This document shows, piece by piece, positions 1-44,610 of a stretch of 44,610 bases of DNA. The DNA is from Bacteroidales bacterium (GTDB lineage Bacteria; Bacteroidota; Bacteroidia; Bacteroidales; P3): contig JAFSYK010000039.1 of assembly GCA_017449975.1 (NCBI GenBank), forward strand, positions 1-44,610, given 5' to 3'. Every line of letters begins with the position of its first letter. Positions within the stretch are counted from its first letter, which is position 1. The notes under the pieces were generated by a model. The model made no database searches, was not told the origin of the DNA, and saw nothing but the letters and a program-made list of their open reading frames with translations. The position numbers were made by a program, and so were the translations under genes.

Positions 1-137
1 CACACCTACACCCAACCCGTCCGCAACGAAAAAATTTACAAAAATTAACACAACATCAGCTACAAACTGAAACATATAACAATATAAGCTGTTAGCGTTT
101 ATCAATTTTAGTGTTTAAATTATACTTTTAAGTTTTA

Positions 138-425
138 ATGTACTCTAACGAACATCATATCTCCGACTTGCTCAGCAAGCTCTACCAGCAGAACAACCTC
201 TCCTCGGTGGTGGACGTCTACCAGGTGCGTTCGGCCTACAACGAGGTGGTGGGTGAGCTGATAGCGAAACTCACGCAGTCGTTGCGTTTCGAGTCGGGCA
301 TCCTGTATGTTCGTCTGCTCTCTGCTGCATTGCGTCACGAGATGACCCTGCGCAAACAGAACCTGATAGATCGAATCAACCAACACCTGGGTCGCCCCGC
401 CGTCGAAGAAATCGTATTCCAATAA
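138..425 (+). CDS. DUF721 (DciA-like) protein
   Basis: The 95-residue product resembles the short Bacteroidetes DUF721 proteins. It has an N-terminal amphipathic helix (ISDLLSKLYQQ, residues 8-18), a middle block NEVVGELIAKLTQ (about 35-47), the beta-strand/helix segment ILYVRLLSAALRHEM (about 55-69), and the family-like ending VEEIVF. DUF721 includes DciA, which helps load the replicative helicase in bacteria lacking DnaC; that role for this short form is inferred. The ATG at 138 is the only sensible start. The 137 bases upstream are AT-rich with no clear TAnnTTTG box. It is followed after a 54-base repeat-like gap by an ABC transporter gene on the same strand. Confidence 0.8.
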   Translation: MYSNEHHISDLLSKLYQQNNLSSVVDVYQVRSAYNEVVGELIAKLTQSLRFESGILYVRLLSAALRHEMTLRKQNLIDRINQHLGRPAVEEIVFQ

Positions 426-432
426 ATTACTA

Positions 433-479
433 CATTGCTTTCTCTCTAACTAATAACCGCTAACCCATAACCCTTCAAA
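433..479 (+). repeat. G-poor intergenic repeat tract
   Basis: The gap between the DUF721 and ABC transporter genes contains repeated words of the type CTAATAACC, GCTAACC, CATAACCC. It runs right up to the ATG at 480. The same words recur before other plus-strand genes (20.5, 23.6 and 24.7 kb). No Shine-Dalgarno sequence is visible. Confidence 0.5.
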
Positions 480-2087
480 ATGCCCACCCTCTGGAAAATG
501 CTGATGATGGTTCGCCAGTGCGACCGCCGCGCCTTCTGGCTGCGGTTGGTCTACGAGGTGTTGCAGAGCCTGCTGCCGCTGGGGGGCATTTATGTGTTGA
601 AGTTACTGGTCGACAATCTACACAACTTGCATCTCACCACTATATATGTATGTATTTTTGTGGGTCTTTTCCTGTTGGGTCGTCTGGTGTCGACACTGGC
701 GGCGGTCAACAACGACGTCCTGTCGCAACGCCTGATTGACTATATCAGCGATAGCATCCAGCGTCAGTCGGTGCGCCTCGACATGTCCTACTATGACAAC
801 CCGGCCTTTCACGACACCTTCCATCGGGCCCAGCAGGAGTCCTCGTATCGTCCTTTGGAGGTGCTCAACCATTTCATGGCGCTCTTTGGCTCTGTTGTCA
901 CCCTTGCCGGTGTGGTGGTGCTGTTGGGTGCCGCCTCTCACTGGGTGCTGGTGCTAATGGTGGCAGCGGTGATACCGTCGTTCTTTGTGCGTCTGGGCAA
1001 GGCGCGCCGCATCTATGCGTTCCGTCGCAGCAACACGCAGATATACCGTCGCACCTTCTACTATTCGGCCCTGCTCACCCATCGCGACTTTGCCAAGGAG
1101 GTACGTCAGTTTGGTTTGGCCTCGACTTTCCGTCGACTTTTCGTCGACATCCGTCGCGATCTGGTGCGGCGGCTACTCCGTATCTCGCGCCGCTTGGCTG
1201 TCTATGACGCCATCTGTGCGGTCATCGAGACGGCAGTGCTGCTGCTGGTGCTGTTGTTGTTTGTCCGTCAGGCCTATACGGGAGCTATCACGGTGGGTGC
1301 CTTCGTCATGTTGTTCGAGGCGTTCCGTCGCGGACAGTCCTCGTTGCAGGGCTTGGTCAGCAGTGTGGCGGGACTCTACGACAGCCGTCTGTTTGCTGGC
1401 AATCTTTTCGAGTTTCTGACTTTGCAACCTCAAATCACCTCGCCGGCCGATGCTGTGCCGTTCCCCGAACGGGTCGACAGGGTGGAGTTCCGCGATGTGA
1501 CGTTCCGCTATCCCGACATGGACCACGATGTGCTGTCGCATTACAGCTTGGTGGCCGAGCGTGGCACCGTCTGTCGCATCGAGGGCGAAAATGGCTACGG
1601 CAAGACTACCTTGATGAAGCTGCTCATGCGCCTCTACGATCCCGATAGAGGAGCGGTGCTGGTCAACGACATCGACATCCGTCGTTTCGATGTGGCGACA
1701 CTGCGCAGCCATATCAGTGTACTCTTCCAAGACTTTGTGCGCTATCATTTTACGGCTGCCGAGAATATTGCCTTTGGACGTGCGGAGGAACCTGTCGACC
1801 GTCGGCGTATGGTGCAGGCGGCCCGTCAGGCCGGCATCGACCAGATGCTGTCGGCGCTGCCCAATGGCTACGACAATATGCTGGGCCGTGTCTTCGCCGG
1901 TGGCGAGGAACTGAGCATGGGACAATGGCAGCGGGTGGCGTTGGCACGACTCTTCTACAGCGACGCGCCCATCATCATCCTCGACGAGCCTACGGCGTGG
2001 ATGGACCGTCCCACACGCGACCACTTCCGTGCCGAAGTCGGCGCAATGCAACAAGAAAAAATAATCTTCCTTATACAACATGTTTAG
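480..2087 (+). CDS. ABC exporter, fused permease and ATPase
   Basis: The 535-residue protein has an N-terminal six-helix exporter membrane domain (about 1-320) and a C-terminal ATPase. Walker A is GENGYGKTT (about 369-377). The signature reads LSMGQWQRVALARL (about 477) instead of LSGGQ. Walker B is IIILDEPTAWMD (about 498-509), with WMD at the D-loop position. The protein ends IIFLIQHV, at the H-loop, without the C-terminal tail usual for ABC exporters of about 570-600 residues. Whether this is normal for its subfamily or a truncation cannot be decided here. The stop is followed directly by a TTAGACCAA repeat tract. The substrate is unknown; peptide or lipid export is plausible from the fold. 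Confidence 0.85.
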   Translation: MPTLWKMLMMVRQCDRRAFWLRLVYEVLQSLLPLGGIYVLKLLVDNLHNLHLTTIYVCIFVGLFLLGRLVSTLAAVNNDVLSQRLIDYISDSIQRQSVRLDMSYYDNPAFHDTFHRAQQESSYRPLEVLNHFMALFGSVVTLAGVVVLLGAASHWVLVLMVAAVIPSFFVRLGKARRIYAFRRSNTQIYRRTFYYSALLTHRDFAKEVRQFGLASTFRRLFVDIRRDLVRRLLRISRRLAVYDAICAVIETAVLLLVLLLFVRQAYTGAITVGAFVMLFEAFRRGQSSLQGLVSSVAGLYDSRLFAGNLFEFLTLQPQITSPADAVPFPERVDRVEFRDVTFRYPDMDHDVLSHYSLVAERGTVCRIEGENGYGKTTLMKLLMRLYDPDRGAVLVNDIDIRRFDVATLRSHISVLFQDFVRYHFTAAENIAFGRAEEPVDRRRMVQAARQAGIDQMLSALPNGYDNMLGRVFAGGEELSMGQWQRVALARLFYSDAPIIILDEPTAWMDRPTRDHFRAEVGAMQQEKIIFLIQHV

Positions 2088-2088
2088 T

Positions 2089-2165
2089 GATTAGACCAAT
2101 TAGTCTAATTAGACCAATTCAATTCAACGATTAAACAACTCCAACACTTCAACCCTCTAACCCTC
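2089..2165 (+). repeat. TTAGACCAA / CAATTCAA repeat tract
   Basis: The tract starts immediately after the ABC transporter stop and is built from TTAGACCAA and AATTCAA words, then TCAACCCTCTAACCCTC. It contains GTCTAATTAGAC, a perfect 12-base palindrome, and an ATTAGAC/GTCTAAT inverted pair. It carries stop codons in several frames (TGA, TAG, TAA). Nearly the same tract follows pepA at 3535 and coaD at 20993. Confidence 0.6.
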
Positions 2166-2171
2166 ATTCCC

Positions 2172-3533
2172 ATGATCATTACGCTGAATCAATCTTTGTC
2201 CTCCCCGTCGGTTGTCACCTTCAAGGCATCGAAAGGTGTGGAGGGCTCGTTTTGTATTGTCCCCATGGGCGACGACGCATATCGTTCCTATGTGGTGAGT
2301 TATGATAACGCCTTGCCGCAGGGTGAACAACACGAGGCCCTGCGTCGTGCTGCCGCCAAAGTGTGCCGCATGGCTGTCGCCGAGAAGCACACCTGCCTGC
2401 AGATAGAAGCCAAGACGATGGAGGCCGCCGCTTTGTTGGCCTTTGTCGACGGACTGCAGCTGGCCGACTACTCGTTTGACCGTTACAAGAGCAAGGCACC
2501 CGCGCATCTGACACATTTAAATATAGTATCGAGCAAGTTGAAACAGGCGCAGTTGGACGAACAGCGCTGTGTCTGGAACCGTCTCTTCTGGTGCCGCGAG
2601 TGGGTCAACCTGCCGGTCGCTGACCTCAACGCTCCTCGTTTTGCCGACGAGTTGCAGGCTGTCGCCGCCGACCTCCATGTGAAGTGCGAGGTCTTCGACA
2701 AGAACGCCATCGAGGCGATGGGCATGGGAGGTTTGTTGGCTGTCAACAAAGGCAGTGTCGACGAACCGCGGTTGGTGGTGTTGGAATACAACGGCACGCC
2801 GCGTCGCAAGTCGGCACCCATCGCGCTGGTGGGCAAAGGCATCATGTATGATACCGGTGGTCTCAACATCAAGCCCAACGACTATATGCAGGAGATGAAG
2901 AGCGATATGGCCGGTGCCGCCACCATGGCGTCGGTGCTCTTCGCTGCCGCCGACAATGCGCTGCCGCTGCATCTGGTGGCTGTGTTGCCGCTCACCGACA
3001 ACCGTCCCGGTTTCAACGCCTACGCTGCCGACGATATCCTCACTATGTACGACGGCACCACCGTCGAGGTGGTCAACACTGACGCGGAAGGCCGTCTCAT
3101 ACTGGCCGATGCCTTGGCCTATACCGTCAAACGTTTCAATCCGTCGCTGCTCATCGACGCCGCCACCCTCACGGGTGCAGCCGTGCGCGCCATCGGCACC
3201 TACGGCATCGCCGCCATCCAGCAGAACGCCGACGAGGCAATGCTGCGTCTGAAAGAGGTAGGTGAGGGTGTCCACCAGCGCATCGCCGAGCTGCCGTTCT
3301 GGAAAGAGTACGACGAACTGATCCAGTCCGACTTTGCCGACATTAAGAACTGCGGCCCCGGAAATGCGGGAACCATCACCGCTGGCAAGTTCTTGGCACA
3401 CTTTGTCAAGCAGACGCCCTATATCCATCTCGACATCGCCGGCGTGGCCTATTTCACCAAGGCGCAGTCGCCCTACGGCACCGGTGCCTCGGGTTACGGA
3501 ATCCGTCTGCTATACGATTTCCTGAAAAAGTGA
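2172..3533 (+). CDS. pepA: Leucyl aminopeptidase, M17 family
   Basis: This cytosolic dizinc exopeptidase removes N-terminal residues from peptides. The 453-residue protein carries the M17 catalytic core: VGKGIMYDTGGLNIKP (about 219-234, with the metal-ligand Lys and Asp), and the family signature NTDAEGRLILADAL (about 302-315) with the ligand Asp/Glu and catalytic Arg. The N-terminal about 150 residues are the more variable M17 regulatory-type domain. Length is a little under the usual 480-500. The ATG at 2172 follows a C/A-rich repeat tract without a Shine-Dalgarno site. It lies in a plus-strand run with pdxA and polA, separated by repeat tracts, so co-transcription is possible but not shown. 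Confidence 0.93.
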   Translation: MIITLNQSLSSPSVVTFKASKGVEGSFCIVPMGDDAYRSYVVSYDNALPQGEQHEALRRAAAKVCRMAVAEKHTCLQIEAKTMEAAALLAFVDGLQLADYSFDRYKSKAPAHLTHLNIVSSKLKQAQLDEQRCVWNRLFWCREWVNLPVADLNAPRFADELQAVAADLHVKCEVFDKNAIEAMGMGGLLAVNKGSVDEPRLVVLEYNGTPRRKSAPIALVGKGIMYDTGGLNIKPNDYMQEMKSDMAGAATMASVLFAAADNALPLHLVAVLPLTDNRPGFNAYAADDILTMYDGTTVEVVNTDAEGRLILADALAYTVKRFNPSLLIDAATLTGAAVRAIGTYGIAAIQQNADEAMLRLKEVGEGVHQRIAELPFWKEYDELIQSDFADIKNCGPGNAGTITAGKFLAHFVKQTPYIHLDIAGVAYFTKAQSPYGTGASGYGIRLLYDFLKK

Positions 3534-3534
3534 A

Positions 3535-3622
3535 TTGACCAATTAGTCTAATTAGATCAATTAGACCAATTCAACCCTCTAACCCTAAAACCCTTTAACC
3601 TTTAAACCCTCTAACCCTCAAT
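3535..3622 (+). repeat. Intergenic repeat tract before pdxA
   Basis: The first half repeats TTAGACCAA/TTAGTCTAA words, as after the ABC gene. The second half is a CCCTCTAA, CCCTAAAA, CCCTTTAA series with a period of 7-8 bases, reminiscent of telomere-type repeats but degenerate. It has almost no G on the sense strand and reaches the pdxA ATG. Confidence 0.6.
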
Positions 3623-3625
3623 CCT

Positions 3626-4660
3626 ATGTCTACTCACAATACAACCCGCGTCGCCATTAGCCACGGCGACATCAACGGTATCGGCTATGAGGTGATTCTC
3701 AAAACTTTCAGCGACGCTCGTATGTACGAGTTCTGCACACCACTGCTGTATGGTTCCTCCAATGTGGCCTCGTACCACAAGAAACTGCTGTCCTTGCATC
3801 AGGATGTGAACTTCAATCCGATACGTAACGCTGCCGAGGCTGTCGAACGCAAGTTCAATATTGTCAACCTCACCAACGAAGAGGTGAAGATTGACCTGGG
3901 CAAGTCTACCGAAATCGCCGGCGCCCTTTCGCGCGAGGCGTTGAACCGTGCCTGCGAAGATCTGCGCAACAACCTCGTGGATGTGCTGGTGACGGCACCC
4001 ATCAACAAGAAGAATATCCAGGCCCCGGGTTTCGATTTCCCGGGTCATACGGAATATCTCTCCAGCCAGTTTGGCTGCAGTTCGCTGATGATGATGGTGT
4101 GCGACCGCATCCGTATCGGCATTGTCACCAACCACATGTCGTTGCGTGAGGTGCCCGACGCGCTCACCCACAACCTGCTCTTCGACAAGATGATGCTGAT
4201 GAACGAGTCGCTCAAGCGCGACTTCGGTATCACCATGCCCAAGATTGCCGTCCTGGCGCTCGACCCGCATGCGGGCGACAATGGTGTGATTGGCGATTTC
4301 GACATGAAGGTTGTCAAGCCCGTCATCGACGAGGTGCAGGGCAAAGGCGTGCTGGCCTACGGTCCATTCCCGTCAGACGGTTTCTTTGGCAGCAGCAGCT
4401 TCAACCATTTCGACGGCGTGTTGGCCCTCTACCACGACCAGGGTCTCATCCCCTTCAAGCTGATGTCGTTTACCGAGGGTGTCAACTACACGGCTGGTCT
4501 GCCTTATGTGCGCACCTCACCGGCCCACGGCACTGCCTACGACATTGCCGGCCGCGACAAAGCCAGCGAGCAGTCGTTCCGCAGCGCCGTCTACCTGGCC
4601 TGCAACATCCTCCGCAACCGCCGCGAATACGACGAACTAACCGCCAATCCGTTGAAATAA
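3626..4660 (+). CDS. pdxA: 4-hydroxythreonine-4-phosphate dehydrogenase
   Basis: PdxA oxidises 4-phosphohydroxy-L-threonine in the DXP-dependent pyridoxal 5'-phosphate pathway. The 344-residue protein shows the family hallmarks: N-terminal ISHGDINGIGYEVI, the His-containing metal-site motif PGHTEYL (about residue 138), LALDPHAGDNG (about 211) and LYHDQGLIPFK (about 268). It ends with the typical SPAHGTAYDIAG region. Length is usual for the family (about 330-360 in Bacteroidetes). The ATG at 3626 matches the conserved N terminus. PLP made through this pathway is the cofactor of the MalY/PatB-type enzyme encoded at 26.3 kb, but there is no operon link. Confidence 0.95.
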   Translation: MSTHNTTRVAISHGDINGIGYEVILKTFSDARMYEFCTPLLYGSSNVASYHKKLLSLHQDVNFNPIRNAAEAVERKFNIVNLTNEEVKIDLGKSTEIAGALSREALNRACEDLRNNLVDVLVTAPINKKNIQAPGFDFPGHTEYLSSQFGCSSLMMMVCDRIRIGIVTNHMSLREVPDALTHNLLFDKMMLMNESLKRDFGITMPKIAVLALDPHAGDNGVIGDFDMKVVKPVIDEVQGKGVLAYGPFPSDGFFGSSSFNHFDGVLALYHDQGLIPFKLMSFTEGVNYTAGLPYVRTSPAHGTAYDIAGRDKASEQSFRSAVYLACNILRNRREYDELTANPLK

Positions 4661-4662
4661 GC

Positions 4663-4776
4663 AGTTAGCAGCTAGCTGCTAGCAGTAAAATGTGAAGATG
4701 TGAAGATGTTAATTTCACAACTTCATATCTTCACAACTTCACAATTCACAATTCTCAACTCTCAACTCTCAATTCT
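4663..4776 (+). repeat. Compound repeat tract before polA
   Basis: Four word families follow each other: GCAGTTAGCAGCTAGCTGCTAGCAG (palindromic in part), GTGAAGATGTGAAGATG, then its near-complement CTTCATATCTTCACAACTTCAC, then CTCAACTCTCAACTCTCAATT. The purine-type and pyrimidine-type halves could fold back on each other. The tract runs into the TTG start codon of polA. Confidence 0.6.
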
Positions 4777-7437
4777 TTGAAAACCCTTCTCCTTATCGAC
4801 GGCATGGCGGTGGTCTACCGTGCCTTCTATGCCCTCAACCGCAACCCGCGCATCAACTCCAAGGGTATGAACACCTCTGCCACCTTGGGGTTTACCACCA
4901 CGCTGTTCGACCTTATCCGTCAGCAGCAGCCCACCCATGTGGCGGTGGCGTTTGATGTTTCGAAGCCTACCTTTCGGCATGAGATGTTTGCCGAATACAA
5001 GGCCAACCGCGAGGCGATGCCCGAGGCCATCCAGGAGTCGTTGCCCTATATTCGTCGCATCATCGACGCCTTCAATATTCCGGTGGTCACCGCCCCGGGC
5101 TTTGAGGCCGACGACGTGATTGGCACGCTCTCCCATGCCGCGCAAAAGGCGGGATTCGACCGTGTGTTGATGGTGACACCCGACAAGGATTTCGCGCAGC
5201 TGGTCACCGACCACATCTTTGTCTACCACCTGGGGCGTGGCGGACAGGGTGACACCCTCATGGGTATTTCCGAGGTGCAGGAGAAGTTCGGCGTGGAACG
5301 CTGCGAGCAGGTCGCCGACCTGCTGGGTCTCTGGGGCGACAGCTCCGACAACATCCCCGGCGTGCCGGGCGTGGGAGAGAAGACCGCCAAGAAGCTCATC
5401 GCCCAGTTCGGCAGTGTGGAGAATATGGTGGAGCATCTGGCAGACATCAAGAACGACACCGTCCGTCACAAGGTAGAGGAGCATGCCGAGCAGGCGCTCT
5501 TCTCTAAAAAACTGGCGACCATCGTTCTCGATGCCCCTGTGCCATTTGACGAGGAGGAACTAAAGCTGAAGAGTCCTGATTTCGCCACTCTGAAGCAGCT
5601 GTTTGCCGAATTGGAGTTTCGCAACCTGGCACAGCGCGTCTTCACAACCTTTTCACTGAACGGACTCCCCGTCGGCGAGATCGCTACCAAGCCTTCAAAA
5701 CCTCAAAACCTCAAAACCTCAAACTCTTCAACCCTTCAACCCTCACTTTTCGATGCGCCCAGCCAGGATGAGGAGACTTTCCAAGTCAGCAGTCAGGTGT
5801 CGTCGTTGGACGAGTTGCTTCCCGATGGCGCCATTGTCGACGTCGCTATTTTTATGGAGGGGGCGAATCTGGCGGTGGCGCTCAACGCCGAACAGGTGGT
5901 GTCGACCACCGTCGGTGAGGTGGACATGAACCACCTCCGGCGTCTGCTGGAAGATCCCTCGACCACCAAGGTCTGCTATGACCTGAAGCACCTGCGCTAC
6001 AATCTTGCCGAGTTGGATATACAGCTCCGTGGCACCCTGTTCGATGTACAGCTGGCGCACTATCTCGTCGACGCCGAAGCACGTCATGCCCTTCCCGCCA
6101 TTGCGCTGGCCCTGCTCGATGCTGAGCCGCGTACCCCCGCCGAGTGTGCGGTGGCGTTGTGGCTACTCTATCCGCGGCTGTCGTCCGGCCTCTGTGATGC
6201 AGACCTCGTCGACCTGTACAACGACATCGAGCTGCCGCTGGTCGACGTGTTGATGGCGATGGAGCAAGAGGGTGTGCGCATCGATGTCGAAGCGCTCAAT
6301 CATTTCTCGCAGCAGCTCTCGCAGCAACGAGATGCGCTGCAGGAGGGTATTTACCAGATGGCGGGCCATTCGTTTAACATCAGCTCCCCCAAGCAGTTGG
6401 GCGAGGTACTGTACAAGGAGATGCACATTGTCGACAAGCCGCCACTCACCGCCTCCAATCAGTTCTCCACTGCCGAGGATGTATTGCATAAGCTTCGCAA
6501 CAGCCATCCCATCGTGGAGAAGGTGCTGGAATTCCGATCCGTCAGCAAGTTGCTGGGCACCTACGTCAACACTTTCCCACAGCTCATCAGTCCTGTGTCG
6601 GGACGACTGCACACGGTCTACAACCAGACCGTTACGGCTACCGGCCGCCTCAGCAGCTCAAACCCCAACCTGCAGAACATCCCCATCCGCACCGAGCAGG
6701 GTAGGGAGATCCGCCGTGCCTTTGTGGCACGTGATGCCGACTACCTTGTGCTGGCGGCCGACTATTCACAGATTGAGTTGCGTATCATCGCAGCGCTGTC
6801 GGCCGACGCGGGCCTCGTCGATGCCTTCAACAACCACCTTGATATTCATGCTGCTACGGCGGCACGCATCTATCATATCCCTCTCGAGGAAGTCTCCTCC
6901 ACGCAGCGCCGCAATGCCAAGTCGGTGAACTTTGGTATCGTCTACGGTATCTCGGCTTTTGGGCTCTCCGAACAGCTTGACATCCCGCGCAAAGAGGCGG
7001 CGGCACTTATCGACGAGTATTTCACGCATTATCCTGCGGTGAAGGATTATATTGATTCCAACATCGCTTTTGCCCGCGAACATGGCTATGCCCAGACCCT
7101 GCTGGGACGGCGGCGCTATCTGCCCGACATCAATTCGCGCAACGCCAGTGCCCGCGCTTTTGCCGAGCGCAATGCCGTCAATATGCCCGTGCAGGGTACT
7201 TCGGCCGATATGATTAAGAAGGCGATGATTGCCATCCAGCGGCAGATTGTCGAGCGGCAGCTGCGCAGCCGCATGACGTTGCAGGTACACGACGAATTGG
7301 TCTTCGATCTCTATAGGCCTGAGGAGGCGCTTATGCGTCAAATTGTTGAAAGTGAGATGATCAACGCCCTCCCGTTACCCGGTCTCGCCATTGAGGTCTC
7401 CCTCAACGTCGGCACCAACTGGCTCGAAGCCCACTAA
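4777..7437 (+). CDS. polA: DNA polymerase I
   Basis: The 886-residue protein has an N-terminal 5'-3' nuclease domain (about 1-290; LLIDGMAVVYRAFYAL, SSDNIPGVPGVGEKTA), a 3'-5' exonuclease-like domain (about 335-500) and a family A polymerase domain with motif A DYSQIELRII, O-helix RRNAKSVNFGIVYG and motif C QVHDELVFDL. The start is TTG at 4777; the next ATG (codon 10) would remove the conserved first strand. The exonuclease-like domain lacks the expected acidic residues: the DTE position reads VDVAI and the exo II Asp is replaced in CYDLKHLRYNL. Residues about 304-322 (KPSKPQNLKTSNSSTLQPS) are encoded by a simple repeat tract like those between genes. The stop abuts that of the convergent gene. 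Confidence 0.95.
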   Translation: MKTLLLIDGMAVVYRAFYALNRNPRINSKGMNTSATLGFTTTLFDLIRQQQPTHVAVAFDVSKPTFRHEMFAEYKANREAMPEAIQESLPYIRRIIDAFNIPVVTAPGFEADDVIGTLSHAAQKAGFDRVLMVTPDKDFAQLVTDHIFVYHLGRGGQGDTLMGISEVQEKFGVERCEQVADLLGLWGDSSDNIPGVPGVGEKTAKKLIAQFGSVENMVEHLADIKNDTVRHKVEEHAEQALFSKKLATIVLDAPVPFDEEELKLKSPDFATLKQLFAELEFRNLAQRVFTTFSLNGLPVGEIATKPSKPQNLKTSNSSTLQPSLFDAPSQDEETFQVSSQVSSLDELLPDGAIVDVAIFMEGANLAVALNAEQVVSTTVGEVDMNHLRRLLEDPSTTKVCYDLKHLRYNLAELDIQLRGTLFDVQLAHYLVDAEARHALPAIALALLDAEPRTPAECAVALWLLYPRLSSGLCDADLVDLYNDIELPLVDVLMAMEQEGVRIDVEALNHFSQQLSQQRDALQEGIYQMAGHSFNISSPKQLGEVLYKEMHIVDKPPLTASNQFSTAEDVLHKLRNSHPIVEKVLEFRSVSKLLGTYVNTFPQLISPVSGRLHTVYNQTVTATGRLSSSNPNLQNIPIRTEQGREIRRAFVARDADYLVLAADYSQIELRIIAALSADAGLVDAFNNHLDIHAATAARIYHIPLEEVSSTQRRNAKSVNFGIVYGISAFGLSEQLDIPRKEAAALIDEYFTHYPAVKDYIDSNIAFAREHGYAQTLLGRRRYLPDINSRNASARAFAERNAVNMPVQGTSADMIKKAMIAIQRQIVERQLRSRMTLQVHDELVFDLYRPEEALMRQIVESEMINALPLPGLAIEVSLNVGTNWLEAH
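5687..5750 (+). repeat. In-frame repeat tract inside polA
   Basis: Within the linker between the 5' nuclease and exonuclease-like domains, the DNA is a CTCAAAAC series followed by TCTTCAACCCTTCAACCCTC. These are the same words as in the intergenic tracts. It encodes a low-complexity Lys/Pro/Asn/Ser/Thr linker and keeps the frame. Confidence 0.65.
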
Positions 7438-8319
7438 TCACTGTTTGTTTTTTCTTGCCGCAATGAATACCACGGCGGCGAGGATGAGGATGATGCCCAG
7501 TGCCAGCTGCAGTGAGAAGGCTTCGCCAAAGCAGAAGATGCCAATCAATACAGCCGTCAGCGGCTCCAGGGCCCCGAGGATGGCTGTGGCGGTGGAACCG
7601 ATATATTTGGCAGCATAGACCATCAGCACCAGCGCCATGATGGCGGGAACGACGGCAAGCCAGCCTACGAAGAACCAAGCGGTGGCACTGTGGGGCAACG
7701 ACATATTGCTGCCTGTAACCAGTGCGTAGCCCAGCATGACCAACGCACAGCAAGCCAAAACGTAAAAGTTGATTTTGAAAGGCGACATGTTCAGCTCGCT
7801 ACGGTCTACAACGATGATATACAGTGCATAGCTCAACGCCGAGGCGATGACCAATGCCACGCCCAGCGGCGACAGATGCCCTTCACCGCCAGTCCAGTAG
7901 AGCAACGCAACACCCACCATAGAGAGTAGGATGGAAAGCCAGGTGGTGATACCGGCCCGTTCTTTGAAGAAGATGGCCATGATGATGGCGGTAAGCACGG
8001 GATAGATGAAGAGAATGGTGGAGGCTACGCCCGCCGCCATCAGATGGAAGCTCAGATAGAGTGTCAGCGACGAGATGGCAAATAGACTGCCCAGGCCCAG
8101 CAGGGTGCGCAACTCACGACGGCTGACCTGTATCGACTCACGGCGGAAGCAGAGCACGGCGACGATGATGAGCCATGCCAGCGAGAAACGGTAGAACAGC
8201 ACGCAAGGGGTGGACATCCCTTCGCCATACAACTTTAACGCTCCCAGTGGATTGGTGCCGTAGCACACGGCGGCGAGGATGCCGCATAGGGTGCCGAAAA
8301 AACGTTTGTTTTGGGTCAT
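7438..8319 (-). CDS. EamA/DMT-family transporter
   Basis: The 293-residue hydrophobic protein has about ten predicted membrane helices in two EamA repeats (roughly 8-140 and 150-285). Features include LCGILAAVCYGTNPLGALKLY at the first helix and the ILGALEPLTAVLIGIFCFGE motif in the second repeat, typical of drug/metabolite exporters of the 10TMS DMT family. The substrate cannot be told from sequence. The ATG at 8319 lies 6 bases after the rnr stop, so the two are probably one transcription unit. Its stop is back to back with the polA stop, with no spacer. Confidence 0.88.
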   Translation of the reverse strand: MTQNKRFFGTLCGILAAVCYGTNPLGALKLYGEGMSTPCVLFYRFSLAWLIIVAVLCFRRESIQVSRRELRTLLGLGSLFAISSLTLYLSFHLMAAGVASTILFIYPVLTAIIMAIFFKERAGITTWLSILLSMVGVALLYWTGGEGHLSPLGVALVIASALSYALYIIVVDRSELNMSPFKINFYVLACCALVMLGYALVTGSNMSLPHSATAWFFVGWLAVVPAIMALVLMVYAAKYIGSTATAILGALEPLTAVLIGIFCFGEAFSLQLALGIILILAAVVFIAARKNKQ

Positions 8320-8325
8320 TTCTTT

Positions 8326-10620
8326 TTAGCGTTTTTTAAGACCTTTCTTTCTGTCGTTTTTCTCTTCCTTTGATTTGCCCCTACGGGTTGGCGCATCTTC
8401 GTTATTATGGTCAAATGGTGATTTGCCTCTGCGGTTGTGGCCGCGTCCGGTATAGTCGCGGACGCGCAGGGGTTCTTCCGTGTCGTCGGCCAGTTCAAAG
8501 TCTATCTGCCGTTTCAGCATGTCGACGCCTTTCACACGGATGCGTACCGGGTCGCCCAGTTTGTAGGTGTGGCCGTGACGACGACCAATGACTTGGTAGT
8601 TGTCCTCGTCGAGCATGTAGAAGTCGCCGTGCAGGCTGCCAATGGGTATCATGCCTTCGCACTTGTTGCCCTCGATCTCGGCATAGATGCCCCACTTGCT
8701 GACACCCGAAATCAGTGCGTCGAACTCCTGTCCCAGCTTGTCGCTCAGGAACTCCGCCTGCTTGTATTTCACACTGGTACGTTCGGCATCGGCGGCACGC
8801 TTCTCCATGACGGAACAGTGCTGGCAGCACTCTTCGTAAAAATCGCGGTCGGCGTTGGTGCCGCCACCCAGGTAGCGGTCGAGCAGCCGGTGCACCATCA
8901 GGTCGGGGTAGCGTCGGATGGGGGAGGTGAAGTGGGTGTAGTAGCGGAAGGCCAGACCGTAGTGGCCGATGTTGTCGGTGCTGTAGTAAGCCTTGCTCAT
9001 GGTACGGATGGCGATGCTGTCGATCATGTTCTCCTCGCCGCGTCCGGCAATCTGCTTGAAGAGATTGTTGTAGGAATTGGCCAACGCTTTGCGCGATCCC
9101 ACCTTCATCTTGAAGCCCAACTTGGCGACAAACTCCACAAAGGTGTTGAGTTTCTCGGGGTTGGGTTCGTCATGGACACGGTAGACGAACGTCTTGTGCT
9201 GGGTGCCGATAAGCTCTGCCACTTTCTTGTTGGCCAGCAGCATAAACTCCTCGATGAGCCAGTTGGCTTCTTTCGATTCTTTGATGTAGACTCCAATGGG
9301 CTTGGCATTCTCGTCGAGCTGGAATTTCACCTCCTGACTTTCGAAATTGATGGCGCCCTCTTTGTAACGCTCGGCACGCAGGATGGATGCCAGGTTGTGC
9401 AGGATGCCAATGGATTCGGCCACCTTGGCGTCGACATTCGGCTGTGCCTGAGGTCCTTTCTCGATGATGTCTTGCGCCTCCTCGTAGCAGAGCCGCTGGT
9501 CGCTGTTGATGATGGTGTGACCCACCCACTGCTTTTGTACCTGCGCCTGTTCGTCGAGTTCCATGATGACACTGTAGCAGAGCTTGTCCTCATGGGGCCG
9601 CAACGAGCAGAGTTCGTTGCAGAGTCGTTCAGGCAGCATGGGGATGGTGCGGTCCACCAGATAGATGCTGGTGCCGCGCTCGTATGCCTCGCGGTCGATG
9701 GCGCTGTTGGGTCGCACATAGTATGATACGTCGGCAATATGGACACCCACCTCGTAGTGGCCGTTCTTCATTTTGCGTAGCGACAGGGCGTCGTCGAAGT
9801 CTTTGGCATCGGCGGGGTCGATGGTGAAGGTGGTCAGTTTGCGACAGTCTTTGCGTCCGTTCAACTCCTTGTCGGACGGTGCGTTGAGGTGAGCAGCCTC
9901 CTGTTCTGCCTCGGCGGAGAATTCCAGCGGGAAGTCCTGCTCCACCAGGATGGACTGCATCTCCACGTTGTTCTCGCCGGGGCGTCCCAGCCGTTTCAGC
10001 ACCCGTCCCACGGGATTGTTCATGCGCTCGGGCCAGTCGGTCATCTCCACCACCACCTTCTCGCCGTTGTCGGCGCCGTTGAGGTCGTTGAGAGGGATGA
10101 AGATGTCCACCGGCATGGTGCGGCTGTCGCTGACCATGAAAGCGAAACGTTCCTGCTTCTGGATGCAGCCCACAAAGCGGGTGCGCGCCCGTTGCAGGAT
10201 TTCCACCACCTGGCCTTCGGGTTTGTGCAGGCGCCGTTGCGGGAACATCAGCACCTTCACCTTGTCGCCATGCAGTGCATGACGGGTGTTGTTGGGGGCA
10301 ATCTGGATGTCGTCGCGGTCCTCGTCGAGCGGCACCACGTAGGCTTTGCCGCTCTGCTTCATGTCGATAGTGCCCACCACGTAGTTCTTGGGCAGCAGGT
10401 CGTCGTTGATGCTCTTGGGGTTAATCTTATATTTGCCTTTCTTATTCTCGTCTTCCACGAGGATTTTGTCCTCGGCCATCTCCTGCATGGTGCGTATCAC
10501 CACCTGTCGAGCGGCCTTGTCGTGGGCGCCGATGCGGGCAGCTATCTGCTTGTGGTTGAAACTTTCAAAGGGATTGTTGGCAAAGATTTTCAGTATCTGT
10601 TTTGCGTAAGCTTCGTTCAT
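8326..10620 (-). CDS. rnr: Ribonuclease R
   Basis: This 764-residue 3'-5' exoribonuclease degrades structured RNA. Seen in order: an N-terminal winged-helix region (1-70, HKQIAARIGAHDKAARQVVI), cold-shock-type OB domains (about 75-230), the RNB catalytic domain with the Asp cluster in TIDPADAKDFDDALS (about 268-282) and a later HFTSPIRRYPDLMVHR motif, an S1 domain near 640-720 (GVSKWGIYAEIEGNKCEGMIP), and a basic Lys/Arg-rich tail. Length and order fit RNase R rather than RNase II. The start ATG at 10620 matches the conserved N terminus. It is divergent from the lipoprotein gene at 10737 and is followed 6 bases downstream by the EamA gene. Confidence 0.95.
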   Translation of the reverse strand: MNEAYAKQILKIFANNPFESFNHKQIAARIGAHDKAARQVVIRTMQEMAEDKILVEDENKKGKYKINPKSINDDLLPKNYVVGTIDMKQSGKAYVVPLDEDRDDIQIAPNNTRHALHGDKVKVLMFPQRRLHKPEGQVVEILQRARTRFVGCIQKQERFAFMVSDSRTMPVDIFIPLNDLNGADNGEKVVVEMTDWPERMNNPVGRVLKRLGRPGENNVEMQSILVEQDFPLEFSAEAEQEAAHLNAPSDKELNGRKDCRKLTTFTIDPADAKDFDDALSLRKMKNGHYEVGVHIADVSYYVRPNSAIDREAYERGTSIYLVDRTIPMLPERLCNELCSLRPHEDKLCYSVIMELDEQAQVQKQWVGHTIINSDQRLCYEEAQDIIEKGPQAQPNVDAKVAESIGILHNLASILRAERYKEGAINFESQEVKFQLDENAKPIGVYIKESKEANWLIEEFMLLANKKVAELIGTQHKTFVYRVHDEPNPEKLNTFVEFVAKLGFKMKVGSRKALANSYNNLFKQIAGRGEENMIDSIAIRTMSKAYYSTDNIGHYGLAFRYYTHFTSPIRRYPDLMVHRLLDRYLGGGTNADRDFYEECCQHCSVMEKRAADAERTSVKYKQAEFLSDKLGQEFDALISGVSKWGIYAEIEGNKCEGMIPIGSLHGDFYMLDEDNYQVIGRRHGHTYKLGDPVRIRVKGVDMLKRQIDFELADDTEEPLRVRDYTGRGHNRRGKSPFDHNNEDAPTRRGKSKEEKNDRKKGLKKR

Positions 10621-10736
10621 ATTAAACTAATAGGTAAAACTAAAAAACTAAAATATATAACAATATACAGTCAACTTATGCGTTATTTATATAACGTTAA
10701 AAATTGACTTTATTGTATTATCAATTTTATCTAATT

Positions 10737-11615
10737 ATGAAACGTTTTTTCATTATTCCGCTGATGGCCGGAGCCATCGTTTCACTGGTGGGCTGTTCCA
10801 ACAACGAAGAACAGATGCTGGCCGCCCAGCGTACCCAGGATTCCCTGCAGGCTATTATCAACGACAAAGACAGTGAGGTCAACGCTTTGTTCGAGATGCT
10901 CAACCAGATTGAGGACAATTTGGCTGCTATCTCTGCCAAATACGGCAATGTGCAGCAGTTGCGTCAGCGCGGTGTCGAAGGCAATAGCAATGTGCGTGGC
11001 GAAATCAACGACCAGTTGGCCAACATTGAGAGCCTTTTGGCTGCCAACAAGACCAAGATTGCTGAACTGAACCGCAAGCTGAAAGAGCTGGGTGATAAGA
11101 ATAACGAGCTGCAGGATTTCGTGGTTCGTCTGGAACAGCGCATAAGTGAGCAGGAGCAGCAGATTGCTTCGTTGACTGCCGAACTGGAGCAGAGCAAAGT
11201 CATTATCCGCGACCTCAACCAGAATGTTTCCGACCTCACCGCCGCCAACACCGCCAAGGATCAGACCATTGCGCAGCATATCGCCGAGGCCAACAAGGCT
11301 TACTTTATTGTGGGCACCTACGACGAGCTGAAAGAGGCGGGCATCGTCACCAAGTCGGGTGGCTTCATTGGCATTGGCCGTCGCCAGAGCACGGTAGCCA
11401 ATATGCCGTTGGACCGTTTCGTGCAGATTGACCGTTCCAAGGTTACCACAGTGGCTGTCAACATGCGCAACGCGGTGGTGCTGTCGACTCATCCGGAATC
11501 GTCCTACGAATTGGTCAGCGACGAAAACGACGAGAAGACGACGGCCTATCTTCGCATCCTCAACCCGACACAGTTCTGGCAGCAGACCAAGTATCTGGTT
11601 ATCTCCACGAAATAA
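10737..11615 (+). CDS. Coiled-coil lipoprotein (possible Cbp1-type family)
   Basis: The 292-residue product begins MKRFFIIPLMAGAIVSLVGC, a lipoprotein signal peptide with lipobox LVGC, so Cys20 would be lipidated. Residues about 28-190 form a long heptad-rich coiled coil (LAAQRTQDSLQAIINDKDSEV, then KTKIAELNRKLKELGDKNNEL). A C-terminal globular part contains YFIVGTYDELKEAGIVTKSG. Bacteroidota proteins of this plan are often named Cbp1-family collagen-binding adhesins; this match is from memory and adhesion is not shown. The ATG at 10737 is preferred over an in-frame upstream start because it begins the signal peptide. A strong terminator follows at 11638. Confidence 0.8.
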   Translation: MKRFFIIPLMAGAIVSLVGCSNNEEQMLAAQRTQDSLQAIINDKDSEVNALFEMLNQIEDNLAAISAKYGNVQQLRQRGVEGNSNVRGEINDQLANIESLLAANKTKIAELNRKLKELGDKNNELQDFVVRLEQRISEQEQQIASLTAELEQSKVIIRDLNQNVSDLTAANTAKDQTIAQHIAEANKAYFIVGTYDELKEAGIVTKSGGFIGIGRRQSTVANMPLDRFVQIDRSKVTTVAVNMRNAVVLSTHPESSYELVSDENDEKTTAYLRILNPTQFWQQTKYLVISTK

Positions 11616-11630
11616 GGAGATATACAAACA

Positions 11631-11664
11631 AAAAAAAGCAGCACCAACCGTGCTGCTTTTTTTT
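11631..11664. terminator. Bidirectional rho-independent terminator
   Basis: Stem GCAGCAC (11638-11644), loop CAACC, GTGCTGC (11650-11656), with A7 on the left and T8 on the right. It lies between two convergent genes (lipoprotein on +, topA on -) and can end both transcripts. Confidence 0.9.
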
Positions 11665-11705
11665 ATGTACCTATGAAATTTGTAAGCCTCAATCCGTAGA
11701 CTGAA

Positions 11706-14009
11706 TTATTTGATCTTCATCAGTTTCTTGGCGGTGTCGATGTCGAGGGTCTGGGCATCGGTGCCTTTCGGGATGCGGTAGTTCTTCTTCTTGTAGGTCA
11801 GGTAGGGTCCAAAGCGTCCGATGTTGGCTACCACGTTTTCGCCGTCCAGTTCGCCGATGGTGAGGGGGAAGATCTTCTTCAGGCGTTCCTTCTCGGCATC
11901 GGCTTTCTGTTTGGCCGAGACAATCTCCAGGCAGCGCTCCAGTGTCACCTCATAGGGGTCGTCGCCTTTGCCCAGCGAGTAGAACTTGCCGTCGAGGCGC
12001 ACGTAGGGCCCAAAGCGTCCGATGGAAACCACTACTTCGTGACCGTCGTCGGTGGTGCCCACGGTACGTGGCAGCTCAAAGAGTGCCAACGCCTCTTCCA
12101 GCGTGATGTTCTCGATGCTCTGACCCTTCTTCATGCTGGCAAAGCGCGGTTTCTCCTCATTGCCGGTGTCGCCTATCTGGATAAGGGTGCCGTAGCGGCC
12201 TATCTTGGCGTAGACGTTCTTGCCCGACACAGGGTCGACGCCCACCAGACGGCTGCCGCTGCTGCGTTTGCTGGTCTGTTGGGTGGTGAGGATGTTCTTG
12301 TGGAAAGGCACATAGAAACTGTCGATGACATTGCGCCACTCCTTTTTGCCTTCGGCAATATTGTCGAAGTCTTTCTCCACCGTGGCGGTGAAGTTGTAGT
12401 CCATGATGTTGGCAAAGTGTTCCATCAGGAAGGTGTTGACCACCGTTCCAATGTCGGTGGGGAACAGCTTACCCTTTTCGGAACCCACCTTCTCGATGCG
12501 GTTGCTGCGCTCCACCTGTCCGTTGGCCAGATGCAGCAGAGTGAGTTCGCGCTCCTGCGGCACACGGTCCTCTTTCATCACATATTCGCGTTTGAGGATG
12601 GTGCTGATGGTGGGGGCGTAGGTCGACGGACGGCCGATGCCCAGCTCTTCCAGTTTCTTGACCAGACTGGCCTCCGTGTAGCGCGGCGGGTGCTGGGTGT
12701 AGTGCTGCGATGCGTCGGCCTGGCTCAGCGTGAGCACGTCGTTCGGGGCCACACGGGGCAGCAGGGTGCTGTTTTCAGTCTCGTTCTCTTCGTCGTCCGA
12801 CGACTCGGTATAAACCTTCAAGAATCCGTCGAAGAGAATCTGCTCACCAGTCGACGCGAAGGTCTCGGACATGTTGTCGATGGCGATATTGATGGTGGTC
12901 TTCTGCAACTCGGCGTCGGCCATCTGCGAGGCGATGGTGCGTTTCCAAATCAACTCATAGAGTCGACGACTGGTGGCGTCGCCGTTGATGCTGGTCACCG
13001 CCAGGTTGGTGGGACGGATGGCTTCGTGCGCCTCCTGAGCACCTTTGGTCTTGGTGTGGTAGCGACGGATATTGACATACTTGGCACCGAACTGCTCTCC
13101 GATAACCTCGCGGGCCATGTTCAATGCCACCTCGCTGAGGTTCAACGAGTCGGTACGCATATAGGTGATATATCCACTCTCATAGAGTTGCTGTGCAATC
13201 TGCATGGTGCGCGCCACACTGTAGCCCAGTTTGCGGCTGGCTTCCTGCTGCAGGGTCGACGTGGTGAAGGGTGGGGCAGGGGTGCGTTTGGTGGGCTTGG
13301 TCTCCACCTGTGCCACCTTGTAGTGGGCTGCGGCCAGCTGTTGCAGTGTTGCGGTGGCCGCCGTTTCGTCGTTCAGTCGCTTCGAAAAGTCGGCATGTAG
13401 TGTGCTGCCGTTCGGTGTGGCAAAGGTGCCCACGACACGGAAATACTGCTGCGATTTGAAGTTGCGGATTTCGTTTTCGCGTTCCACAATCAGTCGCACC
13501 GCCACCGACTGCACACGGCCGGCGCTGAGGGCGGGTTTGATTTTCGACCACAGGATGGGACTGATTTCGTAGCCCACCAGTCGATCCAGTACACGCCGAG
13601 CTTGCTGCGCGTTGACCAAGTTCATGTCGATGGTGCGCGGATGTTCGATGGCGTAGAGTATGGCGTTTTTGGTAATCTCGTTGAATACGATACGACGCGT
13701 GTTGTTGGGGTCGAGTTTCAGGGTCTCGAGCAGGTGCCATGCAATGGCCTCTCCCTCGCGGTCTTCATCGGAAGCCAGCCACACGCAGTCGCTGTTCTTA
13801 ACCGCTTTCTGGAGGTCGGTGACAAGTTTGTGCTTGTCTTCCGGGATTTGGTAGTCGGGCAGATAGCCGTTGGAGATGTCAATGGACATATCATTTTTGG
13901 CCAGGTCGCGGATGTGACCGTAGCTCGAAAGTACGCTGTAGTCTTTGCCTAAAAATTTCTCAATGGTTTTCGCTTTGGAGGGCGACTCAACTATGACAAG
14001 GTTTTTCAT
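11706..14009 (-). CDS. topA: DNA topoisomerase I
   Basis: This 767-residue type IA topoisomerase relaxes negative supercoils. The N-terminal TOPRIM domain is seen as LVIVESPSKAKTIEKFLG and DEDREGEAIAWHLLET. The active-site Tyr lies in GYITYMRTDSLNLS (about 280-293). The C terminus carries several repeats around GRFGPYV, GRYGTLIQIG and GRFGPYLTYKKKNYRIPKG instead of Cys4 zinc fingers, as usual for Bacteroidetes enzymes. Length is typical. The ATG at 14009 matches the conserved MKNLVIVESP start. It is divergent from the TPR gene at 14109; a weak -7-like TTATTTTG lies upstream on this strand. No operon partner is evident. Confidence 0.96.
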   Translation of the reverse strand: MKNLVIVESPSKAKTIEKFLGKDYSVLSSYGHIRDLAKNDMSIDISNGYLPDYQIPEDKHKLVTDLQKAVKNSDCVWLASDEDREGEAIAWHLLETLKLDPNNTRRIVFNEITKNAILYAIEHPRTIDMNLVNAQQARRVLDRLVGYEISPILWSKIKPALSAGRVQSVAVRLIVERENEIRNFKSQQYFRVVGTFATPNGSTLHADFSKRLNDETAATATLQQLAAAHYKVAQVETKPTKRTPAPPFTTSTLQQEASRKLGYSVARTMQIAQQLYESGYITYMRTDSLNLSEVALNMAREVIGEQFGAKYVNIRRYHTKTKGAQEAHEAIRPTNLAVTSINGDATSRRLYELIWKRTIASQMADAELQKTTINIAIDNMSETFASTGEQILFDGFLKVYTESSDDEENETENSTLLPRVAPNDVLTLSQADASQHYTQHPPRYTEASLVKKLEELGIGRPSTYAPTISTILKREYVMKEDRVPQERELTLLHLANGQVERSNRIEKVGSEKGKLFPTDIGTVVNTFLMEHFANIMDYNFTATVEKDFDNIAEGKKEWRNVIDSFYVPFHKNILTTQQTSKRSSGSRLVGVDPVSGKNVYAKIGRYGTLIQIGDTGNEEKPRFASMKKGQSIENITLEEALALFELPRTVGTTDDGHEVVVSIGRFGPYVRLDGKFYSLGKGDDPYEVTLERCLEIVSAKQKADAEKERLKKIFPLTIGELDGENVVANIGRFGPYLTYKKKNYRIPKGTDAQTLDIDTAKKLMKIK

Positions 14010-14108
14010 ATCTTCTCGAATAAACGCTGCAAAATAACGTATATTTTTTCATTCTTGCAAAAAAAAATAAGAACAATAATTATATTATTGTTGCGTTTTT
14101 ATAAAGCC

Positions 14109-15206
14109 ATGAAAAGACTCTTCTTTTTGCTCTCTATCGCTTTCTCCATGGGTGTAGTTTCGGCCCAGGAGTCCCCGTCGGCCCTTGTCGAAAAAGGTCG
14201 TAACGCACTGGCTAAAGGTCTTTACGACCGTGCCGAGCAGTATTTCCGTCAGGCCTTCCCCGACGATACGGCGGCGGCGTTGTCGTTGGGCGATTTGCTG
14301 GTGCGTCGTGAGCAATACGGAGAGGCGGCGGAGGTGTTGACATATTGTCATTCCGCCGAATGCTACTCACTTAGGGCGCAAGCCTTGGCGGCATTGGAGC
14401 AGTGGGACAGTGCCGCGGCGGCCGCGGCTACCGCCATCGAATTGGGTGCCACGGGTTCGCCCATGGCTTCCATGGCATTGTGCGAGAGTGCCGCCGGTCA
14501 TCATACCAATGCCCACACTTGGGCCAAGCGTGCCGTCGATGCCGTCCCCAACGATGCGCGCTGCTGGACTGTGATGGGCTGTGTGGCTTTTGCCAAAGGG
14601 GCTGATGCAGAGGCACTGCGCCATTTCCGCAAAGCGTTGCAACTCGACAGCAACAGTGTCGATGCTTGCTACAATCTGGGCACCATGTACATGCTGCGTG
14701 GCAACCTCGACAATGCGTCGATGACCTTGCGTGCCGGACTGCGCCGTCACCCCAAATCCATACGACTTTACAAAGCACTGGGTCGGGTTTATCAACTTCG
14801 GTCCGACCCGCAGCGTGCCAGCCAGTGCTACGAAGCCATCCTTGCCATCGACAGCGTCAACCTCCATGCCTGGCTGTCGTTGGGCGAGATTTGCCGTGAG
14901 CGGGGCGAATATGAGCGCGCACAGTCCTATTGCCAGAAGTGCATCCGCATCGACCCCCGCTATACGCCGGCGCACAAAGCGTTGGGTCTCAACTACACCC
15001 AATGGGGCGACTACACCAAAGCCATCCGTGCCTATCAGAAAGCGGTGCAGATCGACGACAAGGATGCCGACACCTACCTCCTCATCGCCCAGCTGTACAG
15101 CAAACAGGGCAACAGCCAACGCGAAACCAACGCCTACAAAAAAGCCGCCAAATTAGGAAACCGCCCCGCCCAGCAATGGCTGATAGGCAGAGGATTAACC
15201 TGGTAG
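14109..15206 (+). CDS. Secreted TPR protein
   Basis: The 365-residue product has a signal peptide (MKRLFFLLSIAFSMGVVSAQ, cleavage after SAQ likely) and then about eight TPR motifs from residue 25 to the end. Clear repeats include ALRHFRKALQLDSNSVDACYN, ASQCYEAILAIDSVNLHAWL, AQSYCQKCIRIDPRYTPAHK and AIRAYQKAVQIDDKDADTYL. It is probably a periplasmic scaffold; no partner is visible. The ATG at 14109 is chosen because it starts the signal peptide; an in-frame start at 14055 would add an unlikely leader. The gene is followed by a 208-base repeat block and convergent prfB. Confidence 0.85.
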   Translation: MKRLFFLLSIAFSMGVVSAQESPSALVEKGRNALAKGLYDRAEQYFRQAFPDDTAAALSLGDLLVRREQYGEAAEVLTYCHSAECYSLRAQALAALEQWDSAAAAAATAIELGATGSPMASMALCESAAGHHTNAHTWAKRAVDAVPNDARCWTVMGCVAFAKGADAEALRHFRKALQLDSNSVDACYNLGTMYMLRGNLDNASMTLRAGLRRHPKSIRLYKALGRVYQLRSDPQRASQCYEAILAIDSVNLHAWLSLGEICRERGEYERAQSYCQKCIRIDPRYTPAHKALGLNYTQWGDYTKAIRAYQKAVQIDDKDADTYLLIAQLYSKQGNSQRETNAYKKAAKLGNRPAQQWLIGRGLTW

Positions 15207-15218
15207 GATTCCCCCCAA

Positions 15219-15414
15219 CCCCAAAAAAGAATCTTCTAGAATCTCTAGGTAACCACTAATTATTCGTTTTATTTGAACACGAATTGCACGAATAACACGA
15301 ATAGTAATTCGTTAGATTCGTTAGATTCGTGTTCACAACTAATTATTAGAGGTTATTTCTAGATAATCTAGATTTTCTAGAATTTCTAGAATCTCTAGAA
15401 TTTCTAGATTTTTC
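15219..15414. repeat. CTAG-rich repeat block with inverted repeat
   Basis: A small array around 15225-15247 (TCTAGAATCTCTAG) and a larger one at 15357-15413 carry seven TCTAGA sites in total plus further CTAG words, with a TCTAGAATT-type period of about 9-10 bases. Between them is an inverted repeat with arms TGAACACGAAT (15274-15284) and ATTCGTGTTCA (15325-15335), and tandem CGTTAGATT and ACACGAATA words. The block fills the convergent gap between the TPR gene and prfB; the prfB stop TAG lies at its edge. Confidence 0.75.
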
Positions 15415-16527
15415 CTAGTTCTCAGCTCCAAATTCCATCAAATAGGCTTTGATGAACTCGTCGATTTTGCCGTCCATGACGCCGGTGACATCGCCGGTCT
15501 GGTAGCCGGTGCGGTGGTCTTTGACGCGACGGTCGTCCATGACGTAGCTGCGTATCTGGCTGCCCCATTCAATCTTTTTCTGTCCCGCCTTGATTTTGGC
15601 CTGCTCCTCCATGCGATGCTTCATCTCACGGTCGTAGAGTTGTGAACGCAGCAGACGCAGAGCGTTCTCTTTGTTTTTGGGCTGGTCGCGGGTCTCGGTG
15701 TTCTCAATGAGAATCTCCTCTTCCTCACCTGTGTAGGGGTCTTTGTACTGGTAGCGCAGACGCACGCCACTCTCCACCTTGTTGACGTTCTGTCCGCCGG
15801 CTCCGCCGCTGCGGAAGGTGTCCCAACTGAGACGCGAGTTGTCGACCACCACTTCGATGGTGTCGTCGACGAGGGGGGTGACGCTGACAGAGGTGAAGGA
15901 GGTCATACGTTTGCCTTGGGCGTTGAAGGGGCTGACACGTACCAGGCGGTGGACGCCCGTCTCGCTCTTCAAGTAGCCGTAGGCAAATTCACCCTCAATC
16001 TGCATGGTGACACTCTTGATGCCGGCGCCTTCGCCATCGAGACTGTTGGAGATGACCACCTTGTAGTTGTGGCGCTCGGCATAGCGGATGTACATGCGCA
16101 TGAGCATCTCGGCCCAGTCCTGCGCTTCGACACCGCCGGCACCGGCGTTGATGGAGAGCACGGCATCGAGCCGGTCGCTGTCGTTGCGCAGCATGTTCTT
16201 GAATTCCAGCTCCTCTACCAGTTTTGTGGTGTCGGCAATCTGCTGTAGCATCTCCTCTTCGGAAGCGTCGCCCGAGTTGAAGAATTCAAACATCACCTGC
16301 ATGTCGTCACAGCTGTTGCTGACAGTCTGATAGGCAGAGGTCCAGGTTTTCTTGCTTTTGATGCTGAGCATCACTTTCTTGGCCTCCTTAGGGTCGTTCC
16401 AGAAATCGGCAGCTTCGGTACGCTGCTCCTCTTCGGCGATGGCGGCCTGGAGACTGTCGATGTCGAGATATTTATGCAGTGCCTCTTTGCGCGAGGTAAG
16501 GTCTTTTACGGATTCGGGGATGGTCAT
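15415..16527 (-). CDS. prfB: Peptide chain release factor 2
   Basis: RF2 recognises UGA and UAA stop codons. The 370-residue protein carries the RF2 tripeptide in RLVRVSPFNAQGKR (SPF) and the catalytic GGQ in SGGAGGQNVNKVESGVRLRY. The reading frame is open from the ATG at 16527. The segment equivalent to the E. coli frameshift site (LHKYLDIDS) is read directly with no in-frame UGA, so there is no programmed +1 frameshift here. The upstream gap holds a repeat tract. The stop TAG is at the edge of the CTAG block. It is possibly co-oriented with, but not tightly linked to, the glycosyltransferase gene. Confidence 0.95.
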   Translation of the reverse strand: MTIPESVKDLTSRKEALHKYLDIDSLQAAIAEEEQRTEAADFWNDPKEAKKVMLSIKSKKTWTSAYQTVSNSCDDMQVMFEFFNSGDASEEEMLQQIADTTKLVEELEFKNMLRNDSDRLDAVLSINAGAGGVEAQDWAEMLMRMYIRYAERHNYKVVISNSLDGEGAGIKSVTMQIEGEFAYGYLKSETGVHRLVRVSPFNAQGKRMTSFTSVSVTPLVDDTIEVVVDNSRLSWDTFRSGGAGGQNVNKVESGVRLRYQYKDPYTGEEEEILIENTETRDQPKNKENALRLLRSQLYDREMKHRMEEQAKIKAGQKKIEWGSQIRSYVMDDRRVKDHRTGYQTGDVTGVMDGKIDEFIKAYLMEFGAEN

Positions 16528-16531
16528 GGGG

Positions 16532-16645
16532 AGTTGAGTTGTTGAATTGTTGAATTGTTGAGTTGTTTAAGGGGTGAAGGGTTGGGGCTAATGGGACTAA
16601 TGGGGCGAATGAGCATCTGTCAATTCACAATTCACTAATCACTAA
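16532..16645 (-). repeat. Repeat tract before prfB
   Basis: Read on the minus strand, the tract starts with GTGATTAGTGATTAGTGAATTGTGAATTG words after the upstream stop and ends with AACAACTCAACAATTCAAC repeats before the prfB ATG. This is the same two-part layout seen in sense before plus-strand genes. Three CCCATTAGTC/GCCCCA words lie in the middle. Confidence 0.6.
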
Positions 16646-18625
16646 TCACAATTTTCGCAGGTTTATGAGGATGATGGTGAAGTCTGTGGCTATGCGGTAG
16701 TGTTTGGCATATTGGCTGTCGAGTAGTACGACATCGGGATTTTTGACATGGGGCAGCCGGTCGCTGGTGGTCAGTATACCGCTTCGCAGACTCGGCAGAG
16801 AGCTCGTCGTCGCTTTCTTGCGACGGAGGGTTGGAGGGTTTGAGGGTTGGCTGTTGGGACGACTGTACGACACCCATGTCTTTTTGCCTATCAACACCTG
16901 CCAACAATGGGCAAAGTAGTGTCGCTTGTCGTGTTGCAGCCAGAAGAGAATGGGAAAGAGCAACAGCAGTATTATTGATGCAACGATGTCGAAAAGTCGC
17001 TTGTTGCGTCGGCTGGCGGTGGAGTTGATGCGGGCGAAGTTGTCGACGTATAGTTCTTCAGGCGATTCGGTGTAATTGCTGCCCAGCAGTACGTCGTTGG
17101 TGGCGGGCACCACGCGGAAGTTGACGTCGCGGTCGTGCCAGGCGATGGTGTCGTCGAGCATTTTGCGCACTGGGACATCCTGAGCGCAGAAGACCACTTC
17201 GTCGACCCGTTGGGTGACGTTCTCCAGTGAGCCCTGGGTGGTGATTACAGAACGGGGAACGATGCCGAGATGTCCCAGCAGGGTGTAGACGCGTTGCTGT
17301 TCGGCTTCGCCGCCGACGATAAGGTAGCGGCGGTGACGCTGGCTTCGTTTGTTGTAGCCAGGCACGCGCAACACATTGAGTACTGCCCGCAGTGCGAAGA
17401 TGGCGATGAAGGACCACATGGAGCCCAGCAGGATGATGGCGCGGGAGTAGCGCATCGATTCGTCGAGCAGCGAGTAGAAGGTAAGAAGTGCCAGTGCCCC
17501 CACGCCGATGCCCTGCGCAATCTTCATGGGTCGCATGGGTTTGTCGTAGCCGCCACTGAGATAGATAGACAGCAGTAGAATCAGCGAATAGAGTGGTAGG
17601 ACGGCCCAGGTGTAGACCGCTGGGTAGTAGTCGACATTGCTGGCCCAGTAGGAGGCCCAGAAGTCTTTGATAACGATGAATCCAGCCAGTGAGAGCACCA
17701 GGTCTGCGACAGGCAGCGTGAGGTGAACCAAGATACGTTGCATCCACGCCAGTGTTGCCCGCAGCCAGATGCCGACTTGCAGCAGCAGGGCTGCCGACAG
17801 GCGCCGTCCGCCGCCGAAGTAACGCCGTGTGAAGATGGCCATGGCGTTGTAGAACGTATAGACGTAGGAGAGGCTTTCCTTTCGGGTGCACTCGCCTTTG
17901 TAGTGCAGGATGCGGGCTTCGGGGAAGTAGATATTCTTGTAGCCCGCCTCGTGGATGCGCCACGAGAGGTCGACATCTTCGCCAAACATAAAGTAGCTCT
18001 CGTCGAAGAGTCCGACGCGGCGCAGTACCGCAGTGGTGGTCATCAGGAAAGCGCCGGGCAGGATGTCCACCTCGTTGACGGCATCGTCGTCGAGGTGCCC
18101 CATATAGTAGGCCGCGTAGCGCGGGTGACGGGGGAAGAGCCGTGCCATTCCGCACATCTTGTAGAACGAGGTGCGCGGCGATGGGAATCCGCGCTTGCTT
18201 TCACGCAAGAAGGTACCCTGTGCGTTGACCATCTTCACACCCAGACCACCGCAATCGGGATGCTGCCGCATGTAGGCAACGCAGCGTTGCAGGGTATCGG
18301 CCTCGACCAAGGTGTCGGGGTTGAGTATGAGGATATAATCAGCGTTGTTGGATTGTTGAGTTGTTGAGTTGTTGGTTCCCGATGCTAATATTTCCCTGAG
18401 CGCCTGGTTGTTGGCGCGGGAGAAGCCCACGTTCTCCGTATTGGCGATAAGGTGTACTTGCGGATATTTGTCGCGCACCATCTCCACCGATCCGTCGTCG
18501 GAGTCGTTGTCGACAACCCAGACGTCAAGGTCGATCTCGTCGCGCTCAGAGTCGTAGAGCGAGTAGAGACACTGGTCCAGAAAATGACGAACGTTATAAT
18601 TGACAATGACAACGGAAAGGTGCAC
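16646..18625 (-). CDS. Membrane glycosyltransferase family 2 with sugar-transferase-like tail
   Basis: The 659-residue protein starts with a GT2 domain: HLSVVIVNYNV, WVVDNDSDDGS, ILILNPDT (DxD-like site) and the rhamnosyltransferase-like EDVDLSWRIHEAGYKNIYFPEA. Several membrane helices follow (about 275-420), then a nucleotide-sugar-like fold RYLIVGGEAEQQRVYTLL, then RRNKRLFDIVASIILLLLFP, which resembles the start of bacterial sugar transferases but lacks their catalytic part. A role in surface polysaccharide synthesis is inferred. The start is GTG at 18625. Two low-complexity stretches (about 82-94 and 586-600) are encoded by repeat tracts like those between genes, so parts of the protein may be recent insertions. 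Confidence 0.8.
   Translation of the reverse strand: MHLSVVIVNYNVRHFLDQCLYSLYDSERDEIDLDVWVVDNDSDDGSVEMVRDKYPQVHLIANTENVGFSRANNQALREILASGTNNSTTQQSNNADYILILNPDTLVEADTLQRCVAYMRQHPDCGGLGVKMVNAQGTFLRESKRGFPSPRTSFYKMCGMARLFPRHPRYAAYYMGHLDDDAVNEVDILPGAFLMTTTAVLRRVGLFDESYFMFGEDVDLSWRIHEAGYKNIYFPEARILHYKGECTRKESLSYVYTFYNAMAIFTRRYFGGGRRLSAALLLQVGIWLRATLAWMQRILVHLTLPVADLVLSLAGFIVIKDFWASYWASNVDYYPAVYTWAVLPLYSLILLLSIYLSGGYDKPMRPMKIAQGIGVGALALLTFYSLLDESMRYSRAIILLGSMWSFIAIFALRAVLNVLRVPGYNKRSQRHRRYLIVGGEAEQQRVYTLLGHLGIVPRSVITTQGSLENVTQRVDEVVFCAQDVPVRKMLDDTIAWHDRDVNFRVVPATNDVLLGSNYTESPEELYVDNFARINSTASRRNKRLFDIVASIILLLLFPILFWLQHDKRHYFAHCWQVLIGKKTWVSYSRPNSQPSNPPTLRRKKATTSSLPSLRSGILTTSDRLPHVKNPDVVLLDSQYAKHYRIATDFTIILINLRKL
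16818..16860 (-). repeat. In-frame repeat tract, 3' part of glycosyltransferase gene
   Basis: On the minus strand the DNA reads as CAACCCTCAAACCCTCC-type words encoding NSQPSNPPTLRRK. The same words make up intergenic tracts elsewhere in the window. Confidence 0.5.
18343..18377 (-). repeat. In-frame repeat tract, 5' part of glycosyltransferase gene
   Basis: GTTGTTGGATTGTTGAG-type words lie inside the GT2 domain, just before the conserved YILILNPDT strand. They encode TNNSTTQQSNN. The same words form the tract upstream of prfB at 16532-16570. Confidence 0.65.
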
Positions 18626-18654
18626 GGAGTGAATTATAGGGAGTTAATATTCAA

Positions 18655-18745
18655 TTTGTAGTTAAGTGGAAAGTAGTTAAGTAGTTAAGACAAATGAATG
18701 GTTATTGAGAGTTATATGTGTTGTCTATTCACTAATCACTAATGT
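18655..18745 (-). repeat. Dispersed repeat copy before the glycosyltransferase gene
   Basis: Read on the minus strand it contains ACATATAACTCTCAATAACC, then ATTCATTTGTCTTAACTAC and CTTAACTACTTTCCACTTAAC. The same string occurs on the plus strand at 23621-23684 with one extra seven-base unit, and in part at 24727-24775. It is a dispersed element oriented with the downstream gene. Confidence 0.6.
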
Positions 18746-19503
18746 ACAGGATAAATCTCAGGGCAGCCTGGAGTGTAATAGGCGGCGATGAAGGCGATCA
18801 ATATCAGCAGGATCTTTTTCCAACTGAACAGATTGTGGTCGTGGTCGAAAAGGATGCTCACCGATACGTGGAGCAAGATGCCGACCACCAAGCCCATCAG
18901 CAATGACTGTAGCACCTCGTTGTCGGGCAGCAGGTAGAGGTTGCACAATGAACCCAGTGGCGTCATCACGGCAAATATCAGCAGTAGCAGCAACGAACGA
19001 CGGAAGCTGTAGCCGTTGTTGATAAAAAGTCCGAGCAGCACCAGTGTGATGGGGATATTGTGCAGCACAATGCCGTAGAGTAGTCCTTGGTGGATGTCGC
19101 CGTCGGGGTCGACCAGCGGCATACCCTCCAGAAACGAGTGGATGGAGAGTCCGATAAGCAGTCCGGTCACGGGATGCGTCTTGTGGCGGTGCTCCTCGCA
19201 TTCGTGACAGTGGTTGTGGCCATGTTCCACGCCGCCGGTGACATGTTCCAGCACCAGCTGGACGAAGTAGCCCAGCAGCACGGCGGCACCTACCTTGATA
19301 TGCAACCGCGGGGTCTCGAACCCTTCCAGGTAGAGATGTGGCACCAGATTGATGAAGCAGGAGGCAAAAAGAAATGCACCGCCAAAAACTGATATATTGG
19401 CAACGGTTTTGTCAGAAAGCAGTCGTTTCCCGGGAAGCAACACTATCCAACCCACGATTCCGACGACGATAAGTGTATAAAAAAGAATGATTGTAGTGTT
19501 CAC
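18739..19503 (-). CDS. ZIP-family metal transporter
   Basis: The 254-residue membrane protein has about eight helices. The ZIP metal-path motifs are seen as GLSIHSFLEGMPL (helix 4) and YGIVLHNIPITLVL (helix 5), and a His-rich cytoplasmic loop VEHGHNHCHECEEHRHKTH lies between helices 3 and 4. It probably imports or moves Zn2+ or a similar divalent metal. The likely start is GTG at 19503 (VNTTIILFYTLIVVG); upstream in-frame codons run through the promoter and into the opposing SRP RNA gene, so a longer form is unlikely. A -7 box on this strand lies at 19525-19532. It is divergent from the SRP RNA gene. Confidence 0.85.
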   Translation of the reverse strand: MNTTIILFYTLIVVGIVGWIVLLPGKRLLSDKTVANISVFGGAFLFASCFINLVPHLYLEGFETPRLHIKVGAAVLLGYFVQLVLEHVTGGVEHGHNHCHECEEHRHKTHPVTGLLIGLSIHSFLEGMPLVDPDGDIHQGLLYGIVLHNIPITLVLLGLFINNGYSFRRSLLLLLIFAVMTPLGSLCNLYLLPDNEVLQSLLMGLVVGILLHVSVSILFDHDHNLFSWKKILLILIAFIAAYYTPGCPEIYPVH

Positions 19504-19524
19504 GTTGATGATGTTATAAAAAAA

Positions 19525-19532
19525 CAAAAATA
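19525..19532 (-). promoter_or_regulatory. -7 box for ZIP transporter gene
   Basis: On the minus strand the sequence is TATTTTTG, a match to TAnnTTTG, 22 bases before the proposed GTG start. No good -33 box is seen at the expected spacing. Confidence 0.5.
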
Positions 19533-19550
19533 CTACTTTTTTTGAAATTG

Positions 19551-19581
19551 TTTGGCAGTTGTGAAAAAAGTTGTACCTTTG
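19551..19581 (+). promoter_or_regulatory. Bacteroidetes-type promoter for SRP RNA
   Basis: TTTG (19551-19554), 19 bases, TACCTTTG (19574-19581): an exact match to TTTG-N17-23-TAnnTTTG. Transcription would begin a few bases downstream, at the first stem of the SRP RNA. Confidence 0.85.
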
Positions 19582-19585
19582 CATT

Positions 19586-19689
19586 CGGGTAAGTCTTATA
19601 CGACCAGCTCCCATTGAATCCCCCAGGGTAGGAATACAGCAAGGGTGTTTGGTTGTAGCGGTGCGATATAATCAGCTTACCCTTTTTTT
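19586..19689 (+). ncRNA. ffs: Bacterial small SRP RNA (4.5S RNA)
   Basis: The segment has the SRP RNA core: CAGG (19624-19627), GTA-GGAA-TAC tetraloop hairpin (19628-19637), AGCA (19638-19641), flanked by CCC/GGG pairs. This is the conserved Ffh-binding helix 8 with its GGAA tetraloop. The ends pair as GGGTAAG (19587-19593) with CTTACCC (19676-19682), followed by T7, giving an RNA of about 100 bases closed by its own terminator. It has a perfect promoter directly upstream. The RNA joins Ffh to target membrane and secretory proteins co-translationally. It was identified by motif only; a covariance-model score was not run. Confidence 0.87.
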
Positions 19690-19702
19690 GTGTCATTACG
19701 TT

Positions 19703-20440
19703 ATGAAATCATTGATACAGAGATGGGTTATTGTGGCGTTGCTGCTTGTCGTGGCGATGCCTGCCGACGCCCAGCGCCGCCGTTCAGGGTCGGATGGCGT
19801 CACCTTTCGCGCCTATCCTGTGGTGGGTATCACCACGTCGCAGATTGAGGGCGACTACTTGAAAGGATTCAAAAAGTGGGGCTTCACCGCCGGTGTGGGT
19901 GCCCAAATGTATCTGGGCGACAGCGACCGCTGGTCGCTGTCGGTCGAGGCCGACTTTGCACAGCGTGGAACGTTGGAGTATTCCAGAAGTGCCGAGGTGC
20001 CTTACAATATTGAAGGTCTGACACTCAACTATGTCGATGTGCCACTGACGTTCCATTTCACCGACCCGTGGGGTGGCATCATGGTGGGTGTCGGTGTGGT
20101 CTACTCCCGCTTGGTCAACCAGCCGCACGGCACCATTTCGTTCAATCCCGCCTACGTGGAACCCGACACCAGCGATATGAGCTTTCTGCGCAACGACTTT
20201 TCGGTGGCGGGCGACATCCGCTTCACGTTGTGGCGCAACCTGATGCTCAGTCTCCGAATCCAGTATTCGCTCATCCCCGTCAAGAAAGGCTGGACCTTTG
20301 TCGAGCATATCACCGCCAACGACAGCGAGCCGCCCAAGGTGACGGTCAACGACTGCTACAACTTCTCCTTCGGCATCCGCCTCATCTATATGTTCGGCGA
20401 TGCCCCGTCAAGCTCCTCCAGCCAACGAAAAAGGAGGTAA
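19703..20440 (+). CDS. Outer-membrane beta-barrel protein
   Basis: The 245-residue product has a signal peptide (MKSLIQRWVIVALLLVVAMPADAQ) and alternating-residue strands typical of the PorT/OMP beta-barrel families, for example RAYPVVGITTSQIEGD, AGVGAQMYLG, LSVEADFAQRGT, NYVDVPLTFHFTD and FSFGIRLIYMFG. It probably sits in the outer membrane; its function is unknown. The ATG at 19703 begins the signal peptide and lies only 13 bases after the T-run of the SRP RNA, so expression may depend on read-through of that terminator. It ends in a Ser-rich and basic tail. A long repeat tract follows. Confidence 0.82.
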   Translation: MKSLIQRWVIVALLLVVAMPADAQRRRSGSDGVTFRAYPVVGITTSQIEGDYLKGFKKWGFTAGVGAQMYLGDSDRWSLSVEADFAQRGTLEYSRSAEVPYNIEGLTLNYVDVPLTFHFTDPWGGIMVGVGVVYSRLVNQPHGTISFNPAYVEPDTSDMSFLRNDFSVAGDIRFTLWRNLMLSLRIQYSLIPVKKGWTFVEHITANDSEPPKVTVNDCYNFSFGIRLIYMFGDAPSSSSSQRKRR

Positions 20441-20578
20441 ATGGTGAATAGTGAAGATGTGAAGATGTGAATATGTGAAGATGTGAAGAAGTAAATATGT
20501 GAAGATGTGAAGATATTAACCCCTTAACATCTTAACCCTCAATAACCCATAACCAATAACCATTCCCCAGCTCAACTC
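20441..20578 (+). repeat. GTGAAGAT / AACCCATAACC repeat tract before coaD
   Basis: The left half repeats GTGAAGAT and GTGAATAT units about nine times (20453-20512). The right half has TTAACATCTTAACCC and CTCAATAACCCATAACCAATAACC words. It reaches the coaD ATG. It is not a CRISPR: units are contiguous and degenerate with no unique spacers. Confidence 0.7.
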
Positions 20579-20580
20579 AA

Positions 20581-21009
20581 ATGCTTGTTCTCTTTCCCGG
20601 TTCCTTCGACCCTTTCACCGACGGTCACGCCAATATCGTTAAGCGTGCCTTGCGGCTGTTCGACGGCGTAGTGGTGGCGGTGGGTGAGAACAGCGACAAG
20701 CGTTACCTCTTCTCGTCGGAAGAGCGGGTGCAAAAGATAGCGGAACGTTATGCTGACGAACCGCGCGTGCGTGTGGTCTGCTATTCCGACATGACTGTCG
20801 ACTGCTGCCGTCGCTGTGGCTGTGGCGCCATCGTGCGGGGTGTGCGCAATGCGCAGGATTGGGAATACGAGTCCACCGTGGCTGCCGTCAACCAGCGGCT
20901 GGCACCTGACATCGAGACCGTCTTGCTGCCCGCCGACACCGACCTGCGTGACATCAGCAGCACCCTCGAAAGAGAAAAACTGCTGCACGCTTCTAATAAG
21001 ACTAATTAG
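20581..21009 (+). CDS. coaD: Phosphopantetheine adenylyltransferase
   Basis: CoaD makes dephospho-CoA from 4'-phosphopantetheine and ATP. The 142-residue protein has the nucleotidyltransferase motif PGSFDPFTDGHANIV (HxGH-like TDGH, about 6-20), the IVRGVRNAQDWEYE motif (about 84-97) and DISSTLERE (about 123-131) near the end. The family usually continues for another 12-15 residues after the SSxxxRE motif. Here the end reads LLHASNKTN, and the last codons and stop (AATAAGACTAATTAG) are made of the TTAGACCAA-type repeat tract. The missing tail may or may not harm activity. The ATG at 20581 matches the family start. It lies upstream of recG. Confidence 0.9.
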   Translation: MLVLFPGSFDPFTDGHANIVKRALRLFDGVVVAVGENSDKRYLFSSEERVQKIAERYADEPRVRVVCYSDMTVDCCRRCGCGAIVRGVRNAQDWEYESTVAAVNQRLAPDIETVLLPADTDLRDISSTLEREKLLHASNKTN

Positions 21010-21072
21010 ACCAATTGGACCCATTAGACCAATAACTCAACTCTCAATTCTCAATTCTCAATTCTCAACCCC
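20993..21072 (+). repeat. Repeat tract spanning the coaD stop
   Basis: AATAAGACTAATTAGACCAA words, then CCCATTAGACCAATAACTC, then CTCAACTCTCAATTCTCAATT repeats, up to the recG ATG. It forms the coaD stop codon and matches the tracts after the ABC transporter gene and pepA. Confidence 0.6.
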
Positions 21073-21073
21073 C

Positions 21074-23164
21074 ATGTCTGTGGATCTCTCAACGAATATC
21101 ACCTATCTGAAAGGGGTAGGTCCTTCCCGCGCCGAGACGCTGGGCAAGGAGTTGGATATCCACACCTATCGCGACCTGCTCTACTATTTTCCGTTCCGCT
21201 ATGTCGACCGTTCGCATCTGTCGACCATCTCCACCATCAATGAGGAGGAACCTTTTGTGGTGCTTCGCGGCAACATCCGCGATATGCACACCATTGCCAC
21301 GGGCAAGTCGTCGCAGCGCCTCGAGGCGCTTTTCGACGATGGAACGGGACAGATGGTCTTGGTTTGGTTCCAGGGAATCCGTTGGATCAAAGAGTTGCTG
21401 AAGCCCAACGTGACCTATCTGCTGATGGGCAAGCCCACCTATTTCAACGGACAGCTGCAGATGTCGCATCCCGACATCGAGCCGATGGGCGCCGCCAGTT
21501 CGGGACACCAGTTTCTGCCAGTCTACAGCACCACCGAGAAGGGCAAGGGGAAGGGCATCACGTCGAAGGCCATCACCCACATGGTCGACATGCTGTTTGC
21601 CCAAATGTCGGGACAGGTCGAGGAAATTCTGCCCGACGAGGCGGTGCAGCACTACCGGCTCATGCCGCGTCACACCGCCTTGCACGCCATGCATTTCCCG
21701 AAAACGGCGACGGAGATGCAGCAGGCCACGATGCGCATGAAATTCGAGGAGCTGTTCCTCATGCAGCTGGACTATCAGTTCAGTCGCAACGAGCGCAAGC
21801 GCCACTCCCAGGGCCATCAGTTCAACGTGGTGGGCGACAACCTCAACCGCTTCTTCCACGAGAAGATGCCGTTTGAGATGACGGGTGCGCAGAAACGTGT
21901 GGTACACGAGATATGGAACGATATGCGCAGCGGCCGACAGATGAACCGGCTGCTGCAGGGCGACGTGGGCAGCGGCAAGACGCTGGTGGCTTTGCTCACT
22001 ATGCTGCTGGCCGTCGACAACGGCTTCCAGGCCTGCCTGATGGCACCGACGGAGATTTTGGCTACGCAGCACTATAACAATTTCCTACGCATGCTCGACG
22101 GGTTGGGATTGCGTGTGGCGTTGCTCACCGGCAGTCTGAAAGCCGCGGAGAAACGCACGTTGAAGCAGCGGCTGAAGAAAGGGGAGGTCGACATCCTGGT
22201 GGGCACCCATGCGTTGATAGAGCGCGATGTGGAGTTTGCCCGTCTGGGCTATGTCGTCATCGACGAGCAGCACCGCTTCGGCGTGGAACAGCGTGCGAAG
22301 CTGTGGGCCAAGAGCGAGGTGGCGCCGCACATCCTTGTGATGACGGCTACGCCCATCCCGCGCACGTTGGCGATGACGCTCTACGGCGACCTCGAAAGTT
22401 CGGTTATCGACGAGCTGCCGCCGGGACGTGAGCCGGTGCGCACCATCCACGGCACCGATGCCAAGCGGCTGCAGCTGTTTGACTTCATGCGACGCCAGAT
22501 AGCGGCGGGCCGACAGGTCTATGTAGTCTATCCGCTCATCAACGAGTCGGAGAAGAGCGACCTCAAAGACCTGATGGACGGCTATGAGAGTATCTCGCGG
22601 GCCTTCCCGCTGCCACACTACCAGCTCAGCATCGTCCACGGACAAATGAGTGCTGAGGACAAATCTTTCGAGATGGATCGCTTCAAGCGGGGCGTCACCC
22701 ATATCATGGTGGCGACGACGGTCATCGAGGTGGGGGTCGATGTGCCCAATGCCACGGTGATGGTCATCGAGAATGCCGAGCGTTTCGGTCTCTCGCAGCT
22801 GCACCAGCTGCGAGGACGTGTGGGTAGGGGAGGCGGCGCCTCCTATTGTGTGCTGATGACCCGCGACGACCTGTCGAAGTCGGCGCGTGAGCGCATCCGC
22901 ACGATGTGTCAGACCACCGACGGCTTCAAGATTGCCGAAGCCGACCTCAAGTTGCGCGGCCCCGGCGACCTGCAGGGACTGCGACAGAGTGGACTGCTGG
23001 AGCTGAAACTCACCGATCTCGTCGACGACGAGCCCATCGTGCGTGCCGCCCGCGACATGGTGGGTGATATTTTGCAACGCGACCCCGACCTGACCAACTA
23101 CCCCAAGTTGCGCCGCTACCTTGCACAGCACAGCACCCACCAGCAATGGGGAAAAATCAGCTAA
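21074..23164 (+). CDS. recG: ATP-dependent DNA helicase RecG
   Basis: RecG remodels stalled forks and branched DNA. The 696-residue protein has an N-terminal HhH/wedge region (LKGVGPSRAETLGKELDIHTYRDLLYYFPFRYVDRS, followed by an OB fold to about 150) and helicase domains with Walker A LQGDVGSGKTLVALL, DEQHRFGVEQR (DEQH box), TATPIPRTLAMTLYGDL, and the motif VI region QLHQLRGRVGRGGGASYC. The length matches the family (about 690-700). The start is the ATG at 21074; a longer frame upstream overlaps coaD and has no homology. Its 3' end overlaps the maximal open frame of the next, GNAT-type gene. Confidence 0.95.
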   Translation: MSVDLSTNITYLKGVGPSRAETLGKELDIHTYRDLLYYFPFRYVDRSHLSTISTINEEEPFVVLRGNIRDMHTIATGKSSQRLEALFDDGTGQMVLVWFQGIRWIKELLKPNVTYLLMGKPTYFNGQLQMSHPDIEPMGAASSGHQFLPVYSTTEKGKGKGITSKAITHMVDMLFAQMSGQVEEILPDEAVQHYRLMPRHTALHAMHFPKTATEMQQATMRMKFEELFLMQLDYQFSRNERKRHSQGHQFNVVGDNLNRFFHEKMPFEMTGAQKRVVHEIWNDMRSGRQMNRLLQGDVGSGKTLVALLTMLLAVDNGFQACLMAPTEILATQHYNNFLRMLDGLGLRVALLTGSLKAAEKRTLKQRLKKGEVDILVGTHALIERDVEFARLGYVVIDEQHRFGVEQRAKLWAKSEVAPHILVMTATPIPRTLAMTLYGDLESSVIDELPPGREPVRTIHGTDAKRLQLFDFMRRQIAAGRQVYVVYPLINESEKSDLKDLMDGYESISRAFPLPHYQLSIVHGQMSAEDKSFEMDRFKRGVTHIMVATTVIEVGVDVPNATVMVIENAERFGLSQLHQLRGRVGRGGGASYCVLMTRDDLSKSARERIRTMCQTTDGFKIAEADLKLRGPGDLQGLRQSGLLELKLTDLVDDEPIVRAARDMVGDILQRDPDLTNYPKLRRYLAQHSTHQQWGKIS

Positions 23165-23609
23165 CCCACATTCAACAATTAAACAATTCAACAGTTCAAC
23201 AATTAAACAATTCAACAACAATATCATCTCCCTTCGTGCCGCAGGCAAAGGCATCTTTGTCGATGGCAGCATGCAGCTGGCGGCGTTGGTCGATGGTGAG
23301 CTGGTGGGCTGCATCGACCTCTACAACTACGACCCCATCCATCGTCGTGCCGAAGTGGGTATCGGCGTGGAAAGGAGCTGTCGTCGGAAAGGTTATGCCA
23401 CGGCCATGCTGCTGGAATTGGACAAGCTGTGTGCCCGTCAGCTGCACCTGCATCAGCTCTACTGTGATGTTGTGACTTCCAATACCGTGAGTTGCCATCT
23501 TTTCGAGCGTTGTGGCTACCGTCAGATCGGTGTCATGCAAGAATGGGTTGTGGTCAACGACGAATACCGCGACGTCCTCCGCTTCCAAAAAATTCTTAAT
23601 AATGATTAG
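23165..23609 (+). pseudogene. 5'-truncated GNAT acetyltransferase
   Basis: From about 23230 the frame encodes a GNAT core: LAALVDGELVGCIDLYNYDP, RRAEVGIGVERSCRRKGYATAML (acetyl-CoA loop RRKGYA), LHLHQLYCDVVTSNTVSCHLFERCGY and a normal end. Related SpeG/RimJ-type enzymes have about 45 more residues before this, carrying the first strand and two helices. Here that region is replaced by a repeat tract encoding STIKQFNSSTIKQFNNN, and the open frame continues back into recG with no good start (the ATG at 23121 lies inside recG). It could be a broken gene or a shortened protein started at a non-ATG codon. It is listed as a pseudogene with doubt; coordinates mark the region after recG. Confidence 0.6.
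23166..23222 (+). repeat. CAATTAAACAATTCAACAG repeat tract
   Basis: Alternating AACAATTAA and AACAATTCAAC words occupy the place where the 5' end of the GNAT gene should be. They match the tract before prfB and the one inside the glycosyltransferase gene, read in sense. Confidence 0.7.
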
Positions 23610-23690
23610 TGGTTAGACAATACATATAACTCTCAATAACCCATAACCATTCATTTGTCTTAACTCCTGTCTTCTTAACTACTAAAGAAA
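23605..23690 (+). repeat. Dispersed repeat copy before mltG
   Basis: Contains ACATATAACTCTCAATAACC, CATAACC, ATTCATTTGTCTTAACTCC and CTTCTTAACTACT. It is nearly identical to the minus-strand copy at 18655-18745 except for a seven-base unit and small changes. Confidence 0.6.
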
Positions 23691-23700
23691 AGAGTCTCCT

Positions 23701-24705
23701 ATGAAGCGTTTCCTAATAATCCTCGCCGTTCTGCTTCTTCTTGCCGGCTTTGGCTTTTTCGCCCTTTGGCGACCGGCCCCCATCGACGAGCCAGTACGTA
23801 TCAACATCCCCGCTGGCAGCACCTTTGATGCGGTGATGGACAGCGTCGAGACGCACAATGCCACGTCGAGTATTGCGCTGCTTCGCTCGGTGTTGCGCTG
23901 CGTTAGCTATCCGGAGCATGTCAAATCGGGCAGCTATGTGGTGACGCCTGAAATGGGCGTGTTGCGGTTGGCTTTCAAACTTCACCGTGGCAACCAAGAC
24001 CCTGTGCGTCTTGTCATCGGTCAGGCGCGCACCGTGGAGCAGCTTTCATCGCTCGTTGCGTCGCAGGTCGACATCCCGTGCGACACTCTGTTGCGGATGC
24101 TGCGGGACGACAGCATCTGTGCGCAGTATGGCATGTCGCCCGCCACCATCATTGCGCTGTTCCCCAAAAACAGCTACGAGGTCTATTGGAACATCTCGCC
24201 GTCGGCCTTGCTGAAACGCATGCAGAAAGAATACAATGCCTTCTGGAACAGCCGTCGACAGCGGCAGTGTGAGGCGCTCCAGCTGACACCTGTCGAGGTG
24301 ACGACGCTGGCTTCCATCGTCGAGGAGGAGACCAACCAGGACGACGAAAAGGAGAATGTGGCGAGTGTCTATCTCAACCGCTTGCGCATCGGTATGCCGC
24401 TCCAGGCCGACCCCACGGTCAAGTATGCCTCCGGCAACTTCGCCCTGCGACGCATCACCGCTGCCACGCTGCGCATCGAGAGCCCCTACAACACCTATCT
24501 AAACAAGGGATTGCCTCCCGGACCCATCTGTATCCCAGGCCGTGCCAGCATCGACGCGGTGCTTGCCAACCGCAAGACCAACTTTATCTACTTCTGTGCC
24601 AGTGAAGACTTCTCCGGCCACCACCGCTTCGCTGCCACGCTGGCCGAACACAACGCCAACGCCGCCCGCTACCACAAAGCCCTCAACGCCAGAGGTATTA
24701 AGTAA
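23701..24705 (+). CDS. mltG: Endolytic murein transglycosylase MltG
   Basis: MltG cleaves nascent glycan strands in the inner membrane and sets strand length. The 334-residue protein has an N-terminal membrane anchor (FLIILAVLLLLAGFGFFALW, 4-23), a LysM-like region (about 35-110), then the YceG catalytic domain with the active-site Glu in LASIVEEETNQDDEKENVAS (about 204-223), VYLNRLRIGMPLQADPTV, SPYNTYLNKGLPPGPIC and a C-terminal FSGHHRFAATLAEHNANAARY. Length is normal. The ATG at 23701 is clear. It is preceded by a dispersed repeat copy, so an operon link to recG is uncertain. Confidence 0.93.
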   Translation: MKRFLIILAVLLLLAGFGFFALWRPAPIDEPVRINIPAGSTFDAVMDSVETHNATSSIALLRSVLRCVSYPEHVKSGSYVVTPEMGVLRLAFKLHRGNQDPVRLVIGQARTVEQLSSLVASQVDIPCDTLLRMLRDDSICAQYGMSPATIIALFPKNSYEVYWNISPSALLKRMQKEYNAFWNSRRQRQCEALQLTPVEVTTLASIVEEETNQDDEKENVASVYLNRLRIGMPLQADPTVKYASGNFALRRITAATLRIESPYNTYLNKGLPPGPICIPGRASIDAVLANRKTNFIYFCASEDFSGHHRFAATLAEHNANAARYHKALNARGIK

Positions 24706-24794
24706 AACCACCTAGCCCCATCTCAATAACCCATAACCAATAACCACTAACCATTCATTCGCCTTAACTACTATTAATTAGAGCGAGTCCAAAA
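24706..24794 (+). repeat. Repeat tract after mltG
   Basis: Contains CTCAATAACCCATAACC, AATAACC, ACTAACC, ATTCATTCGCCTTAACTACT. It is a partial third copy of the dispersed repeat at 18.7 and 23.6 kb. This starts a gap of 325 bases with no intact gene; the rest holds two gene-end remnants and three hairpins listed separately. Confidence 0.55.
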
Positions 24795-24851
24795 TCACAG
24801 CTTCGCCAGAATTTTGTTCCGTGTGTGGCGGACGCCGGAACCGAGCTCTGA
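24795..24851 (-). pseudogene. Remnant 3' end, copy 1
   Basis: On the minus strand it encodes SELGSGVRHTRNKILAKL followed by TGA, very close to the C terminus SELGSGIRHTRKKILEKIN of the gene at 25748. About 42 of 50 bases match (24802-24851 against 25758-25807), and most changes keep the amino-acid pattern. No matching upstream part of the gene remains. It is read as the leftover end of a relative of that gene. Confidence 0.7.
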
Positions 24852-24861
24852 ATGCCCGTTC

Positions 24862-24938
24862 GGCTGGAATTGTAATCCAGCCGTTGAGACTATAAGGATT
24901 TGTAATCCTCTTCATAGTTGGCGGATTGAAAATCCGCC
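24862..24938. repeat. Three consecutive GGATT...AATCC hairpins
   Basis: Hairpin 1: GGCTGGA/TCCAGCC (24862-24882). Hairpin 2: AGGATT-TGT-AATCCT (24895-24909). Hairpin 3: GGCGGATT-GAA-AATCCGCC (24920-24938). All share the core GGATT, short A/T/G loop, AATCC, with different outer bases. None is followed by a T-run, so they are not simple terminators. They resemble a REP-like palindrome cluster. Confidence 0.7.
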
Positions 24939-24947
24939 CGAACACCT

Positions 24948-25000
24948 TTATCCCTGCAACTTCTCCAAAATCTTCTTGCGGGTGTGGCGGATGCCGGGTG
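24948..25000 (-). pseudogene. Remnant 3' end, copy 2 (direct repeat)
   Basis: On the minus strand it encodes PGIRHTRKKILEKLQG and TAA. Bases 24961-24997 match 25758-25794 at 36 of 37 positions. Homology stops abruptly after CCGG. Together with the intact 3' end at 25758 it forms a direct repeat around the 50 aa/DUF6169 gene pair. Confidence 0.75.
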
Positions 25001-25030
25001 GGTGACGAAGAGTGTGGGGTGATGGTTTGC

Positions 25031-25522
25031 CTATTTATAGGCGTACTCTAGATCGGAGAGTACTCTGTCAAACGATGCTGTGATGGGTTGCACTTCAGGG
25101 GGGTCTTTCCGAACGATGAGCGAGATGTATTGCAGCTCCCCCTCATAGGGTACTTCACGCTGAAGCAGTAGATATTTGTCCTTGTCGGCGTAGGCGTTAA
25201 ACCAACGGTTGAAAAGACGGTTGCGTGCCGCCTGTCGTCCATCCATCGAATCGCAGATATAAAGTAGACCCTTGGCCCTCGACTTGAAAAACTCCTCCAT
25301 CAAGGCGACCACGACCTCATACACATGACCATCGGCTTCAGCATGTACTTCGGTATCGAGACAGTACTGGTAGATGCCGTACTCATAAAAAAGATGGTCT
25401 TCGATGAAAGCAACATGGTAGGATCGCTGCTTGCTAGTGACAAAGAAAAAAGATCCTGACTGGTCAGAATCTATCTTGTAGGGGGATTTTGCATTGACAG
25501 CGGATAACGAAATCAAATCCAT
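25031..25522 (-). CDS. DUF6169-like hypothetical protein
   Basis: The 163-residue soluble protein resembles Bacteroidota DUF6169 proteins (recognition from memory). Visible features are an N-terminal beta-rich region (YKIDSDQSGSFFFVTSKQRSYHVAFIED), the conserved-looking LLYICDSMDGRQAARNRLFNRWF (about 86-108) and a C-terminal YISLIVRKDPPEVQPITASF. No catalytic motif is recognised. Its ATG overlaps the stop of the 50-residue gene upstream (TAATG, 25520-25524), implying translational coupling. The pair sits between direct repeats of a neighbour's 3' end, so it may be a mobile cassette. A toxin-antitoxin or similar two-part role is a guess from layout only. Confidence 0.7.
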   Translation of the reverse strand: MDLISLSAVNAKSPYKIDSDQSGSFFFVTSKQRSYHVAFIEDHLFYEYGIYQYCLDTEVHAEADGHVYEVVVALMEEFFKSRAKGLLYICDSMDGRQAARNRLFNRWFNAYADKDKYLLLQREVPYEGELQYISLIVRKDPPEVQPITASFDRVLSDLEYAYK

Positions 25523-25674
25523 TATTTGACAATGGCAATTTGTTTAATACCCATCTTCTCCATCTCCTCGCGGGTGGCGTTCTGACGCACGGCAGCCGTC
25601 CAACGCTTACGCATCGACATGGTATTGTCGAACATTTTGCGGATGTCCTTCGGGGTGCTGATTATCGTTTCCAT
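25522..25674 (-). CDS. Small basic protein, partner of DUF6169-like gene
   Basis: The 50-residue product (METIISTPKDIRKMFDNTMS at the start, EKMGIKQIAIVK at the end) is Lys/Arg-rich with a central helix MRKRWTAAVRQNATREEMEKM. The ATG at 25674 is preferred to one 33 bases upstream, because a TATTTTTG promoter element at 25722-25729 leaves a normal leader. It overlaps the DUF6169-like ATG by one base. The small-first, coupled layout is like many toxin-antitoxin modules, but no known toxin or DNA-binding motif is recognised, so the function is open. Confidence 0.65.
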   Translation of the reverse strand: METIISTPKDIRKMFDNTMSMRKRWTAAVRQNATREEMEKMGIKQIAIVK

Positions 25675-25721
25675 TTGTCTATCAGTTTGATGTAAATATA
25701 TTGGCATCTATATTCACTCTG

Positions 25722-25729
25722 CAAAAATA
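25722..25729 (-). promoter_or_regulatory. -7 box for the 50 aa/DUF6169 pair
   Basis: The minus strand reads TATTTTTG (TAnnTTTG), 47 bases before the ATG at 25674. No clear TTTG -33 box is seen. It lies between the intact gene end at 25748 and the pair, so the cassette carries its own promoter element. Confidence 0.5.
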
Positions 25730-25747
25730 CAACTAATTTTGAAACAG

Positions 25748-26296
25748 TTAATTTATTTTCTCCAAAATTTTCTTGCGGGTGTGGCGGATGCCGGAGCCGA
25801 GTTCTGAGGGTTCAATGAGGAGTAGGCTTTGGCGTAGCTCGGCGAGTAGTTCGGGGTAGGGGAGGCTGAGCGTGTAGGCCAGCTTCATGCAGAGTGTTCG
25901 CACGCCGTAGGGTTCTTCGGGCATCATCAGGTGTTCCAGGCTGAAATTGAGCAACTGAACGTAGGGGCATACCCCTGTGTATGCCCTTGATTCCGAATCG
26001 GCTCCATCATCTGTTTCGTTATCGGGTGCCGTCCATTCCAACCTTTCGAGCAGTGCCAACGTGAGTCTTCGCAGCGAGGTGTTGGGGGTTGTGACGGCTA
26101 GACTCACCAGCGCATCGCGGTGGGCATCAAAGGTGTCGTTGTCGCTCTTGGGCAGGTGCGTCAACGCCCATGCTGAATGCACGGCATCTTCGCAGTTGTC
26201 GCCCCACAAGGCCTCGAAAAGTGCGTCGCACACCGCCGCATCGCTGTGCGCATGCTGCGCCAGCGCCTTGATTTCGTCAACATGCATCGTCGCCAT
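25748..26296 (-). CDS. Helical-repeat (HEAT-like) hypothetical protein
   Basis: The 182-residue product is nearly all helical, with paired-helix units such as AVCDALFEALWGDNCEDAVHSAWALTHLP, DALVSLAVTTPNTSLRRLTLALLERLEW and GVRTLCMKLAYTLSLPYPELLAELRQSL, suggesting a HEAT-like solenoid. The function is unknown. The ATG at 26296 lies two bases after the stop of the MalY/PatB gene, so they are likely co-transcribed; longer upstream frames overlap that gene. An acidic and palindrome-encoded insert (SRAYTGVCPYVQ, near 105-117) interrupts the repeats. Its last 13 codons are duplicated twice downstream. Confidence 0.65.
   Translation of the reverse strand: MATMHVDEIKALAQHAHSDAAVCDALFEALWGDNCEDAVHSAWALTHLPKSDNDTFDAHRDALVSLAVTTPNTSLRRLTLALLERLEWTAPDNETDDGADSESRAYTGVCPYVQLLNFSLEHLMMPEEPYGVRTLCMKLAYTLSLPYPELLAELRQSLLLIEPSELGSGIRHTRKKILEKIN
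25758..25807 (-). repeat. Direct-repeat parent: 3' end of the HEAT-like gene
   Basis: This intact copy matches 24961-24997 (36 of 37 for 25758-25794) and 24802-24851 (about 42 of 50). The three copies are in the same orientation. The spacings between copies hold three hairpins (between copies 1 and 2) and the 50 aa/DUF6169 pair (between copy 2 and the parent). Confidence 0.75.
25961..25986. repeat. GTAGGGGC-type palindrome inside a coding region
   Basis: Begins GTAGG; stem GGGCATAC (25965-25972), loop CCCTGT, GTATGCCC (25979-25986). The form GTAGGGGC...GCCC is like dispersed palindromes found between genes in many bacteria. Here it lies in frame in the HEAT-like gene, encoding RAYTGVCPYV. 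Confidence 0.7.
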
Positions 26297-26298
26297 GG

Positions 26299-27468
26299 TT
26301 ATCGCAAGGCTGCTTCGATACGCTGCAAGGCATCCAGAAGGACAGATCGGGGGCAGCCAAGGTTCATGCGAAAACAGCAGGCGTAGGCATCGCCGCCGAA
26401 GGTGGTGCCGTCGTTGAGTGCCACCTTGGCTCTGTTGATGAGGCGGTCGGACAATTCTTTGTGGGATAGTCCGTAATCGCTGAAATCGAGCCAGGCGAGG
26501 TAGGATGCTTCGGGCAGTACGACTTTCACTCGTGGCATCTGTTCTTTCAGGAAGGTCGCCAGCGTCTCTGCATTGGTTTTCAGGTATTCCAGCATTTGCT
26601 GCAGCCACTCTTCGCCGTGGGCAAAGGCGGCTTCGGCGGCGGTGAAGGCGAAGATGTTGCCACCCGCCACACCGAGTGCGTCGAGCCAGCCGAAAAAGCG
26701 TTTTCGCAGTTCGGGATTGGCGATGTGACAGACGGAGCTGCCGAGTCCGGCGATATTGAATGTCTTGCTGGGTGCCATAAAGGTGAGGCTGTGGCGCGCT
26801 GCCGCCTCGCTGACGGTGCTGTAGCTCACATGCCGGTGGGGTGACAGGGTGAGGTCGGCGTGTATCTCGTCGCTGACGACCAGCAGACCTTTGTTTTCAC
26901 AGATATCGGCGATTCGCCGCAGCACCGCTTCGCCCCAAACCGTTCCGGCGGGGTTATGCGGATTGCTGAGGATAAACAGCTTGCATCCTTCTGCCTTGCG
27001 TGCGAAGTCGTCGAAGTCGATGGCGAAGCGTCCGTTTTCGATTTTCAGCGGGCTGCATACCAGCGTGCGACCGCTCTCGCGTGGCAGGTTGAGGAAGGGT
27101 GGATAGACCGGCGTGGTCACCAGCACACGGTCGCCAGGCTGCGTGAGGCAGAGCAGGGTGTAGGCGATGCCCGCCACAATTCCGGGAATGAAATGCAGTG
27201 TTTCCTTGGTTGTCTGTATGTAGTAGTGTTTATCAAGCCATGCTGTCGTCGCCTGCCAGTAGGCTTTTGACGGCATGGTGTAGCCCAGCACCTCGTGTTC
27301 GCAGCGACGGCGTAGGGCCTCCATCACGAAATCCGGCGAGCGGAAATCCATGTCCGCCACCCACATAGGGGTGAGGTCGTCGTGTCCGTACATTGCCGGC
27401 AGCGCATCCCATTTGAAGCAGTCGGTTCCCCGCCGCTCGATGATTTCGTCGAAGTTATAGTGTGTCAT
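26299..27468 (-). CDS. patB: MalY/PatB-type PLP-dependent C-S lyase
   Basis: The 389-residue fold-type I PLP enzyme resembles MalY/PatB cystathionine beta-lyases. It shows the N-terminal MWVADMDFRSPDFV and LGYTMPS, the NPHNPAGTVW motif, VSDEIHADL (PLP-pyridine Asp), the Schiff-base Lys in MAPSKTFNIAGLGSS (about 235) and the C-terminal FRMNLGCPRSVL with the carboxylate-binding Arg. It likely cleaves cystathionine or cysteine conjugates; exact substrate choice is not readable. Length is typical. The ATG at 27468 matches the family start (YNFDEIIERRGTDCFKWD). It is followed after two bases by the HEAT-like gene and preceded by the mini-GNAT gene. Confidence 0.92.
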   Translation of the reverse strand: MTHYNFDEIIERRGTDCFKWDALPAMYGHDDLTPMWVADMDFRSPDFVMEALRRRCEHEVLGYTMPSKAYWQATTAWLDKHYYIQTTKETLHFIPGIVAGIAYTLLCLTQPGDRVLVTTPVYPPFLNLPRESGRTLVCSPLKIENGRFAIDFDDFARKAEGCKLFILSNPHNPAGTVWGEAVLRRIADICENKGLLVVSDEIHADLTLSPHRHVSYSTVSEAAARHSLTFMAPSKTFNIAGLGSSVCHIANPELRKRFFGWLDALGVAGGNIFAFTAAEAAFAHGEEWLQQMLEYLKTNAETLATFLKEQMPRVKVVLPEASYLAWLDFSDYGLSHKELSDRLINRAKVALNDGTTFGGDAYACCFRMNLGCPRSVLLDALQRIEAALR

Positions 27469-27491
27469 TTCTGTGTCTGTGGTTAGATGAC

Positions 27492-27776
27492 TTATTGAAT
27501 GGGACAGCTCAGCGGACTGGTGAGTTCGCAGCCGCGGTTGCGGGCAAGCCAGAGTTGGGCATAGCTGCAGGTGGCCTTGTATTGTCCGCCACGATGTTCA
27601 ATCTCTTCCACCGCACGGCGCACCAACTCCGCGGCAATACCTTGACCCCGAAGTTGGTCGTCGACGTAGGTGTGATTGATAACATAGACGCCGTCGCGCT
27701 CGGGGAAGGTCACCTCGGCGACCTCCTTGCCGTCCTTGACGAGGTAAATTCTGTTTTTCTCAGTAATGTATTCCAT
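27492..27776 (-). CDS. Short GCN5-related N-acetyltransferase
   Basis: The 94-residue protein fits the short YjdJ-type GNAT family: KNRIYLVKDGKEVAEVTFPE, INHTYVDDQLRGQGIAAELV with the acetyl-CoA loop RGQGIA (about 43-48), and KATCSYAQLWLARN at the end. Family members are about 90-100 residues, so it is complete. The acceptor is unknown. The ATG at 27776 is clear. It lies 23 bases upstream of the MalY/PatB gene on the same strand and is probably co-transcribed with it. Confidence 0.88.
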   Translation of the reverse strand: MEYITEKNRIYLVKDGKEVAEVTFPERDGVYVINHTYVDDQLRGQGIAAELVRRAVEEIEHRGGQYKATCSYAQLWLARNRGCELTSPLSCPIQ

Positions 27777-27835
27777 GGTCTTATTCTCCTTGCCACGCTA
27801 CGCTTGGCAGCAATCTAGTAAATCTTGTAAATTCG

Positions 27836-27893
27836 TTCAGCGGATGTATTGCCTTAACTACTTAACTACTGTTTACTTAACTACTATTCCTCA
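27836..27893. repeat. CTTAACTACT repeat tract
   Basis: GCCTTAACTACTTAACTACT and CTTAACTACTATTCC words lie at the 3' end of the Fic gene. They are shared with the dispersed repeat at 18.7, 23.6 and 24.7 kb but face the opposite way relative to the adjoining genes. Confidence 0.45.
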
Positions 27894-29056
27894 TTCCGTG
27901 ACACCTCCTGATACAAAGACATTCCTTTGATTGTCAATAAATATTTTTGACGGGGATGTCGTGGGGAATTGGGGTATAGAAGCCGTAGCCAGCCTTCTTT
28001 GAGGGCAGGGGTCAGGTATAGATTTAGAAAGTTGTCCCGACCTTTTAAGGCAAGTCCTTCCATCATCTCTTTTAAGGACATCTGGCGATTGCCTACAGTC
28101 TTTACTAGTCGTTTAATATTTTCATCATCTGTGAGGAACTTGTCCTGTACTTGCCGTGAACTTGTCCCGTACTTGTCCTGTACTTGTCCTGTGCTTGTCG
28201 TCAACTCGCTGTCTGGCATTTTCCACTCTTCAGGTGGATTGATCATCATATATCTGTTTCTAAGCGTGTTGTTTTCTCCTAATAAGAGGTTGCGGAAAAA
28301 TCGTATCAAGAATACAGGTTCATACTCGATGCCTTTGGCAATGTTACGATAGTTGGCGCGTACCAATGCATTGCGGAAATACCAGGAGTGGTTTGCAAAT
28401 AGGTCGTTGTTGATGCTGAAGCCCAGCATCCGGAGATATTTGATGGTAAATAGGGCTGTTGTTCTTGTGTTGCCTTCTCTGAATGGATGTATCTGCCATA
28501 GGCCTGAAATAAAGCGGGCTATGTGCTCTATTATTTGATCTTTGTTTAGTGAGGCGTAATCAAATCGGCGTTCTTGGTCGAGGTCATATTCTATGGCCAG
28601 TCGTAGGTCTTGCCAGCGACCATACATGACGGAGTCGCCACGTAACACCCATTCCTTCTTCGAGATATCATAATCACGGAAGCTGTCTGCATGTTTGAAA
28701 ACGCCTTCAAATATGGATCGGTGAATGGATGCAAAACCAGTTACACTGTATGTGAAAGAATCCGTCTGGAGTAGCTTGGAGATATTACCCGAAACTTTGT
28801 CGGCTTCCTCTTTGTTTGCATCATCCTCGTCGTGCGTGGTTTTGGTGATGTAGTATTGTTTCACCATCTCACGAGCTTCGTCGACAGAGATGTCTCCTTC
28901 AATATTTTTCTTTGCCGTTTCTCGTAGATAGTCGGAGACATTCAGCCCATCCACTGCTTGCAGGCCGATGGCCATACGCCAGGCTTCGGCTTTTTCCCGT
29001 TGGGCTGGTTCGCCTTGGCGAATGTACTCGTCGAAATTAAGATATCCGTCCTTCAT
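27884..29056 (-). CDS. Fic-domain protein (likely adenylyltransferase)
   Basis: The 390-residue protein has the Fic catalytic motif HPFREGNTRTT (about 190-200; FIC consensus HPFx[D/E]GNxR). Fic proteins transfer AMP or other phosphate-containing groups to target hydroxyls. An N-terminal helix with NIEGDISVDEAREMV (about 51-65) looks like the inhibitory antitoxin-type helix with its Glu-Gly; the Ser/Thr of the strict S/TxxxEG motif is a Lys here. The C terminus (about 310-390) is probably a winged helix. A tandem-repeat linker QVQDKY...RQVQDKF lies between. The start is taken at the ATG 29056; a TTG 21 bases upstream is possible. A -7 box lies at 29144. The target is unknown. Confidence 0.87.
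   Translation of the reverse strand: MKDGYLNFDEYIRQGEPAQREKAEAWRMAIGLQAVDGLNVSDYLRETAKKNIEGDISVDEAREMVKQYYITKTTHDEDDANKEEADKVSGNISKLLQTDSFTYSVTGFASIHRSIFEGVFKHADSFRDYDISKKEWVLRGDSVMYGRWQDLRLAIEYDLDQERRFDYASLNKDQIIEHIARFISGLWQIHPFREGNTRTTALFTIKYLRMLGFSINNDLFANHSWYFRNALVRANYRNIAKGIEYEPVFLIRFFRNLLLGENNTLRNRYMMINPPEEWKMPDSELTTSTGQVQDKYGTSSRQVQDKFLTDDENIKRLVKTVGNRQMSLKEMMEGLALKGRDNFLNLYLTPALKEGWLRLLYPNSPRHPRQKYLLTIKGMSLYQEVSRNEE
28137..28203 (-). repeat. Tandem repeat in the Fic gene linker
   Basis: Five imperfect units of GGACAAGTAC(A) (about 11-13 bases) encode the GQVQDKY / RQVQDKF linker between the Fic domain and the C-terminal domain. Units differ by single bases, suggesting expansion by slippage. 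Confidence 0.7.
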
Positions 29057-29143
29057 GGGTGCGTGGTGAGTAGACAATGCTGAAAAATAAGCAGATGAAT
29101 GGATTGGCGAATGAACAAATACGATACGCTCGATTTTCTATCG

Positions 29144-29151
29144 CAAAGTTA
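29144..29151 (-). promoter_or_regulatory. -7 box upstream of the Fic gene
   Basis: The minus strand reads TAACTTTG, matching TAnnTTTG, about 88 bases before the ATG at 29056. A TTTTG lies 14 bases upstream, closer than the usual -33 spacing. Confidence 0.5.
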
Positions 29152-29188
29152 CGAAAATTTTGCGACAAAAGGCTGTCTTTTAAATAGA

Positions 29189-29216
29189 AAAAGGCGGGAT
29201 TTTCCCGCCTTTTTTG
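29189..29216. terminator. Rho-independent terminator
   Basis: Stem GGCGGGA (29193-29199), loop TTT, TCCCGCC (29203-29209), with A-run on the left and T6 on the right. It lies just past the stop of the membrane protein gene at 29238 (minus), which it would terminate. It can also work on the plus strand. Confidence 0.85.
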
Positions 29217-29237
29217 TTTGGTATTTGTCGGAACAAG

Positions 29238-29621
29238 TTATTGTCTCCGTTGCCGTACCAGCAGAAGCAGGGCGACGGTCTCGAAGACGAGGTAGACAAT
29301 GTAACCGATGCAGAATGCAATGAGGAAATGTTTGGCGGTCAGCGCATCGCCAAGGTGTGTGAACAGATAGACTGTCAGTACGATAAGGTGCAGGAAGAGC
29401 GTTCCCACCGTCAGTCCCAGAAAGACTTTGATGAATGTGCGTGCGTCTTTCTTGGCTGCTTGCAACGAAAAGTAATGCTGCAGACCGGTAACCACGGTGA
29501 AATAAAGCACCAGCAGCGGCATGAAGATATGGAACACGGCAGGTGCAATCCACATCACCATAAACGACGCCACCGTCAGCACCAACGCCACGATAATCAG
29601 TGAAAGAAAGAAACGACGCAT
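29238..29621 (-). CDS. Four-helix membrane protein, unknown function
   Basis: The 127-residue protein has four predicted membrane helices: FFLSLIIVALVLTVASFMVMW, IFMPLLVLYFTVVTGL, KVFLGLTVGTLFLHLIVLTVYLF and FLIAFCIGYIVYLVFETVALLLL. It has short basic ends and a cytoplasmic loop QAAKKDARTF. It resembles small conserved Bacteroidetes inner-membrane proteins, but no named family is recognised. The ATG at 29621 starts the first helix. It is downstream of pyrI after a repeat tract and ends at a strong terminator, so it may be the last gene of that unit. Confidence 0.7.
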   Translation of the reverse strand: MRRFFLSLIIVALVLTVASFMVMWIAPAVFHIFMPLLVLYFTVVTGLQHYFSLQAAKKDARTFIKVFLGLTVGTLFLHLIVLTVYLFTHLGDALTAKHFLIAFCIGYIVYLVFETVALLLLVRQRRQ

Positions 29622-29635
29622 GGGGGAAACTTAGA

Positions 29636-29724
29636 ATTGAGAGTTGTGATTGAGAATGGTTATTGGTTATTGGTTATTGACGGTTTAATGTAATGTCTAA
29701 TCACTAATCACCAATTACCAATCA
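29636..29724 (-). repeat. Repeat tract after pyrI
   Basis: GGTTATTGGTTATTGGTTATTG units and CTAATCACTAATCACCAATTACCAATCAC units fill the gap. On the minus strand they read GTGATTGG/GTGATTAG words near the pyrI stop and CAATAACC words before the next ATG. Confidence 0.6.
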
Positions 29725-30189
29725 CTATTTATCAATAATCACCATCGTGTCTTTGGTGGTGAACTTCTCGCAGTAGTGACATTTCATCTTGAGGTTGGAC
29801 TTGTCGACGATGTCAAACTTGGTGGGTATCTGCTCGAAGTTGGTGATGCATTTGGGATTGGCACATTTCACAAAGTTCTCGATATGGTCGGGAATCTCAG
29901 TGGCGAACTTCTCGGTGACGGCAAAGTCTTTGATGTCGATGATGGTGGCATAGGGCGCCACGAGGGCGATCTTGCTGATTTCCTCTTTGGTGAAGTGCTT
30001 GTTGTTGATTTTGATGATACCTTTCTTGCCCAGCTTGTCACTGTTGAGGAAGTTGCCGATGAGCACCTGATCCTGGTATTTCTCCAGACCCAGGATGCGG
30101 ATGACTTTGTAGACTGCCGTGGTAGGGATATGGTCGATAACGGTGCCGTTTTCAATACGGGGAACCACTAATTCTTTCTTTGAGTCCAT
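29725..30189 (-). CDS. pyrI: Aspartate carbamoyltransferase regulatory chain
   Basis: The 154-residue protein is the PyrI subunit, which binds nucleotide effectors and joins catalytic trimers. The allosteric domain is at the N terminus (RIENGTVIDHIPTTAVYKVI) and the zinc domain at the C terminus with CANPKC (about 108-113) and CHYC (about 137-140), giving all four Cys ligands. Length is as in E. coli. The ATG at 30189 is clear. It is downstream of pyrB on the same strand with a 128-base gap filled by repeats. Together they form the class B ATCase of pyrimidine synthesis. Confidence 0.95.
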   Translation of the reverse strand: MDSKKELVVPRIENGTVIDHIPTTAVYKVIRILGLEKYQDQVLIGNFLNSDKLGKKGIIKINNKHFTKEEISKIALVAPYATIIDIKDFAVTEKFATEIPDHIENFVKCANPKCITNFEQIPTKFDIVDKSNLKMKCHYCEKFTTKDTMVIIDK

Positions 30190-30317
30190 TGTTATAAGGT
30201 AAAAAGTAAAAACTAAAATCTAAAAACTAAAATCCTTTTAATCAACTGTGACGAATGACCCGTGATTGGTGAAACGAGTGCTCACATTATATTGTATCAC
30301 GGTTCACCGTTCACGAT
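30190..30317 (-). repeat. Repeat and inverted-repeat tract between pyrB and pyrI
   Basis: AAAAACTAAAATCTAAAAACTAAAATC words lie next to pyrI. Nearer pyrB is an inverted pair CCGTGAT (30260-30266) and ATCACGG (30296-30302), plus TTCACCGTTCACG. This could form a hairpin in the pyrB-pyrI transcript. No T-run follows, so it is not a standard terminator. Confidence 0.5.
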
Positions 30318-31235
30318 TTACTTTACGCCGAGGATGGCCGACATGAGGGCTTGACGGACATAGACACCGTTCTGGGCCTGCTGGAAGTAGTAGGCGTAAG
30401 GCGTTTTGTCGACATCCACGGTGATTTCGTTGACGCGGGGCAGCGGGTGCAGCACTTTCATGTTGGACTTGCAGCCCTCAAGCATGGAGGCGGTGAGGAT
30501 GCAGCTGTCCTTGACACGCTCGTACTCCAGCGGATCGGGGAAGCGCTCGCGCTGTACGCGGGTCATATAGATGATGTCGGCGGTGGGGATGATGTCGCGC
30601 AGGTCGGTGTATTGATAGTATTTCAGACCGGCATTCTTGATGCTCATTTTCACCGAGCTGGGCAGTTTCAACTCTTCAGGCGACACCAGATGGAAGGTGG
30701 CGTTGAAGTTGCACATGGCCTGCACCAGCGAGTGGACGGTGCGACCGTATTTCAAGTCGCCCACACAGGCTATCTGCAGGTTCTCGAGCGTGCCCTGCGT
30801 TTTGCGGATGGAGTAGAGGTCGAGCATACACTGCGTGGGGTGCTGGTTGGCACCGTCGCCGGCGTTGATAACGGGCACCGTCGACACCTCACTGGCGTAG
30901 CGCGAGCTACCCTCCTTGGGGTTGCGCATCACAATGAGGTCGGCATAGCTGCTCACCATCACGATGGTGTCGTGCAACGACTCGCCCTTCTGCACGCTGG
31001 TGCCACCCGGGTCGCTGAAACCGATAATACGAGCCCCCAGCTGGTTGGCGGCACTCTCAAAACTGAGACGTGTGCGCGTGGAGGGTTCAAAAAAAAGCGT
31101 AGCCACCACTTTGTCGGTAAGGATACGCTGTTTAGGATTTTGCTCGAAGCCTTCGGCAATGTCCAGCACCTCAAGGTATTCTTCTTTGTTGAAGTCGGTG
31201 ATGGAGATAAGGTTGCGACCTTTCAGTGTACTCAT
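30318..31235 (-). CDS. pyrB: Aspartate carbamoyltransferase catalytic chain
   Basis: PyrB joins carbamoyl phosphate and aspartate, the committed step of pyrimidine synthesis. The 305-residue protein has the carbamoyl-phosphate motif FEPSTRTRLSFE (about 50-61), INAGDGANQHPTQCMLDLYS (HPTQ, about 134) and the aspartate-site LHPLPRVNEI near the C terminus. Length is typical (306-310). The ATG at 31235 matches the family start. A TACTTTTG -7 box lies 118 bases upstream. pyrI follows in the same direction. Confidence 0.96.
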   Translation of the reverse strand: MSTLKGRNLISITDFNKEEYLEVLDIAEGFEQNPKQRILTDKVVATLFFEPSTRTRLSFESAANQLGARIIGFSDPGGTSVQKGESLHDTIVMVSSYADLIVMRNPKEGSSRYASEVSTVPVINAGDGANQHPTQCMLDLYSIRKTQGTLENLQIACVGDLKYGRTVHSLVQAMCNFNATFHLVSPEELKLPSSVKMSIKNAGLKYYQYTDLRDIIPTADIIYMTRVQRERFPDPLEYERVKDSCILTASMLEGCKSNMKVLHPLPRVNEITVDVDKTPYAYYFQQAQNGVYVRQALMSAILGVK

Positions 31236-31271
31236 GGTATTATATAAAGTAAAGTCTATAAAATCAGTAAA

Positions 31272-31335
31272 AGGTTGTTGGCTGTTGAATGTTAAAACGT
31301 TAAGATGTTAAAGTGCTAAGTTGTATCACATCTTC
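31272..31335. repeat. Repeat tract upstream of pyrB
   Basis: GTTGTTGGCTGTTGAATG, then TTAAAACGTTAAGATGTTAAAG words within the pyrB leader. It lies downstream of the -7 box at 31353 and would be transcribed into the 5' UTR. No classic attenuator (leader peptide plus terminator) is seen. Confidence 0.45.
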
Positions 31336-31352
31336 ACTCTTCGCTCTGTTTG

Positions 31353-31360
31353 CAAAAGTA
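31353..31360 (-). promoter_or_regulatory. -7 box for pyrB
   Basis: The minus strand reads TACTTTTG, a match to TAnnTTTG, in an AT-rich region. There is no clear -33 TTTG at 17-23 bases. Confidence 0.5.
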
Positions 31361-31434
31361 ATTTTTTTTTACCGAATCTCCGTAAGGAGTTATTAACAAT
31401 TCCCCCACACGAACACATTCCCACACTAACGCAT

Positions 31435-32430
31435 TCACTTAACTCTCCCCATTCCATCGATGGCAGGTTGAAATTTGGGATCGATACTTAGCGCGTGTTG
31501 GTAGTCCTCGCGGGCTTTCTGTTTGTCGTTGAGCAGTTCGTAGGCGACGCCACGGTTGACCATCGACGCCACATGGGTGCTGTCGCACGCCAGCGCCTGG
31601 GTGAAGTAGTCCACCGCCAGTTCATAGTCGCCATAGTGGAACAGCTGTATATAGCCGCGGTTGTGCCAGGCGTCGGGCATGTTCTCGTCGCGGTCGAGCA
31701 TCTCTTTGTAGTAGTGCTCCGCCTGCTCGAAGTCCCCCAAAGACTGGTAGTACATGGCCACACCGTAGAGCACATTGGTGTTGTCGGGTTCGATGCGCAG
31801 CGCAGTGTTGTAGTATTCCAGCGCCATTGGCGATTTGCGGGTGGCATAGATGCTGCCCAGGTGCTCGAAGGCAGGCACAAAGTCGGGATAGAGTCCGCAG
31901 ATTTTGTCGAGCAGCACCACGGCACTGGCGGTGTCGCCCTGCTCCAGATAGATGAAACTCTTCATAAAGAGTGCCGTGCGGTTGTTGGGCTCTTTTTCCG
32001 TGACCTGCGTCAGGTGAACCAGCGCACGTTCGTTGTCATGGTGATAGTAGGCGGCTTCGCCCAACTTGAGCAGGATGCCCGTGTCGTTGGGTTTCAGCTC
32101 GTTGGCCTTCTGCAGCACCTCATAGCAGCGGTCGATATTGCCGATGTGCATATAGGCGTCGGCCATCTGCATATAGTAGGTGGGATTGTCGTCGTCGAGG
32201 GTGGTGGCACGTCCCAGGTCGACCAAGGCTTCGCTGTAACGTCCCAACTCGACAAACACTTCGGCACGCTGGGCATAGAGCTTGGCGTCGTTTTGTTTGT
32301 GGTGGATTTTATTGTCCAGGATAGCCAGCTTCTCTTCCGCTGTCTTGCCTTTCAAATCGTCACCGCGGTGGCAGGCGGAAGCACCCAATATCAGAGAAAA
32401 AAGAAGAGTAAGTCTAAATAAGTATTTCAT
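31435..32430 (-). CDS. TPR lipoprotein
   Basis: The 331-residue product has a lipoprotein signal (MKYLFRLTLLFSLILGASAC; lipobox GASAC-like, Cys20) and about eight TPRs. Clear repeats are AKLYAQRAEVFVELGRYSEAL, PTYYMQMADAYMHIGNIDRCY, TNVLYGVAMYYQSLGDFEQA and HVASMVNRGVAYELLNDKQKA. It probably acts as an envelope scaffold; partners are unknown. The ATG at 32430 begins the signal peptide, 22 bases after the dus stop, so co-transcription with dus and cvpA is likely. It is related in plan to the secreted TPR protein at 14109 but is a separate gene. Confidence 0.85.
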   Translation of the reverse strand: MKYLFRLTLLFSLILGASACHRGDDLKGKTAEEKLAILDNKIHHKQNDAKLYAQRAEVFVELGRYSEALVDLGRATTLDDDNPTYYMQMADAYMHIGNIDRCYEVLQKANELKPNDTGILLKLGEAAYYHHDNERALVHLTQVTEKEPNNRTALFMKSFIYLEQGDTASAVVLLDKICGLYPDFVPAFEHLGSIYATRKSPMALEYYNTALRIEPDNTNVLYGVAMYYQSLGDFEQAEHYYKEMLDRDENMPDAWHNRGYIQLFHYGDYELAVDYFTQALACDSTHVASMVNRGVAYELLNDKQKAREDYQHALSIDPKFQPAIDGMGRVK

Positions 32431-32452
32431 ATAGGATGGAAATAAGATGTCA

Positions 32453-33397
32453 CTAATCGCGTATCACTTGCAAAGATACTAAAATTTGTTCGATGGCTGC
32501 GAGCGTTTCAGCGAGGGTGGTGGTGTGCAGCACAGTGCGCGATGCTGTCTCGCTGATGCCGGTGATACGCCACATCAGGCACCAGTACTCTTTTATCTTC
32601 CGTATCTTCGCCTGTTCGGTGGGCAGTGTCGCCAGTATGTCGTCGACCAGCGCGCGCAGAAACAGCACTGCCTGTTCCGGTTCTCCCGATGCTCCTTTTA
32701 TCCGCAGGGGCAGCAGGGGGTCGTAGAGCACGCCACGACCTATCATCACGTCCGATACCGAAGGGAAGCGACGGAGTATCTGTTCGTAATCTGCAGCAGT
32801 GCGTATGTCGCCGTTGTAGATCACGGGGTGGCGTAGTTGTGCGGCGGCCTGACCGAAACGTTCCAAATCACACTGTCCGCCATACTGCTGTCGCCCCGTG
32901 CGGGGATGTATGGTGACGCTGGCCAGCGGGTAGTCGTTCAATATCGGTATCAGCTTGAAGATGTCATCGGGATCGTGGTAGCCGAGTCGCATCTTGACCG
33001 ACAGTGTCATGCCGTTGAGTTGCGGAACCACCTGATCCAGCACCTCGCGTACCAGGTCGGGGTAGGGGAGTATGCCGCTGCCACGTCGTTTGCCGGCGAT
33101 GCGGCGCATCGGGCAGCCTATGTTCCAGTTCACCTCGCGATAACCCAGTTCCGCCAGCCGGTGTGCCAGCTGGACAAAGAGGTCGGGCTCGCGTCCCAGA
33201 ATCTGCGGCACCACGGGGATGGACCCGACATTATTCTCGGGCAGCACATCGTCCACCTTATCCCTCGCCTCGGTCAGGTTGCCGTGGGTCAGCGACAGGA
33301 AAGGGGAGACCGCCAGATCGATGACGTGGGGAAAGCATCGTTCATAGCAGTGTCGGAACAGAACTTCCGTCAGCCCTTGCATGGGTGCGAGAATCAT
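32453..33397 (-). CDS. tRNA-dihydrouridine synthase
   Basis: This FMN enzyme reduces uridines in the tRNA D-loop. The 314-residue protein starts ILAPMQGLTEVLFR (FMN-binding N terminus) and contains the catalytic Cys in VNWNIGCPMRRIAGKRRGSG (about 93-112), the VKMRLGY strand, VTIHPRTGRQQYGG and YNGDIRTAADYEQIL, and GRGVLYDP. These fit the Dus family; the subtype cannot be set firmly, although the short form is common in Bacteroidetes. The ATG at 33397 is used. It lies downstream of cvpA and upstream of the TPR lipoprotein. Confidence 0.92.
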   Translation of the reverse strand: MILAPMQGLTEVLFRHCYERCFPHVIDLAVSPFLSLTHGNLTEARDKVDDVLPENNVGSIPVVPQILGREPDLFVQLAHRLAELGYREVNWNIGCPMRRIAGKRRGSGILPYPDLVREVLDQVVPQLNGMTLSVKMRLGYHDPDDIFKLIPILNDYPLASVTIHPRTGRQQYGGQCDLERFGQAAAQLRHPVIYNGDIRTAADYEQILRRFPSVSDVMIGRGVLYDPLLPLRIKGASGEPEQAVLFLRALVDDILATLPTEQAKIRKIKEYWCLMWRITGISETASRTVLHTTTLAETLAAIEQILVSLQVIRD

Positions 33398-33401
33398 GGA
33401 A

Positions 33402-33440
33402 GAATGTGTTAGTGCGTTAATGTGTTAGTGCGTTAGTGGG
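33402..33440. repeat. GTGTTAGTGCGTTA repeat tract
   Basis: Three to four units of GTGTTAGTGC/GTTA lie between cvpA and dus. On the minus strand the words are CACTAACGCACTAACAC. Matching ACACATTCCCACACTAACGC words lie at 31406-31437, at the other end of the dus-TPR pair. Confidence 0.55.
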
Positions 33441-33459
33441 GGGGCTTTCTGTCGGTATG

Positions 33460-33957
33460 TTATTCTTCTGCTGTTTTTCGTTCTGCAATCACCTGTTTCA
33501 GGTGTGCCGTGAGTCGGTTGCCGACAGTGTGGGTGGGTTTGAACAGCAGGCTCCCCTCGCGGGTCTTCTGAGTGATAATCTTCGACGTGGGGTCGACCAT
33601 CAGCAGCAGGTTGATCAGTACGCTCACTACAACAAGACTTTTCAGCATGCCGAGGGCGGCACCCAGCACATTGTTGGCTTTGCCCACCTTTACCAGCTTG
33701 ACAAAGCCTTCTACCGCTTTGCCCAGCACCACGGCCAGTACCACCACGCCGACGAAGGTGATGAAGAAGGCTATCAGTATGGCCCCTTCACCGTCCAGTT
33801 TCAGCACATCGGCGACCCAGGCCGAGAAATGCGTGGCGGCATAGCAGCCCGCAATGATGCCGACAAGGGTGGCCAGTTCAAAAATCAATCCGCGCTTCCA
33901 TCCTTTGTAGATGAAGTAGAGCAGCGGTATGGCGATAAGTATGTCGAGGAAGTTCAT
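33460..33957 (-). CDS. CvpA-family membrane protein
   Basis: The 165-residue protein has four membrane helices (LDILIAIPLLYFIYKGWKRG, IFELATLVGIIAGCYAATHF, AILIAFFITFVGVVVLAVVLG, LKSLVVVSVLINLLLMV) and the CvpA family signature KGWKRGLIFELATLVGII (about 18-35). E. coli CvpA is linked to colicin V production and bile-salt tolerance; the role here is unknown. The C-terminal tail is basic and soluble. The ATG at 33957 starts the first helix. A terminator hairpin (33966-33998) lies just upstream, separating it from the PAP2 gene. Confidence 0.87.
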   Translation of the reverse strand: MNFLDILIAIPLLYFIYKGWKRGLIFELATLVGIIAGCYAATHFSAWVADVLKLDGEGAILIAFFITFVGVVVLAVVLGKAVEGFVKLVKVGKANNVLGAALGMLKSLVVVSVLINLLLMVDPTSKIITQKTREGSLLFKPTHTVGNRLTAHLKQVIAERKTAEE

Positions 33958-33961
33958 AGTC

Positions 33962-33998
33962 CTAAAAAAAACAAAACGTCTCTACAAAGAGAGACGTT
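33962..33998 (-). terminator. Terminator after the PAP2 gene
   Basis: Stem AACGTCTCT (33975-33983), loop ACAAAG, AGAGACGTT (33990-33998). On the minus strand it is followed by a T-rich run (TTTTGTTTTTTT). It would end the adk-obgE-PAP2 transcript just before cvpA. Confidence 0.85.
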
Positions 33999-34060
33999 CT
34001 GTCAAATACATCTTGAAATAAGTAAGCACATCATATATAACGGAGGATGGGTGCAAAATG

Positions 34061-34678
34061 TTACACCGTTTGTTGTTTTTTTTCTTCAGCGCGTTTGTCG
34101 AGCCATGCTTCCAGCTTGCTGATAAGGAAGTAGGCGAGAGCACCCAGGCCGAGTCCCAGCAACGCTCCACACACCACGTCGCCCGGGTAGTGCTTGCCCA
34201 GATAGGGGCGCGAATAGCCCACTATAATGGCCCACGCAAAGAGAGCAATGGCAAAGGCGTTCTTGCGCCACCATCCCCGTTGCAGTCCCCGTCTCCAGAC
34301 AGCCTGGTTGTGACGCAGACTGAGGAAGATGGCCAAGGAGAATACATTGGCGGCGTGGGACGATACAAAGCCGTAGAGGCCACCGCAGGTGGTTTGATAC
34401 ATGCGCACGTTGTCCAACGCATGACAGGGACGCAGGCGGCATACAACCTCTTTGAAACAGAGCACTGAGATGCGGTCGCTCAGCAAAAAGCAGAGACCGA
34501 TGCCCGCCAGCACCAGCCACCATTTCCGTGGCTCGTGGCGCAGCGTGCCGATACAGAATGCCAGAATGATGACGATAATCCACGACCATCCCTGGCTGGC
34601 CACCCACAATACGTGGTCCAATAGCGCACAATGGTGCCCGTTAATCCAGTAAAACAGCCGTGTGTCAAATTCAATCAT
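34061..34678 (-). CDS. PAP2-family membrane phosphatase
   Basis: The 205-residue protein has several membrane helices and the three PAP2 phosphatase motifs: KEVVCRLRP (K-x6-RP, about 72-80), a SSHAAN motif (in place of PSGH, about 102-107) and SRPYLGKHYPGD (SR-x5-H-x3-D, about 155-166). It likely dephosphorylates a lipid such as undecaprenyl pyrophosphate, phosphatidylglycerol phosphate or a lipid A precursor; which one is not readable. The ATG at 34678 lies 13 bases after the obgE stop, so it is probably co-transcribed. A terminator follows. Confidence 0.88.
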   Translation of the reverse strand: MIEFDTRLFYWINGHHCALLDHVLWVASQGWSWIIVIILAFCIGTLRHEPRKWWLVLAGIGLCFLLSDRISVLCFKEVVCRLRPCHALDNVRMYQTTCGGLYGFVSSHAANVFSLAIFLSLRHNQAVWRRGLQRGWWRKNAFAIALFAWAIIVGYSRPYLGKHYPGDVVCGALLGLGLGALAYFLISKLEAWLDKRAEEKKQQTV

Positions 34679-34691
34679 TATGCAATCTCCG

Positions 34692-35678
34692 TTATTGCAG
34701 GCGCTCCCAAATTTTGTCCTTCAGTTCCATAATGCCCAAACCCGACACGGCACTGATGAAGATGGCCTCCACGCCGTCGGGCAGGTGCTGCCGCAGCTGC
34801 TCCATCATGGTGTCGTCGAGCATATCGCATTTGGTCACAGCCAGCAGCCGCTGTTTGTCGAGCAGTTCGGGGTTGTATTTCCGCAGCTCGTTGAGTAGGA
34901 TGTCGTATTCCCGAGCGATGTCCAGCTGTTCACAGCTGACCATAAACAGCAGTAGCGAGTTGCGCTCGATATGACGCAGGAAACGCAGTCCCAGTCCTTT
35001 GCCCTCGCTGGCACCCTCGATGATGCCGGGGATGTCGGCAATGCAGAACGACTGGTCGTCTCTGTAGGGTACGATGCCCAGGTTGGGCACCATCGTGGTA
35101 AACGGATAGTCGGCTATCTCGGGATGTGCGGCGCTGACCACGCTGAGCAGTGTCGACTTGCCCGCATTGGGGAAGCCCACCAGTCCCACGTCGGCCAGCA
35201 TCTTCAACTCGATGATGACCCAGCGTTCTATCGCCGGCTCGCCAGGCTGGGCGTAGCGCGGTGTTTGGTTGGTGGGCGACTTGAAGTGGTCGTTGCCCAG
35301 GCCGCCGCGACCGCCTTTGGCCACGATGACCTCCTGGCCGTCCTCGGTCACTTCGCCCAGTATCTCGCCACTCTCCGCATCGCGGCACACCGAACCTAGC
35401 GGCACGTCGAGAATCTGGTCGGCACCCTGACGACCGGTGCGCAGGTTGTCGCCGCCATTCTGTCCGTTCTCGGCAAAGACATGCTTGGTGTACTTCAGGT
35501 GGATGAGCGTCCACCGCTGGCTGTTGCCACGCAGGATAACGTGGCCGCCACGACCGCCGTCGCCGCCGTCGGGACCCGCTTTGGCGTTGTATTTTACTCG
35601 CAAAAGGTGGGCCGAACCGGCACCACCTTTTCCCGAGCGTATCATTATTTTTACGTAGTCAACGAAATTAGAAGTCAT
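34692..35678 (-). CDS. obgE: GTPase Obg (CgtA)
   Basis: Obg is a ribosome-linked GTPase needed for 50S assembly. The 328-residue protein has the Gly-rich Obg fold ([30 protein letters not shown]; 1-155) and the G domain with G1 [12 protein letters not shown]3 [11 protein letters not shown]4 TKCDM and G5 ISAVSG. There is no C-terminal OCT extension, as usual in this phylum. The ATG at 35678 ([13 protein letters not shown]) fits the family; a GTG 60 bases upstream would add a leader coded by repeat-like DNA. It lies downstream of adk and upstream of the PAP2 gene. Confidence 0.95.
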
Positions 35679-35734
35679 AATTTCACGTTGAGAATTGTGA
35701 CTTGTGACCGTATGGCGGGTCACCGAGCCACTGG

Positions 35735-36298
35735 TCACGCGGCATCAATCGCCTCGGCGATCGATGCGGAAATCTTATCAATGGCTCCGAGGCCGTTGAT
35801 GAGCAGACGTTTGCCCTGCGCGGCGTAGTAGTCGGCCACGGGCAGCGTCTTGTTCTCATACTCCACCAAGCGGTTCTTGATGGTCTCCTCGTTGTCGTCG
35901 CTGCGACCGCTCACCTTGGCGCGTTCGAGCATACGACGGATGAGCTCCTCGCGCGGCACGTCGAGCTGCACCATGCAGGTGATGCTGCGTCCGTGCTTGG
36001 CCAACAGCTTGTCCAGCGTTTCGGCCTGCGCCACATTGCGCGGAAAACCGTCGAAGAGGATGCCTGTGGTGTTGGCGGCGATGGCTTTGTCAATCATCTC
36101 CACCACGATGTCGTCGCTCACCAGCTGACCAGCATCCATAATCGATTTGATGCGCTGTCCCAGCGGTGTCTGGTCGGCAATCTCTTTGCGCAGCAGGTCA
36201 CCCGTCGAGATATGTGTCAATCCGTAGCGGGCCACGATAAACTCGCTCTGTGTGCCTTTTCCGGCACCCGGCGCTCCAAAAATGACAATGTTTTTCAT
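35735..36298 (-). CDS. adk: Adenylate kinase
   Basis: Adk interconverts AMP+ATP and 2 ADP. The 187-residue short-form protein has the P-loop [10 protein letters not shown] (8-17), the AMP-site [21 protein letters not shown] (about 83-93) and the short lid [20 protein letters not shown] without zinc Cys. The ATG at 36298 is preferred; a TTG three codons upstream is possible. It is followed by obgE after 56 bases, a gene pair also common in Bacteroidetes. The leader contains CTTGTCACTTGTTACTTAC words. Confidence 0.95.
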
Positions 36299-36328
36299 GA
36301 AACTCAAATTCTTCTTGTCACTTGTTAC

Positions 36329-37252
36329 TTACTTCACACTCACGATTTCGATGTCGAAGCGGAGCGGCGAGTAGGGGAGGATGGTCTGGCCAGCGCCCTG
36401 AGCACCATAGCCCAGCGACGAGGGCATGATCAGCGTCACCTGGGTGCCCTGCGGCAGACCCATGATGCCGTTCTCCCAACCACGAATCAAGCTCATCTTG
36501 CCCACCACGTAGGTCAGAGGCTCGTAGGTCTTGTTGCTCGTGTAGATGCCGCCCTCTTTGGCGTCGGCCTCGATGCTGCTGTCGAACATCTTGCCGTCGA
36601 GCAGACGACCGGTGTAGTTGATGGCGACTTCTTTACCCATGGCCACCTTCGGGCCGTTGCCACGCTTGTTGACGATGATATACAAGCCGTCGCTGTTGGG
36701 TTTGGTGGTGATGTTGTTGTCGGCGATGTACTTGGCCAGGGTCTCAGGCTCCTCTTTCTCGCGCTGCTGCATTTCCTCCATGAAGTTCTCCTGCTCTTCC
36801 TGCAGCTCATCCTTCGTCACGACGTCCGAAACGGTAACCTCGTAGTAGAACAGCATGTTGGTGCCCGGTTTGTATGAGGGGGGCAGCTGTTGCGGGTTGA
36901 AGTAGCGAGCCACCGAGTCGGCGAAGATGGCGAAAACAGCCTTCTCGCCCACATGCATCAGCAGCAGACCTTCGTCGATGTCATAACCGTTGAACACGCT
37001 GTCGCGCACCATCATCAGACGCTGCGGATCGCCGGCGTTGCTGTAGAGGGTGGTGGTGTCCAGACGGAAGACCAGTTCGCCCACAATGACGTCACCCACA
37101 TGGATGCTCTCGCCACTGCTGTTCTTGGTCTCGAATTTGTAGTGCAGACCGCCTTTGGTTTTCTTGAAGCCTTTGATGTCCGATTTGCTGCAAGCCGTAG
37201 CCAAAATGGCGGCTGCCAAAACCATGACGACAATTTTAATTGTGTTTTTCAT
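36329..37252 (-). CDS. FKBP-type peptidyl-prolyl isomerase lipoprotein
   Basis: The 307-residue product has a lipoprotein signal (MKNTIKIVVMVLAAAILATAC; Cys21). The C-terminal FKBP domain (about 190-307) shows VAINYTGRLLDGKMFDSS, GWENGIMGLPQGTQVTLIMPSSLGYG and YSPLRFDIEIVSV. The N-terminal half (about 30-150) looks like a second, degenerate FKBP-like domain (VGDVIVGELVF..., MHVGEKAVFAIFADS). It likely helps fold proteins on the periplasmic side. The ATG at 37252 begins the signal peptide; the longer frame at 37285 is less likely. It is next to another FKBP-like lipoprotein gene. Confidence 0.88.
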   Translation of the reverse strand: MKNTIKIVVMVLAAAILATACSKSDIKGFKKTKGGLHYKFETKNSSGESIHVGDVIVGELVFRLDTTTLYSNAGDPQRLMMVRDSVFNGYDIDEGLLLMHVGEKAVFAIFADSVARYFNPQQLPPSYKPGTNMLFYYEVTVSDVVTKDELQEEQENFMEEMQQREKEEPETLAKYIADNNITTKPNSDGLYIIVNKRGNGPKVAMGKEVAINYTGRLLDGKMFDSSIEADAKEGGIYTSNKTYEPLTYVVGKMSLIRGWENGIMGLPQGTQVTLIMPSSLGYGAQGAGQTILPYSPLRFDIEIVSVK

Positions 37253-37361
37253 TGTAATATAAGTGTTTTGAATTTTGATTATCAATATATTGTAGAATAT
37301 CGTTCCATTACTGGAGTATGCAAAAATACAAAAAAATCATTATTGCCGTGCATAGAAAATG

Positions 37362-37892
37362 CTACTCCACCTTCAACTGGTATACCAGCACGGTGCGCGA
37401 GGGGATGCGATCGCCGTCGCCCGCTACGCCGTAGCCGGCTTCGGAGGGACTGATAATCTGTGCTTCACCACCGTGTCGCAGTCGCAGGAGTGCTTCGTCG
37501 AGGGCGACGGTGGCGTTGTGGCGACCCACGACGAGGGTGTCGGTGCGGTCGGCATAGAGCGTCTTGTCGTTCAGCGTGGAGAGGGTGTATCGTACCACCA
37601 CATGGTCGTCGTTTTTGATGAGTGCACCCGTGCCAGTCTTCTGTACCAAGAGGCGTGCGCCACAGGGTAGCGTTGCGCAATTCCAACCGCGACGCGACAC
37701 ATAGCCGTCAATCTGTGTCTGCTCCGATGAAGCGATGTATTTGTTGGCGGTTATCAGTCGTTCGCTCAGTCCTTTGTCGCTCTTGTCTTCAACCTCCACT
37801 ACAGGTGTGTGATGGCAACCGACAAGGGAAAACAGAAGAGCAATAATTAAAGGTGTGATTGCGCGATTGTGTGATTGAGAAGTCCCTGTCAT
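37362..37892 (-). CDS. FKBP-like lipoprotein
   Basis: The 176-residue product has a lipoprotein signal (TPLIIALLFSLVGCHH, Cys26) and a C-terminal FKBP-like domain (about 75-176): HVVVRYTLSTLNDKTLY, ALLRLRHGGEAQIISPSEAGYGVAGDGDRIPSRTVLVYQL. It resembles GldI-type peptidyl-prolyl isomerases of Bacteroidetes, but some active-site aromatics are not obvious, so activity is uncertain. The ATG at 37892 is used. It follows the nrnA-like gene by 29 bases, and the larger FKBP lipoprotein gene comes next. Confidence 0.82.
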   Translation of the reverse strand: MTGTSQSHNRAITPLIIALLFSLVGCHHTPVVEVEDKSDKGLSERLITANKYIASSEQTQIDGYVSRRGWNCATLPCGARLLVQKTGTGALIKNDDHVVVRYTLSTLNDKTLYADRTDTLVVGRHNATVALDEALLRLRHGGEAQIISPSEAGYGVAGDGDRIPSRTVLVYQLKVE

Positions 37893-37921
37893 ATCTATCG
37901 AATCTATCCAGTCTGTTGCGT

Positions 37922-38950
37922 CTATTTTCCCTTCTTTAGGAACAGTTTCTCTAACAACTCGATGGTCTCTTGCAGCGAGGTGGTGCTCTGTCCGCCGGAG
38001 GCTTTGATGTGGCCGCCGCCGTTGAAGTAGGTTCGGGCAATCTCGTTGACGTCGACATCGTATTTCGAGCGCAGCGAGATACGGTTGCGGGTGGGCTCTT
38101 CGCGCACGAGGGCGCCCACATGTGTCTCCTTGAGTATCATGGCGTAGGAGACCAGCCCCTCCATGTCTGCAGCGGTAATGCCAAACTGCTTCTGATCGTC
38201 GAGGGTGACGTAGATATAGGCAAAATGGCTCTCGGGGAAGACGCGCAGCCTATTGGTGAGCACATAGCCGTAGAAACGCAGCCGGTTCTCGGTGTAGATG
38301 TCGTTGATTTGGTTGTGGATGCCGGCGGCGTTGATGTCTTTGGCTACCAGATTTGCTGCCGCCTCATAGACGGAGGGCTGCTCGCTGCTGTAGCTGAACG
38401 AGCCCGTGTCGGTGCAGATGCCGGTGTAGAGGCATCGTGCCGTGTCGCGGGGGATGGCCTCGTCGCCCCACAGGTGGTTCATGGTCCAGTAGACCACCTC
38501 GCAGGCACTGGAGAGGTGCGACAGCGAGACCACCAGGTCGAAGGCTTCGATTTCGGGATTGTGGTGGTGGTCCAGCAGCACCTTGCGGGCTTTGGATTCT
38601 CGCAGTGCGGGTGCCAGGAAGTCGATGCGTGACAGCGCGTTGAAGTCGACGCCGACAATGAGGTCGGCCTCTGTCAACATCCGTTCGCAACGTTCGCGTT
38701 CCGCGTCGCCGCTGACGATACGGTCGGCGCCGGGCATCCAGCTGAAGGCAGGCGGACAGCCGTTGGGCAGGATGACGCCGGGACGGCCGCCCAGCATGTG
38801 ATACCATGACAAAAGAGAGCCGACGGCGTCGCCGTCAGCATTCATGTGGGATATGACCACTACTTTCTCACTCGATTCGAGCCACTCGCGCAACGGCGTG
38901 TCGGCAATCGGCTGCTCGATGAGGGTTAACGGGTGTAACTTTCGCTCCAA
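37922..38950 (-). CDS. nrnA: DHH-family phosphoesterase (NrnA-like)
   Basis: NrnA-type enzymes degrade very short RNAs and pAp. The DHH/DHHA1 protein shows VVISHMNADGDAVGSLL (motif I DGD), VGVDFN (motif II Asp), LLDHHHNPE (DHH motif) and, at the C terminus, FNGGGHIKASGG (DHHA1 GGGH). There is no ATG before the first motif. A TTG at 38950 gives 342 residues, near the usual 320-345; another TTG at 38980 gives 352. Either start overlaps the 3' end of the upstream lipoprotein gene (25 or 55 bases), suggesting coupling. Start confidence is low, family confidence high. Confidence 0.88.
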   Translation of the reverse strand: MERKLHPLTLIEQPIADTPLREWLESSEKVVVISHMNADGDAVGSLLSWYHMLGGRPGVILPNGCPPAFSWMPGADRIVSGDAERERCERMLTEADLIVGVDFNALSRIDFLAPALRESKARKVLLDHHHNPEIEAFDLVVSLSHLSSACEVVYWTMNHLWGDEAIPRDTARCLYTGICTDTGSFSYSSEQPSVYEAAANLVAKDINAAGIHNQINDIYTENRLRFYGYVLTNRLRVFPESHFAYIYVTLDDQKQFGITAADMEGLVSYAMILKETHVGALVREEPTRNRISLRSKYDVDVNEIARTYFNGGGHIKASGGQSTTSLQETIELLEKLFLKKGK

Positions 38951-39435
38951 CTGGGATCGGTTATTGAGGATGAGGTGCAAGGCACAACCATGCTGTGCTC
39001 GGGATCATTGCTGATGATATTCATTTCTTCGGTTGTGGCCGTGTGGAAATTGTAGTAGTTGGCCGGGTAGCCTGTGACGGTTACCGTGATGGTTTTCAGG
39101 TCGTCGGAGGTGGTAATAGAGTAGGAGGGAGCCACGATGACGTCGGCGTCGTATTTTTGTGCAGCCTGGTTCAGTGCCAGCTTCTGGAGATAGACCATCT
39201 TGGGCGAGTCGCCAAAGTTGTAGATGTCTTTCAGTGAGTAGGTGTTTTTCACGGAGAGCTGATGCGAAATCTTCGAGGAGCTTACCCGCAGTTCGGCAAC
39301 GGTGGGCAGGGTGTGTGCCGTGGAGTTGACGGGCATCAGGCGGGTGTTGTTTTCGGTGATGCCATATTCCGAACTGCATGAAACGGAAAGAATTCCGATG
39401 GCGGCAACGGCAATGATGTAAAGTATTCTTTTCAT
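38926..39435 (-). CDS. Small lipoprotein, unknown function
   Basis: The 169-residue product has a lipoprotein signal (MKRILYIIAVAAIGILSVSCSS, Cys20). The middle, LALNQAAQKYDADVIVAPSYSI, looks like a small alpha/beta fold found in Bacteroidetes lipoproteins, but no named family is recognised. The C terminus is Ser/Thr-rich. A TATTTTTG box at 39468-39475 gives a 33-base leader. It is the first gene of the long minus-strand block and overlaps the NrnA-like gene by its last codons. It is divergent from the S9 peptidase gene. Confidence 0.72.
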   Translation of the reverse strand: MKRILYIIAVAAIGILSVSCSSEYGITENNTRLMPVNSTAHTLPTVAELRVSSSKISHQLSVKNTYSLKDIYNFGDSPKMVYLQKLALNQAAQKYDADVIVAPSYSITTSDDLKTITVTVTGYPANYYNFHTATTEEMNIISNDPEHSMVVPCTSSSITDPSWSESYTR

Positions 39436-39467
39436 ATTACGATAGGTTGGTAATGTTAAATTCTGTG

Positions 39468-39475
39468 CAAAAATA
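39468..39475 (-). promoter_or_regulatory. -7 box for the minus-strand lipoprotein gene
   Basis: The minus strand reads TATTTTTG (TAnnTTTG), 33 bases before the ATG at 39435. The -33 region is A/T-rich with no clear TTTG. Confidence 0.55.
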
Positions 39476-39510
39476 CGAAGAAAAAGTATTTTAAAAAAAG
39501 ATTGGAAGGA

Positions 39511-39539
39511 TTTGTTTTCTGCTGAAATTCGTATCTTTG
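39511..39539 (+). promoter_or_regulatory. Promoter for the S9 peptidase gene
   Basis: TTTG (39511-39514), 17 bases, TATCTTTG (39532-39539). The ATG at 39576 follows a short leader of about 30 bases. Confidence 0.75.
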
Positions 39540-39575
39540 CATTTTAATAGAAAGTCAAATTATATTTATAGAATT

Positions 39576-41684
39576 ATGAAGAATATTTCCCTGTTTGCTA
39601 TGGCTGCCGTGGCGCTCCTGTTTGGCGCGTGCAGCAACAATGCCGAGAAAGATGTGATCGGCAAGCAAGAAGTTACAGTTGAAAATGGCCGCTTCACGCC
39701 CGAAGTGATGTGGAAACTGGGCGTGCTGACGGAGTATGCCGTCAGTCCCGACGGTAGCCAGGTGCTCTATGCGGTGCGCTACACTGATATGGAGCAGAAC
39801 AAGAACAATATCGACCTCTATCTGATGCCCACCGTCGGTGGCGAGGCGCAGCGTATGACGGTCACCCCCGAGAGCGAGTTCAGCCCGACCTGGGTCGACG
39901 ACCAGACCATTGCTTTCTGCCGTGGAAGTCAGATTATTTCGATGAAAGTCAGCTCAAAGCGTGAGACTGTGATGGCCGAGTGTGAGCGCGGTTTCGAGGG
40001 CTTCAAGCTGGCCCCCGACGGCAACTCGATGGTTTATATCAGCACCATCCCCGTGGAGCGTCCCGAGCACCTGAACAAGCTGTATGCCGGCCTCGACAAG
40101 ACCACGGGCCGCATCAATGAGGATCTGATGTATCGCCACTGGGACAACTGGGTGGACGAGATTCCGCAGATTTTCTATGCGCCTCTTGAGAACGGCAGAG
40201 CAAAGATGGACAAGGTGGTCAACATCATCGACAGCACCTTCGAGTGCCCCATGCGCCCTTGGGGTGGTACGGAGCAGTATAACTACAGCCCCGATAGCAA
40301 GTTGATTGCCTATACCTGCCGCAAGAAGACCGGCTACGACTACGCTCACAGCACCAACAGCGACATCTTTATCTATAACTTGGAGACCGGCGAGACCCGC
40401 AACATCAGCGAGGGCATTATGGGCTACGACCAGAACCCTGTGTTCAGCCACGACGGCAAGATGATTGCTTGGGAGAGTATGGAGCGTGACGGCTACGAGA
40501 GCGACAAGCTGCGCCTGATGGTGATGGACCTCGAGAGTGGCAACAGGACCGACCTCACCGAGGATTTCGACTATGGTGTCAGCGGCATCAGCTGGAGCAG
40601 CGACGACAAAGAGTTGGCCGCTGTGGTGATGTACCGCGGTACGTTGGAAATCTTCGCCTTCAACCGCGAGACCAAGGTTATCCGTCAGGTTTCCGCCGGT
40701 ATGCACGATGTCAACGGCTTCCAGATGAACGGTGACAAGATTATCGCCACGCAGGTCAGCATGCAGTACCCGGCCACCCTCTATGCCTACAACCTCATCG
40801 ACGAGAAGTCCGAAGGTACGAAGGTCTCCACTTTCAATGACGACATCCTCTCGCAGGTGCGTATGGGCAAGACCGAGCCCTACTGGATCAAGACCGTCGA
40901 CGGCAAAGAGATGCTCACCTGGCTCATCTACCCCTACGACTACGATAGCACCAAGACCTATCCCGCTCTGCTCTTCTGCGAGGGTGGTCCGCAGAATATC
41001 GTCAGCCAGTTCTGGAGCACCCGTTGGAACTTCGAGGTCATGAGCGGTGCCGGCTACTTCGTCATCGCCCCCAACCGTCGCGGCTGCCCGGGATTCGGTA
41101 TGGAGTGGCTCGAGGAAATCAGCGGCGACTACGGCGGACTCTGCATGAAGGACTATATGAGCGCCACCGACTATTTTGCCGACAACTTCAAACAGATCGA
41201 CCGTGAGCGTATTGGTGCCTGCGGTGCCAGCTTCGGCGGCTACAGCATCTATTGGCTGGCCGGTCACAACTACGACGTGAAGGGCTACGACGAGGGTCGT
41301 CGTTTCAAAGCCTTCCTGGCTCACAACGGTATGTTCAACTTCGAACAGCAGTACCTCGAGACCGAGGAGATGTGGTTCGACAACTGGGATCTCGGCGGTC
41401 CTTACTGGGATTGGAACAACCCGCAGATTAAGAAGAGCTATGCCAACTCGCCGCACCTGTTTGTCGACAAGTGGAACACCCCCATCTGTGTCATCCATTC
41501 CGAGTTCGACTTCCGCATTGTGGCCTCCGAGGGTATGGCTGCCTACAACGCTGCCCAGATGCGTCATATCCCCAGTCGCTATCTCTACTTCCCCGACGAG
41601 ACTCACTGGGTGATGAAACCGCAGAACAGCATCCTCTGGCATCGCAACTTCATCGACTGGTTCGACACATACCTGAAGAAGTGA
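39576..41684 (+). CDS. S9-family (prolyl oligopeptidase-type) peptidase lipoprotein
   Basis: The 702-residue product has a lipoprotein signal (MKNISLFAMAAVALLFGACS, Cys19), a beta-propeller region (about 40-420, repeated SPDG/SHDGKMIAW-type blades) and an alpha/beta-hydrolase C terminus with the catalytic Ser in GACGASFGGYS (GxSxGG, about 557), Asp in IHSEFDFRI (about 645) and His in DETHWVMKP (about 678). It likely cleaves peptides at the cell surface or in the periplasm, as in dipeptidyl-peptidase-like Bacteroidetes enzymes. The ATG at 39576 starts the signal peptide. It has its own promoter. Confidence 0.92.
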   Translation: MKNISLFAMAAVALLFGACSNNAEKDVIGKQEVTVENGRFTPEVMWKLGVLTEYAVSPDGSQVLYAVRYTDMEQNKNNIDLYLMPTVGGEAQRMTVTPESEFSPTWVDDQTIAFCRGSQIISMKVSSKRETVMAECERGFEGFKLAPDGNSMVYISTIPVERPEHLNKLYAGLDKTTGRINEDLMYRHWDNWVDEIPQIFYAPLENGRAKMDKVVNIIDSTFECPMRPWGGTEQYNYSPDSKLIAYTCRKKTGYDYAHSTNSDIFIYNLETGETRNISEGIMGYDQNPVFSHDGKMIAWESMERDGYESDKLRLMVMDLESGNRTDLTEDFDYGVSGISWSSDDKELAAVVMYRGTLEIFAFNRETKVIRQVSAGMHDVNGFQMNGDKIIATQVSMQYPATLYAYNLIDEKSEGTKVSTFNDDILSQVRMGKTEPYWIKTVDGKEMLTWLIYPYDYDSTKTYPALLFCEGGPQNIVSQFWSTRWNFEVMSGAGYFVIAPNRRGCPGFGMEWLEEISGDYGGLCMKDYMSATDYFADNFKQIDRERIGACGASFGGYSIYWLAGHNYDVKGYDEGRRFKAFLAHNGMFNFEQQYLETEEMWFDNWDLGGPYWDWNNPQIKKSYANSPHLFVDKWNTPICVIHSEFDFRIVASEGMAAYNAAQMRHIPSRYLYFPDETHWVMKPQNSILWHRNFIDWFDTYLKK

Positions 41685-41687
41685 ATG

Positions 41688-41735
41688 ATGGAAGGTGTTA
41701 ATTTTAACAACTTAACATCTTAACGACTTCACATC
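41688..41735 (+). repeat. TTAACATCTTAACGACTTC tract
   Basis: TTAACAACTTAACATCTTAAC words between the peptidase and OmpA genes, similar to the words in the tract before coaD. Confidence 0.45.
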
Positions 41736-41747
41736 AAAAAAAATTAT

Positions 41748-41755
41748 TATATTTG
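41748..41755 (+). promoter_or_regulatory. -7 box for the OmpA-family gene
   Basis: TATATTTG matches TAnnTTTG, 29 bases before the ATG at 41785. No -33 TTTG is seen. Confidence 0.5.
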
Positions 41756-41784
41756 CACCATAATCTATATTATCAACATCTAGC

Positions 41785-43164
41785 ATGAAACGTTTCCTAG
41801 TGGTATTGATGGCTTTCCTGTTGTGTGCCGGTGTCGTCGACGCGCAGGCGCAGAACCGTTCGGGCCGCGGCAAGACAACCAAGAGTAAGACTACCACGAG
41901 CAAGAGCAAGAAGAAGAAAGGCAAGCAGTCCAAGAAGACGGAGGAGGCTCCTGTTGATTTGGGTATCGACCTGCCCTACAACAGCAACGACGCCCTTTTC
42001 GCCATCGAGCTGCAGCCCGATGTGCCCTTTGGACCTACCAAGGCGCCCATCGGCGGTGGCCGTGTGATGGAGATTATGTCCGACAAGTCCAACCCCAACG
42101 TCTTCGAGTACGAGCACAACTCGGTGTGGTACAAGTTCAAAGTACCCTACAACGGCTTGCTCGAGATTGAGGTGACCCCCAACAATGTGGGCGACGACTA
42201 CGACTTCCTGCTGTACAAGTATACCGACAGTTATTTCAGCAACCATGTGCTGCAGAACAAGATACTGCCTGTGGCTGTCAACATGTCCGCTCCCGACACG
42301 GCAGCTGCCAAACCGCAGACGGTGACGGTGGGTGGCAAGACGGTGACGCGCAAAGCCACGACGGGTCCTGCTATCGGCATGAAGTACGACGCCACCGACA
42401 AGATACTGACCAAGCAGTCGACAGGACGTTACTTGAAGTCGATTCCCGTGTCTAAGGACGAGGTTTACTATCTGGTGCTGGACAATGTGACGCGCGGGGG
42501 CGGTCATACGGTGAAGGTGTCGGTGCATGTCGACGCGTTCGAGCCGCTGATTGTGTTCTACGATCCCATTGCCCGCAAGAGTGTCGACGTGGAGCTGCTG
42601 ATTCTGGAGAAGAACACGCAGAACCGCGAGATTGTCAAGAATCCCCGCTTCAAGAACGGCCGTGTGAAGTTTGTGCCCAAGTTCAATTACACGCTCTATG
42701 CCAAGAAGCCTGGTTACTTCTCCATCTACAAGGATTTCAACTCCGATATCTTTATGACCGACACGATGATGCGTTTCGTGATGAACCGCACGGAGAAGGG
42801 TACGGTGTTCCCCATCGATGACATCTATTTCGAAGAGGGCGAATCTAAGCTGCTGCCCGAAAGCGACACAGTGCTGCTGAACTACATCGCCATGTTCCGC
42901 AACCATCCCGACGTCACCTTCCTCATCAAGGGTTATGTCACCACCTACGGTGTCGATGTGGAACACGACCAGCAGGTATCGCTGGCCCGTGCCCAGTCGG
43001 TGAAGGATTTCTTCTCGCGCAACGGTATAGAGGCCGAGCGCATCGAGGTTGTGGGTATGACACCCAACGAAATCAAGCGTGCCGCCAACGACCTTATCGA
43101 CAAGAAGAAGGGTGCCGCCCGCAAATCGAAAGTGGAGCTGATTATCACCGGTATCAAGAAGTAA
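41785..43164 (+). CDS. OmpA-family outer-membrane protein
   Basis: The 459-residue product has a signal peptide (MKRFLVVLMAFLLCAGVVDAQAQ), a basic Lys/Ser/Thr linker (about 24-50), a long beta-rich region with pre-C-terminal domains (about 60-330) and a C-terminal OmpA-like peptidoglycan-binding domain: IDDIYFEEGESKLLPESDTVL, FLIKGYVTTYGVDVEHDQQVSLARAQSVKDFF, and ERIEVVGMTPNEI (about 345-435). It probably links the outer membrane to peptidoglycan. The ATG at 41785 begins the signal peptide. A -7 box is upstream and a strong terminator downstream, so it is a single-gene unit. Confidence 0.87.
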   Translation: MKRFLVVLMAFLLCAGVVDAQAQNRSGRGKTTKSKTTTSKSKKKKGKQSKKTEEAPVDLGIDLPYNSNDALFAIELQPDVPFGPTKAPIGGGRVMEIMSDKSNPNVFEYEHNSVWYKFKVPYNGLLEIEVTPNNVGDDYDFLLYKYTDSYFSNHVLQNKILPVAVNMSAPDTAAAKPQTVTVGGKTVTRKATTGPAIGMKYDATDKILTKQSTGRYLKSIPVSKDEVYYLVLDNVTRGGGHTVKVSVHVDAFEPLIVFYDPIARKSVDVELLILEKNTQNREIVKNPRFKNGRVKFVPKFNYTLYAKKPGYFSIYKDFNSDIFMTDTMMRFVMNRTEKGTVFPIDDIYFEEGESKLLPESDTVLLNYIAMFRNHPDVTFLIKGYVTTYGVDVEHDQQVSLARAQSVKDFFSRNGIEAERIEVVGMTPNEIKRAANDLIDKKKGAARKSKVELIITGIKK

Positions 43165-43166
43165 GG

Positions 43167-43186
43167 CTGACGACACGGTTCGTCAG
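43167..43186. other. Hairpin after the OmpA-family stop
   Basis: CTGACGA (43167-43173), loop CACGGT, TCGTCAG (43180-43186), three bases after the stop. No T-run follows it; the terminator comes just after. It may protect the mRNA 3' end. Confidence 0.55.
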
Positions 43187-43198
43187 ACACCCTAGCAA

Positions 43199-43228
43199 GG
43201 CAGCCACGGATTTCGTGGCTGCCTTTTT
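43199..43228 (+). terminator. Rho-independent terminator of the OmpA-family gene
   Basis: Stem GGCAGCCACG (43199-43208), loop GATTT, CGTGGCTGCC (43214-43223), then T5. Perfect ten-base stem. Confidence 0.92.
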
Positions 43229-43266
43229 GTTTTTATCTTGCTGCTTATATATTATAATGTATACTA

Positions 43267-43298
43267 TTTGTATATTTCGTAAAAAATCATTAACTTTG
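43267..43298 (+). promoter_or_regulatory. Promoter for ppdK
   Basis: TTTG (43267-43270), 20 bases, TAACTTTG (43291-43298): good match to the Bacteroidetes consensus. The leader to the ATG at 43398 is about 95 bases. It is AT-rich and shows no strong hairpin or riboswitch-like fold. Confidence 0.78.
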
Positions 43299-43397
43299 CA
43301 TCTTCCTTTCGGACAAGGTCCATCCATCTAACTTATTACAAGTTACCTTAAACATCTTAAATCCCATTACGCGAATCACTAATAAAAAAATAATACT

Positions 43398-44610
43398 ATG
43401 ACGAAGTACGTTTACACGTTTGGCGGAAAGACCGCCGAGGGAAAAGCCGACATGAAGAACCTCCTTGGCGGCAAAGGTGCCAACCTGGCCGAGATGTGCC
43501 TGCTGAGCTTGCCGGTTCCTGCCGGTCTGACCATCACCACCGAGTGCTGCACCGCCTATTATGCCAACAACTGCCAGCTGCCCCAGGGGCTGATGGAGGA
43601 GGTGTGGAAAGGTGTGGAGAATATCGAGAAAATCATGGGTATGAAGTATGACGATGCCGAGAACCCCCTGCTGGTCTCCTGCCGCTCGGGTGCGCGCTCG
43701 TCGATGCCCGGTATGATGGACACCGTCCTCAATATCGGTCTCAGCAGCAAGACCATCCCCGGTATGCTGAAGAAGACCAACAACCCCCGCTTTGTGTACG
43801 ACAGCTACCGTCGTCTCATCATGATGTATGCCGACGTGGTTATGGAGAAGAGTGAGGGTATCGAGCCCGCCGACGGCAAGGGCATCCGCAAACAGCTGGA
43901 TGACATGCTGGACGCCTACAAAGAGGCCAAGGGCTACAAGAGCGACACTGACCTGACCGCCGACGACCTGAAGAAGCTGGCCGAGGATTTCAAGGCCAAG
44001 GTGAAAGAGGTGCTCGGCACCGAGTTCCCCGATGACGCCCGCGCCCAGATGGAAGGCGGCATCAAGGCTGTGTTCAAGAGCTGGAACGGCAAGAAGGCTG
44101 TCAGCTATCGCAAGATTGAGGGCATCCCCGACGATTGGGGTACCGCCGTCAACGTGCAGGCTATGGTGTTCGGCAACATGGGCGACACCTCGGCTACCGG
44201 TGTGGCTTTCACCCGTAACCCCGCCACCGGCGACAACCAGTTCTACGGTGAGTGGCTCATCAATGCCCAGGGCGAGGATGTGGTGGCCGGTATCCGTACC
44301 CCCAACCCCCTCAACGACGACACCAAGAACGAGCAGAACAAGCACATGCACTCGATGCAGGAGCTGATGCCCGACACCTATAAGGAGCTCTGCGACATCC
44401 GCAACATTCTCGAGAAGAACTACCACGACATGCTCGACATCGAGTTCACCATCCAGGATGGCAAGCTCTATATGCTGCAGTGCCGCGTGGGTAAGCGCAC
44501 CGGCGTTGCCGCCCTCACCATGGCTATGGACATGCTGAAAGAGGGTCTCATCGACGAGAGCGAGGTGGTGATGCGCATCAGCCCCGCCCAGTTGGACGAG
44601 TTGCTGCACC
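43398..44610 (+). CDS. ppdK: Pyruvate, phosphate dikinase (partial)
   Basis: PPDK interconverts pyruvate+ATP+Pi and PEP+AMP+PPi. About 404 N-terminal residues are present; the window ends inside the gene. The nucleotide-binding domain is seen: FGGKTAEGKADMKNLLGGKGANLAEM, PVPAGLTITTECCTAYY, LLVSCRSGARSSMPGMMDTVLNIGLS, GDTSATGVAFTRNPATGDNQFYGEWL, and the swivel-side IQDGKLYMLQCRVGKRT. The catalytic His domain and PEP-binding half lie beyond the edge. The full protein is usually about 900 residues. The start ATG at 43398 follows a good promoter. In Bacteroidales this enzyme often works at the PEP/pyruvate node in gluconeogenic or PPi-linked glycolysis. Confidence 0.95.
   Translation, partial: MTKYVYTFGGKTAEGKADMKNLLGGKGANLAEMCLLSLPVPAGLTITTECCTAYYANNCQLPQGLMEEVWKGVENIEKIMGMKYDDAENPLLVSCRSGARSSMPGMMDTVLNIGLSSKTIPGMLKKTNNPRFVYDSYRRLIMMYADVVMEKSEGIEPADGKGIRKQLDDMLDAYKEAKGYKSDTDLTADDLKKLAEDFKAKVKEVLGTEFPDDARAQMEGGIKAVFKSWNGKKAVSYRKIEGIPDDWGTAVNVQAMVFGNMGDTSATGVAFTRNPATGDNQFYGEWLINAQGEDVVAGIRTPNPLNDDTKNEQNKHMHSMQELMPDTYKELCDIRNILEKNYHDMLDIEFTIQDGKLYMLQCRVGKRTGVAALTMAMDMLKEGLIDESEVVMRISPAQLDELLH

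Follow-up and report, generated by a model that had tools for sequence, protein, structure and literature searches.

Integrative elements are known to enter the 3′ ends of protein-coding genes, as phage 21 and e14 do in icd, and a dedicated integrase is expected to leave a common core. Integron gene cassettes are small units that lie between direct repeats at variable sites. In GNAT-type toxin-antitoxin modules such as TacAT and AtaRT, a short upstream gene is coupled to the gene for a GNAT-fold protein. To our knowledge, the movement of small toxin-antitoxin-like pairs without transposases is poorly understood. A further precedent comes from fungal mitochondrial mobile ORFs: in one account (PMC3630166), the inserted carboxy-terminal end replaces the native end, which is left downstream, and in atp6 the native end lies about 1 kb downstream, beyond the mobile ORF.

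Here we analyse a 44,610-nucleotide stretch of a Bacteroidales genome (contig JAFSYK010000039.1; hereafter the window), in which the end of one gene recurs twice downstream of a two-gene unit. An earlier note on this DNA had described three copies of the gene end in the same orientation, of which copies 2 and 3 encode tails with stops, and a two-gene unit with its own promoter box between copies 1 and 2. All of these were recovered in our comparisons, as listed below.

24802-24851, minus strand: copy 3 of the gene end, 42 of 50 bases identical, ending in GVRHTRNKILAKL and a stop at the position where relatives usually stop
24852-24960, no strand assigned: remainder of the copy 2 reading frame and REP-like palindromes (GGCGGATTGAAAATCCGCC, GGCTGGAATTGTAATCCAGCC)
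24961-24997, minus strand: copy 2 of the gene end (from the repeat comparison), 36 of 37 bases identical, followed by a stop of its own (...EKLQG and stop)
24998-25030, minus strand: 33-bp spacer from the DUF6169 stop to copy 2, outside the DNA common to the pair's relatives
25031-25522, minus strand: DUF6169 protein, 163 aa, PF19666 with E 2e-21, GNAT-like in its AlphaFold model
25522-25674, minus strand: 50-aa partner protein in the antitoxin's position, its stop overlapping the DUF6169 start
25708-25747, minus strand: promoter region of the pair (TTG...TATTTTTGC type), common in the genus
25748-26293, minus strand: resident gene, 181 aa, no Pfam family, its last codons (IN and stop) on the insert side of the repeat
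25758-25807, minus strand: copy 1 of the gene end (from the repeat comparison), within the intact resident gene

The span given in the earlier note ended at 25807, while the gene itself reaches 26293. Its 'HEAT-like' label for the resident gene is not supported, as searches of Pfam, PADLOC and NCBIfam up to an E of 1 gave no family for this gene. An aminotransferase gene (26299-27468, minus strand) precedes the resident gene. On balance, we favour the reading that the unit is a horizontally moving gene pair, most likely of toxin-antitoxin type, which inserted at the resident gene's 3′ end, within its last codons, and was likely captured by host recombination or repair.

When the window was compared with itself for direct repeats of at least 30 nt separated by 300-3000 bp, the gene-end repeats took the top two places (E 3e-10 and 4e-8), and the next-best repeat had an E of 0.001. 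The repeat in copy 1 ends 10 nt before the last base of the resident gene. Read as protein (by eye for copies 2 and 3), the tails are KKILEKIN in copy 1, KKILEKLQG in copy 2 and NKILAKL in copy 3, each followed by a stop. On the coding strand, the junctions read by eye are ...GAGAA-AATAAATTAA for the resident gene (EKIN and stop), ...GAGAA-GTTGCAGGGATAA for copy 2 (EKLQG and stop) and ...GCGAA-GCTGTGA for copy 3 (AKL and stop). Beyond the junction, copies 2 and 3 continue alike (GYTG), and the resident gene diverges from both at this point. Read most simply, these junctions place the entry of the pair after GAGAA, with the last codons of the gene drawn from the insert and copy 2 as the gene's former end. 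Two successive events at nearly one spot may have made copies 2 and 3.

Copies 1 and 3 differ at eight positions, five of them third codon positions, and the same proportion (5 of 8) was found between the two copies of a second case, at an AraC-type gene, described below. Pooled, 10 of 16 differences compare with an expected one third (binomial probability 0.016), which suggests that part of their divergence took place while the copies were coding sequence. Such divergence fits a tail from another allele and, equally, a duplication or an old paralogue. DNA similarity was dropped as a means of identifying the native tail, as the tails of 38 relatives gave no decision (20 nearer copy 3, 15 nearer copy 1, and 3 ties).

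Several dispersed sequences were observed around the repeats. REP-like palindromes occupy 24852-24945, between copies 2 and 3, and a related array is present on another contig of the window's own genome (G000:C27, L049:925-1360). A CATAACCAATAACC-type repeat lies at 24720-24772, after mltG, with about 50 matches listed in the window's own genome. Another REP-like palindrome, GGGGCATACCCCTGTGTATGCCC, is found in frame inside the resident gene (25960-25987), and this short sequence is dispersed across other genomes of the genus; several alignments of the resident gene to relatives break at residues 95/113. Elsewhere in the window, a Bacteroidales small SRP RNA (RF04183, 19580-19686) overlaps the starts of two opposed ORFs.

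The larger protein of the pair scores 76.2 bits against the PF19666 profile, the curated cut-off of which is 27, and is assigned to DUF6169. No mention of this family was found in the literature searched, and the analysis supplies a structural reading of it: the AlphaFold model appears to have a GNAT-like fold, and the VIA-align list for the structure consists almost solely of acetyltransferases, a result also compatible with other folds. The acetyl-CoA P-loop motif [RQ]xxGx[GA] was found before the central helix in none of the eight sequences of A1 and occurred in one of the eight sequences of A2, at residue 117, away from the expected loop. A sequence search of PDB returned no match. For neither protein of the pair was a nuclease family detected in PADLOC or Pfam, and NCBIfam gave only matches below threshold. 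The short gene is coupled to the second gene, as in type II toxin-antitoxin systems: in the window, the stop of the former overlaps the start of the latter, and in 26 of 28 loci a short ORF terminates no more than 60 nt from the start of the DUF6169 gene, a count made without a chance control. Most likely, the two genes form a putative toxin-antitoxin-type pair. The promoter stretch was considered as an element end and rejected: the same promoter type was present at 20 of 20 other fetched places, where inspection by eye put it ahead of genes for ribosomal proteins, tRNAs and others, and thus marks no element boundary.

We then turn to the distribution of the pair. With the DNA of one related locus (L064) as query, and the best two candidates scored per genome, the pair was detected in at least 5 of 121 genomes of the genus (G000, G030, G469, G470 and G501); G469, G470 and G501 match loci L063, L064 and L065. 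Among 61 genomes including the window's own, the 50-aa partner was found in two and DUF6169 in three, one of these distant. The only DNA common to the window and four fetched relatives is 25031-25743, that is, the pair with its promoter. Loci L064 and L065 represent one common site, and the mutual resemblance of L063, L064 and L066 is confined to the pair, which makes four sites when the window's is counted. DUF6169 proteins of L063 to L066 are 90, 85, 84 and 82% identical to that of the window, whereas the resident genes in the same genomes are 44 (one partial match), 57, 48 and 40% identical to the window's. As far as the DUF6169 stop, L064 and L065 agree at 98% identity; directly beyond it, their sequences differ. 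The different sites, the higher conservation of DUF6169 (82-90% against 40-57% for the resident gene) and the divergence of L064 and L065 at the stop together argue that the pair has moved between lineages.

The closest named relatives of the window are Bacteroidales genomes, three of them from yak rumen or red deer. Among the records searched, one plasmid match was obtained (distant, Spirosoma), together with two phage matches on unannotated 'Bacteriophage sp.' contigs and none among viral contigs. Two candidates were discarded. A tail-like stretch beyond the pair in G030 (L047:1082-1121) is at chance level (E 1.3), and L064 could not serve as an empty-site test: the cluster downstream is rearranged in G493 and G495, so this site provides no clean empty site.

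The surroundings of these loci showed further features. L064 and L065 show 98% identity across 6.5 kb, and the resident genes of their genomes are 57% and 48% identical to the window's; given this difference, the two genomes may not be one species. In L065, the pair is followed by a gene for an AbiEii-type nucleotidyltransferase with a small upstream gene (L065:8113-8995), and this stretch stands where L064 has its second repeat copy. Neighbouring genes with near-identical start regions (L064:7104-8138, L065:9444-12038) are rearranged between relatives.

The layout seen in the window recurs at a second, unrelated gene. In a genome of another family (G326), a distant pair follows an AraC-type gene, and the gene-end stretch recurs with 53 of 61 bp identical; the repeat ends 12 nt before the last base of the gene, and the second copy is placed one base after the DUF6169 stop. 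None of seven AraC orthologues has a comparable second tail copy, the best downstream match to their own tail being 30-38 of 72, compared with 53 of 72 in G326. The window and the AraC case are the only two clear gene 3′ ends among the brackets. At L064, the pair is bracketed by a 55-bp repeat (95%) that represents the upstream region of a DUF4837 gene, in a neighbourhood where the cluster is shuffled in relatives. The repeat at L067 consists, by eye, of a decayed DUF6169 end plus terminator, and the 94.6% match between L067 and L070 begins at the upstream repeat. The remaining six brackets consist of palindromes, terminator-like sequences or dispersed repeats, for which other causes are possible.

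Direct-repeat brackets within about 400 bp were found at 10 of 34 DUF6169 loci and at 7 of 733 control intervals (Fisher p 1e-10, which is nominal because intervals overlap), in a test designed after brackets had been noticed in DUF6169 loci. Control intervals were taken from the genus and the order, and the DUF6169 set includes other classes too, as well as two groups of loci that share a site (L064/L065 and L067/L104). With the window left out, L067 and L104 merged and L194 added, 8 of 33 loci are bracketed (p 3e-8). The other 24 of the 34 loci, L063 and L065 among them, are unbracketed, and no bracket was seen at L066, L053 or L194, which stood outside the 34-locus test. In the window's own genome, 20 stretches of 20 kb outside the window (400 kb of 2.31 Mb) contained no comparable gene-end bracket. 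This control yielded 31 further repeat pairs, spread over 7 of the 20 stretches. Inspected by eye, they are of low-complexity, palindromic, paralogue or within-gene type, and a single low-complexity pair (L175) touches gene ends.

Some bracketed or repeat-rich loci have unusual neighbours. In G856, DUF6169 is encoded within an array (L110:8273-12686) whose repeated segments measure about 115-290 bp and are spaced at roughly 1 kb. On a phage-labelled contig (L163:1454-5037), a candidate defence pair (PADLOC PDC-M62A/B, distantly PtuA/PtuB) adjoins a bracketed DUF6169 pair and sits between what appear to be two parts of a glycosyltransferase gene, of which only the second matches Pfam.

The earlier note had proposed that a cassette inserted at the gene 3′ end in the manner of an att-site element, and had observed that no integrase was present. 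The latter was borne out: no recombinase family was detected among the 37 window ORFs of at least 90 aa, in the small ORF or in the resident gene, and a cognate integrase, the mark of an integrative element, was thus not found there. Insertion itself is supported by the other sites of the pair in relatives, the single tail at 29 relative loci of the resident gene and the AraC case, but a strict att-site mechanism is not supported, as the modelled fold of DUF6169 is GNAT-like and not that of a recombinase, no recombinase family was detected among these ORFs, and no shared core was found. The comparison for a common att core took in eight of the ten bracket repeats (all but L110 and L067, the latter at the site of L104) and revealed none; the longest shared word was 8 nt, a length reached by 167 of 200 shuffles. 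The repeats vary in length (37-78 bp for the shorter brackets) and in target, and this variability is better explained by host repair or one-sided homologous joining. Site-specific integration in trans, with the pair either as cargo between attL/attR-like ends served by a recombinase encoded elsewhere or as the remnant of a larger integrative element, is in our opinion a rather doubtful alternative. Its strength is the layout, which is that of integration at a gene 3′ end: an intact end upstream, a displaced end downstream, repeats of 37-61 bp and codon-like differences between them. It is weakened by the same lack of a recombinase family among the window ORFs and of a core common to the eight repeats.

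A different origin of the repeats would be a series of tandem paralogues that decayed one after another, leaving copies 2 and 3 as the ends of former full-length neighbours. The resident gene is present in 34 of 61 genomes (own genome counted), and we scanned about 1.5 kb downstream of it at 29 relative loci (27 from the genus, 2 from the order). None has a downstream tail copy, the best ungapped match being 28 of 51 compared with 40 and 38 of 51 in the window, and none gives a sign of tandem copies. Likewise, tandem paralogues with the pair between them, which the earlier note had named as the mark of gene decay, did not appear in the relative loci searched. Neither the pair nor mltG adjoins the resident gene in any relative locus inspected. 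Surroundings of the gene differ in relatives, and neither an empty site with the same synteny nor, in a close relative, an exact one was detected; a single tail is present in relatives that lack the pair. Among the matches listed for the 121 genus genomes (best five candidates scored per genome), no resident-gene DNA exceeded 81% (over partial length), short repeats aside. The aminotransferase gene, upstream of the resident gene in the window, is on its downstream side in the five relative loci that have both within 1.5 kb.

Decay draws its support from copy 3: its stop position and its residues V and N are common in relatives, many of which have similar endings (for example, NKILKSL and stop), and most of its differences from copy 1 fall on third codon positions. 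Against it stand the missing tandem copies at the 29 loci, the occupation of other sites by the pair, and the repetition of the layout in the AraC case. We consider decay improbable overall, though somewhat less so for copy 3; of the two readings, insertion is the better supported. Another possibility is a homing-type element that, like the atp6 elements of fungal mitochondria, brings along a foreign spare for the 3′ end of the gene it targets. Such an element would share its anatomy with the cases described there (PMC3630166) and could account for codon-like differences between copies, but it is very improbable given that the DUF6169 model is GNAT-like and not endonuclease-like and that the pairs adjoin many different targets.

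Insertion of a mobile pair with capture by the host, the reading that we prefer, would proceed as follows. A compact unit, the 50-aa partner plus the DUF6169 protein with its predicted GNAT fold, would insert into the last codons of the resident gene, after which 37 bp of the gene end would flank it on both sides. The upstream copy would complete the gene, with the insert side contributing a few codons as well as the stop, and the old gene end would be stranded downstream of the unit. An earlier event of the same kind would have left copy 3 beyond the REP-like segment. As the unit has no recognisable DNA-joining enzyme, we infer capture through recombination or break repair of the host cell; joining could occur by filling of a staggered break or through one-sided homology, an integrase acting from elsewhere being a less likely route.

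More tentatively, and with the balance of our expectation against it, DUF6169 pairs might constitute a recombinase-free, toxin-antitoxin-like class that repeatedly enters gene ends, terminators and REP palindromes, leaving target duplications of 37-78 bp and the target gene intact. If this were true, selfish gene pairs could spread while sparing the host gene and encoding no mobility of their own. The junctions can be read: two unrelated genes each have their end repeated on either side of the unit, and eight brackets are of other kinds. The joining mechanism is therefore testable. Duplicated gene ends about 0.8 kb apart may provide a signature for finding similar cassettes.

Compared with known systems, the pair resembles TacAT and AtaRT in that a short upstream gene is coupled to a protein of predicted GNAT fold, but it has no P-loop motif [RQ]xxGx[GA] where expected, and its partner is just 50 aa long. 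DUF6169 pairs are similar to integron cassettes as small units between direct repeats at variable sites, although the repeats of different loci are unrelated. The closest anatomical parallels appear to be integration at gene 3′ ends and the fungal mitochondrial mobile ORFs. As with phage 21 and e14 in icd, the gene end is rebuilt, the displaced end is found on the other side, and differences between copies are mostly silent; in contrast to these elements, the unit contains no integrase, the interval between copies 1 and 2 is about 0.76 kb, and the brackets of different loci have no shared core. As in the account of the fungal elements (PMC3630166), the host gene is fused to an inserted end and the native end lies downstream, but the mobile ORF there is an endonuclease, whereas the window carries a putative GNAT-fold protein with a short partner.
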